From: Spiroplasma endosymbiont of Panorpa germanica
GTDB taxonomy: Bacteria; Bacillota_I; Bacilli_A; Mycoplasmatales; Mycoplasmataceae
Length of the DNA: 64,000 nt
Assembly: GCF_964019765.1 (NCBI RefSeq)
Contig: NZ_OZ026461.1
Coordinates: 620,001 to 684,000 of the forward strand
Direction: 5' to 3'
The position numbers and the translations under genes are program-made. Positions 1 through 64,000 of this stretch are shown in pieces. Positions within the stretch are counted from its first letter, which is position 1; each line of letters starts with the position of its first letter. Under the pieces are notes generated by a model that was not told the origin of the DNA, searched no databases, and saw only the letters and a program-made list of their open reading frames with translations.

Positions 1-409
1 CATTTCAATTGATTTCAGGAAATTTAGTATCTCCGTCATATTCCTCTTTAATAAAGCTAACTATAAGTTCGTCAGCATATGGTAAAAACATTTGATAAAT
101 TTGCGAGCCTCCAATTACAATTAATTCGTTGGCTTTTTTTTGATATTGTTCAATCAAATCATTGATATCACTTATTATTTTAATCTCATTATCTTGAAAT
201 TTCAAATTTTCTTGTCTTGATATAACTAAATTCTCACGATTAGGAAGCGGCTTTGAACCAATTGCCTCAAAAGTCTTGCGACCCATGACAATAGTTTTGT
301 TAGTTGTGTATTCCTTAAAAAATTTCATCTCTTCGGGTATTTTTCACGGCAGTTGGTTATTTTTACCAATTATTCCGGCTTGAGTTTGAGCTCACACCAA
401 CTTTATCAT
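1..409 (-). CDS. folA: dihydrofolate reductase (3' end beyond window)
   Basis: Reduces dihydrofolate to tetrahydrofolate with NADPH, regenerating the cofactor that thymidylate synthase oxidises. The reading frame opens at the ATG at 409 with M-I-K-L-V-W-A-Q, and the family signature follows: LPW at residues 20-22, Glu27 at the position of the catalytic acid (Asp27 in E. coli), the GRKTFEAIG motif and the VIGGSQIY motif. Trp6 and Trp22 are encoded by TGA. The frame is still open at base 1, so the C-terminus lies outside the window. The start codon shares one A with the stop of thyA (TAATG), so translation is probably coupled and no separate Shine-Dalgarno is needed. Function confidence is high; only the C-terminus is unseen. 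Confidence 0.95.
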
Positions 410-1278
410 TAAACCGCCACCAGCCCTTTTATTCTAGGATGAAATTCATAATCTACCAAAACAATGTCTTCTGGGGTTAAGTTGAAAATTGATTTAATAC
501 CATCTTTAATTTTTATTTTTGGCAGTTTTTTTGGTTCTCTTGTTAATTGCTCTTTCACTTGCTCAATATGATTTAAATATATATGAGCATCCCCGATTGT
601 ATGAACAAATTCTCCCGCTTCAAGTCCAACTTCTTTTGAAATCAAGATTAATAAAAGTGCATAACTGGCAATATTAAATGGGACACCAAGAAAAATATCA
701 CCACTTCTTTGATAAAGTTGCAAGTTAAGTTTTCTATCACCGCTCACATAAAACTGAAACATTGTATGACACGGAGGTAAAGCCATATCCTCAACTTCAC
801 TTGGGTTTCAAGCAGAGATAATATGTCTTCTTGAATCGGGATCGTTTTTTAAATTATTGATTAAGGTTTTCAACTGATCTTTACCATTAAAATTTCGTCA
901 CTGTTTACCATAAACGGGTCCTAAATTCGCATGTAAATCTGCAAATTGATAATCTGTGCGAATCTTCTCAACAAATGTGGATAAATCCTCACCTTGATAT
1001 TCCTTTGATTTTTTATATATTTCAAATGGTCATTCATTTCAAATATTTACATTATTATCAACTAAATATTTAATGTTAGTGTTCCCAGAAATAAATCATA
1101 GTAGTTCAACAACCACAGCATGAAAATAGATTTTTTTGGTTGTCACCAATGGGAAACCCTGAGCTAAATTATAGCGATTTTGAGTCCCAAATAAAGAGAT
1201 TGTCCCAGTTTTAGTTCGGTCGGCTTTTTCAACCCCGTTTTTTAAGACATTTTTAACTAATTTTAAATATTCTTGCAT
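409..1278 (-). CDS. thyA: thymidylate synthase
   Basis: Methylates dUMP to dTMP using methylene-tetrahydrofolate. It is 289 residues, in the normal range. Visible motifs are the N-terminal DRTKTGT loop that binds phosphate, RRHIISAWNPSE, the catalytic Cys170 in ALPPCH, and FNIASYALL with the substrate-binding Asn. The ATG at 1278 begins M-Q-E-Y-L-K-L-V, which matches the usual start of the family; an in-frame ATG further upstream would add a leader that overlaps the acpS end and is not needed. A GGTGAT element precedes the start. The gene lies directly before folA, its cofactor-recycling partner, with a one-base TAATG overlap. A TATAAT hexamer at 1294-1299 could give the pair its own transcript. 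Confidence 0.97.
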
Positions 1279-1293
1279 TTTATCACCACAATT

Positions 1294-1299
1294 ATTATA
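1294..1299 (-). promoter_or_regulatory. candidate -10 box for thyA-folA
   Basis: A perfect TATAAT on the minus strand lies about 16 bases before the thyA ATG, just after the hairpin that follows acpS. No good -35 hexamer is visible at the expected distance because that position falls inside the hairpin, so this is a tentative call. Confidence 0.4.
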
Positions 1300-1314
1300 A
1301 ACCAAAGTTAATAT

Positions 1315-1351
1315 AAAAAAGATTCCATTAAGGAATTTTTTAATCTTTTTT
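1315..1351 (-). terminator. intrinsic terminator overlapping the end of acpS
   Basis: Ten bases at 1342-1351 are perfectly complementary to 1315-1324 (AAAAAAGATT against AATCTTTTTT), with an inner ATTCC/GGAAT pairing in the loop. On the minus strand the 3' arm ends in six T. The upstream arm includes the last codons of acpS, so the acpS 3' end doubles as the terminator. Confidence 0.6.
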
Positions 1352-1663
1352 AATAGCCATTCCCACTGCAAAGCGTTTTTCGTGACTCAAAGAAATTAGA
1401 GTTTTCTCAAAACCAAAACTAGTAATAAATGGTTTCTCATTTTCATAAGAAATGTTGATTTGATTCATTGGCACCGGTTTTTCTAAAGTTTTTAAAACAG
1501 CTTCTTTAACCGCTCATCGACCCGCTAAAAACTCTCTTTTATTTTTAAGAGATTTTTTTTGATTTAATATTTTAATTTCGTCAAGGTGAAGTACTAAATT
1601 AATAAATCTGGTTTTTAATTTTATTCTTTTCACTGAAACAATGTCAATTCCAATTTTTTCCAT
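1340..1663 (-). CDS. acpS: holo-[acyl-carrier-protein] synthase
   Basis: Transfers 4'-phosphopantetheine from CoA to acyl carrier protein. The 107-residue product has the AcpS signatures: GIDIV at residues 5-9, with the metal-binding Asp7, and GRWAVKEA in the middle, carrying the conserved Trp-x-x-Lys-Glu-Ala. The Trp is encoded by TGA. The C-terminal half contains [11 protein letters not shown], also typical of the family. The start is the ATG at 1663, preceded by GGTGA, 9 bases after the stop of the upstream membrane-protein gene, so the two are one transcript. No fatty-acid synthesis genes are seen here; many mollicutes keep acpS without a full pathway. Confidence 0.93.
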
Positions 1664-1672
1664 TAAATTCAC

Positions 1673-3139
1673 CTACGCATAATCTACAATATTAGCTCAA
1701 TCTTTAAAGGAGTATTTCTGATTCGTGTGGTAATCCAAACCAGTAAAGGCATTTATAACATTACCTGAACTTACAACTTCTAAACCAGCAATTAAACCAA
1801 GACTTGAATAAAATGATGGCAAAAAACTACCGTTTCCATATTCTTCGTTCATCATATTGACAATATAAAGGTTTTTAAAGAAATTATAGGTTCTACGACC
1901 GTTCCTTAAAACATCGATGACACTATTACTTCGTCCTGGAGTTTTGGAAATATCATTTTCTAGCGAATCTGCCACTTTTATAAATTCATTATTTGTAGCA
2001 GTAGTATTTTTAGTAAAAAATTTAACAAAGTCTTTTTCACCCATTTGTGCTATTTTTTCTTGTTTCATAAAAGTTTCTAGCTGATTTTTTAAAATAGTAA
2101 AGCTTCCATACGAGAAGTTGAACTGAGTTTTTTCTTCAAAACTTGAAGATAAGTTATCAGAATTAACATAAGATTCATATAGAGCTGCTGTCATTAATGA
2201 AGATTCAGTGACGATTCTAAATAAACTTTGAGCTTCTCTTGGCATTGATAAACTACAATTGCGGACATCAGTTTTTAAGTAATTATTGGTTGAGTAGTTT
2301 TCAACAAACATATTATTAATAAAATCAGAAATCTCCCAAGTATTCTCAATCCCGTTATCATTAAAGTGATTTGCTGTGGTAATAACCGGGATTACAACAA
2401 ATTTTGAGATACAATCAGCATTGTAATAGAAACCAAATTTTGGGATTCAACGGTAGATATTACCTGAAACTGATTTTCTAAAGTACTCATTCCCAGATCT
2501 ATAAACTTTTTGAACATTTTCAAATGATAAATCTCCATCAGCAATACTTTGCTCTGTTAAAGCCTGATTAGAGGTTTTAAAAAGCGGATTGGAAGCAGCA
2601 CTAAAGATTGCAAAGGCTGCTAAAAGTCCCAATGAAAGACCTACGATGGCCCCCAGTAAAGCATTAACATGAGAGTTTATTTTAATTGCGATTAAATGTC
2701 TTTTAGCGAAAGTAAAGTATACAATAATAGCTACTAAGTTGATTGCTACAAAAAATATTATTTGAAAAACCATATTTAAAACGACTGCAACGATGGCATT
2801 AATAAAATCAACAACAAATTGTTGAGTATTAACGCTGATCCCCTCACCCTCAGATCCAAAGAGTTTAATTATTTCATTGAACACTGTTTGAAAAATTCGG
2901 TCAAAATCACCAAAGGCGTCAATCAAACCTTGCAAATTTAGAAGCGGACTTATTTTGGCTACTGATGAAGTTGTCAGCATAGGAACTAAAAATATTATTA
3001 AAATCGCGACTAGAACATTAACTGTTCCAAAATACACCATAACTCAGGTCCCACGTTTTATTCCCCAAAGGGTAAAAAACAAAATTACCATAAATATTAT
3101 TAAATCGTAAAGCCATCATGGGCCAATATTTATTAACAT
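1673..3139 (-). CDS. CvpA-like multi-pass membrane protein
   Basis: A 488-residue protein whose first 200 residues hold about four hydrophobic segments (one near residues 10-30, one after WVMVYFGTV, then two around VAVVLNMVFQIIFFVA and ALLGAIVGLSLGLLAAF). The pattern resembles the CvpA (colicin V production) family. The remaining roughly 280 residues look soluble, with no motif I recognise. The ATG at 3139 has a strong AAGGAGG site 9 bases upstream and two overlapping TATAAT boxes before that. It heads the transcript that continues into acpS. The CvpA assignment rests on the topology of the N-terminal part only; the long C-terminal part is unexplained. Confidence 0.6.
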
Positions 3140-3167
3140 TTGTGTTCCTCCTTAGGATGTGTGCAAT

Positions 3168-3204
3168 ATTATAATTATACATTTTTTTAAGATTTGTTTA
3201 TAAT
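3168..3204. promoter_or_regulatory. divergent promoter between the CvpA-like gene and rnhC
   Basis: On the minus strand two consecutive TATAAT hexamers occupy 3168-3179, serving the CvpA-like gene. On the plus strand TATAAT at 3199-3204 lies about 22 bases before the rnhC start, with a weak TTATAC at -35 (3175-3180, 18-base spacer). The two promoters overlap face to face. Confidence 0.6.
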
Positions 3205-3225
3205 AAATAGAAGAGGTATTTTAAA

Positions 3226-3888
3226 ATGACTGATTTTAGCAAAGAACAAAATAACAATTGTTTTATTGGCACTGACGAAGTTGGGGTTGGTGATTTTTTT
3301 GGACCACTTGTCGTGGTTGCTTGTTTTGTAAGCAAAGAAAATATAAATAACTTTGACATTTTTGAAAAGATCAAAGATAGCAAGCAAATTACTAATGAAA
3401 ATATTTTCAAGATTTATGAGAAAATTAAGAACATTGTTAAATATAGTGTTGTTGTAATTGATAATGAAAAATATAACAGTATTTATGACAAAGTTAATAA
3501 TAGTCACGTTCTAAAAGCACTGGGTCACAATCGAGCGCTTTTTGATTTAATCAAGAATAACCCAGAATTAAGCGATGCCCAAATCATTATAGACGAATTT
3601 GTGAATAAAAGTAAATATTTTGAATATTTAAAAATGTGAGAGAAAAATATTGTCACTGAAAATGTTTGCTTAGTTCAAAAAGCTGAAAATAAGTATTTGG
3701 CAGTAGCTTGCGCAAGTATTATTGCGCGAGCTTACTTTTTGATGGCAATTAAGGATTTAGAGAAAAAAACAAATTTGAAACTTCCCCTGGGTGCTAGTTC
3801 GCAGGTTAAAGAATTAGTTAGAAAATACAAAAAAGAGCACCCTGATAAAGTTAAGACTTTTATCAAAATGCACTTCAAAGATATTTAA
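3226..3888 (+). CDS. rnhC: ribonuclease HIII
   Basis: Cleaves RNA in RNA-DNA hybrids (primers, R-loops). The active-site signature GTDEVGVGD at residues 15-23 has Asp17 and Glu18 and the variant spacing typical of RNase HIII. Further acidic residues follow in KDSKQIT and IIIDEF, and the AVACASIIARA helix is characteristic of RNases HII and HIII. At 220 residues it lacks the N-terminal TBP-like substrate-binding domain found in Bacillus RNase HIII, so it is a short form. One TGA codes Trp in EYLKMWEKN. It is the only plus-strand gene in the first 52 kb and has its own promoter. It meets the dCMP deaminase gene tail to tail with no gap. Confidence 0.9.
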
Positions 3889-4368
3889 TTATTTTAAAAT
3901 TTTAAGTTTAATAATCGGTTTGCTAGAGTAAGTTATTTTAACTTCATCTAGCATTTTTTTAGCGGCAATATTATCTTCGCTATTTTCATACTTGTTAGAT
4001 CCATAATAGACATGTTTAATGCCTGCTTGAATGATAACTTTAACACATTGATGGCATGGAAATAATGTAGTATAAATTATGCACCCAGATAAATCCCCTC
4101 TAGCAGAAACAATAGCATTCATTTCTGAGTGGACTACATATGGGTACTTATTATCAAATTGATTTTCTTGATTGCGATCCCATGGAAAGCTGTCGTTGGA
4201 AATCCCTCGAGGAAAACCATTATAACCTGAACTTATAATTTGATTGAGGTTATTAACAACCACACAGCCAACTTGAGTTTCAGGGTCTTTGCTGCGCATT
4301 GCATTCAATTCGGCGATTGCCATAAAATATTCATCTCAAGAAATATAGTTTGTTCGTGATTTTACCAT
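3889..4368 (-). CDS. deoxycytidylate (dCMP) deaminase
   Basis: Zinc enzyme that deaminates dCMP to dUMP, the substrate of thymidylate synthase. The 159-residue product has the zinc and catalytic motif HSEMNA (His80, Glu82) and PCHQC (Cys105, Cys108), plus SGYNGFPRG near the N-terminus, as in the dCMP deaminase/ComEB family. The ATG at 4368 gives M-V-K-S-R-T-N-Y-I-S-W-D-E-Y-F before the first internal Met; the Trp is TGA. This ATG shares its A with the stop of the upstream rhomboid-like gene and has no Shine-Dalgarno of its own, which suggests reinitiation. It is functionally linked to thyA-folA 2.6 kb away and to the dUTPase gene at 50 kb. Confidence 0.93.
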
Positions 4369-5729
4369 TAGATAGACACTAAAACTAAATTATCACCGTC
4401 AATGATAAATTGAGATTTTCAACCGATTTTACCAATAATTTCATTAGCCATTTCAACTTTTAAAAAGCCTCTTTGGATATACATTCCCAGTGAATTAATT
4501 GTTGAATTGTGCATTGCTGGAATGTATGTTGGTACTAATAGCATAATTAATGGTAGGAATAAAAATGTAGCTACAATGAAGTATCCCGAAAATAAACGAC
4601 CACTAAATCCATCTTTGTAATTAGAATTTAAAATAATCGATAATCCCATTCCTACACAGAATCCTGCTGAAATTACTCAATAAGTTGATTCGTTTAGTTC
4701 GAATAAAGGAAACATGAATATGAAAAACCCTGGGTAAATCATTTCTTTTTTAGTTAATATAGAAATAACATCATGCTTACCTGATACTTTAATCAATAAA
4801 GCCCCAAATAAAATAGCAGAAATTACAATTGGTCCTCCAAATACTTTTGAAGGTATTAAAATTGAAAAAATTAAACCACAAATAATGTAACCCACAAAGA
4901 TGATTACCATCATTTTAAGGGCCCCAATAAGGTTTTCAGTATAAGATGATAATTTCTTTAATGCGTAAAAGTTGATTCCAATAATAATAAAGTCAGTAAT
5001 TAAAGAACCTGTTGCTCCTGAAAATCCGTATGTAAACACTCTTCAGAATTGACCACCCAAAATTGTTAAATTAAAGTTAGTTCCCCCAGCAAATAATTTA
5101 ATTGAATCGGGATCAAAACCAACGACTCCTCCAGAAAAAAATGTTAAATAAAGGAATATTAAAATTGGGACGAATGAAAAAAGCGCAGTTGCAATTCAAG
5201 TTCCAATTAGTTGTCCACCTTGAATTTTATTATGGAACTCTTGAAACTTTTTACTTACATCACTATTTTTATCGTCTAGATCCTCAATTAATTTCTTAAC
5301 TTGTTCTTGATCTTTTAAATCAACGATTATTTCATCATCTGCTTTTTTATCTGAAAACTTCAACTTATCAATATTTGCAAAAAAAGGTTTTAGTTTGGTA
5401 ACTAAATTATTTTTATCCCCAAATATTTTAATGTCTGATTCAACAGTTTCATCCTTGATGTTTGTTGAATTGTCTAAGTAAATTCATAATATCTCGATTT
5501 TCTCACGACTTGCGTTTTTTGATTTTTTAGCAATGTCATCAATAATTGCATCATTTCTAAAATCGCCATCTCCGGAAGTGGCTTTAATTCTAATTATTTT
5601 TATCTTGGCATTACTGTTGTATAAATATGAAATTTCATCGTTATTTTGTGTTTTTTGTGGTTTGTACCCCTCTTTTTTAATAAAGTAATTCACTAAAGTA
5701 AGGCGGTTATTTGTAATCTCTGATTTCAT
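4368..5729 (-). CDS. rhomboid-like membrane protein, probably not an active protease
   Basis: A 453-residue protein with a cytosolic N-terminal region of about 190 residues, then about seven hydrophobic segments. The loop after the first membrane helix contains GGQFWR (residues 225-230), matching the G-x-x-WR element of rhomboid intramembrane proteases of the GluP/YqgP type. The catalytic core does not match: where GxSG is expected the sequence reads GGPIVISAILFG (298-309), with Ser304 perhaps at the Ser position but no following Gly, and the final AHxGG helix reads WVISAGFCVG with no His. It lies between the pseudouridine synthase (9-base gap) and dCMP deaminase (one-base overlap). Rhomboid ancestry is likely; loss of proteolysis is inferred. 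Confidence 0.6.
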
Positions 5730-5738
5730 AGCATTTTC

Positions 5739-6656
5739 CTAACTTGACTTTCTTAACATATTTATTTTATCATTAAATCACTCCGGTGGGTCAATTTCGA
5801 AAAACATTTTTTCACCTGTTATCGGATGTAAGAATGATAATTTTCAAGCATGCAAGTATTGACCATATTCTGATTTTTTATCGCTCAAATGACCATAAAC
5901 TTGATCACCATAAATTGGGTGTTTAATAAAGTTGAAGTGGACTCGAATTTGATGAGTTCTTCCTGTCTCAATAACACAACTAACTAGAGTATGACTTTCA
6001 AATCTCTCCAAAACTTTGAAATTAGTCTTGGCATACTTACTATTTTTTTCAGTAACAGCCATTTTCTTGCGATCACCTGGGTGTCTACCAATTGGGGCAT
6101 CAATTATTCCTTCATTTTCAAGAATAATCCCATGAACGATTCCTAAATATTCTTTATGAATTTCTTTATCTTTAAGCATTTCAGTTAGCTTTTTATGAGC
6201 CTTATCGTTTTTGGCCACAACAAGCAAACCGGTTGTTTGTTTATCTAGACGATGAACGATTCCTGGGCGATTAACTCCACCAATGGTTGATAAATCTTTA
6301 ATGTGGTACATCAAAGCATTAACTAAGGTTTGTGAATAATTTCCAATGGCTGGGTGTACCACCATATCATTGGGTTTGTTAACAACGATTATATCATTAT
6401 CTTGATAAACTATTTCAATATCAATATTTTCTGGTAGTATCTCTGAGGATTGAGCTTCAGGAATAATAACTTCAACTAAATCTCCAGCCTTTATTTTAAA
6501 GCGCGCTGGCTTGACTTCCCCATTTACTAAAACTAAATCATCGTTAATCAATTTTTGAATGTACGAACGCGAAAATTCATATTCTTCTTGACAACTATTA
6601 AAAATAAATTTGTCTAGTCGATCTTGTTCTGAAACTGTAAAATTTATTTTATTCAT
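5739..6656 (-). CDS. RluD/RluC-family 23S rRNA pseudouridine synthase
   Basis: Isomerises specific uridines in ribosomal RNA. The 305-residue protein starts with an S4-like RNA-binding region (roughly residues 12-75) and continues with the catalytic domain; the motif GIVHRLDKQTTGLL has the catalytic Asp138, and the family motifs IVVNKPNDMVVHP and ETGRTHQIRVH are intact. The exact target uridine cannot be told from sequence, so no symbol is given. It is preceded by lspA with a 3-base gap, an arrangement common in Firmicutes. The TAG stop at 5739-5741 is followed within 10 bases by the start of the rhomboid-like gene. Confidence 0.92.
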
Positions 6657-6659
6657 AAA

Positions 6660-7352
6660 CTATTCCTCTTTTTTCTTATCGGTTTTTTTATCTTCGATTT
6701 TTTTCTTAGTATTTTTGACTTCGGGTTCAAGTGCTTCGCTGTCTACTTGAGATTTTTGTGAATTTATCATTTCCTCTTCTAGACGTTTATTTTCTTTTGA
6801 CTCCTTGATAAATCCTGCAATTGTTGCAGGGAAAGCCACCACAACAAAGTAAACCACAGCAACATTAACTCATAAATCAGCAATATTGAAAATATAACCA
6901 TCACTTCCTAGAAAGCTAAAATCTCAGACTAGAAAATCAACAACTCCACCTTTAATACCACTACCTGGTACTGCTGGGGCTCATGCTCGAGCTAGTAAAT
7001 TAGCTCAGCTACCTGCTAACAAAATTGTAATTCCTATTAATCAAAAACGATCATTTACAAAAACAAAAATTAATGACATTATCAGGGTTACCAGCGTGGC
7101 TATTGTAATCGCCAAACCGACATTATCAGAGTTCATTCCATAAGCTGCACCCGGGTTTATTATGTAGTGAAGTTTTAAAAATCCAGGGATTAAACTACCT
7201 TGTTCATTATATGACATTTTGGCCACGACTATTCCTTTTGTAATTCAGTCGATGGCAACCAAAGAAGCAAAAATTGGTAAACAAACTATTAGTTTAAATT
7301 TTCATTCATAGTTATGCTTAACTAAATATGTTTTAAAATTTTGAAAAAACAA
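6660..7352 (-). CDS. lspA: lipoprotein signal peptidase (signal peptidase II)
   Basis: Aspartic protease that removes signal peptides from prolipoproteins in the membrane, which matters here because the window encodes two lipoproteins. The 230-residue product has four membrane segments, the N-x-G-A-A-Y motif at residues 66-71, and the two catalytic aspartates in GGVVDF (Asp140) and FNIADLWVN (Asp160). The start is most likely the TTG at 7352, 7 bases after a strong AAGGAGG; a second in-frame TTG at 7358 is too close to that site. The C-terminus has an unusual 50-residue Lys/Glu-rich tail. The gene follows ileS by 21 bases. Confidence 0.93.
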
Positions 7353-7373
7353 ACTCAATACCTCCTTGAAAAT

Positions 7374-10097
<2,724 letters not shown>

Positions 10098-10111
10098 TTT
10101 TGTCTCCTTAT

Positions 10112-10292
10112 AAAATAAAAATTCACCCCATTAAGGAGCGAATTAGCGCGGTACCATCCTTGTTTGCATTAAAAATGCCTCAATTTAAAATTAGTGAATA
10201 AAAAAATCAAGTGATAGGTTTTAAAAATAAATACTAGTTCGCACCAACCACCAGTTCTCTGAAAATTATTATTTTAAAACCCTTGTCTTAAC
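10112..10292 (-). promoter_or_regulatory. T-box riboswitch (tRNA-Ile sensing) upstream of ileS
   Basis: The minus-strand leader contains the conserved T-box sequence AAGGATGGTACCGCGC (10146-10161), followed by a terminator hairpin at 10120-10144 with ten base pairs and a T-rich tail. The 5' part has the stem I distal elements AGAGAACTGGTGGTTGG and a long base-paired stem (AGGGTTTTAAAA against TTTTAAAACCT). Directly after that stem the specifier position reads ATC (10213-10215), an isoleucine codon that matches the gene it controls. Uncharged tRNA-Ile would pair with the specifier and T-box and prevent termination. All of this is visible in sequence; the mechanism is known for the family. Confidence 0.95.
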
Positions 10293-10299
10293 TAACTAT

Positions 10300-10305
10300 A
10301 TTATA
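10300..10305 (-). promoter_or_regulatory. -10 box for the ileS T-box transcript
   Basis: TATAAT on the minus strand just upstream of the T-box stem I. The predicted transcription start falls a few bases before the leader structure. A -35 box is not well conserved. Confidence 0.6.
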
Positions 10306-10323
10306 ACTAAAAAAATAATTTTG

Positions 10324-10710
10324 TTACATATTTTCTAATAATTCTTCTTTAATTATATGAGCAACTTTTGCGATATCGTTTTTCTCAAAATTAAATATCT
10401 TTTCATTTCTAACTAAGAAATTATCAATAACTTGCAAAAAGCTTTGTTCATCGTCTTTAAAATCTCTTAGGTTAATTAATAATTTTGTTATTGCTTGTTT
10501 AACATTATATGAGAAATCCAAAGATCTCATAATTATCTTTTCAGCATTGTGATTTGCTACATCAAAAACCTCTTTGGTTTTTGCAACCCCTTCGTCCAAA
10601 TATTGGTGTTTTGCACGCAAAACTTCTAATTCTTGTCGGAGGTGCAAATTTTCATCTTGAAGAAATTTTAATTTAGCAAAATATTCATTATTTTCATTCG
10701 ATGAACTCAT
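10324..10710 (-). CDS. small coiled-coil protein, unknown function
   Basis: A 128-residue protein. Residues about 10-45 form a leucine-rich coiled coil (KLKFLQDENLHLRQELEVL), followed by a helical segment with several Ile and Leu repeats. The layout vaguely resembles DivIVA/GpsB-type proteins but I see no diagnostic motif, so no function is assigned. The start is the ATG at 10710, preceded by AGGAGTG; the stop codon of the permease gene forms part of that ribosome site, so translation is coupled. An upstream in-frame ATG would read back into the permease gene and lacks support. It ends about 20 bases before the ileS promoter. Confidence 0.55.
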   Translation of the reverse strand: MSSSNENNEYFAKLKFLQDENLHLRQELEVLRAKHQYLDEGVAKTKEVFDVANHNAEKIIMRSLDFSYNVKQAITKLLINLRDFKDDEQSFLQVIDNFLVRNEKIFNFEKNDIAKVAHIIKEELLENM

Positions 10711-10720
10711 AATAACACTC

Positions 10721-11746
10721 CTATTCTTTTTTATTATTCCTACTTTTATCATTTTTGTCAATATCAAATTTAACTTTATAATTAATTGAGCGCATTTTTA
10801 CACGATAAACTCTGATTTCGAGTTCACGAGTTTTATTAATAGCCTCTAAAGTTTGCAAATCAGAAATTCCTTTAATTTCATCGATGTATTTCAATCCGCG
10901 AGCTTTAAACGATCTAAAGCCAGTTGCTTCAATTTGATGAAAACGATTCGTTCAAATAAAATTAATCAGAATTATCAAGGTAAAAACTATAATCATTATG
11001 ATTGTTACTAAATATGGGATTCATAATTGCCCATTAAAACCAAAATCCACAGATCATTTCAGCTCTGAACCACTATAAAAATCATATTTCATATTGGGAG
11101 CGTTAACTCATGCTGCTTGAAGGACATTAATCATATATCGATGTGGTATGAAATATAACAAGATCTTTAATCACTCATATTGAATAATTAGGTGATATGG
11201 GAAACCCAAACCTAAAAGATAAGTAATAAAGAAATAAAGCAAGGTTGCTATTGCCAATATCACTTGTTGAGATTTAAAGGCAATATAAATAACATAGCTC
11301 AATAAGATTGAAATAAGTCAAATTAAAAATAAACCTGTTAATAGCATTGCTCAATTAATTTGAGATAAGTACTCTCTTTGTTCGACAAAAAATATTTGTC
11401 CAATTCCAAAAACCAACAAAGTTACAAACATACAGTTAAATAGATTAAATGAAAATATCGCAAAGAACTTAATCGAATTAGGAATTGGTGAGTTATCTAA
11501 ACGTGTGCTAAATCCCTTAATTCTTCAATCCGAAATGGTTCTCAAAAATGTGCTAATAGAGTTTCTAGCAATTCCAACAGCCACAGCGGAAATCAATAAG
11601 AACGGATCATCTTGTTTAAAAGATAGCCAAATAATCAGGGTCAGAATTGTTACTCCAATTCCTAGAGAGATATTAACATAACCTTTTAGTCAGTTTTTTC
11701 ATTGGAGTCGATAAAGAATTAAAATTGTTATAAAATTGTTTCTCAT
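10721..11746 (-). CDS. ABC-type transporter membrane subunit (second of a tandem pair)
   Basis: A 341-residue integral membrane protein with about six hydrophobic segments and a charged, basic C-terminal tail of around 60 residues. It aligns along its length with the protein encoded immediately upstream: shared elements include a first segment ending in IxWLxFK, a conserved RNS block, the FGIG segment, PHRYxxNxxQAxW and IWIPYLVT. The pair is therefore a tandem duplication that has diverged. The start codon shares its A with the upstream stop. The adjacent ATPase gene (12739-14019) suggests an exporter in which the two proteins form a heterodimeric pore. The substrate is unknown. Confidence 0.7.
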
Positions 11747-12723
11747 TATCTTGGACCCCCTTTGAATGGCTTGGGAGGTTCGCCAATTTTCTCAGCCGTT
11801 TTTCTACCTGAATCAATATTTTCAATTTCTTGAATGCTTCTAGCTTCTTTAAAACGATAAATACGGTTTAGATGTTTGTGAATTCCCGGATAACCTTTAA
11901 ATCTTTTGGCATTATACGAAAACCTTTTATAAAAAATTATTGAAATTCAAATTCCTGAGATTAATATTAACAATCCAGTAACTAAGTATGGGATTCAGAT
12001 TTGATTCAAATATCCAAAACCATTTTTAGCAAATGTTCCATCCCCCATTGGATAGGACATCGTGGTGTCTCCGATTCATCCCGCTTGCATTAAATTTAGA
12101 ACATATCGGTGCGGGAAAAAGTAGGTTATGATATTTAAAGTGTCATTTGAGTTAATTAAATAATAAGGAACTCCTAATCCTAACATGTACATTGGAATGA
12201 AGTAAAATCAGACAAATATTGAAATTATCACTTCGTTATTTTTAAAACTAAAAGCCACAATAATTGCAATCAAATTTGATAATATAATCATTAGAAATAA
12301 TGAGCTAATAAAAATTAATCAATTAACATTTTTTAACAACAAACGTTGCTCAGGAAATAACATCCCGATTCCAAATAGTAAAAAAATTACCATAAAGTTC
12401 ATTACAAAATTAAAACTCAAAAGCGAAAATACTAAAACCCTTTTTGAAATTGGTGTTAGCAAGAAGGCTTTTACTAGATGTTTGTTGTTGAAATCATTTA
12501 TCGTACGTCCAAAATTATACAGCGAGTTTCTAATTACAGCAATCCCGATGGCTGATGCTAGTAAAAATCTATCAGTTTCCACACCTTTATTTTTAAACAT
12601 CAATCAGCAAATTAGGGTAAAAGTCGTTAAAACAACTCCCAAAACAATATTTGTAATATCTGTTCAATAATTATGAAATTGAATTTTTCAAAGTTTTTTA
12701 AAAATTATTCAATTTTTCTTCAT
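11746..12723 (-). CDS. ABC-type transporter membrane subunit (first of a tandem pair)
   Basis: A 325-residue membrane protein with about six hydrophobic segments, resembling ABC-2 type exporter permeases. The C-terminus is basic and proline-containing (EPPKPFKGGPR). The ATG at 12723 follows GAGGGAATTTTT and lies 15 bases after the ATPase stop, so the ATPase and both permeases are co-transcribed. Residues around FFPHRYVLNLMQAGW recur in the next gene. Several Trp codons are TGA. Assignment to the exporter family rests on the neighbours and topology rather than on a catalytic motif. Confidence 0.7.
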
Positions 12724-12738
12724 AAAAATTCCCTCTAA

Positions 12739-14019
12739 CTATTTTAAATTACGTTTAAACTTCTTGTAATTTCGTCTTTCAATTTTGATGGTTTTTAATT
12801 CTTTGCGAATATATTTTTGTTTCATTTTTTCCAATTCGCTTTGTTGTACATTAATATTTAAAAGTTGTTTCTTTTTGCCTCCAAAAATAATTTCATTATT
12901 TCTAAAGATTGATTTAATATTGTTATTTAAGTATTCTAAGAATTGTTTAATTTCTTTTTCAATTTTTTTTAGTTTCTGGAACTGTGAATTTCGCTTAGCA
13001 AATTTCTTAATTTTTTTTAGCTCAACTTTTGCTTTCTTATTATTTAATTTAATGAGTCTTCTAACTGCAATTACATTTTCTTTTTCCAAACTCTCATTTG
13101 ACAACTCCACGATTTTATTATTTATCTCGTCGAAGTAAAATAAAGTATTCTCCACAAAAATTTCATAAGAACTCTCTTTAACAAATGGATATTTCTCAAA
13201 GATTTTTTCAATTTGTTTTTTCAAGCTAACTATTTTATTATTATAATCTTTTAAAATTGGTTTAAAGAATGGATCTGGTTTAGGCTTGATAATTTTAGAA
13301 CTAATTTCATTGCTAATTTTTTTAATGTAGTTGGCAGCTGATAAGTAATTTTGCTCCAAGTCAAAGATGCTACGGTCATCAATTATGTGTCCATCATTTA
13401 GAAAAATAACTCTTGAGGCATACTGATCAATGAAATCATGGTCTGGTGAAACTATAATCAAGGTTCCGTTATAATTTTTTACAAAACTTTCAAAAAATTC
13501 AAAAATTCTTGTTCTAAAATTATAACCAATCGATGAGGAAATTTCATCCACCACTACCAATTCTGGTTTGTGAAAAAAGGCTAAAAATAAACTAAACATT
13601 TGCAAGTTAACAACGCTTAATTTAGACAAGGCTTTATTTAAAAAAGCATTGATTTCAAAAACCTCAATCAAAGTTTGAACTCAAACTTCATCTTCAATTG
13701 CGAAAATATTTCTATACAAATCAATAATATCTTTAGTGATGAAACCACTTGGTCAATTTTGATCGCGAAATTGAATTCCTACAGATTCAAAAACTGAATC
13801 TTGAGTGAAATAATAATCAATAAATCCCGCACTCTGAACCAGATTATTGGCAATAATGCTTGCCAAAACACTTTTACCACTACCATTAGCTCCCAAAAAA
13901 GCAACGATTTCATTTTGATAAATTTTTAGATTAATTTTTTTTAAGGCCCAAGCACCCTTCTTAAAAATTTTAGAGACGTTGTTTAATTCTACTAAAATGC
14001 TTTTTTCGTTTTCTTTCAT
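12739..14019 (-). CDS. ABC transporter ATPase with degenerate motifs and long basic C-terminal extension
   Basis: Residues 1-220 are an ABC ATPase domain. Walker A GANGSGKS (43-50) and Walker B VVVDE (155-159, with catalytic Glu159) are intact and a Q-loop is present (GIQFRDQ). The signature that should read LSGGQ is LSVVN (134-138), and the switch region reads SPDHD, with Pro192 where the usual His sits. After the ATPase domain come about 200 residues rich in Lys, Glu and Ile, probably a coiled coil. It drives, or formerly drove, the permease pair immediately downstream. The start ATG at 14019 has a GGAG site and lies 21 bases after the hydrolase stop. Confidence 0.75.
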
Positions 14020-14040
14020 TAATAAAGCTCCTTAAATTAT

Positions 14041-14997
14041 TTATTGATTATTAATAATGAATTGATTTGAGACCTTCATATATTCATCATAGTTTTTTAC
14101 AATAGCTTTTGTATGTCCCCCAGATTCAAATAATTTGATTTCATTACCAGGATTTTTTTCAGCTTTATTTTTTGCTTCATATATTTTAACACTATCTTGG
14201 TAGTGAGTAACATTATCATCGATTGTGTGAATTAACAAAATCGGAAAACTCTTCAAGTTTTTGGGGATCAACTTTAAATAGTCTAAATTTTCTAAATTAA
14301 CATTTTTTTCCTCACGATAAATATCAATGATATCTTTTTTAATGACTGACAAATAATTACCAAAGATAGTTGGGGCTTGATGGCTAATTAAATATTCCAA
14401 AGCTCTTGGAGCGCTTAAAAAAGTTGAATCCGAAATACCAAATTTGATTTTGTGTTTACGGATAAACTCCTCTTCGGTAACAGAAAAATAATTCAAAGTA
14501 AATGCTCCCATACTTGTTCCTGAAATTCCAATTAGCTCCACTACTTCATTAGACCACAAATATTCAACAGCGGCTTTTAAATCTCAATTTTCTTTATATC
14601 CTAAAGTTATCACGTCGTTTTCACTATTACCATGACACCGAAAATCAAAAACCATTAAATTGTAACCTAACTCGCGATAGTTTCAAATTGAAAATAGTTT
14701 AGCAATCCCTGAACTCGAATAACCGTGTAGGCCAATGATTCACTTATTTGTCTTGACTGGATTGCGATAAATCGTTCCAGAGAGATTAATATTATCTTGT
14801 GACTTAAAACTAATATTTTCTAGTTTAATGTTTTCCCCAATGTATAAGGGGTTATCTTTGAATTGATCATCAAAGGTGGTGTTGAATAGCTTAACTAAAT
14901 TATAGTTCACCTTCGTTGAAGAGTTACTCAAAAAAGCCAAATTATGAGCTTTATTAAATAAATTTATTATTTTACGGGCGATAAAACGATCTTCCAT
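14041..14997 (-). CDS. alpha/beta hydrolase (serine hydrolase)
   Basis: A 318-residue alpha/beta-fold hydrolase. Motifs are the oxyanion segment GLHGYSSSG, FDFRCHGNS, the nucleophile elbow GTSMG with Ser162, an Asp in the LIHTIDDNVTH stretch and His295 in GGHTKAIV. Substrate cannot be inferred; mollicute relatives are usually annotated as lysophospholipase-like or esterase. The ATG at 14997 follows AAGGAGG. It starts the operon that contains the atypical ABC transporter and lies just downstream of the division-cluster terminator. A diverged paralog is at 45765-46817. Confidence 0.85.
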
Positions 14998-15014
14998 AGT
15001 TCCTCCTTAAACAC

Positions 15015-15037
15015 AAAAAAGAGTTTATACTCTTTTT
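15015..15037 (-). terminator. intrinsic terminator after sepF
   Basis: AAAAAGAGT and ACTCTTTTT flank a 4-base loop, with five or more T following on either strand. It ends the mraZ-sepF transcript, 5 bases after the sepF stop. Confidence 0.85.
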
Positions 15038-15041
15038 GATT

Positions 15042-15383
15042 CTAGTGCTGCAGTATAAATTGATAAATTTTATTATCTAGCTTACGATAATCTCCATCCA
15101 GACCATACATAACCCCTGTTAAGAAATCAATAACTCTAACCTTATCTTCGCTTGTTAATTTAGCAAAATTAACAGTTGCTTTACGAAATCTAATTAAAGC
15201 GTCGGCAATTTCTTGAATATCACTATAGCTGTTTGGTTCAAAATGTGTTGTGTGACTAATGTCAAAAACTTCATTTTCAAAACTAAAACGATTGTTTAGT
15301 GGTTTTTCATGTGCTGGTTGGTATGCTTGGTTTTGTGAATCTTTATTAACTGATTCGGCTTTTTTATCTTTTCTTCAACCCAT
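15042..15383 (-). CDS. sepF: cell division protein SepF
   Basis: SepF anchors FtsZ filaments to the membrane and in Gram-positives aligns them at the division ring. The 113-residue product has a short N-terminal segment (MGWRKDKK), a Gln/Asn-rich linker and the conserved SepF core (SYSDIQEIADALIRFRKATVNF, then VRVIDFLTGVMYGLDG). Trp3 is TGA. The ATG at 15383 follows the ftsZ stop by 6 bases, with a weak ribosome site, so it is probably translated with ftsZ. It is shorter than Bacillus SepF (about 150 residues), mostly in the linker. Confidence 0.92.
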
Positions 15384-15389
15384 AATTGT

Positions 15390-16754
15390 CTACCATTTTT
15401 TTCTTAAAAATGTTGGAAAATCTCCATCATCATCACTATTATCTAAAACTTGAACTGGACGTGATTCAGGCTTAGCACCTTCTTCGCCTTCCTTGAAACG
15501 ATTCATACGGTTTTGAATCGAGACCATTTCATTTTCTTCTTCTTGAACAAAACTTGGTCTTTTTGGATCTTGTCTTTCAGTTAATGGCGTGCGACGATCG
15601 TAGGCATTTTGCAACGGTTCGTCATCAAACTCGTCATTAAAACTTTCGTTAAAAGGTTGCATATTTTGATGATTAACTTGTTGGTCATAATCATTAACGC
15701 TATTTGGTTGTGGTTGTGGTTGAATTCTTTGTTCTGGTTCAATATTTTGACGGTTGTTCATTGGTTGGAATCCTTGATTATAAGATTGATCCATTTTGCG
15801 ATAGTCATCTTCAAAACCAGTAGCAATTACTGTTACAATCAACTCATCATCAAGGTTTTCATTAATAGCAATTCCGAAAATAATATTTAAATCTTCTCCA
15901 CTCGCTTGTTGAACAATATCAACCGCATCATAAGCGTCATTTAGTGAGACATTTTTACCACCAGTAACGTTAACAATAGCATCCTTAGCCCCTCTTACAC
16001 TTGTTTCTAAAAGTGATGAAGTAATTGCTTTGTTAGCAGCTTCAATTGCTTTGTCAGGACCTTTTCCAATTCCGATTCCAAATAAGGCATTCCCTTTTCC
16101 GCGCATAACAGTTCTTACATCAGCAAAATCTAAGTTAATAACTGAAGGAACTGCAATTAAATCAGTAATGGTTTGAACTCCTTGTTTTAGAATATTATCA
16201 GCTTCTCTAAATGATTCAGCAACAGGTATTCCTCCAATGATATCCAATAAACGATCATTTGAAATGATTATAATTGAATCAACATATTTACGCAATTCTT
16301 CAATTCCTTGAACAGCGTAAGAGTTTCGCATGCGACCCTCAAATCTGAAAGGCTTAGTTACAATCCCAATAACTAGGGCTCCAGTCTCTTTAGCGATTCG
16401 AGCGATTTCAGGAGCAGCACCGGTTCCAGTACCCCCACCCATTCCAGCGGCTATGAAAATTAAATCACTACCTGAAAGTACCTCTTTTAATTTAGCTTCG
16501 GTTTCGATAGCAGCTTGTCTTCCAATATCTGGATTAGCTCCTGCTCCTAGGCCTTTAGAGATTTCTGCACCAATAACAATCTTAGTTTCAGCTTTACTTG
16601 CAGCTAAAACTTGAGCATCGGTGTTTGCAACGATGAATTCCACGCCTTGAACGTTTTCTTCAACCATTCTATTAACGGCATTGCAACCTCCTCCACCAAC
16701 TCCAACTACTCTAATTTTGGCAGTTTGGTTTAAATTTAAATTAATCTCGCTCAT
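15390..16754 (-). CDS. ftsZ: cell division protein FtsZ
   Basis: Tubulin-like GTPase that forms the division ring. The 454-residue protein has the GGGGCNAVNRM nucleotide-binding start, the tubulin signature GGGTGTGAAPEIA, and the T7 loop region NLDFADVRTVM. Residues after about 320 form a Gln/Asn/Pro-rich linker, and the C-terminus ends in an acidic/hydrophobic peptide (DDDGDFPTFLRKKW), the likely binding site for FtsA and SepF. Start at 16754 with an AGGAGA site. There are 100 bases between ftsA and ftsZ, with a TATAAA-like box, so ftsZ may also have its own promoter. Confidence 0.98.
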   Translation of the reverse strand: MSEINLNLNQTAKIRVVGVGGGGCNAVNRMVEENVQGVEFIVANTDAQVLAASKAETKIVIGAEISKGLGAGANPDIGRQAAIETEAKLKEVLSGSDLIFIAAGMGGGTGTGAAPEIARIAKETGALVIGIVTKPFRFEGRMRNSYAVQGIEELRKYVDSIIIISNDRLLDIIGGIPVAESFREADNILKQGVQTITDLIAVPSVINLDFADVRTVMRGKGNALFGIGIGKGPDKAIEAANKAITSSLLETSVRGAKDAIVNVTGGKNVSLNDAYDAVDIVQQASGEDLNIIFGIAINENLDDELIVTVIATGFEDDYRKMDQSYNQGFQPMNNRQNIEPEQRIQPQPQPNSVNDYDQQVNHQNMQPFNESFNDEFDDEPLQNAYDRRTPLTERQDPKRPSFVQEEENEMVSIQNRMNRFKEGEEGAKPESRPVQVLDNSDDDGDFPTFLRKKW

Positions 16755-16854
16755 TTTTATTCTCCTAACTAAGTTTATTTATTAAAAAATATTATTAACA
16801 GATGATTTTTTCCGTTTGTTTTATAATACCATTTTGTTAAGCAAAATTGTCATT

Positions 16855-18279
16855 TTATTGAAAATTAGATCTTGACATATTTGGCATTTGTTGTAAATTT
16901 TGGTAATTATTAGGTTGACCAATTTGGGGATTTAATCTTGGTTGACCCATTTGGGGATTGAACATTGGTTGACCAATTTGGGGATTTAATCTTGGTTGAC
17001 CGTGACTATGTCCGTGTCCATGAGTTGATTCTTGATGTGAGTGATTGTGTTTTGCACCTTCATTTTGGTTTAAATCAATTTCCTCCGCTTTTTCAACCCC
17101 TGTTGAAGTTTTTATTAGTTTGCTATTTTTATTTGTTATATGTTCTTGAATCATAATTCCACAAAGCGCAGTTGCTCAAATATCATTTCCCCCAATTACA
17201 TCTGAATAATAGATCATTTGGTGATTTATTAAATCTTTTGAAATTAAAAGGTCCTCAAAACCAGATATTTCAGTAATTTTACCTGTGTGATAAATTTGAT
17301 AATCATTATTAGTATTTTCGATAATTTCACGTTTAATAATATTGTTTAATTTGCGCATTACCCCGGAAATAGCTTCTTGGAAAATACTTTTAAATTCTCC
17401 GATTGTTAGTTCAAAGTTTTTATTTTCACTTGTTAAGTGTTTACGATATATTATTGATTCGCTTAAATTGTTTGATTTGAAATCTAAAATTTTGAAAAGG
17501 TATTTTTTAACAACATCTGGTTTAGTATAAATTTTAGCCCCAATTTCTTCAGCCATTTTATCAAGACCGACATTAATTGGTGTAATTCTTACTAAAGTTT
17601 CTTGAGCAAAAATGTTTAATGAAATATATTCTGAATCTCAGTTTACCACAAGAGATATTTTGTTTCTTAAGTCCGCAATATTAACAATTTGTCTAGCTAA
17701 AGCATATGGTTTAATTAGACAGTTCAAAACTTCATATCCCCCCATTTTTACGACTTGAAGGTGAGAGTTGTAAACTTTCGAAGGTACTGTATATACGTTT
17801 GAATACATAGCAATTTTATGAGCTACAGCCCCGATTGGAGCCACACCCTTTTTGTAGGTGTCATCAATTACATAACGAGTTGGTTTAATAGAAACGACTT
17901 TGCGACTATCTGAATAGTTAACATCTTTTGCCTCGTTATTTAAATGGTTTATATCTTGATAATTGACAATTCTTGCAGCCCCTCCATTACTAATATTTAG
18001 TGTTGATATCGCCTCTTTAATTTCAGTGTCTTTTTCAGGAACAACAACCGCAATATTTAATATTTTTTTATTGAAGTTTCTTTCGTATTCTTTAACTACA
18101 CGAGCCAATAAATTTGCAGTACTTTTTAAATCGATTACTTCATTTTCTTCGTTTAATCAGTTACCGATTTCTTTGAATTTATGTAAAATTTTCAAAGTTT
18201 TATTAGCCTGGTATTTACCAGCGGCGAAACGAAATTCGTTTTTAGTTATTTCCAATGCGGCATATATTTCGTTTTTCAT
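16855..18279 (-). CDS. ftsA: FtsA-like cell division ATPase with His-rich and repeat-bearing tail
   Basis: Actin-fold protein that tethers FtsZ to the membrane. The 474-residue sequence is divergent from Bacillus FtsA, but the position between rsmH and ftsZ, the length and the N-terminal layout (YAALEITKNEFRFAAGK) agree with the family. The C-terminal 65 residues are odd: a histidine cluster at 411-426 with about eight His in 16 positions, then three tandem 9-residue units of the form GQPxxNPQx (427-453), and a Gln/Asn/Met-rich end without the usual amphipathic membrane helix. Start ATG at 18279 follows AAGGAG and lies 15 bases after the rsmH stop. Confidence 0.82.
16921..17001 (-). repeat. 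three 27-base tandem repeats inside ftsA
   Basis: Three in-frame copies encode GQPRLNPQI, GQPMFNPQM and GQPRLNPQI; the first and third are nearly identical in DNA. A partial fourth unit (GQPNN) follows. The array is translated, so it is a protein repeat and not a CRISPR or other non-coding array. Confidence 0.9.
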
Positions 18280-18294
18280 TTTTTTTAACTCCTT

Positions 18295-19233
18295 CTATCT
18301 TTTTTTAATTACTCACAATTTTGCGCTATGAGCACGGTTGTTAATTTCTAATTCTTCTTTGCTGGGTTTAATTGGTCTTTTGACAACTAGTTCAAATTCT
18401 TTTTCAGAAGCTACCTCAACTGGTAATTTTGAAATTAATTTATCTTTCTCATCAGTTGTGACATCCTTGAAAATTTTTTTAACCACTTTTTCTTCTAGTG
18501 ACTGAAATGTAATAATTGCTAACACACCATTTTTATTCAAAATCTTTAAAGAACTTTTTATCCCCATTTCAAGAACTTCCATTTCATTGTTCACACAAAT
18601 TCTTAGAGCTTGAAACACTTTTTTAGCGGGGTGTTTCTTTTCCTTTAACACCTTTTGAGGTAGTGCTGTTTTGATAATATCAACAAGTTGCAAGGTTGTA
18701 TCAATCGCTTGTTGTGATCTTGATTCAATAATTCGATTAGCGATGCGGACCGCATAATCCTCTTCGCCATACTCTCTAAAGATTTTAATTAAATCCGAAA
18801 GTCCTCATTGATTAACAACCTTTCATGCAGTTAAATCATTGGTTTCTTGATTCATACGCATGTCAAGTTTACCATCCAAACGATAACTAAATCCTCGATG
18901 TGAATTATCAAATTGTGGTGATGAAACGCCTAAATCAAATAGTATTCCATCAACTTTGAAAACACCATTTAAAGCTAATAAGGATTGAATTTCGCTAAAA
19001 TTTCCTTGCAGAACTTTGAAATTAGTACTAATATTTGCTAGTTCTTTCTCACCATAATCAATTGCAGTTTTGTCTTGATCTAAAGCATACAGTTGCCCAA
19101 CTGTTAAACGCTTTAGTATTTCCTTGCTGTGGCCTGCACGACCTAAAGTTGCATCAACATAAATACCATAATCTCTAATATCGAGAATCTGAATTGATTC
19201 TTTTAATAAAACAGGAACATGATGTTCACTCAT
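18295..19233 (-). CDS. rsmH: 16S rRNA (cytosine-N4)-methyltransferase RsmH
   Basis: Methylates C1402 of 16S rRNA. The 312-residue protein has the family start (HHVPVLLKESI), the SAM-binding motif VDATLGRAGHS, FDLGVSSPQFDN and HRGFSYRLDGKLDMRM, and the C-terminal ITFQSLEEKVVKKIF. Formerly MraW. Trp codons use TGA in NDLTAWKVVNQWG. The ATG at 19233 shares its A with the mraZ stop (TAATG), so expression is coupled to mraZ. The TAG stop is followed by the ftsA ribosome site. Confidence 0.96.
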
Positions 19234-19661
19234 TATTTAGCTCCGCCTAACTGGTTGGCAACTTCTTCTAGGTCGGTCAAATGACCATTGCTATACTCTT
19301 CATACTTTTTAACATCTCAAATTTCAATTTTGTCTCCAATACCTAATAGCAGCACGCTTTTTGAAATTTCCGCTAAATTCAATAAATTACCTGGAATTTT
19401 AATTCTTCCAGCGTTATCAAAATCAATTTCAGCGGAATTTGAAAAAATCTGTCTTGCAACTAGTCTTGCATTAGAGTTAGTAGAACTATGTTGTGAGATT
19501 TCTTTGTATCAGATCTCAAACTCTGTTTGACTTCTAATCTCTAAACAACCTTCAAATCCTTTTGAAACATAAATGGTATCACCCAATTGGTTTCTCAGCT
19601 TTGAAGGGATTGTTAATCGAGATTTTTCATCTAAATTATGTTCAAATGTACCTAATAACAC
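19233..19661 (-). CDS. mraZ: transcriptional regulator MraZ
   Basis: DNA-binding regulator of the division cluster, built from two AbrB-like domains. The 142-residue protein starts M-L-L-G-T-F-E-H-N-L-D-E-K-S-R-L, the normal MraZ N-terminus, with the second domain around NAGRIKIPGNLLNLA. The start codon is GTG at 19661, chosen because it gives the conserved N-terminus and follows GGGGGAT at ribosome-site distance. It is first in the operon mraZ-rsmH-ftsA-ftsZ-sepF, and the repeats it is expected to bind overlap its own leader (see 19658-19720). Confidence 0.95.
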
Positions 19662-19720
19662 AAAATCCCCCACTTTCTCCCACTTGAAAACATTATATAT
19701 CTTTTTATGGTCTTAGGCAA
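19658..19720 (-). promoter_or_regulatory. mraZ promoter with MraZ-type operator repeats
   Basis: Minus strand: -35 TTGCCT (19715-19720), 17-base spacer, -10 TATAAT (19692-19697). Downstream lie TGGGA (19678-19682) and TGGGG (19668-19672), exactly 10 bases apart, with a weaker third box TGTGT at the same phase that includes the GTG start. MraZ of other bacteria binds TGGGN boxes spaced by 5 bases, so autoregulation of the division operon is likely. Here the boxes sit just after the transcription start and inside the ribosome site. Confidence 0.8.
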
Positions 19721-19948
19721 CATTTTTGCAAATTATTTTCAAAAAAACGATAAATATTATAAAAAGTAAAAATGGTCAAAAAGCCAGTGTTTATCGGGGT
19801 TTTTGCTTGTTTTATCAACTTATATCCTATTAAAAAAAACAATATTTAATATTTTTTTATTTTATTTTTTGAACTAAAGAAAAAAACAGTGGTTTTTGGC
19901 CCCACTTTTAAACCCATATTTAAAGAATTTTTGGATATTAAATAAAAA
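19721..19948. other. non-coding spacer with several imperfect hairpins
   Basis: No open frame with a ribosome site was seen. The stretch contains inverted pairs CGATAAA/TTTATCG and AGTGG/CCACT (one including a TGGGG motif like the MraZ box), and long runs of A and T. Together with the flanking terminator and promoter it makes 349 bases without a gene. I see no known RNA family in it. Confidence 0.5.
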
Positions 19949-19979
19949 AACTCCATCATGTTTTAAACATGATGGAGTT
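19949..19979 (-). terminator. strong intrinsic terminator after rpmF
   Basis: AACTCCATCATGTTT at 19949-19963 pairs perfectly with 19965-19979. On the minus strand the hairpin is followed by seven T. It closes the pheS-pheT-yceD-rpmF transcript. Confidence 0.9.
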
Positions 19980-20010
19980 AAATGATTAATAATATCGCTT
20001 CTATTAAGAA

Positions 20011-20190
20011 TTAGTTATCAATTTTAACTACTTCTTTACCTTTGTAATTTCCGCATTCTCTACATACACGGTGCGGTCTAATCATTGCACCGCAGTTTTG
20101 ACAAGAAATAATTGCGTTTGAAACCAAGCTCAAGTGACTACGACGTTTGTTTTTCGCAGCCTTACTGGTCTTTCTAAATGGTACAGCCAT
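20011..20190 (-). CDS. rpmF: 50S ribosomal protein bL32
   Basis: Small basic ribosomal protein, 59 residues, complete. It begins MAVPFRKTSKAAKNKRRSH, typical of L32, and carries the zinc-binding pairs CQNC and CREC. The ATG at 20190 follows AGGAGGTGT. It lies 16 bases after the yceD gene, the same pairing (yceD-rpmF) as in many bacteria, and is followed by a strong terminator. Confidence 0.97.
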   Translation of the reverse strand: MAVPFRKTSKAAKNKRRSHLSLVSNAIISCQNCGAMIRPHRVCRECGNYKGKEVVKIDN

Positions 20191-20206
20191 ATTTACACCT
20201 CCTATT

Positions 20207-20725
20207 TTATTTAATGTTTTTGTCTTTTTCTTGTAAATCAAGAAGTTTAGATCAGCGTTCATCTACGCGATTTTCTTGTTGTTCGTTAAATTGATCTTCT
20301 GATAATAAACTTCAATTTTTACCAACCTTAGAAATTGTACCATAATTATTAGATAAGTTTAAAGGAATATTTAAAAGAATTTCATCAATAATTAATTCAT
20401 CTAGTAATAATTGGTCGTTTAACAACAAATTTTGTTGATCACTATATTTTTGGTTAAAAGTATACGTATCATTTCAGTTTAAACTATCTTTATGCGGGAA
20501 AACCTCGCCTGTACGTGCATCCAAAGCCATTATTTCAAAATCAATAACTCCTTGAATTTCGACATTTTCAATCATGTCTGAATATCTTATTAGACCTTTA
20601 AATTGAGCATTTTTAAACTCTGAAATTAAATACTCTTGATAGTCTCTTTCTTTTGAAACCTCAACGCTAAAATCTAATTCAATTTTCTTTTTTAAATTTA
20701 GATCTCTTTTGGTAAAAATCATCAT
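20207..20725 (-). CDS. YceD/DUF177 family protein
   Basis: A 172-residue protein whose position immediately before rpmF and whose central FKGLIRYSDMIENVEIQGVIDFEI segment fit the YceD (DUF177) family, thought to be linked to ribosomal RNA or ribosome accumulation. YceD proteins usually contain conserved Cys in the middle; none is present here. The ATG at 20725 begins one base after the pheT stop, so it is likely coupled. The acidic region near residues 100-150 is typical. Confidence 0.8.
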
Positions 20726-20726
20726 T

Positions 20727-23135
20727 TTAACGTACCTTTAGCCCTAAATTATCAATATTAGCTATTATTTTGTTAAACTCATCATTTATCTCGTTATCTG
20801 ATAATTGTTTTTCCAATGAATTAAAAGTAAAGTTCATGGCAATAGCTTTTAGTTGATTACTTTGTAGCTTTTCGTCCACATAAACATCAATAACCTTAAA
20901 GCCAATTAAGTGGTCAACATCTTTAATGATATCTTTAAAGAAAGAACCCAAATTTTTATCGTCTTGAATTTCAAAAGAAACATCTCTACTTGTTTTTTGA
21001 AATCTAGAAATTGGTTTCAAGTCAATCACTTTTTTAGAAATCGCTTCAATTTCACTTAAATTCAATTCCAAAATTAGTGTTCCAGCAACTTTTAAAGATT
21101 GTTCTTTTTTAGGATTTAGCTTAAATAAGAAACCGATCACTTTTTGTTCGTAACAGATTTTGGCATTAATAAAAGGATGCATATCATTATTGGATTCACT
21201 ATTTCAGATAAAATCAACGTTGGATAAATCAACATTCATAATTGTTAAGATGTTTTCACAAATTGCTTTCAAGTATTCAAAACTTACAGCAATTTTAGTC
21301 TTAAAGACCTTATCATCAATTAAATCACCTGTAATGGCTATTGCTAAATGTCTTTGTCTAACTCCACTTAAATTGTAAATATCAGCAACTTCATAAAGTT
21401 TTGTGCTTTTATTTCCACGGCTTGAATTTAGTTCGACTACATCAATTAAAGACTTAGCTAAACTTTGACGATAAACCTCATGATTTTTACTAATTGGTGA
21501 CATTAGCTTAATGGGGTTATTTAGCTTAAATAGGTCTCACTCGGAAACATCTTCAGCCTTGGTTAGCGAATAGGTTTTAACATTTGCATAACCAGCCCCT
21601 ATCAAGTAGTTTGCTAACTTACTTTGAACATTGCGAGCTAAATTTTGTGGTTTACCAACCATAGTTAATGTTGGGGGAACTGCTTTAATATTGTCATATC
21701 CATATAGGCGCGCAATTTCCTCGATTATATCTGCTTCAAAATTTAAATCTAATCGATTTGGATCGCAAATAAATTCAAAAGTATTGTTTTTCTCACCAAC
21801 TGTAGTAATTTGAAAATCTAGTTGACTAAATAGTTTTTGAATTCTTTTTAGATTAAGACCAAAACCCAAATACTCACGAATTCTTTTAGATGGCAACAAT
21901 ATTTTCTTAACATCAAAATCAGGTTTTTTAATATAGGCAAGTTCTTGTCTAGTATCAATAAAATCATATTTTTGTAATAAAGCTGTGGTTATTTCATTTG
22001 CCTGAATTACTAAATTTGTGCTCATCGGTTTCATAAATCTTTGTAAAACGCAATTTGATTTATTTAATAACTTTTGTTGACGTCGCATAATAATTGGTGA
22101 AATATTTAAAAATAATGCTACCAAATTCAAGCTTTTCTCTGTTGGTTGGAATTCCTTTTCAACATTGTTTCCTAAAATTACAACAACCTTGTCATCCATT
22201 GTTAGACCAATTTTTGGTTCTTTATCACTACCAAGGTTAGTAATTTTTAATGGCGCAGTTATTTTATCAGGATCCAAAAAAATTGTTGGTTGACCCGATT
22301 CAAACGCAATCAAATTAGAAAGATCTTCAAAAAAACTATCTTCTTTTTTGATTCCGCTATATTTCATCATCAATTCATCATTTGAATAAATAAATAAATT
22401 TTCTGAATCAAGTGAATAGATTTTTTTAGTTTCAAATGCTGAGTAAGCAATCATTTTAACTTCATCTGATAAAATAGTATCAATTTGAACATCTATATTA
22501 ATGGGTTTTTTAACCTGGGCTATGTTATTTTTAAAATCGAAATTAAAATCACGATTGAAATAATTACCAACCTCTTTGGCTAATTGCAAGGCAGAAAGAG
22601 CATCGCTACGATTTAAAGTTAAATCCACTTCTCAAGTATAATCTTCAAAACCAATTTGCTCTAAAATTGAATCACCTGAAGACTTGTATAAGTCTTCTTT
22701 AGCGTGGATTTCATAAATACCATCAAGTTCCTTTTCGGTCTGAAATTCTGGTTTCATCCCAATTTCTGTTAAAGAACAAATCATTCCCTCAGAACTTTTA
22801 CCTTGAATTTCACGTTTATTAATAGTTAAACCATTGGCAATTGTCATTCCAGGTAAAGCTGTGATTACAAATTGGCCTTCCCCAACATTGCTAGCACCAC
22901 AAAGAATCATATGAGGTAAATCAGTTCCTGTGTCCACAAAGGTTGAACTTAAGTGGGTTCCTGGCATTTTTTCACAAAAACTAACTCGTCCTAAAACTAA
23001 TTCATCATTTAGACCTTTATAATCGTTTTCTTCTTCGACTTCAAATCCAAGCGAATTCAAAGCAACAGAAATTTCTTCGTTTTTAATACCTTTTAGGTCA
23101 ATATACCTATCTAGTCAATTTCGCGTTATAATCAT
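20727..23135 (-). CDS. pheT: phenylalanyl-tRNA synthetase beta subunit
   Basis: The large subunit of the heterotetrameric PheRS, 802 residues. Visible are an N-terminal tRNA-binding (EMAP-like) domain around GLNDELVLGRVSFCEKMPGTHLS, the B3/4 editing domain, the B5 domain (RIREYLGFGLN) and a C-terminal anticodon-binding (FDX-ACB) domain with RFQKTSRDVSFEI. The ATG at 23135 has a GGGGTGAAG site and a 15-base gap from pheS. Two TGA codons code Trp in the N-terminal part. Ending and yceD start are one base apart. Confidence 0.97.
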
Positions 23136-23150
23136 TTCTTCACCCCTTCT

Positions 23151-24203
23151 CTAGTTACCAAAAAAATGAAATTGATTCAAAAATCTCACATCATTTTCAT
23201 AAAAATCTCTAATATTTGAAATACCATATTTTAGCATAGCGATTCTCTCAACACCAACTCCAAAAGCCAGAGCTGTATTTTTTTGCGGATTAATTCCGTT
23301 AAGTTTTAAAACACTTTCGTTAAAAATTCCTGACCCTAGAATTTCAATTCATCCTGAATTTTTACATAATTTGCAGCCTTTACCTTCACATTTAAAGCAA
23401 CTTAAATCTACTTCTGCACTTGGTTCGGTGAAAGGAAAATAACTTGGTCTCATTCTAATATTAACTTTCTCACCAAATAGACGCTTACATAAGTACTGTA
23501 AAATTCATTTTAAATTAGAAAATGAGATTTTTGGACCAATTAAAAAAGCATCGATTTGCATAAATTGATGCGAATGAGTGGCATCATCCACGTCACGACG
23601 ATAAACGTTACCAAAACTAACAGAACCGTGTTGTTTGCTATCTGGTCCGGTTTTTGCTAGTTCACTTAAAACACGAGAAGACATATTAGTACAATGAGTT
23701 CTTAAAACTTGATTTTCGTTTACATAGAAAGTGTCTTGCATATCTCTTGCTGGATGTCCTTCTGGTAAATTCAATCTTTGAAAATTATACTCATCTGATT
23801 CAAACTCTGTTCCGTCAACCATTTCAAAGCCTAACTCTGAAAAAATCTGGCTCAATTCCTCAATTACTAGATTTAAAGGGTGTTTTGATCCAAAATTAAA
23901 ATCTAGTCCTGGTAATGAAACATCAATTTTTTCAGCACTCAATTTAGTTTTTAATTCTTCTTGGTTAAACTTTTCTTGCAAAGTGTTTAATGACTCGATA
24001 ATTTCAGTCTTAATTTCATTAGCGAGTTTTCCAGCTTTTTGACGTACTTCTGCATCCACATTTCTCAAATCCTGTAAAATAGCGTTTAATGGTGAATTTT
24101 TACCCATGAACTCTTTTTTTAACTCTTCAACATCGTCCTTTGTTAGTGAACTAGTTATCTTATTCTTAAAAATTTCTTGTAATTCTTTTAACTTGTCTAA
24201 CAT
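23151..24203 (-). CDS. pheS: phenylalanyl-tRNA synthetase alpha subunit
   Basis: Catalytic subunit of PheRS, class II synthetase, 350 residues. An N-terminal coiled coil (residues 1-90) is followed by the catalytic core with motif 1, motif 2 ([17 protein letters not shown]) and motif 3 ([13 protein letters not shown]), plus [10 protein letters not shown]-type segments. A Cys-rich insertion ([17 protein letters not shown]) lies between motifs 2 and 3 and could bind zinc. The ATG at 24203 follows TAAGGAGA. It starts the pheS-pheT-yceD-rpmF transcript. No T-box leader precedes it, unlike ileS. Confidence 0.97.
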
Positions 24204-24250
24204 GTGATTTCTCCTTAAATAATATATTATCATTTAAAATATATTATATA

Positions 24251-24279
24251 AAGCAATTAAATGATTTATTTAATTGCTT
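24251..24279 (-). terminator. intrinsic terminator at the end of the FtsX operon
   Basis: AAGCAATTAAAT (24251-24262) pairs perfectly with 24268-24279, 5-base loop. On the minus strand it is followed by a T/A-rich tail. The upstream arm contains the last codons of the 198-residue gene, so coding and terminator overlap. Confidence 0.75.
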
Positions 24280-24862
24280 TAATTTTATCTTGAATTTTTA
24301 ATATAGCCTTTTTTTGTACTTCTATTAGATTTCCGAATTCTGCTTCTTCTGGTTGAATTTTTTGCAGTTTTTTTATAATTTTAATTACATGTAATATGTA
24401 ATTGTTTTCTAGTTTCAAGCGCCCAACTTCATAGTAAACATCTATGTCCACTTCGCGACCTGAAATTATGATATTTTCATGGTTAATGTTATGAAAAATT
24501 CACTTTAAAAAAGTCAGATTAATAAAATTTTTAATCTGACTGTATGTGTATATCAAAAAGTCTTTATAATAATTTAATTGATCATCAAACAAGGTCATTT
24601 CATTAATCATTTTGACTCCAATTTGGTAATAATTTTGATTTAAAGCTCTTAAATCCACTAGTTTTACTTCTATTTCATCGATAAATACATTTCCAAATTT
24701 ACAATTTAAATCTTTTTCAAGATACGTAACTAAATTGGGCAGATTAAAAATATTAAAATAGTCTTCGTAAGGTCAACGCATTTGAAATTTATTATAATTA
24801 ATTTTGATATTTTTTTGCATAAACTTATTTACAATATCATGGTGAAAATCTAAAAAATTCAT
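24266..24862 (-). CDS. hypothetical 198-residue protein, last gene of the FtsX operon
   Basis: No family recognised. The protein is AT-rich in codon use, has many Asn, Ile, Lys and Tyr, no signal peptide and no clear membrane segment, and a predicted helical C-terminus (EVQKKAILKIQDKIKAIK). The ATG at 24862 has a good ribosome site (GGAGG, 8 bases before). It lies 18 bases after the stop of the upstream FtsX gene, so it belongs to the same transcript and may assist the permeases; that is inference from position only. Confidence 0.6.
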
Positions 24863-24880
24863 TTCTAATACCTCCAATTT

Positions 24881-27800
24881 TTAATTTAAGACGTTGACAA
24901 TCGGTTCTTTTCTAACCTTAAGATTAGCTGTTAATCATCCAAAAAAACCAACAAGACTTAAAGCTGAAAATGTAATTAATGGTGCTCAAAAACTTCAAGG
25001 AAATTCCATTAACACTTTAGAAGAACTTCACGAAATGCTGATAACAATTTTTCAAACAATTAGGGAGAAAATATAAGATATCAAAAAAGCTATGATTGAG
25101 TAAATGACATAGTTACCCATAACAATTCAATTGACTTCCCAATCTTTATACCCAAAAGCCTTCATTACTGTAATTATATTTCTAGAACTATCTATTACAA
25201 TGCTCATAATAACAATGAAAAGAATTACTAATAACAGCGAATTTAGTACCATAAAAATCGTCATCATTGAATTGATTTGAGACATCTGAGTTTTAGCAAA
25301 ATCCCTGGTTAATCTTAAATATGACATTCTAGAATTCAAAATCTTCTCTGTTAGACTCGGGTTTGTTAACAAATCCGGTTCCTTAAATATTGAATTTTCA
25401 ACACCAAATAGTTTATCTAAATCAATGATATCTTTAAATCAAAATCCCAAAATCGGAGCATCTAATTTAGAGTTAATAGCAATTGTATCAGTTGTTAGAT
25501 TAATATTTAAAAAAGTTTGTGATAAATCGGCATTATCGATATTACCTTTATAAATTTCTTTTTGAGAATACAAGCGATTTTTAATGACCACACTATTTTC
25601 AGAATTTGGATTTAGAACTCCTTGAGAATTTACTTCAAAGAAAGTATCGTAGTCAGCAAACATTGTATCAGTATAAGTATTTGCCAAGTTTATGTCCACA
25701 ACTTTAAGTCTAACAATTCCCGTAAAGCCAGGACTTGTTCTTGGTGCTGCTAAAAAAGTATCACCAACCGATAAATTATACTTCATTGCAAAAAGCTTTG
25801 AAATAATTACTTTTGTCTCGTAAATGTTATCATAACCACTGTTTTTCATTTTGTTTAAGTTATTCGAGTTAGTTAACCTAATTCTTCAGGAATTTTGGAA
25901 ATCTCCATATTGATTTTCAAAATCAACTAATTCCAAGTTATTTAAAGGTAAATCTTTTTGGAATAAAGGTTTAACTCCCATACTATATGATAAATTCTCA
26001 TATTTTTGATTATAAAATATTTTATTATCGGTCACAATGGTCTCAGAATTATTTTCACTTGAAAATGCTGCTGCTAATAAAATTCTGGATTTTTGGGATA
26101 TGTTATTTGATTGAATATCCATCATTTCATTATTTACTTGGATTTTAAAAGCATTTCGACTAATATCTCTGGTGAAAATATTTTGATAATTTTTTATACT
26201 TTCATCAATACCATTACGGATCAATTTTATGGCAAGCTCTTGACTTAAACCCTTATTTGTCAGTTTTTGATAAATTTCATTAGCTTGTTTTATTGTACTA
26301 TTTTGATAATACATTAGCATAAAAATTGTTTTAAAATCTTTAAGTTTAAAATTACTAGATTTATTATCTATTTTTTTGTTAGTGTAAAACATAATTGTTT
26401 TCTCTAAATCCGATTCATTTGTGATTAATGGGATGTTTTCGAATTTATCTGAGTCTTTTAACTTAGTAATATCAGCTTTTAAGAGTTTTTCAATGCTTGT
26501 TCCAATATTTTCCCACGGTTCTGTAGACAGACCTTTGATGATCATTTCATCACTTAACAAGTTATGACTATCTTTTAAAATGGAATTTAAAGTCATCTCC
26601 GTTATTAATGAAATTTTTTCTTGAAAGTCATCACTATTTTCATCAATCACTTGACCAAAGTTTTTTGAATCATAACCAATAAATTCTATCTTATTTTTTA
26701 AATAGCTTTCTTCATCTTCTAATTGATAACCAGTTTGGTTATTTCAAATAATATTGGGCTGTGAATCAAATTGATAAAAATGGTCAAGGTTTTGATTGTA
26801 AGGATTAGTATAACGATTATAATTTTGACTAATAAGATCCTTAGAACCCATTTGAAATAAGAAAAGCAATGATGAGATTGAAAAAAGTGATATTGTAACA
26901 AGAAATTTCCCTCTTGATCTTTGAGTAAAAGCGGCTCTTAATCGATAATTAAACCCAATTCCTTTTTGATACAAAATCTGATTAATTTTTGAGGAAATAA
27001 GTTGGGTTAAAAATACCGGGAAAATAATATAGCTTCAAATTTTTTGTCCTTTTTTTAATTCTTTAATTCGAGCTGTATTATTTATTAATTCCATTGTTGG
27101 ACGATTTAAAAAATTACAAATTAAGCAATAGCTTAAAAGTGAAAATACTGCTGGAATTACAATAAATAAAAGTGTCAAGAATCAAAAACTATAGTAAATG
27201 GGTTGGACATAAAATAAAATCTGGCTTGCAAAAACTTGCAATACTAAACCTTGCACTGGCAAGGAAATTAAATAACCTACTAAAATACCCACAAATAAGG
27301 TAATTCAAACCTTAATTACAAATACTCACGCTAATTGTAGATTGCTATAGCCGCTGGCTTTAAAAATTCCCAACTGACGCAAGGAATCGTTTATCTCCTT
27401 ATTTATTAAAAAATTAATAAATAAAAATGCTAACGTCAGAACCACAATGGCTATGATTATAAATAATATTGCCTCAATTTTACTTAAAATATTGTTAATG
27501 ACATATCAATTATCATTAAATTTTATTAAGACATCATTTACGTTTATTCAAATTGGGTTTTCACCATTAGAATCACTATACTGACTCTCTACACTAAATG
27601 ATTTATCCTGTTTTTTGATTAATGAAACATTATTTAAATTATGAATTTTTTGAGATTGGTTTTCTCAGAAGTTAAAGTAGATACTGTCAAAATCTTTGCT
27701 ATTTAAATACGCAAAAAAATAGTTACTACTATTTTTTCAATTTGAATAATAATTTTCTCCTGGCGATAAAGATTCAATTGTAGATCCAAAACCCACTACC

Positions 27801-28693
27801 TCGTAATCTATATCAAACATTTTATTATCTTTAAATCCATAAGGTAATTTTATTTGATCTCCGATACTTATGTGATTTTTTTTAGCATATAAGTCAGTAA
27901 TCATAACTTCAGGTTTTGTCACATTAAATTCAGGTAGTCTACCTGAACTCACAACTACATTACCCAATTGTTCAGAATTTTTATCCGAAATTCGACGAGT
28001 TTCAATAACTCTACCTTTTGAATTTAGTATTGGTCTTTCTTCGAAACACATTGATGGATTAAATGAAATTTTCATTTTATCCTTTAGTTCATCTCTAATA
28101 TACAATTGTTTTTGTAAAAACAATTGTACGCTAGCAAAATTATCACTTTCACTTCCTATTTGTTTTTGAAAATCAGCAGAAAGAATCTCGCCATAAGTTA
28201 AATTCCTATCTTCTTGAAAATGTTGAATTGATGTTTCAATTTTCAGACCATCTCTACAGGATCTCAATATACCCATTGTGTTGTTCAAAATTGCTGTGAA
28301 ACTACTAGATTTTAGATTTTCCATGCTAATTGGGGTATCGCTATCAACTTCTCCGATTTGGTGATGCAAGGACCTGTAAAATAAAGGTGTGAAAAAACCG
28401 GAATCTTGATTTGGTTGCTGCAAATTAATTTCATCATTAACTTGATAGTTTTTATGAGAATAGAAATAATTGAATAAAAAGTCTGAAGAAAAAGAATTAT
28501 AGTCATTATCAAATTGTAAATCTCATTTATTTGACTTACTTTCAACATTTGATATTTTATTAGCAACTTGAACGGATGGCGCCAAAAGACCTACTGAAAC
28601 AATTGTCAATAAGACGGTAAAGATTATGCTACCAAAAGATTCAATTCATGACTTAAAAAATGTCTTTAAATAACTTTTAATTATTTTATTCAC
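24881..28693 (-). CDS. large FtsX-type permease, paralog A
   Basis: A 1270-residue protein built of two FtsX/MacB-like halves. The first membrane helix (residues about 17-40) is followed by a roughly 300-residue outside domain with the GxxxEVMITDLYAKKNxIxIGDQI pattern, then three membrane helices ending in RQLGIFKASGYSN. A second half starts FNYRLRAAFTQRSRGKF and ends with three more helices containing VMKAFGYKDWEVN. The start is GTG at 28693, 7 bases after GGTGA; no ATG is available at a ribosome site. It lies 17 bases after paralog B, so the two are co-transcribed. The ATPase partner is not in the locus. Substrate unknown; MacB/LolC-type relatives move lipoproteins or peptides. Confidence 0.8.
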
Positions 28694-28710
28694 TAAATTT
28701 CACCTTTTTT

Positions 28711-31700
28711 CTAATTAGTTATTGTTACTATACTTTGTCCTTTAATTTTTATGAAACTAGAAATTCAACCACACCCAATTAATATAGCTAAAATTCCCAG
28801 GGTTGCTAATGGAATTATAAAACTAATGTGATAACCAATCAGAGCTCCCATTGATTTTCATGCAAATATACTAAAGATGTAAGATAGCATCGATGAAATT
28901 AAGTAGCTTATTCAGAAAATAATAAAACCTCAGACAAAATAATCACCAAGCACAATTCAGTTTACTTGAAAAATATTATAACCAATTGACTTCAAAGTCA
29001 AGATAATCATGGTAGATTCATCAACAATTACCAGAACCAAGACAATCATAACTATGGCTAAAATCGTGATAATCATAAATGAAACAATGTTCATTATAAC
29101 TGTCAGGTTTCTAACAAATCATTCACCCATTTTGGCTTCTGCATAATATAAATTTGTATAATTACCAGAAGAACTAAGATTTAAGGGATCTGTTAACAAG
29201 TATGGTTTTTTGTTAAAAATCTCATTATTTTCAAGTAAGTCTAAATCAATAAAGTCACTAAATATCGAACCAAAAATTGTGGATTGTTCATCAGTTAATA
29301 ATGTTAAACTTTTGGCCGTCAGTTTCGAATTTAAAATGAAATCTTTTTCTTCAAAATCAGCAAATTGAAATAGTGATTTCGAAGACAATAATCCATTATT
29401 TAATTTTACATCGCTTTGATTTAAAGAATCATCACCAAATTCATCAAAGAATCGGTCATAATCAACAATAAAATCATGTGAATAGATATCATCATTATTA
29501 ATCGCTGCAACTTCAATTGGTATAATTACTTTATTCTTTGTTTTCAAAACAATTTTAAAGGAATCACCCTTTTTTAAATTAAAACTTTTAGCAGTCAATT
29601 TACTTATGATAGCTTTGACACCATGATTTTGTTCAGATTTTAATGATAAATTATTTCAATCCGTTTTTGAAAGGCTTTTATCATTAATTGAATTTGAGTA
29701 AGACTCATTACTTTCCCTGTCTGAATTTGTTAAAATTAGATTCATATCGATGCTTTGAGAAACATTGTATGGATTAGCGTTAAAAGTATAAGTCAAAACT
29801 TCTTTATTTTGATTTACCATTAATTGATTGCTCGTAACAATAGTTTGATAATTATTTTTTTCTAGCATCGCTAGTTGCATTATTTCTTTTGAATATAAAC
29901 TTGCGTTCTCTCAATTATCAAGTAACGTGTCGCCTTGAATTCTAGAATAATTGCTTTTCAAAATTAAATCCAAAATTCATGAACTCCACAAATCCTTGTT
30001 ATTACAATTTATATTTTGATACTTGATGTAGTTATCCAGAAAGATTCGAGTTTCTTTTAAGGCTATTTCTGGATCCCGATTTTTTAAAAGCTCAGAATAA
30101 AAATCATTTGCTTCTTGTTTTAGAATTTCACGTTCAATTAACAAGCAAGAAGTTATTCCAACATCTTCTAAATAAAAGTTATTAGAAAATCCCTCATTAT
30201 TTATTGATTTCAATAAGAACAAGGTACTTCTAAGATTATTAATATCCTTAATCGATACTTTTTCAATCTCCTTAATATCGATTGGTTTTCTTATATCAAT
30301 TTTTTCAACATTTCCCAGAAGCAAAGTTGAAATTATATTAGCGTTGTTCAGGCTAGGATCTAAAATTTCCTTATCACTGACGATAAATTCACTATTTTTA
30401 AAAGCCTCTTTGTTTAAAGCTCTTAATAGTCATCTGATTTGATCACTTGAATTAGTACTGTTCTTGTTCAATGCTTTTTTAAATTTGGCTTCATCTTTGT
30501 ATCCGTTAATAGTCAAAGGAGTTTTTTCATAGACTTCCGGATTGGACCAAGTAAGTTTCTGGCTTTTTTCATCGAAATCAACCTGTTGATAATCTCTAAA
30601 TTCAAAGGAATGATCAACTCCCTTAACAAACTTGTTACCTCTAACTGGTTGTAAATCATTTGAAATTACTCGCACCTGAAACTGCATAATTAATACTATG
30701 CTAGAAACTGTAAATAAAGTCATAATTAAAACGAACTTTCCTATGGAATTACTTGTGAATGCTCGACGCAATCTTCAATTAAATCCAATATTTCGTCTCT
30801 CCAAAAATCGACAATATTGAAGTGAGAGAGTTTGAATTATAAAAATTGGAAAGATAATTATTGAAATGACTTTTCAAAATTTAATACCTTTTTTTTCAAT
30901 CGAGTTGCCGTTTGATATCATTGATAAGATATTTTTGTTCACAGTTTTTCAAATTAATAAGAATGAAATGGCACTAAAAAATAATGGAACCATCACTCAG
31001 ATAACGATTAAGAATAACCAATCAGTATAAAACTGATCGATAAAGAACATGATATTACGTTCAAAAGATTTAAATCCTAGCATTTGCAAAGGCAACGAAA
31101 GGAAATAACCAAAAAATATCCCTATTGCCATTAAAATAAATGTTTTAATTGAAAAAATCAATGCAAAGCTTGAATTACTGTAACCAAACGCTTTGAAAAT
31201 ACCAATTTGCGATCGATTTTCATTTATCTCTTTTTTGATTAAAAATGTGATAAAAATAAACGCAAGCGATATAACTAGTAACCCTAAAAAGATATTCATA
31301 ATAACTTGAACTTTTACATTAGTAAGAACTTCTTGATTTGCGTAATTAGAAAAGGGTTTAAATTCAATTTTGTCAAAATCATAAATTCCAAATTCATCTA
31401 AATATTTGATTTTGAAAATCTCATTTATATTTGCATCATTTGTTTTAAAATTCAAAAATTTTTTCAAAGAAAGTCTTTGACCTTGAATTCTAGTATTTTC
31501 CCAGCGTTGATCTTCGATAAGTTGAATATTTTCATCGTTTACATATCCATAACCAAATTTTTTATGATCTCTACCTGAGCTAGCAAAGTCTCCAGAGGTT
31601 GCCAAATCCTCTTGTTTAATACCAATACCCACCACAGTTCATTCCTGACTTGTTGGATAACCTTCGCTTCAGTCAGTAAGCAAGTTAATTTTGGATCCTA

Positions 31701-32538
31701 TTGTTAAATTTTGAAGTCGGGCAAACTTGTCGGTTAAAACAATTTCTTTTTTATCAGTGCTATTTGAGTCCACGTTTCTACCATGTTGAATTACCACTTC
31801 AGAGATTTGTTTTCCATTTAAAGTATTATATTCCCTTTTAGAAGCGTTTCTCATGTAAAAGATATTTTTCTCACCAATTCTAAAATCTTGATTTTGAGCA
31901 ATTGATAACTCATGTCCTCAAGATAAATGAACCTTGTCCCTATTAAGACTGTTTCTAGCAATTTGATGAGCAATTCACAAGGAAATGTCGCGACTATAGT
32001 AAATATTTTCACTGTTGGCCCCAGTTAAAAGTTTCATGAAATCTAAGCTAAAAATCTCATTGCCCTTAAGGAAGCCATCGTCATCACTAATAGAAGAATT
32101 TGAATTTGATCCTTGAGAAAAATCAGATATCGCTTTTCTAATTTCACTAGCAACATCTATATTGACATTATTTTTGATATTTATTGAATTATTATTAACA
32201 TTATTAAGAACCGTTCTCATTCTTGGGCTGAAGAAATCATAGTTTTCATCATCACTGGGAAGAGCTAAAAACTCAACTTCACCCTCCATAATTGCTTCTT
32301 TTTGATAGAAATAGTGATATAAAAAATCATCACTAAATGAATTAGCATTTTGATTTAGATAAGTATCCCATGTATTAGTTTTGTTGGCAATCTGACTTGT
32401 TCGATATTGAATTTGTAAAGAAGTGGTCATTGTTCCAATTGCCATTGCACTTAGTATAATTAAAAAAAATATTGCTCCAATCATTTGAATATATCTTTTT
32501 TTAAATGATCTTAGGTAATTTAATAGAATCTTTCTCAT
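28711..32538 (-). CDS. large FtsX-type permease, paralog B
   Basis: Second of three paralogs, 1275 residues, same two-half architecture: N-terminal helix (MIGAIFFLIILSAMAIGTM), outside domain with HGRN...EIVLTDKFARLQNLTIGSKI, three membrane helices with SQIGIFKAFGYSN, then FNWRLRRAFTSNSIGKF and a second outside domain before the C-terminal helices. Outside domains are Asn/Ser-rich and little conserved among the three, whereas membrane parts are similar. Start at 32538, because the promoter at 32555-32582 places the transcript start near 32548, excluding the ATG codons at 32550 and 32571; GGTGA precedes the chosen ATG. Confidence 0.8.
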
Positions 32539-32554
32539 TTTTTTCACCATTATT

Positions 32555-32582
32555 ATTATAGACTTTTGCAAGAATATATCAA
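32555..32582 (-). promoter_or_regulatory. promoter for FtsX paralogs B and A
   Basis: Minus strand: TTGATA (32577-32582), 16-base spacer, TATAAT (32555-32560). It sits between the terminator of paralog C and the start of paralog B, so B, A and the 198-residue gene form a separate operon. Confidence 0.75.
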
Positions 32583-32590
32583 ATAAAAAA

Positions 32591-32620
32591 GTTAATAAGA
32601 ATTTTATAATTCTTATTAAC
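32591..32620 (-). terminator. intrinsic terminator after FtsX paralog C
   Basis: GTTAATAAGAATT and AATTCTTATTAAC with a 4-base loop, six T following on the minus strand. It includes the stop codon of paralog C. Confidence 0.85.
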
Positions 32621-35600
32621 TATACGATGTTATATTTGTTAATGGTCGGTTTGATATTTTTAGCATTGCTGTAATTCAACCTACAATTATAATAACAGAC
32701 AAGATTGAGAATGATATTATCGGAGTTTGTCAGTCGGTTGGGAATGGAATTAAAATTCCAAATGACTGTCACACAAATTCGAGAATAGCAGTTCAAACTA
32801 TAATTGAAAGTACATATGATATTAAGAAACCAATTAGAGTTCAAATGATATAATTTCCCATAACAACTCAGTTAATTTCTCCCGCTTTATAACCAAGAGC
32901 TCTCATAGTCAAGATAATATTGGCAGCTTCATCTACAACAATATTCATAATTACTACCAAAATAATGGTTAGCAAGAAGGCTACAAGTAAGATAAATAAG
33001 GTCATTAGAACTGTTGAACGAGCCAGAACAGTGTCCAAAGTGGCTGTCATTAAATCAAGTGGCAAGTTTGCAGCATTTTCTGTTTGGAATAACAAACTTC
33101 CGTTAGTAATAACACTAAACTGGTTTTCTCCTCCAGCTTTTGTGTTATAAGTTCCACCTGGCAATATTCCTTCAAATAAACTTCCAAAAATTGGTGCATT
33201 TTTACCCGTGGCTAATGCAATGCTTTGACCTGCAAATTGAAGATTTGCGATTGAAGATCCGATGTTATCAATATCAATACTTCCATTAAATAAACGGTTT
33301 TTAGATCAAATTGAGTTACCATAAACAAAACCGTTATTGTAATCTTTTAAGACCTGATTATTTTCTTCATCGGCTTCAAAGGCTTTGAAATAGTTTTCAT
33401 ATGAAGCTATGATTAAAGTCCCAAAAGCATTTGATTGATTAATTCCTGAAACCTTGATTGTTAACGGTTGTTTTCTAGTTGTGTTTGTACGAACCTTAAA
33501 TTCACTACCAACTGAAAGATTTAATAATTTAGCAATTCGATATGAAACAATAGCATTAATTTTTGTTGGGTCTGAATTAGTGTTTCTAATTTCATTATAC
33601 TGACTGTCACTAACACCACTAAAACGGTAGATATCTTGGGTTCTACCTAAACTGCTTTTAAAGTAATCTAGTTCTAAATCAAATTTTTGAGAATTTAAAT
33701 CATCCACTAAAACATCGGTTTTATATTGCAATAATTCCTTGTCAGATTCAATATATATTTGATTTGGAGTAACAATCGCTTTTTGATCAAACTGAGCTGA
33801 AAGCGATGTTCCAATTACTGCTGTAACATCTTGAGGAAGTCCCGCTAAAATGTTCATGTTAGCTGATTGAGTTGAGCTCATTGTTAGGTTTTCTAGGTTA
33901 TTGCAATCACTAACTTCACCTGAAACAGCACTTGTAAGCAAGCAAACCGTTTTAGCAACATCACTTAAGTAGTAGTTGTTGTTCTTACCTTCTGCATCCT
34001 CAAAAGTGGCCCCCATTATTGTTTCTGATGGTTTATCTGTTAGAAAATTAGCGACAATACCTTCTAAAGTATCTTCTTCTTGAATTTTATCATCTGTAAC
34101 ATCCACATTGTAATAGGCTCCTAGAGCTAGTTTAGGATTTATTTTATTTTTATTATCAAAAGCATCCTTGGCTAGAACTTCAATCACATGAGAAACATTA
34201 TCTCTAAAGTTGGTTGAGTTGGCTTTAAGAGAAGTTTTAATATCACCTTTAAAACCGATGTATTCAGTACGCATTGAATCTCAATTAGTATTAACTACTT
34301 CAACTTTTCCAGCTTCTGAATCACTGTTTTGAGAATTGTCTTTAAAGTCAATCTCTGGTAGTTTTTTTCAAGTATAACGGTGATCAACCCCATCTTGAAC
34401 CATTTCATAACCTTGGCTAATTGCTGAACCCATTACAGCCTTAGCACCAAGTTGAAGAGTAAATAGTAAAGCCGAGAATGAGAAAATCATTATAACCATA
34501 ATGAATTTACCCTTACTTCGAGCAGTAAATGATTGTTGTAACCTTCAAGTAAATCCGCGGTTGTGATAGCTAAGTGATTGAGAAATCTTTGTTAGAATTA
34601 AACTTGTCAATCCCACGGGGAAGAAAATCCATTTCATTGTAGTTTTAAATTTTGATTTAGTTGGAATTTTAGCTCCATTGGTAATTAGTCTTAATGCCGA
34701 TTCACTTAAGTATTTTAAAGTTAATAAGTAAGAAATAATTGTGAATAGCAGCGGAATGACAATAAAGATCACACTAGCAAATCAAGGTGAGAAATAAACA
34801 TCACTAAATGCATAAGTAACACTGTTGTTAAATTGTCCAGAAACATAAATTTGTAGCGGGATTGATATTATATAACCAGCTATTACCCCGATTGCAATTG
34901 TGATTAACATTTTTGTTGCAAAAATTCACGAAAGCTCAGAATTCTTATATCCAAATGCTTTGAAAATTCCCAATTGAACTCTGGTATTATTAATTTCTTT
35001 TTTAATAACGAAGTTTATGAAGATAAAGGCTAGAACTAAAACAATAACTGCTAGAACTAAGAAAATTATTACCTGGATTCTAATATTACTTAATGCTTGA
35101 ATTGTTGGATAATCGTACTGAGCTGTGATGAAGTTTTCCCCTTCACGATAAATTGAATCTGATTGCAAGAAATTAATTGCAAAAAGATTGAAGACATTAA
35201 CATTAGGTACTAAATTTTTAGTACGCATAATCATATTAAAGCCACTTTCTCAGTTTTTTTCATTAGCTCATGATTCACTTCTAAGTTGGTCTAAGTATTC
35301 ATAACTTACAAAACCATATGTATAGTCATTGGGGTTTGATCTAATAATTGAATAGTTTGAACTTGGAGTTAAGGTGTCAAATTTTGTTCCATAACCCACA
35401 ACTTCCATTTGGTTGTTCATATTCCCAGTAACAGGAATTACAATTTTATCACCAATTTTGATTTTATTAGTTTTGGCATATTTTTCAGTTAGAACAATTT
35501 CGTCCAAAGTCCCTTTTGAAACATTTCTCCCTTTTGTAATAATTAATTGATTGATTTCTTGGCCATTAACTTTTTGACTATCATCACTGTACGCTTGACG

Positions 35601-36224
35601 CAAATCAATTTCCATATTTTTGGTTGACCCAATTGATGATTTAAAGAATGCTGATAATTCATAACTCAAAGCAATTTTATTTTCATTATTTGCGATTACT
35701 TGACTCACAATAAAAAAGTTAATGTCGTTGTAGTAATCATTTGTTAAGATATCTTGGAATTCATCTACAAAGATTTTTTTAGTGTTAAAACCGCTAACTT
35801 CAACATCCCCACCTTTATCATAGGCGTTAAAAAGGGCACGGATTTCTCTTCCTAAATCAGCAGTTTTTTGATCAGCTTCGTTATAAAAATCTTTTAAGTG
35901 TTCACGGACCTCAGCACTAAACAACGTTCCACCATTTGCTAAAGGATTGGCAATAATGGTTGAATCCTCAGTTTTATAATCCTCACCCAAATAAAAGAAC
36001 GAATATAAAAATTGATCGTTCAAATAGTTTGATTTTGGTGTAATATAATTTTCTCAGTGGTTAGTTTGGTTTTCAACTTGTTTATTTTTACTTGTAAGTT
36101 GTAGTGGTGTTGCTACCATCCCAACAACAACTGCTGTTAGTGTCAAAACAAAGATAATTGTACCAAATGTTTCAACTCAGGCTTTTACAAACGATTTTAA
36201 ATAACTTTTCAGTACTTTTCTCAT
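32616..36224 (-). CDS. large FtsX-type permease, paralog C
   Basis: 1202 residues with about eight membrane segments: one near 17-40, then the first FtsX block (about 385-407 followed by two more, with RVQLGIFKAFGYKNSELS), one at the start of the second half, and a final block (1071-1094 and two more, with MRALGYKAGEIN). The outside domains span about 45-380 and 590-1060. Shared motifs with paralogs A and B: KGRNVxxxxxxEIVLTEKYAK and FTWRLQQSFTARSKGKF. Start ATG at 36224, preceded by AGAAGGAAC. It is transcribed separately from B and A, with its own promoter and terminator. No ATP-binding domain is present, so an ABC ATPase encoded elsewhere must be its motor. Confidence 0.82.
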
Positions 36225-36274
36225 TGTCTTAGTTCCTTCTACTTTATAATTGCTTAAATATTAATTTCATTAAT

Positions 36275-36291
36275 TTGATATATTATATCAA
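36275..36291 (-). promoter_or_regulatory. 17-base perfect palindrome over the -10 box of FtsX paralog C
   Basis: TTGATATATTATATCAA is an exact 8+1+8 palindrome and contains the TATAAT (36282-36287) expected to be the -10 of paralog C. Such a site could be an operator for a dimeric repressor, or may be a chance AT-rich palindrome. Confidence 0.45.
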
Positions 36292-36331
36292 CTAATTATC
36301 ACAAATGAGATTTTATTTAAAGTTTCTAAAA

Positions 36332-36363
36332 AAAATAGAATCATTAATAAATAATTCTATTTT
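36332..36363 (-). terminator. intrinsic terminator after nrdG
   Basis: AAAATAGAAT (36332-36341) pairs with ATTCTATTTT (36354-36363); eight T follow on the minus strand. It overlaps the nrdG stop. Confidence 0.8.
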
Positions 36364-36859
36364 AATGTTTTTTCAATCATTCTTTAGTATCGATTAAGCG
36401 TTGATTACTGCTTCCTCGATAGCTTAATTCTGGATCATATAGTTCCTTTACTCAGCGACCATCAACCAAAGTGTCGATATGAGATAAAATCTCAAAGCGA
36501 GCCTTTGTTTCTGGGTTTTCATTTCTACTGTTATAAATTTCTTCAATTGTGAAACCTGTGTAAAGTCAAATATTTAAGTCAGTTTCTTTTTTGATGACCT
36601 TAATTAAATCCAATACTTCAACTGCGGAAAACATAGGATCTCCTCCCGAAAAAGTTACCCCATTTAACAAGGGATTGGCTTTTAGGTCTGTAATTATTTG
36701 GTTTTGATAATCTAGGTCAAAATCTCGTCCTACCTTAAAGCTTCAACTTCTCAAGTTGTGACAGCCTTTACAAGCGTGCAAACATCCCGAAACATAAATT
36801 GAATATCTTCAACCGGGTCCATCACTAATTGTCTCTTTAAATATCTTAAGAATCTTCAT
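36362..36859 (-). CDS. nrdG: anaerobic ribonucleotide reductase activating enzyme
   Basis: Radical-SAM enzyme that makes the glycyl radical on NrdD. The 165-residue protein has the Cys-x3-Cys-x2-Cys motif that binds the [4Fe-4S] cluster (Cys26, Cys30, Cys33 in GCLHACKGCH) and TFSGGDPMF. The start ATG at 36859 lies inside the end of nrdD, overlapping by 14 bases, so it depends on nrdD translation. It needs an Fe-S cluster, supplied here by the SUF operon at 53-58 kb. Trp codons include TGA. Confidence 0.95.
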
Positions 36860-38996
36860 TTTCTAAATTATGTTTAACCCTTTCGCGCTCTTCAGCTTGT
36901 TTACCACTATTTCAACCATCTAAGTCACCGACCAAATAACCAGTAATTCTACGAGTTCGTGAAATTTCTAAACTATTACATTGTGGACATGCTAATTTAA
37001 TCAACGAACTATAGTTGCATTTTTTACAACGATCAATTGGATGATTCAAACTTCCATAATTGATTTCATTATCTTTCATCGCTTTGATAACCCCAAGCAC
37101 TGCGTGTAGATTTTTTCTAGCTTCTCCATCAAGTTCAATATAACTAATACTTCCCCCTAAAGTGATTGGGTGATATTTAGATTCTATTTTTATTTTATCC
37201 AAAGCTTTGATATTGTAGTAAACTGGAACGTGGTTTGAATTTGTAAAATACTCACGACTTGTGATTTCATTGATAATCCCAAACTGTTTAGCAGTGATTT
37301 TAGCCATTCTTCCAGCCACAGATTCTGCGGGAGTACCAATTACTCCAAAATTCAATTTCTTAGCTTGTTTTCATTCGTTAGCGACTTGATTAATTGTTCT
37401 AATAATTTCTAAACCAAATTCTTGTGATTCTGGTGATTCTCCATGATGGAAATTGGTTAACGCCTTTAAAGCTTCAGCTAATCCCACAAAACCAATTGTT
37501 AAAGTGCCCTGAGTAAAGACGCTTTCCACATTTTGATCGGGTTGTAATTTAATACCCCCTTTTAAAATGTTATTCCCCATTAGGAAAGGAAATTGTTTTG
37601 CCTGAGCTGTTATTTGATAATTATATCTTTCCCATAGTTGTTCAGCAACAATATGTGAGTAGTTTTTAACTATTTCTAAAAAATCTTTTTGCAACTTAAT
37701 TTTGTCTAAAATATCGTATTTGATTTCATTATCTTTTAATGCCTTAATTTCTTGCAAATAATCCAAAGCTAAAAATGGCAAGTTAATTGATGTGAAAGAA
37801 ATATTCCCTCGACCAACTGGAGTTTTATCTCCGTTAACGTTTTCAAATGTTCTAGTACGACAACCCATTGTGGCTGCTTCATATTTTCAAGAATTTGGAT
37901 CATTGGCTTTTCAAAGTTCGTGATAATTAAATGGAGTATCTAAAAACATGAAGTTTGGAAATAATCTTTTTGAAGTTGTATCAATAGCTTTTAAGAATAA
38001 ATCAAAATTGGGCACTTGTCATTTTTCAACTTCAACTCATTGCTCTTGACTCATAGCAAAAGCTTTTTGAATATCAACTTCACTGTAATTAATTTCTTCT
38101 TTAACCTTGAAAATTACGATAGGAAAAATTGATGTTTCCCCATTTCCTAAACCCTGGTTTAAAGCTTCTAATAGCATAAAGGTTACTAGACGTCCAGAAT
38201 TACTTACATCTGTTCCTAAATTAATTGATGAAAAAACCACTTGATTTCCACCACGAGAATGTTGGGTATTTAAATTATAAATAAATCCTTCCATTGCTTG
38301 GCGGGTTTCTTGTTCAATCTCTCTTTTACTAATTGTCATTATTTTATCGAATTCAGCTTCTGTTAAATTAATCTTATTTTTTAGCAGTTCTAAAACTAAA
38401 CTTTTGCTTTGACTAGCTAAATTATCAAAATTAGTTCCTTGAGATTCTATTATTTTCTTGACGTTTTTTTCATCTAAATTATGATCTTCAGATTTTAAAA
38501 TTAAAAAGTTATTAATTGTTTTAGCTAGGATTTTAATAAAACTTTTATTAACCCCTGGAGCCATAAAGTAATCAAATGCTGGAATTGCTTGACCACCGTG
38601 CATTTCATTTTGAGCTGTTTGAAATACAATCGCTGCTAATTCTGCATAAACTCCAATTGATTGTGGTGTTCTAATTAAACCGTTTCTAGTTCTAAAACCA
38701 TTTTCAAATAAAGCCTGTAAATCATATTGCACACAAGTTGCTGATTTTGTAATAAAGTAGTCCAGGTCATGGATATGGATTTTACCTTCTTTATGTAATT
38801 TAGCAAATTTTGGGTTAACAACATTATCCAAGGCGTAATTTTTACTAGTGATTGAGGCAAACTTCATCATTTGCCCACTAGGGGTATCTCCATTCATATT
38901 GGCATTCTCGTTTTTCAAATCATTATTTTGAACCCCAATAATTGATTTGATCTCGTTATGATTTTTGATACTTTTGCTAATTAAAGTTTCTTTCAT
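36846..38996 (-). CDS. nrdD: anaerobic ribonucleoside-triphosphate reductase (class III)
   Basis: Oxygen-sensitive reductase that turns NTPs into dNTPs. The 716-residue protein has the glycyl-radical motif RRITGYL near the C-terminus with Gly686, and a zinc site of two Cys pairs (Cys657/660 and Cys670/673). The N-terminal ATP-cone, which many NrdD proteins carry, appears to be absent or reduced, so allosteric control may be limited. Internal motifs include the NTQHSRGGNQVVFSSINLG core. The ATG at 38996 follows AAAAGGAGATTA. Many mollicutes instead use the class Ib enzyme NrdEF; no such genes are in the window. Confidence 0.96.
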
Positions 38997-39154
38997 ATTA
39001 ATCTCCTTTTTTGTGTCTATATATAAATTACTCCAATTTTGAGAAAAATTTAAATTTGCTTTTAAAAACTGAAACCTAAAAAGGCCGATAGATACTGATT
39101 ATTTTCAAGTTGAATGGATAACCATTTTTTAGTTTTATATTCACCAAAAGGCAT
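38997..39154 (-). other. nrdD leader region, contents unclear
   Basis: About 158 bases between the rRNA terminator and nrdD. A TATATATAG stretch (about 39014-39022) could be a -10. Short inverted segments (CCTAAAAAGG and AAAAATGG) are visible but match no riboswitch or NrdR box that I recognise. Confidence 0.35.
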
Positions 39155-39185
39155 AAAAAAAACTAGTTTTTAGACTAGTTTTTTT
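39155..39185 (-). terminator. intrinsic terminator of the rRNA operon
   Basis: AAACTAGT and ACTAGTTT flank a 6-base loop, with a long run of A/T on both sides; on the minus strand seven or more T follow. It lies 5 bases after the 5S gene. Confidence 0.85.
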
Positions 39186-39189
39186 ATGA

Positions 39190-39296
39190 ACTGGCACCGT
39201 GCTATTTTGCACTTTCGTACTATCGTCGCCGCAGTAGAGCTTAACTTCTGTGTTCGGCATGGGAACAGGTGTGACCTCTACGCTATGGGCACCAGA
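39190..39296 (-). rRNA. rrf: 5S ribosomal RNA
   Basis: Minus-strand sequence begins TCTGGTGCCCATAGCG, contains the conserved loop CCGAACACAGAAGTTAAGC and ends in CGGTGCCAG, which pairs with the 5' end. About 107 bases, as expected for mollicutes. It is the last gene of the rRNA operon. Confidence 0.93.
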
Positions 39297-39346
39297 TCGG
39301 TTTTTTTGAAACAATAATATCCTTCAATAAATATTCAAGGGGATTA

Positions 39347-39370
39347 TTCTTTCAAAACTGAACATTAGAT
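39347..39370 (-). other. 3' arm of the 23S rRNA processing stem
   Basis: 24 bases in the 23S-5S spacer are complementary (one mismatch) to 42427-42450 in the 16S-23S spacer. Paired, the two arms bring both ends of 23S together for RNase III cleavage. Confidence 0.75.
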
Positions 39371-39405
39371 TTAACATAAATTTGCAACTTTTTAGATTTT
39401 TCTTA

Positions 39406-42323
<2,918 letters not shown>

Positions 42324-42591
42324 GAAAAACCTATTGCAAATTTATGATTTCAATTTTAGTTTTTTAATAACAATTGATGTTTAATTTTTTATTTATATAA
42401 AACAAATAAGAAAATTGTATTTTTTCATCTAATATTCAGTTTTCAAAGAACAATTCTTTTTTCAAAGATTATCAATAATTTGTTGCCAAATTATTCAAAT
42501 AATCTCTGAAAACTAAATAGAACATAAAGGATAGTCGAAGCTGTTAATACACTTAGTCACTTTCAGCTTCATTTACTTAATTCTCTCCATA
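42324..42591 (-). other. 16S-23S internal spacer, no tRNA
   Basis: 268 bases, AT-rich. It holds no tRNA gene. It contains the left arm of the 23S processing stem (42427-42450), a GTTCTTTGAAAACT boxA-like element, and the 3' arm of the 16S processing stem (42524-42536). Confidence 0.8.
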
Positions 42592-44116
<1,525 letters not shown>

Positions 44117-44137
44117 AATGTGACTATATTTGATTCT

Positions 44138-44150
44138 GACTATCCTTTAT
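44138..44150 (-). other. 5' arm of the 16S rRNA processing stem
   Basis: GACTATCCTTTAT in the 16S leader is an exact 13-base complement of 42524-42536 just after the 16S 3' end, the usual RNase III processing stem. Confidence 0.75.
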
Positions 44151-44262
44151 TTTATTAAACTCAAACAAATTGATACAAGTTAAATTGTACAATTAATGAT
44201 TGTTGTAAATTGTTCTATTTAGTTTTCAAAGATCATTTGTGCCGCATATTCGCGACTTATTT

Positions 44263-44291
44263 ATACTACCAAAACCAGAATATTATGTCAA
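44263..44291 (-). promoter_or_regulatory. rRNA operon promoter
   Basis: Minus strand: TTGACA (44286-44291), 17-base spacer, TAGTAT (44263-44268), about 145 bases before the 16S start. The leader between them holds the boxA-like sequence and the 16S processing arm. Confidence 0.85.
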
Positions 44292-44367
44292 TAAGAAAGT
44301 GAAAAAAAGTGAAAAAAGTTATAAAAAAAGTACATTAATTAAACTTATTTATACATTATAAAAAAGA

Positions 44368-44385
44368 AGAAGATTTTAATCTTCT
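44368..44385 (-). terminator. terminator overlapping the end of the 431-residue membrane-protein gene
   Basis: AGAAGATT and AATCTTCT with a two-base loop; on the minus strand a T-rich run follows. The stop codon at 44376-44378 is inside the hairpin. Confidence 0.55.
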
Positions 44386-45671
44386 CCTCAGTCTATTGTT
44401 TTATCATAAGTGTAAATACTTTTAATTTTCTCAATTTCAGCCTCATTTGGTTGATAGTAATCTTTTTGAGGTGTTTGATTTTGCAATGATGCAGGATGTT
44501 TTTTTAACACATCTCGATTGGCATTCTTGATGGCATTTCAAATACGATCTGAATCACCAAGGAAAATCTTGTTCTCATATTCTGGTTTTACTAAGTCACG
44601 ATTCTTTTTGAAGCCCATCATTGGGTCGTGGTAAGTTACCCCGATTGGACCTTGATTTACAAATTGTTGCGCTTTTTGATCACCAGCTCTTCTTGGTGTG
44701 ATTGTTTTAACGTATGGATCTATCACCTTTTCAACTGCATTAGTTGCTACAAAGGTTTGACTTTGAACTTCTGGTTCACTATCAAATCTAATAGTCTCAT
44801 CTTTAACTGTAATAAAAGGTTCAACTTGAGTTGTTTCAATTGGTTGGGTTAATTCTTGAGTGACAAATTGTTTCAAGACCGGTTGAGGTCTAATATCTTC
44901 TTCGACAGTTTGGATATTAACTTGTGAATCATCAATTGAACCTTTCATTTCCGCAGGACTTTTTGCTAAATCAGATCTTAAACGATTTATTTTAGAATTT
45001 AGATCAATTGAATCTTCATTAGCACGAATAGTGTCAACTCTTTTTAATGGTTGTTGAAAACTTAAAAATTCATTGTCTTGTTTTTCTCTTTTTTCTAAAA
45101 CTGGTTTATTTTTTTTATTCATCATTAAACCAACAATTAATAAGATGGTCAAAAATATGATCGCATAAAATACTGCCGGTGTTATACCTTGAACAACATA
45201 GGTTCATTTGCTTTTTTCTGAAAAATTCCAAAATAAAATCGAGAAACTTGATAAGTTAATACCAATTTTTCCTGTCTCTAAATCTGAATATGAAAGATGT
45301 TTCATTATCATTTGCACAAAAATAGTTATAAACAATACTAAAAACAGCATCGCTACTGAAGTAGAACGCAAACTCTTTGAATTGTTTTTTTTATAATAAA
45401 GTGGAACTGTAATCATTGCCACAAAACCAAAAATAGCCATAGCTAAAAATCCTAATAATACCAGTGCTGCGAAAAAATTATTTAAGGGCATTGAACTTGA
45501 TGAATTAGGCACTTGACTGATCAATAAACTTAAGAAGTTGAACCCTCAAACTATTTTACCCATTTGTAGTTGTGGTTCTGCAGTAATGATTACTTGTTCA
45601 ATCATGAAACCCGAAATCAGTAATAAGATAAAAAGCGGAATCATTATTGTTAAAGCCATTTTTTTTGTCAT
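44376..45671 (-). CDS. membrane protein of unknown function with long acidic tail
   Basis: 431 residues. Four hydrophobic segments (about residues 7-25, 60-90, 100-120 and 160-185) are followed by about 240 residues of charged, mostly helical or disordered sequence rich in Glu, Asp, Gln and Pro, and a C-terminal DWGED. No family is recognised. The ATG at 45671 follows GGAGTGGAAG. It lies alone between the second alpha/beta hydrolase and the rRNA operon, with its own terminator. Trp codons are TGA. The tail might be a scaffold facing the cytosol, but that is a guess from topology. Confidence 0.6.
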
Positions 45672-45752
45672 TCTTCCACTCCCCTAATGTTGCATATTAA
45701 ATATTATATCACAATTTCGGTTTTTTGAATTCCCATTCTGGGAGAAATAAAA

Positions 45753-45776
45753 TACGGAGTTTAATTAAACTCCGTA
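45753..45776 (-). terminator. palindromic terminator after the second alpha/beta hydrolase
   Basis: A perfect 24-base palindrome (TACGGAGTTTAA with its complement) including the stop codon, followed by TTTTATTT on the minus strand. Confidence 0.8.
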
Positions 45777-46817
45777 GTTATCTGGTATAGGTTCAGTGAT
45801 TGAATAACTTTGTAAAATTTCTTCAATATCAAAACCTTTGGGATCATATTTGTGAACAAACTCTAGCATTAAGCGAGTTTGAGTTTGAAAATGTACTCTA
45901 GTTGATTGAGTATGGGGTGAATTAATAAAGGTATAAATTTGATTTCCTTTGACAACAGCTTCACTTAAAATATAAAGTTCATAACTATCTGCCACCGGGG
46001 TTAATCGGTCATATTTTCCGTGCAAAAACAAAGTTGGTGCAGCAGGAATATAATTTTCATATTTTAATTTACGAAATAAATTACAATCTCTTAAATCAAC
46101 GTTAGCTGACAGATTAATTTTATTTATTAATTTATTAATTCTTTTTTCTGTTGTTTTTCTGGTCAAAGTTTTAATATATTGATGCTTTACTTTTCAAAAC
46201 AAACTTTCCATTGAACCATAAGGTACATCAGCAATACAAAATTTTAATCCCACTGATCTTAGAATATCGCCATTAACAATATTGTTATACTCAGTCACAT
46301 AAGCTCCCATACTGGTTCCCATAATCCCAAGACATTCAATATCGGTATATTCTTTTCTAAGTCAACCTAAAGCGGCTATGAAATCTCGGTGTTCAGTGGC
46401 TCCCATTGTGGCTGGCGCTTTTCCACTATTACCATGATTTCTAAAATCGTAGGCTAAAATATTATATCCCGCTTTGGATAATACTAGGGCGTGATAAAGT
46501 GATCAAAATTTATGACCCCCAAATCAATGTGATGCAATAATTCATTTTTTTGAATCAGGATTTGGTATATATGTTATTAGTTCTATTTCTACATCATCAA
46601 TTGCCATAGTTTTGTATTTTGTGATATTTTCAGGATCAGTTATTTTCAAATCCTTATTTTTATAAAAAACATCCATCAGACGATTCATTCTTTCAACTTC
46701 TGGATACTCACTTTTTTTAGAAAACTTCATTCTCATGCTTGCTGTTTTTTCTAAATTTCAATATAGTTTGTTAATAAACCTTTGTACACGATCGATTGTT
46801 GTAATTTTTCTTTTCAT
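45765..46817 (-). CDS. alpha/beta hydrolase, second copy
   Basis: A 350-residue serine hydrolase of the alpha/beta fold, longer than the copy at 14 kb. Motifs: ASHWFGGHKFW near the oxyanion site, YDFRNHGNSG, the nucleophile elbow GTSMGAY, FLHGKYDRLTP with the acidic residue, and INSPHTQS with the catalytic His. The ATG at 46817 has no good ribosome site and follows the gapN stop by 5 bases, so it is read from the gapN transcript. Identity with the first copy is limited to the motifs. Substrate unknown. Confidence 0.83.
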
Positions 46818-46822
46818 TAATT

Positions 46823-48238
46823 TTAATTGTAGTTTAGTACAATCCCCTTATATCTAGTCATACTTAAAAGTGCTTCTCTAACACCTTGGACACCCATTCC
46901 TGAATCTTTAATTCCTGAGAATGGAAAACTGTCTGGTCCTCTTTGTGATTTTCCATTAATATTGACAGTACCACATTTTAATTTTTTAGCAACTTTAATG
47001 GCTGCTAAAATATCTCTACCAAATACTGAAGCTTGAAGTCCAAAATCAGTCTCATTGGCAACTTTAATTATTTCATCATTGCTTCGTAAGCGAATAATTG
47101 GCAAAACTGGACCAAAAGGTTCTTCTCAAGCAAGTCTCATTGTTGTATCCACATTGTCTACCAATGTTGGTTGCAAGCGATTTTTAACTAGAGCGCCCCC
47201 ATGTAAGATCAAAGCTTTTTTCCCTTTAGCGTCATCAATTAATCCCTTAACAAATAGTGCTGATTTTTCATCAATTAGCGGTGTAATAAAAGCATCATCT
47301 TTGGGTTCACCCATGCTTAATGCTTGTACTTTTCTTAGAATAATCGGTACTAATTGATCAGCCACTTTATCTGTTGTCAAAACTCTTTTAATTGCCGTAC
47401 ATCTTTGTCCTGAATAACCAAAAGCTCCATTTACAATTTCATTGGCATAGAAATCAAGATTCTCATCGTCTAGAACAATCGCCGGATCTTTTCCCCCTAG
47501 TTCTAAAACCATATCTTTGGTGCTAGCGATTTGTTTTAAATGATTTCCAATTCCAACACTGCCGGTGAAAGAGATGAAATCAATTTCCTTATTTGTAGAT
47601 ATTAAGTCACCGATTTCTCTACCTCTTCCAGTAACAACATTAAAAATTCCATTCGGTAATTTAGCCTCAATACTTAGTTCTCCAATGAAGGCTCCAACCA
47701 AACTACCTGCAGTTGCTGGTTTAAAAACAACCGTATTTCCAGTCACTAGTGCTGGGAAAATTTTAGCCAAAGCTAAATTTACTGGATAGTTGAATGGAGA
47801 AATTGCTAAAACAACTCCCTTAGCAACCCTTGAAAAAACTCCAATTTTATTTTCTACTCCAAGTTCTTCTCCTGTTAAGGCTAAAGGATTTAATCTTTTA
47901 GCTTCTTCAAAAGTATAATCAATTAATTCTAGAGTTCTTAATACCTCATTACGGCAATCTTTAAGACCTTTAGCGATTTCTAACATCATTATCTCAGAAA
48001 TCTTTTCAATGTTTGTTTCGATTAGGTCACGAAAATTTTTCAAAATCACGATTCTATCAAGTAGTTTAGTTTCTTCCCACGACTCTTGTGAATTTCTAGC
48101 GCTTTTAAAAGCTGACTCAATGCTTTTAGCATCAAGCGCAGTAACACGACCTGCTATCTTAAAATTTGTTGGGTTAATTATTTCCAGTCATTGATTATTA
48201 TCGATTTTCTTACCATTTATAACTGATTTAAATTCCAT
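46823..48238 (-). CDS. gapN: NADP-dependent glyceraldehyde-3-phosphate dehydrogenase (non-phosphorylating)
   Basis: Aldehyde dehydrogenase that oxidises glyceraldehyde-3-phosphate directly to 3-phosphoglycerate, making NADPH in a glycolytic organism. 471 residues; catalytic Cys280 in GQRCTAI and the general-base Glu246 in VLELGGKD, with SPFNYP and FKPATAG of the cofactor pocket. Length and motifs agree with GapN rather than phosphorylating GAPDH. Start 48238 follows AAAAGGAG; TATAAT at 48259-48264 is the probable -10. Substrate assignment is by similarity, so another aldehyde is possible. Confidence 0.87.
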
Positions 48239-48269
48239 ATTCAAAACTCCTTTTTCATATTATAACGAC

Positions 48270-48294
48270 AAAAAGCGGAGACTCCCCGCTTTTT
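48270..48294 (-). terminator. intrinsic terminator after the SpoU-type methyltransferase
   Basis: AAAAAGCGG pairs with CCGCTTTTT around a 7-base loop; T runs follow on both strands. It precedes the gapN promoter. Confidence 0.8.
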
Positions 48295-48310
48295 TTTAAA
48301 TTTTTATCAA

Positions 48311-49057
48311 CTATTGATTTATTAAATTCATAATGATGGCACCAGCAATTGAAACGTTCAAAGATTCCACTTCGGGATTTATATTAATTAAAAAGTTTCT
48401 AGTAATCAAGCTTGTTGCCTTTGTACTGAGACCAGTGCCTTCGTTACCAAGAAGTAAAGCCTTTAGTTTTGGGGTTTTAATTTCATCAAAATCAACAGAG
48501 GGTTTTTTCAAATCCGTTCCAATGATTTCAAAATCATGATCTAAAGCTTGTCTAATCGCTTCGATTGAATCTTGACTAACCAAATTGATTGCAAATAGAT
48601 TTCCCTGAGTTGCACGAATTGTCTTTGAATTGAAAAAGCTCACACAATCCTCAGAGGCTATAATGGTTTTAAAATTAAAAGCCGCGGCGCAACGAATTAA
48701 ACTGCCCATATTTCCTGGATCTTGAATATTTTCTAATATCAAAATGTTGTCCTTAAAATCCACTTGTGATTCTTTTATTTCACAAACCCCAATTATATGA
48801 GCTGGAGTTTTGAGGTCACTGATCTTCTTCATAACCTCAACAGTTACCAAGGTTTGTTTGATATTTTCCAAAACAAGGTTACTAGCTTTTTGGACAACCA
48901 CAACTTCTTTTAATTGGTGATTTTTCATAGCTTCAAGCACCAAGTGTTCTCCTTCAACAATAAATAATTTCTTTTCTTTAATAACTTTTGTTGACTTTAA
49001 TTCAATCACTTTTTTAACATAAGCATTTGTCATGCTAGTAATTATCGGACTAGTCAT
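48311..49057 (-). CDS. SpoU/TrmH-family RNA methyltransferase
   Basis: SAM-dependent 2'-O-ribose methyltransferase of the SPOUT superfamily, 248 residues. An N-terminal substrate-binding domain (KLFIVEGEHLVLEAM) precedes the three SPOUT motifs: LENIQDPGNMGSLIR, LLLGNEGTGLS and NVSIAGAIIMNLI. Resembles YsgA/RlmB-type rRNA enzymes; the target base is not known. The start is set at the ATG at 49057, which overlaps the previous stop (ATGACTAG) and yields the family-like SPIITSMTNAYVKK; an ATG at 49033 is a shorter alternative. Neither has a clear ribosome site. Confidence 0.88.
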   Translation of the reverse strand: MTSPIITSMTNAYVKKVIELKSTKVIKEKKLFIVEGEHLVLEAMKNHQLKEVVVVQKASNLVLENIKQTLVTVEVMKKISDLKTPAHIIGVCEIKESQVDFKDNILILENIQDPGNMGSLIRCAAAFNFKTIIASEDCVSFFNSKTIRATQGNLFAINLVSQDSIEAIRQALDHDFEIIGTDLKKPSVDFDEIKTPKLKALLLGNEGTGLSTKATSLITRNFLININPEVESLNVSIAGAIIMNLINQ

Positions 49058-50051
49058 TAAATAAAAAACCAATCTTGTATAGCTTATTCTCTGGATTTGC
49101 AAAATCTTTACCACGATATTTTGGATTTTGACAAGGGATACTTATCATAAATTTACATCTTCTTGGGGGTAACAACATTTTTGATTGGATTGCTTGAACT
49201 GCTGTTGTTTTTAATTTTTGGCTAAATTGGCTTTTGATTTCATCGTTTAAATCTTCAAGGTCCTTTTGACCTGCAGTTTTTATCATAATATTGATTTTAT
49301 TCTTCAAGTATCATTTCTCAATTTTGCAATATTCTACGTAATTAAAAAGTTTAAAATCTCTTGTGCTGCTAATGAAACGATTTCTTTCAAAATTAATATC
49401 CACTACATAATCTTTAAACAAATTAACTCCTGTTTTTCCGCGAACCATTAGTTCATTAGTCTTTTCTAAACACTCTTCAAAAGTTTTAAATCCATAACCA
49501 ATAAAAGAATTACCCTGTCAAACGTGATTATACTTTGGATTCTTAAAATTAATTGGTTCATGAAATTCTAGGGCATTTACTCAGTAACGGTTATCCACAC
49601 CATTGATAAAAATCTCGTAGCCAAATTTCCTATCTTTTAGGATAACGCATTTTTCAGAAATCGAAAGGATTTTCTCTTTAAAAGTATTATTGATTATTTG
49701 TAATTGCTTATTTGAAAGTTTCAAGTTTGGTTTTGGTTGATTAACCATTAGAATTTTATTTTTTTTGTTCGAAAATTCTGATTTGGCCACACGAAGTGAT
49801 TCTAAAGCTCACCCCTTTTTGTAAACGTTAACTTCACTATTTGGATCTGGCATAACTGTGTTAGATAAATCGATACTTTGGTCTTGATTTTTAATTTCTG
49901 AATCAGGACTTGAATTTTGTAATTCATAAGTATCAACAAGGTCTAAATTAATTTCTTGAGTATACTGGATTGTACTGTCCAAAGTTAAGGTTGGACGCTT
50001 ACTAGCGTCAATGATAGTTTCTTCGCTAGGCTTTCTTTTTTTATAATTCAT
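49050..50051 (-). CDS. hypothetical 333-residue protein
   Basis: No family recognised. The first 75 residues are acidic and polar (Asp, Ser, Asn, Gln rich) and look disordered; the rest is more ordered, with aromatic residues and a Cys-containing C-terminal segment (PRRCKFMISIPCQNPKYRG). Three Trp are TGA-coded. The ATG at 50051 is preceded by GGGGG, and the start lies 20 bases after the dUTPase stop. The end overlaps the methyltransferase start. No signal peptide or membrane helix is seen. Confidence 0.6.
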
Positions 50052-50071
50052 AACTAAACCCCCTTTTTTAA

Positions 50072-50578
50072 CTAATATTGATTCTCTTGTCTTTTAAAAT
50101 TAATCTCATTTTTTCTGAAATAAGTATCTAAGAGCTCTTGTTCGCTAAAATCAAATCAAGAGCCAATCTTAAAAAAACTGTTCATAAGAATGGTAAAATT
50201 GTTGCTATCTTTTGATAAAGAGTACTGACTAAAAAAACTTATTAATTGTAAATACTCTTGTTCTAAAGTTTCTTGTTTTGATAAATTATCGGATTCAAAG
50301 TTTTCAAAATCAAAACCGATTTCTAAACCAATGCTTAAAATAAAGTGCAAACCATCGATATACTCTTCTAGTAAAACATTTCTAGGACTCGCTGGTTTTT
50401 GAGATCAAAACTTAAAGCTTCTTTCTTCATTAATAAATTCCCCTAATTCCACAAAAAAGGCGATCATTTTCTTATTACTAATTTGATTGCTAAATTTTAT
50501 CTGCTTTTTTTCGTAAATGTAATTGTCTAATTTTTTTTGACGCTTAGCTAAGTCAACTAGAGTTTTCTTTCCTATCAT
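50072..50578 (-). CDS. dut: dimeric dUTP diphosphatase (MazG-like fold)
   Basis: Hydrolyses dUTP to dUMP and pyrophosphate, keeping uracil out of DNA and supplying ThyA. The 168-residue helical protein has the all-alpha dUTPase signature: VELGEFINEERSFKFWS followed by SPRNVLLEEYIDGLHFILSIGLE, with the metal-binding Glu and Asp residues. This differs from the trimeric dUTPase. One internal Trp is TGA. Start at 50578 follows AAAGGGAGAAG. It is functionally connected with dCMP deaminase and thymidylate synthase elsewhere in the window. Confidence 0.88.
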
Positions 50579-50641
50579 AAGCTTCTCCCTTTAAAAATTA
50601 TACAATAAATGCTATTAATTAAGAAGTTTTTAGCAAAAAAC

Positions 50642-50666
50642 AAAAAAACAACCCAATTGAGGATTG
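50642..50666 (-). terminator. intrinsic terminator after pgi
   Basis: CAATCC and GGGTTG (one G-U pair) around a 6-base loop, followed by seven T on the minus strand. Confidence 0.6.
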
Positions 50667-50700
50667 CTTTTAAAATCTAAGTAGATCAATTTAATGCCAA

Positions 50701-51981
50701 TTATTCTTTTCCTAGTAGTTTAAACATATTTTTTTTATAGACTTCAACACCAGGCTGATTAAATGGATTTACATCCAATAAATAAGCGCTCATTGCACAA
50801 GCCTTCATAAATCAGTATGATAAATACCCGAAAGCATTAGCGTTCATTTCGTCTATCTCTAAAATGATATTTGGAATTTCACCTTCATTTGCATGGGCTT
50901 CAACAACACCTTGTAAGGCGATGTTGTTAACTTCATGGAATGATTTTTTTTGTAGGTAATTTAATCCATCCAGGTTATCTTTGTCCGCTGGAATAGCTAA
51001 ATTTAAAAGAGGATTTTTAATTTTTAAAATTGTTTCAAAGAGTAGTCCTTTGGTTCCTTCTTGAATGAATTGCCCCAAAGAATGTAAATCAGTTGAAAAG
51101 ACAACACTTGTAGGTAATAATCCTTTGCCATCTTTTCCCTCTGATTCTCCAAATAGTTGTTTTCATCACTCAGTAAACATTTGCATTTGCAGTTCATATG
51201 AAACTAGTGTTTCAACTTTGTAACCTTTTTTTGTATGCAAAATGTATCTTGCTGCAGCATACTGGTATGCAGTATTTGTTAAATCATCAGCTTTGGTATC
51301 ATTCATCGCTTTTTTAGCACCGTCCAATATCGCGTCAGTATCAACTCCAGCTACTAAAAGCGGGAATATACCAACTGGTGTAAGAACACTAAATCTTCCA
51401 CCAATATCATCAGGTATAACAAAAGTTTGATATCCCTTAGCATCAGCCATGGTTTTTAATGCACCACGACTTTTATCAGTTACTGCAACTATAAGTTCAC
51501 TAGCAGATTTGGTTCCTTCTTTTTTAATTAAAAGATTTTCAAACACTCTAAAAGCGATTCCGGGTTCTGTTGTAGTACCAGATTTTGAGATATTAACAAT
51601 CCCAAATTTCTTGTTTTCTACATAGTCTAAAACCTGTTTAGTATAACTTGAAGATATTGTGTTTCCAACGTAGATCAATTCACATCCACCTTTTGGATAT
51701 AAACCACGAATCATCTCATCAGCAGCTCTTGCACCAAGATAACTACCTCCGATTCCAACTACAATCAGAACTTCAATTTTTTCTCTAAGTTTTTTTGCAA
51801 CTTCTTGCATTTTTTTATACTCTATTTTGTCAAATTTCTCAGGTAGATCTAATCAACCTAGAAAATCAGAACCCTGTCCGCTTTTCTCAAAAATTTTCTT
51901 ACTTGTTTCTTTAATTAATTTAATGTCAATTATTTTTTCAATATTTTCTAGTTTTGAATTTTTTAAATTTAATTTTATCAT
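50701..51981 (-). CDS. pgi: glucose-6-phosphate isomerase
   Basis: Interconverts glucose-6-phosphate and fructose-6-phosphate in glycolysis. 426 residues, the short Firmicutes type. Motifs: [20 protein letters not shown] (phosphate binding), [11 protein letters not shown], and the C-terminal [15 protein letters not shown]. Some Trp are TGA. The ATG at 51981 follows TTTTGGAGAAA. The upstream S1-domain gene ends 27 bases before it. With gapN nearby it forms a loose set of carbon-metabolism genes. Confidence 0.96.
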
Positions 51982-52007
51982 TTTATTTCTCCAAAATTTA
52001 CAACCAA

Positions 52008-52367
52008 TTAGTCGTTATTCATCGAATCGTCAATACTGTCTTCTAGTTTAGAAAAACCATTTCCAGTTTCTTGGATTTTATTTTCTGAACTCTTTAGCAG
52101 TTCAGGGTGTAATGCTTTATAACTAAGCTTCACTTGTTTTTTTGCTGCATCGTATTCAAGTACTTGTACTTCAATTACGTCTCCAATTGCAAAAAAACTG
52201 TTTATGTCTCTTACGAAAAAGTCCGAAAGTTCACTAATATGGATTAATCCTTTTGCGATTAATTCTCCATCTTCTGAATGAACTTCTGAAAATACTCCAT
52301 AGTTCACAATGCTTGTTATTTTAGCATTAATAATTTGTCCTTTGTTTAACACATTAATTTCCTCCAT
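52008..52367 (-). CDS. small S1-domain RNA-binding protein
   Basis: 119 residues with one S1 domain (residues 8-80: GQIINAKITSIVNYGVFSEV, then GLIHISELSDFFVRDI and GDVIEVQVLEYD). The C-terminal 35 residues are acidic and probably flexible. Related Gram-positive proteins (YabR/GSP13/CvfD type) bind ribosomes or mRNA under stress; that function is not proven here. It starts at ATG 52367 after a GGAGG site and is divergent from the NifU gene, 82 bases away. Confidence 0.85.
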   Translation of the reverse strand: MEEINVLNKGQIINAKITSIVNYGVFSEVHSEDGELIAKGLIHISELSDFFVRDINSFFAIGDVIEVQVLEYDAAKKQVKLSYKALHPELLKSSENKIQETGNGFSKLEDSIDDSMNND

Positions 52368-52449
52368 TGTTATTATAAACCTAATTTCCGAAAAAACTCT
52401 ATTTTTATGTAAAATAAATTATAATTATTTATATAGCTGGAGTGGAAAT

Positions 52450-52683
52450 ATGGAGTCAACTACTAAAAAAATTGAGGACAAAATTAACGAATTAAAGTTT
52501 TTCGTTCAACAAGATGGCGGTGATATGGAGTTTGTTGCCTATAAAAACAGAATAGTTTACATAAGACTAATGGGTAATTGTATTGGTTGCGGATTAATTG
52601 ACGTGACATTTCGTGAGGGAATTGAAATGATTTTACTTGAAGAATTTCCAAACGATGTTGATGGCATCGATATTATAATGTAA
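52450..52683 (+). CDS. NifU C-terminal-domain protein (iron-sulfur scaffold)
   Basis: 77 residues with the NfuA/NifU C-terminal fold: FVQQDGGDMEFVAY, then the cluster-binding pair Cys44/Cys47 in NCIGCG, and a final GIEMILLEEFP segment. It can hold a transient [4Fe-4S] or [2Fe-2S] cluster for delivery. The ATG at 52450 follows TGGAGTGGAAAT; a TATAAT-like box lies 30-35 bases before. It is the lone plus-strand gene in this part and overlaps the 3' end of the folate cyclo-ligase by 11 bases on the opposite strand. Confidence 0.87.
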   Translation: MESTTKKIEDKINELKFFVQQDGGDMEFVAYKNRIVYIRLMGNCIGCGLIDVTFREGIEMILLEEFPNDVDGIDIIM

Positions 52684-53239
52684 ATTTTTCAGTAAAAATT
52701 ACGTCTAAGGGGATGTCGTTTTCATCAATTGGTAGAACGTTATCTTCCATTTGAAAGCTAAAACCAATCCCAATTTTTTTGTGAGTATTTGGGAATTGAG
52801 CCAAAACTCTATCATAATAACCCTTACCTCTTCCAAGTCGATTTTTATAACTGTCAAACCCAACAAGAGGAACAATTATAATTTCCATAGCAGATAGGTC
52901 AACCCCATTATCTTCTTTTACCTTGGGTTCTTTAATTTTAAAATCACTATTTTCATATCAATCTTCATTTTTAAAAACTTGAAAAAAATCTAGCTTAAAA
53001 TTTGGTTGAATTTTTGGCATATAAACATTAATAGTATTAATAAAGCAAAAATCCACTATAAAATCAGTGGAAACTTCATCGTTTAAAGAATTATAAATAC
53101 CAACATGTTTAAAACCATTATCAGTAATATATTTTATGACTTTACTTGAGATTTTTTTGCTAGCTGCTTCAAGTTCTTCATCGTTTTTTAAGGAAATTAA
53201 ATTCTTAATTTTTTTTCTAAGAAAAACTTTATCACTCAT
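52673..53239 (-). CDS. 5-formyltetrahydrofolate cyclo-ligase
   Basis: ATP-dependent enzyme that converts 5-formyl-THF to methenyl-THF, returning folate to one-carbon metabolism. 188 residues, with the C-terminal signature PLVGFDSYKNRLGRGKGYYD that binds folate and phosphate. N-terminal Arg/Lys motif (LRKKI) is normal. Start ATG shares its A with the sufB stop at 53239 (TAATG), so it belongs to the SUF transcript, an unusual combination. It connects to ThyA and FolA through folate recycling. Confidence 0.92.
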
Positions 53240-54651
53240 TATCCCACAGAACCCTCCATATCCATTCTGATTAGTTGGTTTAACTCCACTGCATATTCCA
53301 AAGGTAATTCTTTGGTAAATGGTTCAATGAAACCCATTACTATAATTTCTAAGGCTTGCATTTCTGTAAGACCTCGGCTCATTAAGTAGAATAATTGCTC
53401 CTCACTTACTTTTGAAACTGTTGCTTCATGTTCAATCTGAGACAAATTATTTTCAACTTTATTTTTAGGAATTGTATCTGAGTGAGATTGATTATCCAAA
53501 ATTAGAGTATCACATTCAACTCGAGCTTTTGAATCTGTTGCTTGAGGACCAATATAAACTAATCCACGATAGTTAGCAGTTCCCCCCTGGAATGTTATTG
53601 ATTTAGAAACAATTTTAGACTTAGTCTCTTTTCCCAGATGAATCATTTTACCCCCAGCATCTTGATAAACTCCATTTTTGGCTACCGCAATTGAAATTGT
53701 ATCACCTTGAGCACGATCGCCTTTTAAAATACAAGAAGGATATTTCATATTAATTTTTGAACCAATGTTTCCATCAACTCATTCCATTCTTCCATCTTCA
53801 TCTACTAAACTTCTTTTAGTAACTAGGTTTAAAACGTTATCACTTCAGTTTTGAACTGTTGTATATCTTAAACTACTTCTTTTTCCTACAAATAACTCTA
53901 CATTAGCTGCATGTAAATTGTTTTTAGAATAAATTGGAGCTGTACAACCTTCAATATAGTGTAAACTTGCATCATCATCAACAATTATCAAGGTTCGTTC
54001 AAATTGACCTGCTGCTTGATAGTTAATTCTAAAGTAAGCTTGAAGTGGTTTCTCCAACTTAACACCTTTAGGAATGTAAATGAAGGTTCCAGCTGACCAA
54101 ACTGCTCCATTTAACGCAGCGTATTTATTATCATCATTTTTAATTAAGGTTCCAAAATATTTTCTAAATAATTCAGGATGTTCACGCAAAGCAGTATCAC
54201 AATCTGTAAAAATTACTCCTTGTGACTTCACCTCATCTAACATTTTCGAATAAATTGGGGTGGCATCTCATTGCGCATTAATTCCCATAAGAAAATCTTT
54301 TTCTGCTTGAGGAATACCTAATCGGTCAAAAGTGTTCTTAATATTATCAGGAATTTCTGATCAATCCGAAACTGTTTTATCAGTTGCTTGATTAAAATAA
54401 CAATATTCTTGAAAATTAATAAAGTTAAGATCTGGACCAAATCCTGGTTGAGGCATTTTTGAAAAATTAGCAAAACTTTCCAAACGATAATCCAACATTC
54501 ATTTGGGTTCGTTTTTGTGTCGTGAGATTTCTTTAATGATTTCTTCATTAATTCCCATTTTGGTTTTGAAAACTGAAGATTCACCCTCATTAAAACCATA
54601 TTTATACTTACTGATTTCTTTGATAGTTTTAGTTTGTTTTAATGGTTTCAT
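53239..54651 (-). CDS. sufB: SufB, Fe-S cluster assembly scaffold
   Basis: Core scaffold of the SUF machine with SufC and SufD. 470 residues; the beta-helix part contains family motifs [47 protein letters not shown] and [11 protein letters not shown]. Cys-containing segments DCDT and EGCTA are present, with [12 protein letters not shown]. Starts at ATG 54651, preceded by GAGGGTGA; its start region overlaps the 3' end of sufU by 23 bases. Trp residues include TGA. Confidence 0.96.
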
Positions 54652-55093
54652 TTTCACCCTCCATTGCTTGTAAAATCAAATTTTTATACCCATTGGCACC
54701 TAATAAAGCACAAGAAACTCTATTACCTTGTTCAGCTACATTAATAAAAACTATTAACTCATCTAATTTATCTTCTTCATAATCTTCATTTTTTATTAAC
54801 TTATGATAATTAGTTAGAATTTCTAGAGCTTGATTAAAAGTCTTACCACTCAATTGCTCTGCTAAAATATCACTTGATGCAGCAGAAATAACACAACTTA
54901 CTCCATCTCATTTTGCATAATTAATTATGTCATCTTTAAAAGCGATTTCAACTGTTATTTCATCGCTACAAACGCGACTATTTTGCAATTCTTTTAGTGA
55001 TTCTTTACTATCGCTCAAACCCTTTTGGTCTGGATTAACAAAATGCGACATTATAATTTGACGAACTAACATTTTATCATTTTTGTCTATCAT
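54629..55093 (-). CDS. sufU: SufU, sulfur-relay or scaffold protein
   Basis: 154 residues. Three conserved Cys of the SufU family are present: Cys42 (in NSRVCSDE, with Asp44), Cys67 (GVSCVISAASSD) and Cys128 (RVSCALL). In Gram-positives SufU accepts sulfur from SufS with a zinc ion bound by those residues. The ATG at 55093 follows GAGGAGAA, 13 bases after the sufS stop. The end overlaps sufB. The usual NPTCGD motif is altered to NSRVCSD, which is worth noting. Confidence 0.92.
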
Positions 55094-55106
55094 AACTAAT
55101 TCTCCT

Positions 55107-56333
55107 CTATATTATGGCGCTAATGAAATCGTCGCTATTACCAATAGCCTCAAAAAGTTTATCGATCTCTGCTTTTGTATTAAAGAAGGAGAAACTGGCT
55201 CTAATCGAAATCTCAGGGAATCCTTGATGAGTGCTAACAATTCTAGCACAATGACTTCCTGAACGAATTTGAATTTTATATTTAACTCAAAGAAACGTTG
55301 CTATATCTTGGGGATTGTAGTCTCTAATACTGAAAGTTAAAAGCGGACTGTTGTTTTGCAAATTATAAAATTTGACTAAATCTTTATCCATTTTAGAAGC
55401 TTTTTCAATCACATATTTTTTTAATTCAACTTCTTTTTCAACGATTTCGCTCAACCCAATTGAATTAATGAAGTCCAATGCTTTATTAAAACCATAAATT
55501 CCACTAATATTTGGGGTTCCGCCTTCTAAACGTTCAGGTAAATCTTGAACTTGAAAAGTACTTAAGTCCCCTGCAACTTTTCCACTCATTCCTCCACCAT
55601 AAAATATGGGAACTAGTAACTCTAGAAATTCATTTTTTCCTCAAAGAACTCCAACTCCAAATGGTCCATACATTTTATGTGCTGAGAAAACTGCCAAATC
55701 AATATCTCATTTTTTAAAGTCACTAATTTCATGACCAACTGACTGAGATAAATCTATTGCCACCAAAACTTTTGGATTAATTTTACGGATTTCTTTAACA
55801 ATATTTTCAATGTCATTAAATCCTCCAATAACATTAGTTGAAGAAGCAAACGCCACTAATTTTGTTCGTGAATTAACCTTTTGAGAAATAAGTTCAACAT
55901 CAATTGTTCCATCTTTTTTCAAATCTAAAAGTTTTAAGTTCGCTGAGTTTAATTTACAAACCTCAATTAAAGGTAGTAAAGTTGAGGAATGTTCCAAAGT
56001 TGTGGTTAAAACCTCATCATCTTTGAGAATAAAGTTTTTTAGTCCAAAAGCTATTTGATTAAAACTGTGTGTTGCTCCTGAAGTAAATATTACTTGACTA
56101 TCTTTTGGGGCATTTACATATGTCAAAATTTTACTACGTGTTTCATTCAGAACTTCTCAAGCTTTAAAGGCGCTGCTGTAGTCTTGAGAATGGGGATTGG
56201 CAGCAATTAGTTCAAGATATTCTCTTTGTGAATCAATCACCACATCTGGTTTTAAACTTGTCGCTGCGTTATCAAAATAAATTACATCTTTGTTATGTTT
56301 TAAATATGGGAATAAGCTTTTAAAGTCTTTCAT
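55107..56333 (-). CDS. sufS: SufS cysteine desulfurase
   Basis: PLP enzyme that takes sulfur from cysteine as a persulfide. 408 residues; PLP-binding Lys220 in FSAHKMYGP, the catalytic Cys362 in RSGSHCA, and the group-II pattern DNAATSLKP at the N-terminus. The start ATG at 56333 shares one A with the sufD stop (TAATG) and lacks its own ribosome site. Trp209 is TGA. Confidence 0.96.
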
Positions 56334-57136
56334 TATTTGATTTTCTCCTTTAAAAGAACAGTTAAGTAATCAGCGAAATCTTGATTGCGGAGGCTAATTA
56401 GTTCTAAAATTGGTTTAAAGAAACCCATTATTAGCAACTCTTTGGCTTGTAAATCGTTTAGACCTCTTGAGTTTAGGTAAAAGATTTGTTCTTGATCTAA
56501 CATTCCAATCGCATTTGCGTGACTAGCCACAATATCGTTTTCATCGATTAATAAAATAGGATCTGAGTGAGCTCTGGCTGTTTTATCTAAGATTAGTAAC
56601 CTTAATTCTTGATGGGCTTCAGAATTAGTTGAACCATTGCGAATATCACTGGCACATTTAACAAATCCTAACGCCTTATCCTTGATTATTGTATAACTTG
56701 AAATATCACTGGTAGTATTTCGAGCCAAGTGAATAGGATTAATAAATGAATGCTTCTCTAAGTTATCAAAAGCAATTGTTGCACTATAATAATCAACGCT
56801 ACTATTTGGACCATTTAAATTAATCAAAATATTCTCATCAATATTTTCATTTGACAAGTTAGCATATCTTAACACTAGTTTACTGTTTTCGGCTAAATTA
56901 AATACGATTTCTAATTTTTTAGCTGTACTAATTTTATTTTGATTCAAATTCAAAATTATCAATTCCAGTTCAACATTCTTGGCAATTTTAATTTCGATTT
57001 TATTAGTTTCTTTTTCAATAATAATAAAACTGGTTTGACTTTTCTTGTATTCAATTACTTGAGAAGCTTTTTTTAATAAATCAAATTGGTTATCTAATTG
57101 AAATAGCTTTAATTTTTCTTGTCTGATTTCGCTCAT
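56333..57136 (-). CDS. sufD: SufD, partner of SufB
   Basis: 267 residues, shorter than typical SufD (about 420). The C-terminal SufBD core is recognisable (ARAHSDPILLIDENDIVASHANAIGMLDQEQIFYLNSRGL) with the conserved HANAIG His; the N-terminal region is reduced. It forms the SufBC2D complex. Start ATG at 57136 sits inside the sufC 3' end, overlapping by 28 bases once UGA is read as Trp. GAGGGATATTC precedes it. Confidence 0.92.
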   Translation of the reverse strand: MSEIRQEKLKLFQLDNQFDLLKKASQVIEYKKSQTSFIIIEKETNKIEIKIAKNVELELIILNLNQNKISTAKKLEIVFNLAENSKLVLRYANLSNENIDENILINLNGPNSSVDYYSATIAFDNLEKHSFINPIHLARNTTSDISSYTIIKDKALGFVKCASDIRNGSTNSEAHQELRLLILDKTARAHSDPILLIDENDIVASHANAIGMLDQEQIFYLNSRGLNDLQAKELLIMGFFKPILELISLRNQDFADYLTVLLKEKIK

Positions 57137-57858
57137 GAATATCCCTCTTTATTTATTCTCTCCACAATTTTAGCATCCCCGGAAACAACAATTTTTCCAT
57201 CAATAATAACGTGAGCGTGTGTTGGAGCTACTTTATTGAAAAAACGATCGTAGTGCGAAACTATAATCATTCCTAAATCTTTTACATTTTCCTTGTTTAA
57301 ATTTTGTGAAACTATTTCCAAAGCATCAACATCAAGCCCTGAATCAATTTCATCGATTAGTGCGAATTTGGGATGTAACAGTTTCATTTGTAAAATTTCG
57401 TTTTTCTTTTTCTCTCCACCAGAAAAACCATCATTAACTGAACGTTTTAACATATTAACATCAAAATTAAGTTCTCCTGCTGCAGTTTTAATATCAGCAA
57501 ATATCTTGGGTAATTTTTGTTTTTCTTCACTGTGTGAATTAACAATATATTTTAGAAATTCTAAATTACTAACTCCTGGAATTGTTTGGGGACTTTGTAA
57601 AGCTAGAAAAATCCCCATTCGACTTCTTTCATCAACTGGATCTTCAATAATTGAATGCGAATCAAACAAAATGTCGCCTTTAGTAATTTTATATTTGGGG
57701 TGACCCATGATTGCCATTAAAAGCGTTGATTTTCCATTTCCGTTCGGTCCCATTAAGGCATGAGTTTCCCCCGTTTTGACTACCAGATTAATTCCTTTCA
57801 AAATTTCCTTACCCTCAATTTCAACGTGAAGGTTTTTAATTTCTAATTTATGACTCAT
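57109..57858 (-). CDS. sufC: SufC, ABC-type ATPase of Fe-S assembly
   Basis: 249 residues, soluble ATPase that energises SufB-SufD. Walker A GPNGNGKST (37-45), signature FSGGEKKK, Walker B FALIDEIDSG, and IIVSHYDRF. The start is ATG 57858, after AAGGAGTG; TTG at 57861 is less well placed. Because UGA is Trp, the protein runs past the TGA that would be a stop in the standard code and ends in WAKSDKKN at 57109, overlapping sufD. A promoter faces left around 57900-57930, divergent from the lipoprotein promoter. Confidence 0.95.
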
Positions 57859-57978
57859 CAAATCACTCCTTTTTTCTTTATTTTTTTGCTTATCTATTTA
57901 ATAATTATGTACTAATTTTTAGCAATTTTTGTGAAAAAAAGATATTTAAACCCGATTTTTAATTTATAATTAACCTTA

Positions 57979-57984
57979 TATAAT
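57979..57984 (+). promoter_or_regulatory. -10 box of the lipoprotein operon
   Basis: TATAAT on the plus strand 27 bases before the lipoprotein start codon. No clear -35 motif. The intergenic region is shared with the divergent sufC promoter. Confidence 0.55.
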
Positions 57985-58010
57985 TATTTTTAGAGAAAGA
58001 GGGAGAATAA

Positions 58011-60203
58011 ATGAAGAGATTATTAAGCATTCTAAGTTCAGTCGCTTTATTAAGTGGAGCTGCTGGAACAGTGGTTGCTTGTACTAGCAAATTTGACAAA
58101 AAGAAGGATGGAAACTCGATTTTAGCATTTTTAACAATTAACGGGAATAAGGTTTCAGTTGATTCAAGTGATGTTTTAATGGAAATGATTAATGAGTCAG
58201 GACCAAGTAATCGTAACAAATTCATTCTAGATATTTTAAAAATCTTAAATACATCTTTTTTTGTTAACGCTGAAGAATTTGGGAAATCAGGGGAAGTGGA
58301 TGAAAAAGCCGCTACATCAACAGAATACCAAAATTTTGATTTAGTTAATCAACTAAAAGAATCTTATGAAGAGATTAAAAGCGAGGCAGAACGTCAAATT
58401 TCAGAAGAAAGAAAGAAATATAAAGATGATTTTGGTAAAAACGCAACCAAAAAATGATATGAATCGCTAGAAAAAAAATTCAAAGGTATTAAAGATCGTG
58501 ACGAATTGGATGCTAAATACTTCCAAAGCGTAATCATCGGAGGTAATAAAAATACCACTTCAGAAATGTTGAATATCTTGTTAAATAATAATCAATTATC
58601 TTATACATTTAAAAACCGAATTGATATTATTAACCAAGAATTATTGGATTTAAGAGTTTACACTAAGAATGGTAAATCTGTTGAGGATTATTACAAAGAT
58701 AGCGCTAAAAAAGACAAAGTTTTAATTCTTTGAAATGCTAGTGGTAAAACAAGTGATAAATTTGCCTCAAGTTTAGAAGATTTTAGTGCCTCAGATTTTG
58801 CTGGTCATTTTGACTTAGAAAAATCAGATAGTGAGCTTGTAGTTCAAAATGCACCGACAAACACAAAAGCTTATGCTAAAAACACAACAGCTCGTGGTAT
58901 GATTTCAAACTCACAAAAATTTTTCCTTGATAAATACTATAACTACCAAAAACCTGTTGCTTTAACAGAGATCACCTTCCCTTTTGAAACAAATCAAAAA
59001 CTAGATGATGGAATCACTCCTGCAGATTTTGGTTTAGAATCTGGTAAAGAAACTGAGTTGGGAAGAAATATTGAAACTTTCTTAACAAAAGACACAAATG
59101 CAAGTTTGAAATACTGAGATGATGCTTTAGATGCCCAAATCCCAAGTGGAACAGCTAAAAGATTCGAAAATCTTTTAACACTTGATGGAGATTCAACAAC
59201 TTTCTCAAATACATTAAGAAGTTCAGTTTATGATTATTTAACAACAGCTAGTAGCGGAACTGCACCATCTTCGGGATCAGCTCTTGTAGATAGCATTAAC
59301 CGTACAACTAATGGTAAAGTTTATTCGGTTGTTGGAGATGGGATCATTTCATTTGTCGAATCTGATGGGCTTCACTTCGTTCGTGTTGAAGGAATTAAGG
59401 AATTTAAAGCTTCTGGGGGAACTTGAAGTTCTGCTAAAGGTGATAATGGACCAGGGACTAGCGATGCTGAGCTTGCTTTATTTGATGATTTTTGAAATAA
59501 CAAAAATGATAGCGAAAGAATCGCTGCAATGCAAAATACCGATAGCGCCACTTACAAAGGGTTAAATTCAAACCTTAACAACCCCTATTTAAAATACTTA
59601 GTTAATACTTCATTAACTAAGGGAATTACTGGATCAAAAACAGCTTATGATTTAATGACACAATTGAAAAACTTTGTAAAAGTTGAGGAACCATCATCTG
59701 GGGAAGGAACTTATGTTTGATGAACTTCTATTTTAGAGTATTACGAATACATGTTAGGAGCTCCTTCAACAAGTTCACCTCAAGAATATAATGAAAAATT
59801 CTTGAGCAAATTTGTAACATTCGGAGAAGAAGGTTCAGAAACTCCTCAAAATGATATTGCATTAAAAATGCAAAACTGATTTATCAGTCATATTGGTTCA
59901 GCTAAATCAACTGTTGCTGGAACCCCACTAACAACTCATGCAGAAAATCACAAAGCTTGAGTTAAATCAATTAAAGCTGGAAAAGCATCTAATACTGGTT
60001 ATCCAGAAGGATATGTTCCAGAAAATATTGATAAAATTATTGGTATTAAACAATTTGATTTACCATCAAATATGACTTCATCTGGGGCAAGTGGTTCAAG
60101 TTTAAAAACTATGAACGATGCTCAAGGATATTTAACAAGAAAAGACTTTGATATTTTCTACAATAATAATAGCTATGCTGTAGTTTTAGGAGGTAAGAGA
60201 TAA
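58011..60203 (+). CDS. surface lipoprotein 1
   Basis: 730 residues. A positively charged start (MKRLL), a hydrophobic stretch and the lipobox VVAC with Cys24 make it a clear prolipoprotein, processed by LspA and anchored outside. The body is rich in Ser, Thr, Asn, Lys and Gly with several Trp (all TGA); no catalytic motif is evident. The start at 58011 follows GAGGGAG. The stop shares its A with the next lipoprotein start at 60203 (TAATG). Such large lipoproteins are common surface antigens in mollicutes. Confidence 0.88.
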
Positions 60204-61828
60204 TGAAGAAATTATTAGTAATACTTGGTTCTGTAAGTCTCTTGACTTCAACTAGTGCAACAGTTGTAGCCTGTAATGCCAACAGTAGAATAACTGAGGC
60301 AACTTTAAATGATAAAATCCTAAGATCACTTTTAGCTTCTGTTTTTGGAGACAAACACGCAGCAGCGATGGATTTTGGAGACATCTTCAATAGTGGTGAT
60401 TTACAATCTTCACTTATTAATATAATTAACCGTATGATTGCTCAAAATAACTATTTTAGAGCTACAAATAATTTATACGACAGTCTAGGTTTAGGTAAAA
60501 ATACCGAAGAAGTTGCTTTTAGAAACTACCAAACTTTAAATAACTCAATCGCTACAGACAAACTTTACACAGACTATACAAAAAGTATTTCAGGAGCTGC
60601 AACAACCCAAGCTTTGGATTATAGTATTCGTCGACAAAGTTATTCGCTAAACGCTCAAGATTTAAAATTAGAAGTTGGTGGTGAAGAAAAAGTTTATGCC
60701 AATGTTGGGGTAAAATTACCAGATGGTAAACTTTGATCTATTCGTAATGAATTAGCAACATCAGATTATAGTGAATCAATTCCAACCGCTAAAACTTTAA
60801 GTGGAGACGGGTTTTCATTAGTTGATATTTCAGAGGGAACTTCATCTCCTAAAGCAATCGCAGGTTATGATAATTTAACTGGTAAAGAGGCCTTGAAATA
60901 TCGTTTCAAAGATTGATTTGAAAATGAAATTCAAAGTAAAATTATTGAAAATTTATTATCAATTTCAAGACAAATTCCTGAAGCCTTTCGTGTTGCTGCT
61001 GGTCCAGAAAGCAATAAAAAAACTGCATACTTTAACAGATATTCAGCAATCGGAAAATATTCACAAACATGAAATAATTCAAGTACCCCTTGAACCAGTA
61101 ATATTAAAATGGTTTGAGAATTTACTGTCAAAAATACCAACTTTGGTAAAGTTAAAACTGCTTTAGAAAGTCTTGATATCGACCAGAATTCTGGAGTAAT
61201 TAAATCTGATAAAAATATCGCTGATAACATCGCAAAATTTAATACAGCCATTGGAGATGCTAACTTGTCTGAAGATGGAAACGATCCTTACTTTAGCCAA
61301 CCTGGTTTCAAAGGTTTTATTAGTATTAAAGATGGAGAAATCTATGGAACTAACAACTTAGCAACAGACTTTACTTACAAAACTAGTTTAGTTAACGCAA
61401 GTGAACCTGGGGTAATTGGGGAAAATGGTCACCTTTACTTCCAAGGAGCTAAAAGTGATGAAATTTCTGTTGTATTTGTTCTACCAGTTTATCTAATTCA
61501 GCTACTTCAAGATTATGAAATTCAACGTGATCCCGAAGGTGAAGCAGTTAAGTTAAACCTTGGTCCAAGTATTTCATCACCAAATCAATATCAAGATGTT
61601 TGAAATCAAGAACAAAATCTTAAAAAACATAGTAAAGATATTGAAGAATTAGATGCTAATTTGAAACAAGATATGATTAATCAATTCCACTACATAGTTT
61701 CACAAAATGAAGATGTTCTAAAAGAATCAAAAACTTCTTTATATTCGATTTATTTAGATGCTGACGATATCCTTTATTCAGGACTTTGAGATTCAATTAG
61801 TAAATATATAAAAGATGAGGATGAATAG
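60203..61828 (+). CDS. surface lipoprotein 2
   Basis: 541 residues, signal MKKLLVILGSVSLL with lipobox VVAC and Cys24, the same pattern as lipoprotein 1, suggesting a common origin of the two. The body is polar, Ser/Asn/Thr-rich; five or more Trp are encoded by TGA. The start codon is inside the TAATG overlap, so both are made from one mRNA. A GGAGG sequence lies within the end of lipoprotein 1, which probably serves as its ribosome site. Function unknown. Confidence 0.87.
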
Positions 61829-61850
61829 ATTCTCAAATAACTATCAAATC

Positions 61851-61884
61851 AAAAACTGTCAAGAATTTATTGACAGTTTTTTTT
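61851..61884 (+). terminator. intrinsic terminator after lipoprotein 2
   Basis: AACTGTCAA and TTGACAGTT flank a 7-base loop, with seven or more T following on the plus strand. Confidence 0.9.
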
Positions 61885-61951
61885 ACCCCATTTTGGATCC
61901 CAAAATATATCATACTTTTTTAAACTTAACTACTTTTATGAAATTTGTTGA

Positions 61952-61957
61952 TATAAT
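61952..61957 (+). promoter_or_regulatory. -10 box of the small membrane-protein gene
   Basis: TATAAT 35 bases before the start at 61992. A -35 box is not obvious. Confidence 0.5.
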
Positions 61958-61991
61958 TAATTTTAGATACATTTCCCGGAGGCAGTCAGCA

Positions 61992-62675
61992 ATGAAAAAA
62001 ATCAATTTTAACAAAATCTTTTGCCTAAGTTTATTTTTACTACACTTCTTTGTTTTGATTGTTACGTTTTGAAACTTGTTTTATCCAAATAAAGAGTGAG
62101 TTTTTATTTTACAAGTATCGTTAACAGTCTCATTAATTCAAACACTTTTAATGTTCTTGATTTACCTTTCATATAAATTACTTTTAAAACGCAAAGTGAT
62201 TTTACAAAAAGCTAATTCATACAAATGATATAAAAATAGCAAGCCTGAAGAATTGAAAAGCATGTTAAAAATAGTGCTTCCCTCTTTTCTAATAATTCAA
62301 GGAGAAACAGCTTCAATTATGAACGAAGTTGTTCGTGATACTTTTTTTGCTGCTGTTTATTCTTTTGTAATTGTTAGTTTCTTTATAATGTGTTTGTTAT
62401 TTTTAATTATCGCCATTATTTCAATAAATGACTTAAAAATCAACTGTGTAACCAAGAGAATTTTTAAAATGATGCTGCGTTTAAAAAATGGTTCATTATC
62501 ATTTTTTAAGGGCTTAAAAGTCAAAATAGCTGACGCTTTAATTATCAAGATTTACAATGAATCTATTGATATATTCATGGAAAATTATCGCAATGATGAT
62601 TTATTAATAATTAATCAAATTTATACTGAAAAACTAAACGACTTGAAAAAAACTTTGGAGTTTAGAGGATTTTAA
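61992..62675 (+). CDS. small multi-pass membrane protein, unknown function
   Basis: 227 residues, three to four hydrophobic segments (about 10-28, 38-60 and 118-140) and a mostly helical, basic C-terminal part (residues 145-227). No family recognised. The start ATG at 61992 follows CGGAGGCAG at a normal distance. It is between the lipoprotein terminator and the fused ABC gene. It may be a partner of one of these; inference only. Four TGA-coded Trp, including NLFYPNKEW. Confidence 0.65.
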
Positions 62676-62696
62676 TTGACAACATGATTTAGTAAT

Positions 62697-62729
62697 AAAC
62701 TAAAAATTTTTAGTTTGAAAAAAAACTAA
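62697..62729 (+). other. alternative hairpins between membrane-protein and ABC genes
   Basis: A palindrome AAACTAAAAATTTTTAGTTT (62697-62716) overlaps a second pairing, TTAGTTT with AAACTAA (62710-62729). The two pairings exclude each other. No T run follows, so it is not a normal terminator. Confidence 0.35.
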
Positions 62730-62790
62730 GGCATGTTATCAATATTTACAATAGAAGATATTTTTAGCTTGCCCAGATAAAGGAGCAACC

Positions 62791-64000
62791 ATGAAAAATC
62801 AAATTATTAATACTCAAGAAAAAACACAAAATAAATTAGTACCAAGCCTAATTGAGGCTGATAAAAAACCTTTAATCGAGTTGATTAAGGTTGGTAAGAA
62901 ATATAAAGATAAAGTTATTTTAAAAGAAATTGACTTAAAAATTTATGAAGATGATAGAATAGGAATTATTGGCTCAAATGGAGCTGGTAAAACCACCATT
63001 AGTGAAATAATTGGTGGCACTAAAGTAATTTCTTCAGGAACTATTAAAAGAGCCACTGATACAATTTTAGGATTTCAGTTCCAAGCATCAGCTTATCCCG
63101 TGGGAATAACTGTTTTTGATATGATCAAATACTACTTAGAAGTATTCTCTATACCTATGGATGAAAGTGAATTAAATCAAGTTTTAGAAAGATATCAAAT
63201 TTCAAAATTTAAAAATCGCTCGCTTGAACGATTGAGTGGCGGTCAACAACAGTTGGTAAATATTTTGCTAAGCCTTATTCACAACCCTGATTTTGTCATC
63301 TTAGACGAAATTTCAACTGGACTTGATATTGAGGTCAGAAGTGAAATCTTTAAAATAATTAGAGAGAATATAATCGCTCAAAATAAAGGTATGGTTCTAG
63401 TAACTCATCAAATGCAAGAAATTGAAGATTTGTGTAATAAATTTATTTACATTGATCAAGGCGAAATTAAAGAATCGGGGGAAGTTAGTAAATTAGTTGA
63501 TGCTTATGGTTCAGTTGAGAACTATACAATGCTAAAACTAAAGAAAAGTAAAGAGAAAAAAATAGTAGTACTCTCAGATACAAGAACAAATAATAAACCA
63601 GCTGTAATTAATCCTAAGAATCGTTTTAACAAAATTATTAACAGCGAACAAAATAAGGGTAAAAGCATTCCTTTAATCAAGTTAATTTTAAAATATTATT
63701 ATAAAGGTATTGCTGTACCTTTCTTTCTTCTAGCATTCCCTATTATCTTAATGTTCTTGGAAGGATTTGCCTTTAAAGAAATTTATGGGGGCTTAAATCC
63801 CCAAGCTACAGCCAAGATTATCAAACAACTTACTGTTTCAGTTGGAACTGTTTGTATTATAATAGTCGGAATTTCTGTATTACCCCAAACTCTAATCGAA
63901 TTTAGAAATAGTGGTTTGATGAAACGTATTGGTTCAACTAATACCAGAGCCATTAATTTCATAATTTCTACAATTGGTATTTGCGTTATATTTATGATTT
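62791..64000 (+). CDS. ABC transporter, N-terminal ATPase fused to C-terminal permease (right end beyond window)
   Basis: At least 403 residues, open to the window's end. Residues about 30-250 form the ATP-binding domain: Walker A GSNGAGKTT (61-69), signature LSGGQ (148-152), Walker B FVILDEIS, and the switch TH in VTHQMQE. The linker, about 255-290, is followed by membrane segments (VPFFLLAFPIILMFLEGFAF and TVCIIIVGISVLPQTL). The order ATPase then membrane domain is that of ABCG/White-type half transporters, unusual in bacteria but seen in mollicutes. The ATG at 62791 follows AAAGGAGCAACC. It is the probable export partner for the upstream lipoproteins or another substrate, which is not known. 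Confidence 0.85.
   Translation, partial: MKNQIINTQEKTQNKLVPSLIEADKKPLIELIKVGKKYKDKVILKEIDLKIYEDDRIGIIGSNGAGKTTISEIIGGTKVISSGTIKRATDTILGFQFQASAYPVGITVFDMIKYYLEVFSIPMDESELNQVLERYQISKFKNRSLERLSGGQQQLVNILLSLIHNPDFVILDEISTGLDIEVRSEIFKIIRENIIAQNKGMVLVTHQMQEIEDLCNKFIYIDQGEIKESGEVSKLVDAYGSVENYTMLKLKKSKEKKIVVLSDTRTNNKPAVINPKNRFNKIINSEQNKGKSIPLIKLILKYYYKGIAVPFFLLAFPIILMFLEGFAFKEIYGGLNPQATAKIIKQLTVSVGTVCIIIVGISVLPQTLIEFRNSGLMKRIGSTNTRAINFIISTIGICVIFMI

Follow-up and report, generated by a model that had tools for sequence, protein, structure and literature searches.

What drives three giant FtsX-type permeases that are encoded side by side, with no ABC ATPase gene next to them, in the genome of the Spiroplasma endosymbiont of Panorpa germanica? 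The window analysed here, the whole stretch of 64,000 nucleotides from positions 620,001 to 684,000 of contig NZ_OZ026461.1, belongs to a genome made up of a single 1.054-Mb contig in which TGA codes for Trp. Open reading frames were read with code 4 (Mycoplasma/Spiroplasma); calling with table 11 was rejected, as it broke up the genes and code 4 is required. Read in this way, positions 24266-36224 of the minus strand carry C, B, A and a small gene as full-length open frames, followed by pheS:

32616-36224, minus strand: permease C, 1202 aa, recognized by its open frame in code 4, two PF02687 stretches and hydropathy
28711-32538, minus strand: permease B, 1275 aa from an ATG or 1286 aa from an upstream TTG, with the architecture of C
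24881-28693, minus strand: permease A, 1270 aa, with the architecture of C, sister of B
24266-24862, minus strand: small gene, 198 aa, or 203 aa from a TTG
23151-24233, minus strand: pheS, the conserved downstream neighbour that marks the ancestral locus

The array is flanked by pheS and pheT downstream and by nrdG, nrdD and an rRNA operon upstream, and among the flanking genes examined none adjoining it codes for an ABC ATPase. An earlier note, made from the letters of the window, had described three paralogous giant FtsX permeases of 1270, 1275 and 1202 residues with no ATPase beside them, and both statements hold: each protein has its code 4 frame and two PF02687 stretches, and the three are 28-32% identical to one another. 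Elsewhere in the window, at 58011-62675 of the plus strand, three consecutive genes (730, 541 and 286 aa) have no Pfam match, and two mreB-like genes lie side by side elsewhere in the genome. This pair, taken with the relatives in Mesoplasma and Spiroplasma described below, indicates a Mollicute from the Spiroplasma/Entomoplasma group, probably a Spiroplasma.

By sequence and by modelled fold, each of A, B and C is a fused double ABC permease of type VII (MacB/LolCE/BceB/YbbP). The two PF02687 (FtsX) stretches in each of them (E 3e-24, 7e-15 and 1e-24) score 55-87 bits, above the curated cut-off of 25.5 that we used to recognize a type VII permease. Hydropathy predicts about eight transmembrane (TM) segments per protein, TM1 and TM5 each being followed by an outer domain, and one weak additional hydrophobic stretch that passes the threshold in B only. 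A coupling-helix motif lies between TM2 and TM3, with two such motifs per protein, so that hydropathy and motif positions together give the type VII topology, in which TM1 is followed by a large outer domain and by TM2-4, with the coupling helix between TM2 and TM3. For permease C, encoded on the minus strand, the layout in residues is:

~15-45: TM1
46-373: outer domain 1
374-510: FtsX1, with TM2-4
511-600: linker and TM5
601-1060: outer domain 2
1061-1202: FtsX2, with TM6-8

The IFKAFGY motif, which the earlier note had listed among the membrane blocks shared by the three paralogs, is indeed present, twice per protein, but it is the coupling helix of the FtsX domain and as such a general signature of the permease class; the genome's five giant permeases (A, B, C and two others encoded elsewhere, D and E) all keep it. 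An AlphaFold2 model of C is of low confidence (pLDDT 52) and poor in the outer domains, and its fold matches therefore count as supporting evidence only: in a Foldseek search of the PDB the first 30 matches were all type VII permeases, among them BceB (the top match), YbbP (1114 alignment columns), LolC/LolE, YtrF and HrtB, and the model also matched the isolated periplasmic domains of LolC/LolE. A PDB sequence search with a permease profile returned chance matches only. With two FtsX halves, their coupling helices and type VII fold matches, each protein resembles LolC and LolE joined in one chain, its plan being nearest to that of YbbP apart from the number of TM segments (about 8 against 10).

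The genome-wide search for a MacB/LolD-type ATPase that the earlier note had proposed returned one protein:

G000:C1:17747-18685 (G000 being the present genome), between hslO-like and dus-like genes: ATPase of the LolD/MacB/BceA class, 312 aa

In the scan with the LolD model this protein scores 204 bits, followed by PotA at 146 bits. In NCBIfam it fits best the models DevA, MacB, LolD, L_ocin_972, YbbA, DarD and FtsE; its best PDB matches by sequence are BceA (top), MacB and MJ0796, and it has intact Walker A/B, signature and H-loop motifs. Such class-specific matches together with intact motifs place it in the MacB/LolD/BceA class. Since it falls under every equivalog cut-off (204 vs 308 bits for LolD), this is a class assignment only and names no equivalog. 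By the LolD scan and NCBIfam, it is the only LolD/MacB/FtsE/BceA-class ATPase of the genome. The phrase "without an ATPase" in the earlier note is thus right for the locus but not for the genome, which encodes one ATPase of the MacB/LolD class that in some relatives stands beside homologous permeases.

Across 40 Mollicute genomes, our own included, an ortholog of the 312-aa ATPase (E<=1e-60) is found in 39 (38 of the 39 relatives), at 45-94% identity and in a single copy in every genome that has it, except for G028, with an extra fragment. FtsX domains, counted in 24 genomes, number 6-17 per genome. Over the same 40 genomes the LolD model matches once in 32, twice in six and three times in one, with nothing in one incomplete genome, so that no more than seven have a second LolD-class ATPase; of the six genomes with two, at least five have the second directly beside FtsX matches of its own (in G006, the ATPase at 274487-275101 and FtsX at 275328), and from their position these are ordinary separate pairs. 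In G009 and S. poulsonii the ortholog itself has a C-type permease as neighbour (adjoining or a few genes apart); it is near D-type permeases in G032, G027 and G028 (there as a second, partial copy), and near a giant permease at the main copy of G028, in G005, in G015 and, at a distance of three genes, in G024 (E-type). In its own genus it is linked to no FtsX permease, and it is also unlinked in most of the other genomes inspected. The presence of one ATPase ortholog beside different permease types in different lineages suggests a single motor shared by all giant permeases. In G028 the second, truncated copy of the ATPase gene (L082:4452-5378) adjoins the D-type giant permease, and the full copy is near the contig start. 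The ATPase-linked C-type permease of S. poulsonii (L118:9983-14402) is split over two frames, with transposase-like genes between permease and ATPase, and looks decayed. In our window, at positions 10721-14019, a gene for an ABC ATPase of 426 aa precedes two genes for proteins (325 and 341 aa) with no Pfam match; the three are possibly an undescribed ABC system.

Other genera of the family share the order permease-(198-aa gene)-pheS-pheT, and in S. phoeniceum the permease gene is followed by pheS and pheT without the small gene. The comparison of related genomes that the earlier note had called for found the array, with its order kept, in both same-genus genomes, and thus in three genomes of the genus, and a permease-pheST locus in other genera; among the genomes inspected, three tandem copies at pheST occur only in this genus. 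In the tree, A and B are sisters (99/98), A, B and C form a clade (82/93), and each of the three is monophyletic across the three species, which makes both duplications older than these species. Gene order and tree together point to a triplication specific to this genus, at a widely conserved locus with the order permease-(198-aa gene)-pheS-pheT: the ancestral permease gene upstream of pheST would have undergone two local duplications ahead of the split of the three sampled species, after which A and B would have outpaced C. A scan of the genome contigs with C alone gave no matches; with a 20-row alignment, the contig search detected relatives in Mesoplasma and Spiroplasma. A plasmid search gave zero matches. 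In G014, three tandem genes for giant FtsX permeases of 1170-1185 aa occupy L217:4201-15040, and on G015:C1, at about 794-806 kb, six FtsX domains follow one another, as known from match coordinates only. Other tandem arrays of giant permeases in the family, such as the three genes of G014, indicate that local expansion is a habit of the family.

The three copies evolve at different rates. In the two same-genus genomes the orthologs of C are 68-73% identical to the copy here, those of A 53-54% and those of B 46-47%; C is the slowest, at a rate similar to that of D and E, and A and B are faster throughout. The earlier note had taken the membrane parts to be more conserved than the outside parts, and the same orthologs agree with it: 88-98% identity in the membrane parts vs 54-65% in the outer domains for C, 59-75% vs 42-57% for A, and 56-82% vs 38-53% for B. 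Its suggestion of a surface system "under selection" fared less well, dN/dS being below 0.4 in every domain; as dS is 0.5-2.6 or not computable, and so at or near saturation, only the direction of the contrast between membrane and outer parts is to be trusted. From these alignments, the outer domains are under relaxed purifying selection, and the values give no evidence of positive selection.

In the explanation that we favour, and consider probable, A, B and C, as fused double permeases, are driven in trans by one shared, distant ATPase, work by mechanotransmission and arose by local duplications. Direct support exists for gene structure and domain content, for the ATPase being unique and conserved, for synteny and the history of duplication, and for purifying selection. 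Each chain would form an internal pseudo-dimer of two FtsX units, both made of four helices and bearing a large extracellular domain. Dimers of the 312-aa ATPase would energize A, B and C in trans by binding to the two cytoplasmic coupling helices, and ATP binding and hydrolysis would move the outer domains, the mechanotransmission seen in LolCDE and YbbAP. The substrate would likely be membrane-anchored or hydrophobic, perhaps a lipoprotein or a lipid, and would be extracted from the outer leaflet of the cell's single membrane or presented there. Because the membrane parts of A and B are less conserved than those of C, coupling could be weakened in these two proteins. Somewhat less firmly, we think it likely that a single ATPase of the LolD/MacB class energizes all giant double-FtsX permeases in most Mollicutes of the group, one motor with many heads. 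To the same degree we expect that each giant permease would then carry a fast-evolving extracellular head of its own, and that the system would, by lineage, include the FtsX-like permeases of JCVI-syn3.0.

It is improbable, in our opinion, that A, B and C use no ATPase of this class and are structural or adhesive surface proteins that have kept the FtsX fold and lost energization. The missing linkage to an ATPase in their own genus would be accounted for, as would the fast-diverging outer domains that make up most of each protein and the membrane parts of A and B, just 56-82% conserved among orthologs; however, the coupling-helix motifs are retained in each of the genome's five giant permeases, conservation is in every case higher in the membrane than in the outer parts, and the 312-aa ATPase persists with no other obvious client in the genome. 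Pairing of A, B and C with other ABC ATPases, perhaps a different one for each permease, seems very unlikely: only one protein of the genome scores as LolD/MacB class, the two other high scorers of the LolD scan that were classified belong to the PotA and PstB systems, and the second LolD-class ATPase of relatives mostly lies beside its own FtsX matches, even if about 45 further ABC_tran matches, several with "DEPTANLD" motifs, offer candidates. Host-driven diversifying selection on a surface-antigen system, finally, would make the outer domains the most divergent parts, as they are; yet no domain reaches a dN/dS of 0.4 (dS being saturated) and the order of the array is conserved in three genomes of the genus, and we give this reading very little credence.

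The array probably forms two transcripts, as judged from predicted signals, one with C alone and one with B, A and the 198-aa gene:

36325-36365, minus strand: terminator hairpin of nrdG, upstream of C, A/T-rich (-11.2 kcal/mol, z -4.9)
36275-36291, minus strand: perfect 17-bp palindrome TTGATATAATATATCAA containing the extended -10 of C
32582-32615, minus strand: intrinsic terminator of C, an A/T-rich stem followed by T6 (-13 kcal/mol, z -4.2)
32555-32582, minus strand: promoter-like site before B, TTGATA-16-TATAAT, with 11/12 matches to sigma-70 and the best of the region, a consensus match only

This agrees with the earlier note, which had read the array as two transcripts and given C its own promoter and terminator: a terminator of C, here an A/T-rich hairpin with T6, is predicted in all three genomes of the genus, the extended -10 of C is conserved, and a promoter-like site precedes B. 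The hairpins of the C-B gap in the two same-genus genomes are at the same place and have different stem sequences; a simple terminator scan missed the C terminator because it requires three G-C pairs. The palindrome is kept in the three genomes (with one mismatch in one) and occurs once in the genome, allowing up to 1 mismatch; possibly, it is an operator over the extended -10 of C. The 32-nt gap between the 198-aa gene and pheS has no T-run terminator, and the B-A-198-aa transcript may therefore run on into pheST.

The earlier note had also proposed a role in lipoprotein or peptide handling. When all giant permeases are considered, lipoprotein genes are found at 33 of 163 positions at +-1, against 27 of 461 at +-3 to 5 (p 6e-7), and once relatives are clustered the effect is weak, at 22/62 against 16/83 (p 0.036). 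This excess in the wider family favours the proposal, but nothing at the locus does: no lipoprotein gene lies beside A, B or C, whose clusters contribute zero to the count. Lipoprotein handling by A, B and C is plausible by analogy, from their fold and from weak synteny elsewhere in the family. The giant double-FtsX permease D (1370 aa) is followed directly by three lipoprotein genes (L017:5746-13031 in G000; also L077 and L079), an order kept in two same-genus genomes, and in G023 a D-type permease is followed by one. The fifth giant double-FtsX permease, E, has 1715 aa (L018:709-5856 in G000), and its relative adjoins a large (750-810 aa) lipoprotein gene in G001, G002 and G024. In the window, at 6660-10097, an ileS-like gene for a class I tRNA synthetase is followed immediately by lspA, for signal peptidase II, as is usual. 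The 198-aa protein, whose gene is conserved between permease and pheS in related genera, is predicted to be mostly helical, has no predicted TM segment and gave an AlphaFold2 model of mostly helices with a pLDDT of 78. Against the PDB, the fold search yielded nothing at E<=0.001 and the sequence search nothing better than E 0.26, and Pfam gave no consistent match. As a conserved neighbour that is probably cytoplasmic, it could be an accessory subunit; its absence from S. phoeniceum means that it is not essential for the locus.

Giant permeases of Mollicutes with two FtsX domains are already known (PMC3053259), as are the FtsX-like permeases of JCVI-syn3.0 (PMC6629657), and substrate-unknown FtsX-like permeases are among the genes kept in this minimal cell (PMC6629657). 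The open-access literature searched contains no statement of a triplicated pheST-linked array or of one ATPase for all. If one ATPase does serve them all, depletion of a single gene would reveal the job of the whole permease family, and the puzzle of the missing ATPase in annotations of FtsX-like permeases would vanish.

Among known systems, ADOP (TIGR03434) also has a duplicated FtsX permease, and is called "orphan" in that no ATPase neighbours it; the resemblance goes no further, membership being rejected at 18.9 bits against a cut-off of 622.3. LolC and LolE are separate chains of about 400 aa that work with LolD. Like A, B and C they are built of FtsX units with four TM segments and carry a large extracytoplasmic domain behind TM1, they are among the fold matches of C, and LolD resembles the 312-aa ATPase (204 bits); unlike them, LolC and LolE are not joined, and a Mollicute has no outer membrane. 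Equivalog membership in LolCDE was rejected (9.2 vs 362 bits for LolCE, 204 vs 308 bits for LolD). BceAB, like the arrangement proposed here, combines a fused permease with a separate ATPase, and BceB and BceA are the top matches of the C model and of the 312-aa ATPase, respectively; BceB differs in having 10 TM segments and one extracellular domain (PMC5985334). The permeases of Mycoplasma mycoides, of 1773-1796 aa and with two FtsX domains in one chain (PMC3053259), and those retained by JCVI-syn3.0, MMSYN1_0034/0399/0531/0639, of unknown role (PMC6629657), belong to the same lineage as A, B and C, a likeness drawn by description and not residue by residue; the two papers describe no pheST-linked triplication (PMC3053259, PMC6629657). 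YbbAP(-TesA), a type VII ABC system of E. coli (PMC12646458; for topology also PMC5985334), includes the closest whole-length fold match of the C model, YbbP, over 1114 columns. YbbP has about 800 residues, 10 TM segments (two of them linking helices) and its own ATPase, YbbA, whereas A, B and C have 1200-1275 residues, about eight TM segments and no linked ATPase. Like A, B and C, however, it unites two FtsX units and two periplasmic domains in one chain, and, as we propose for them, a separate ATPase protein binds its two coupling helices (PMC12646458).
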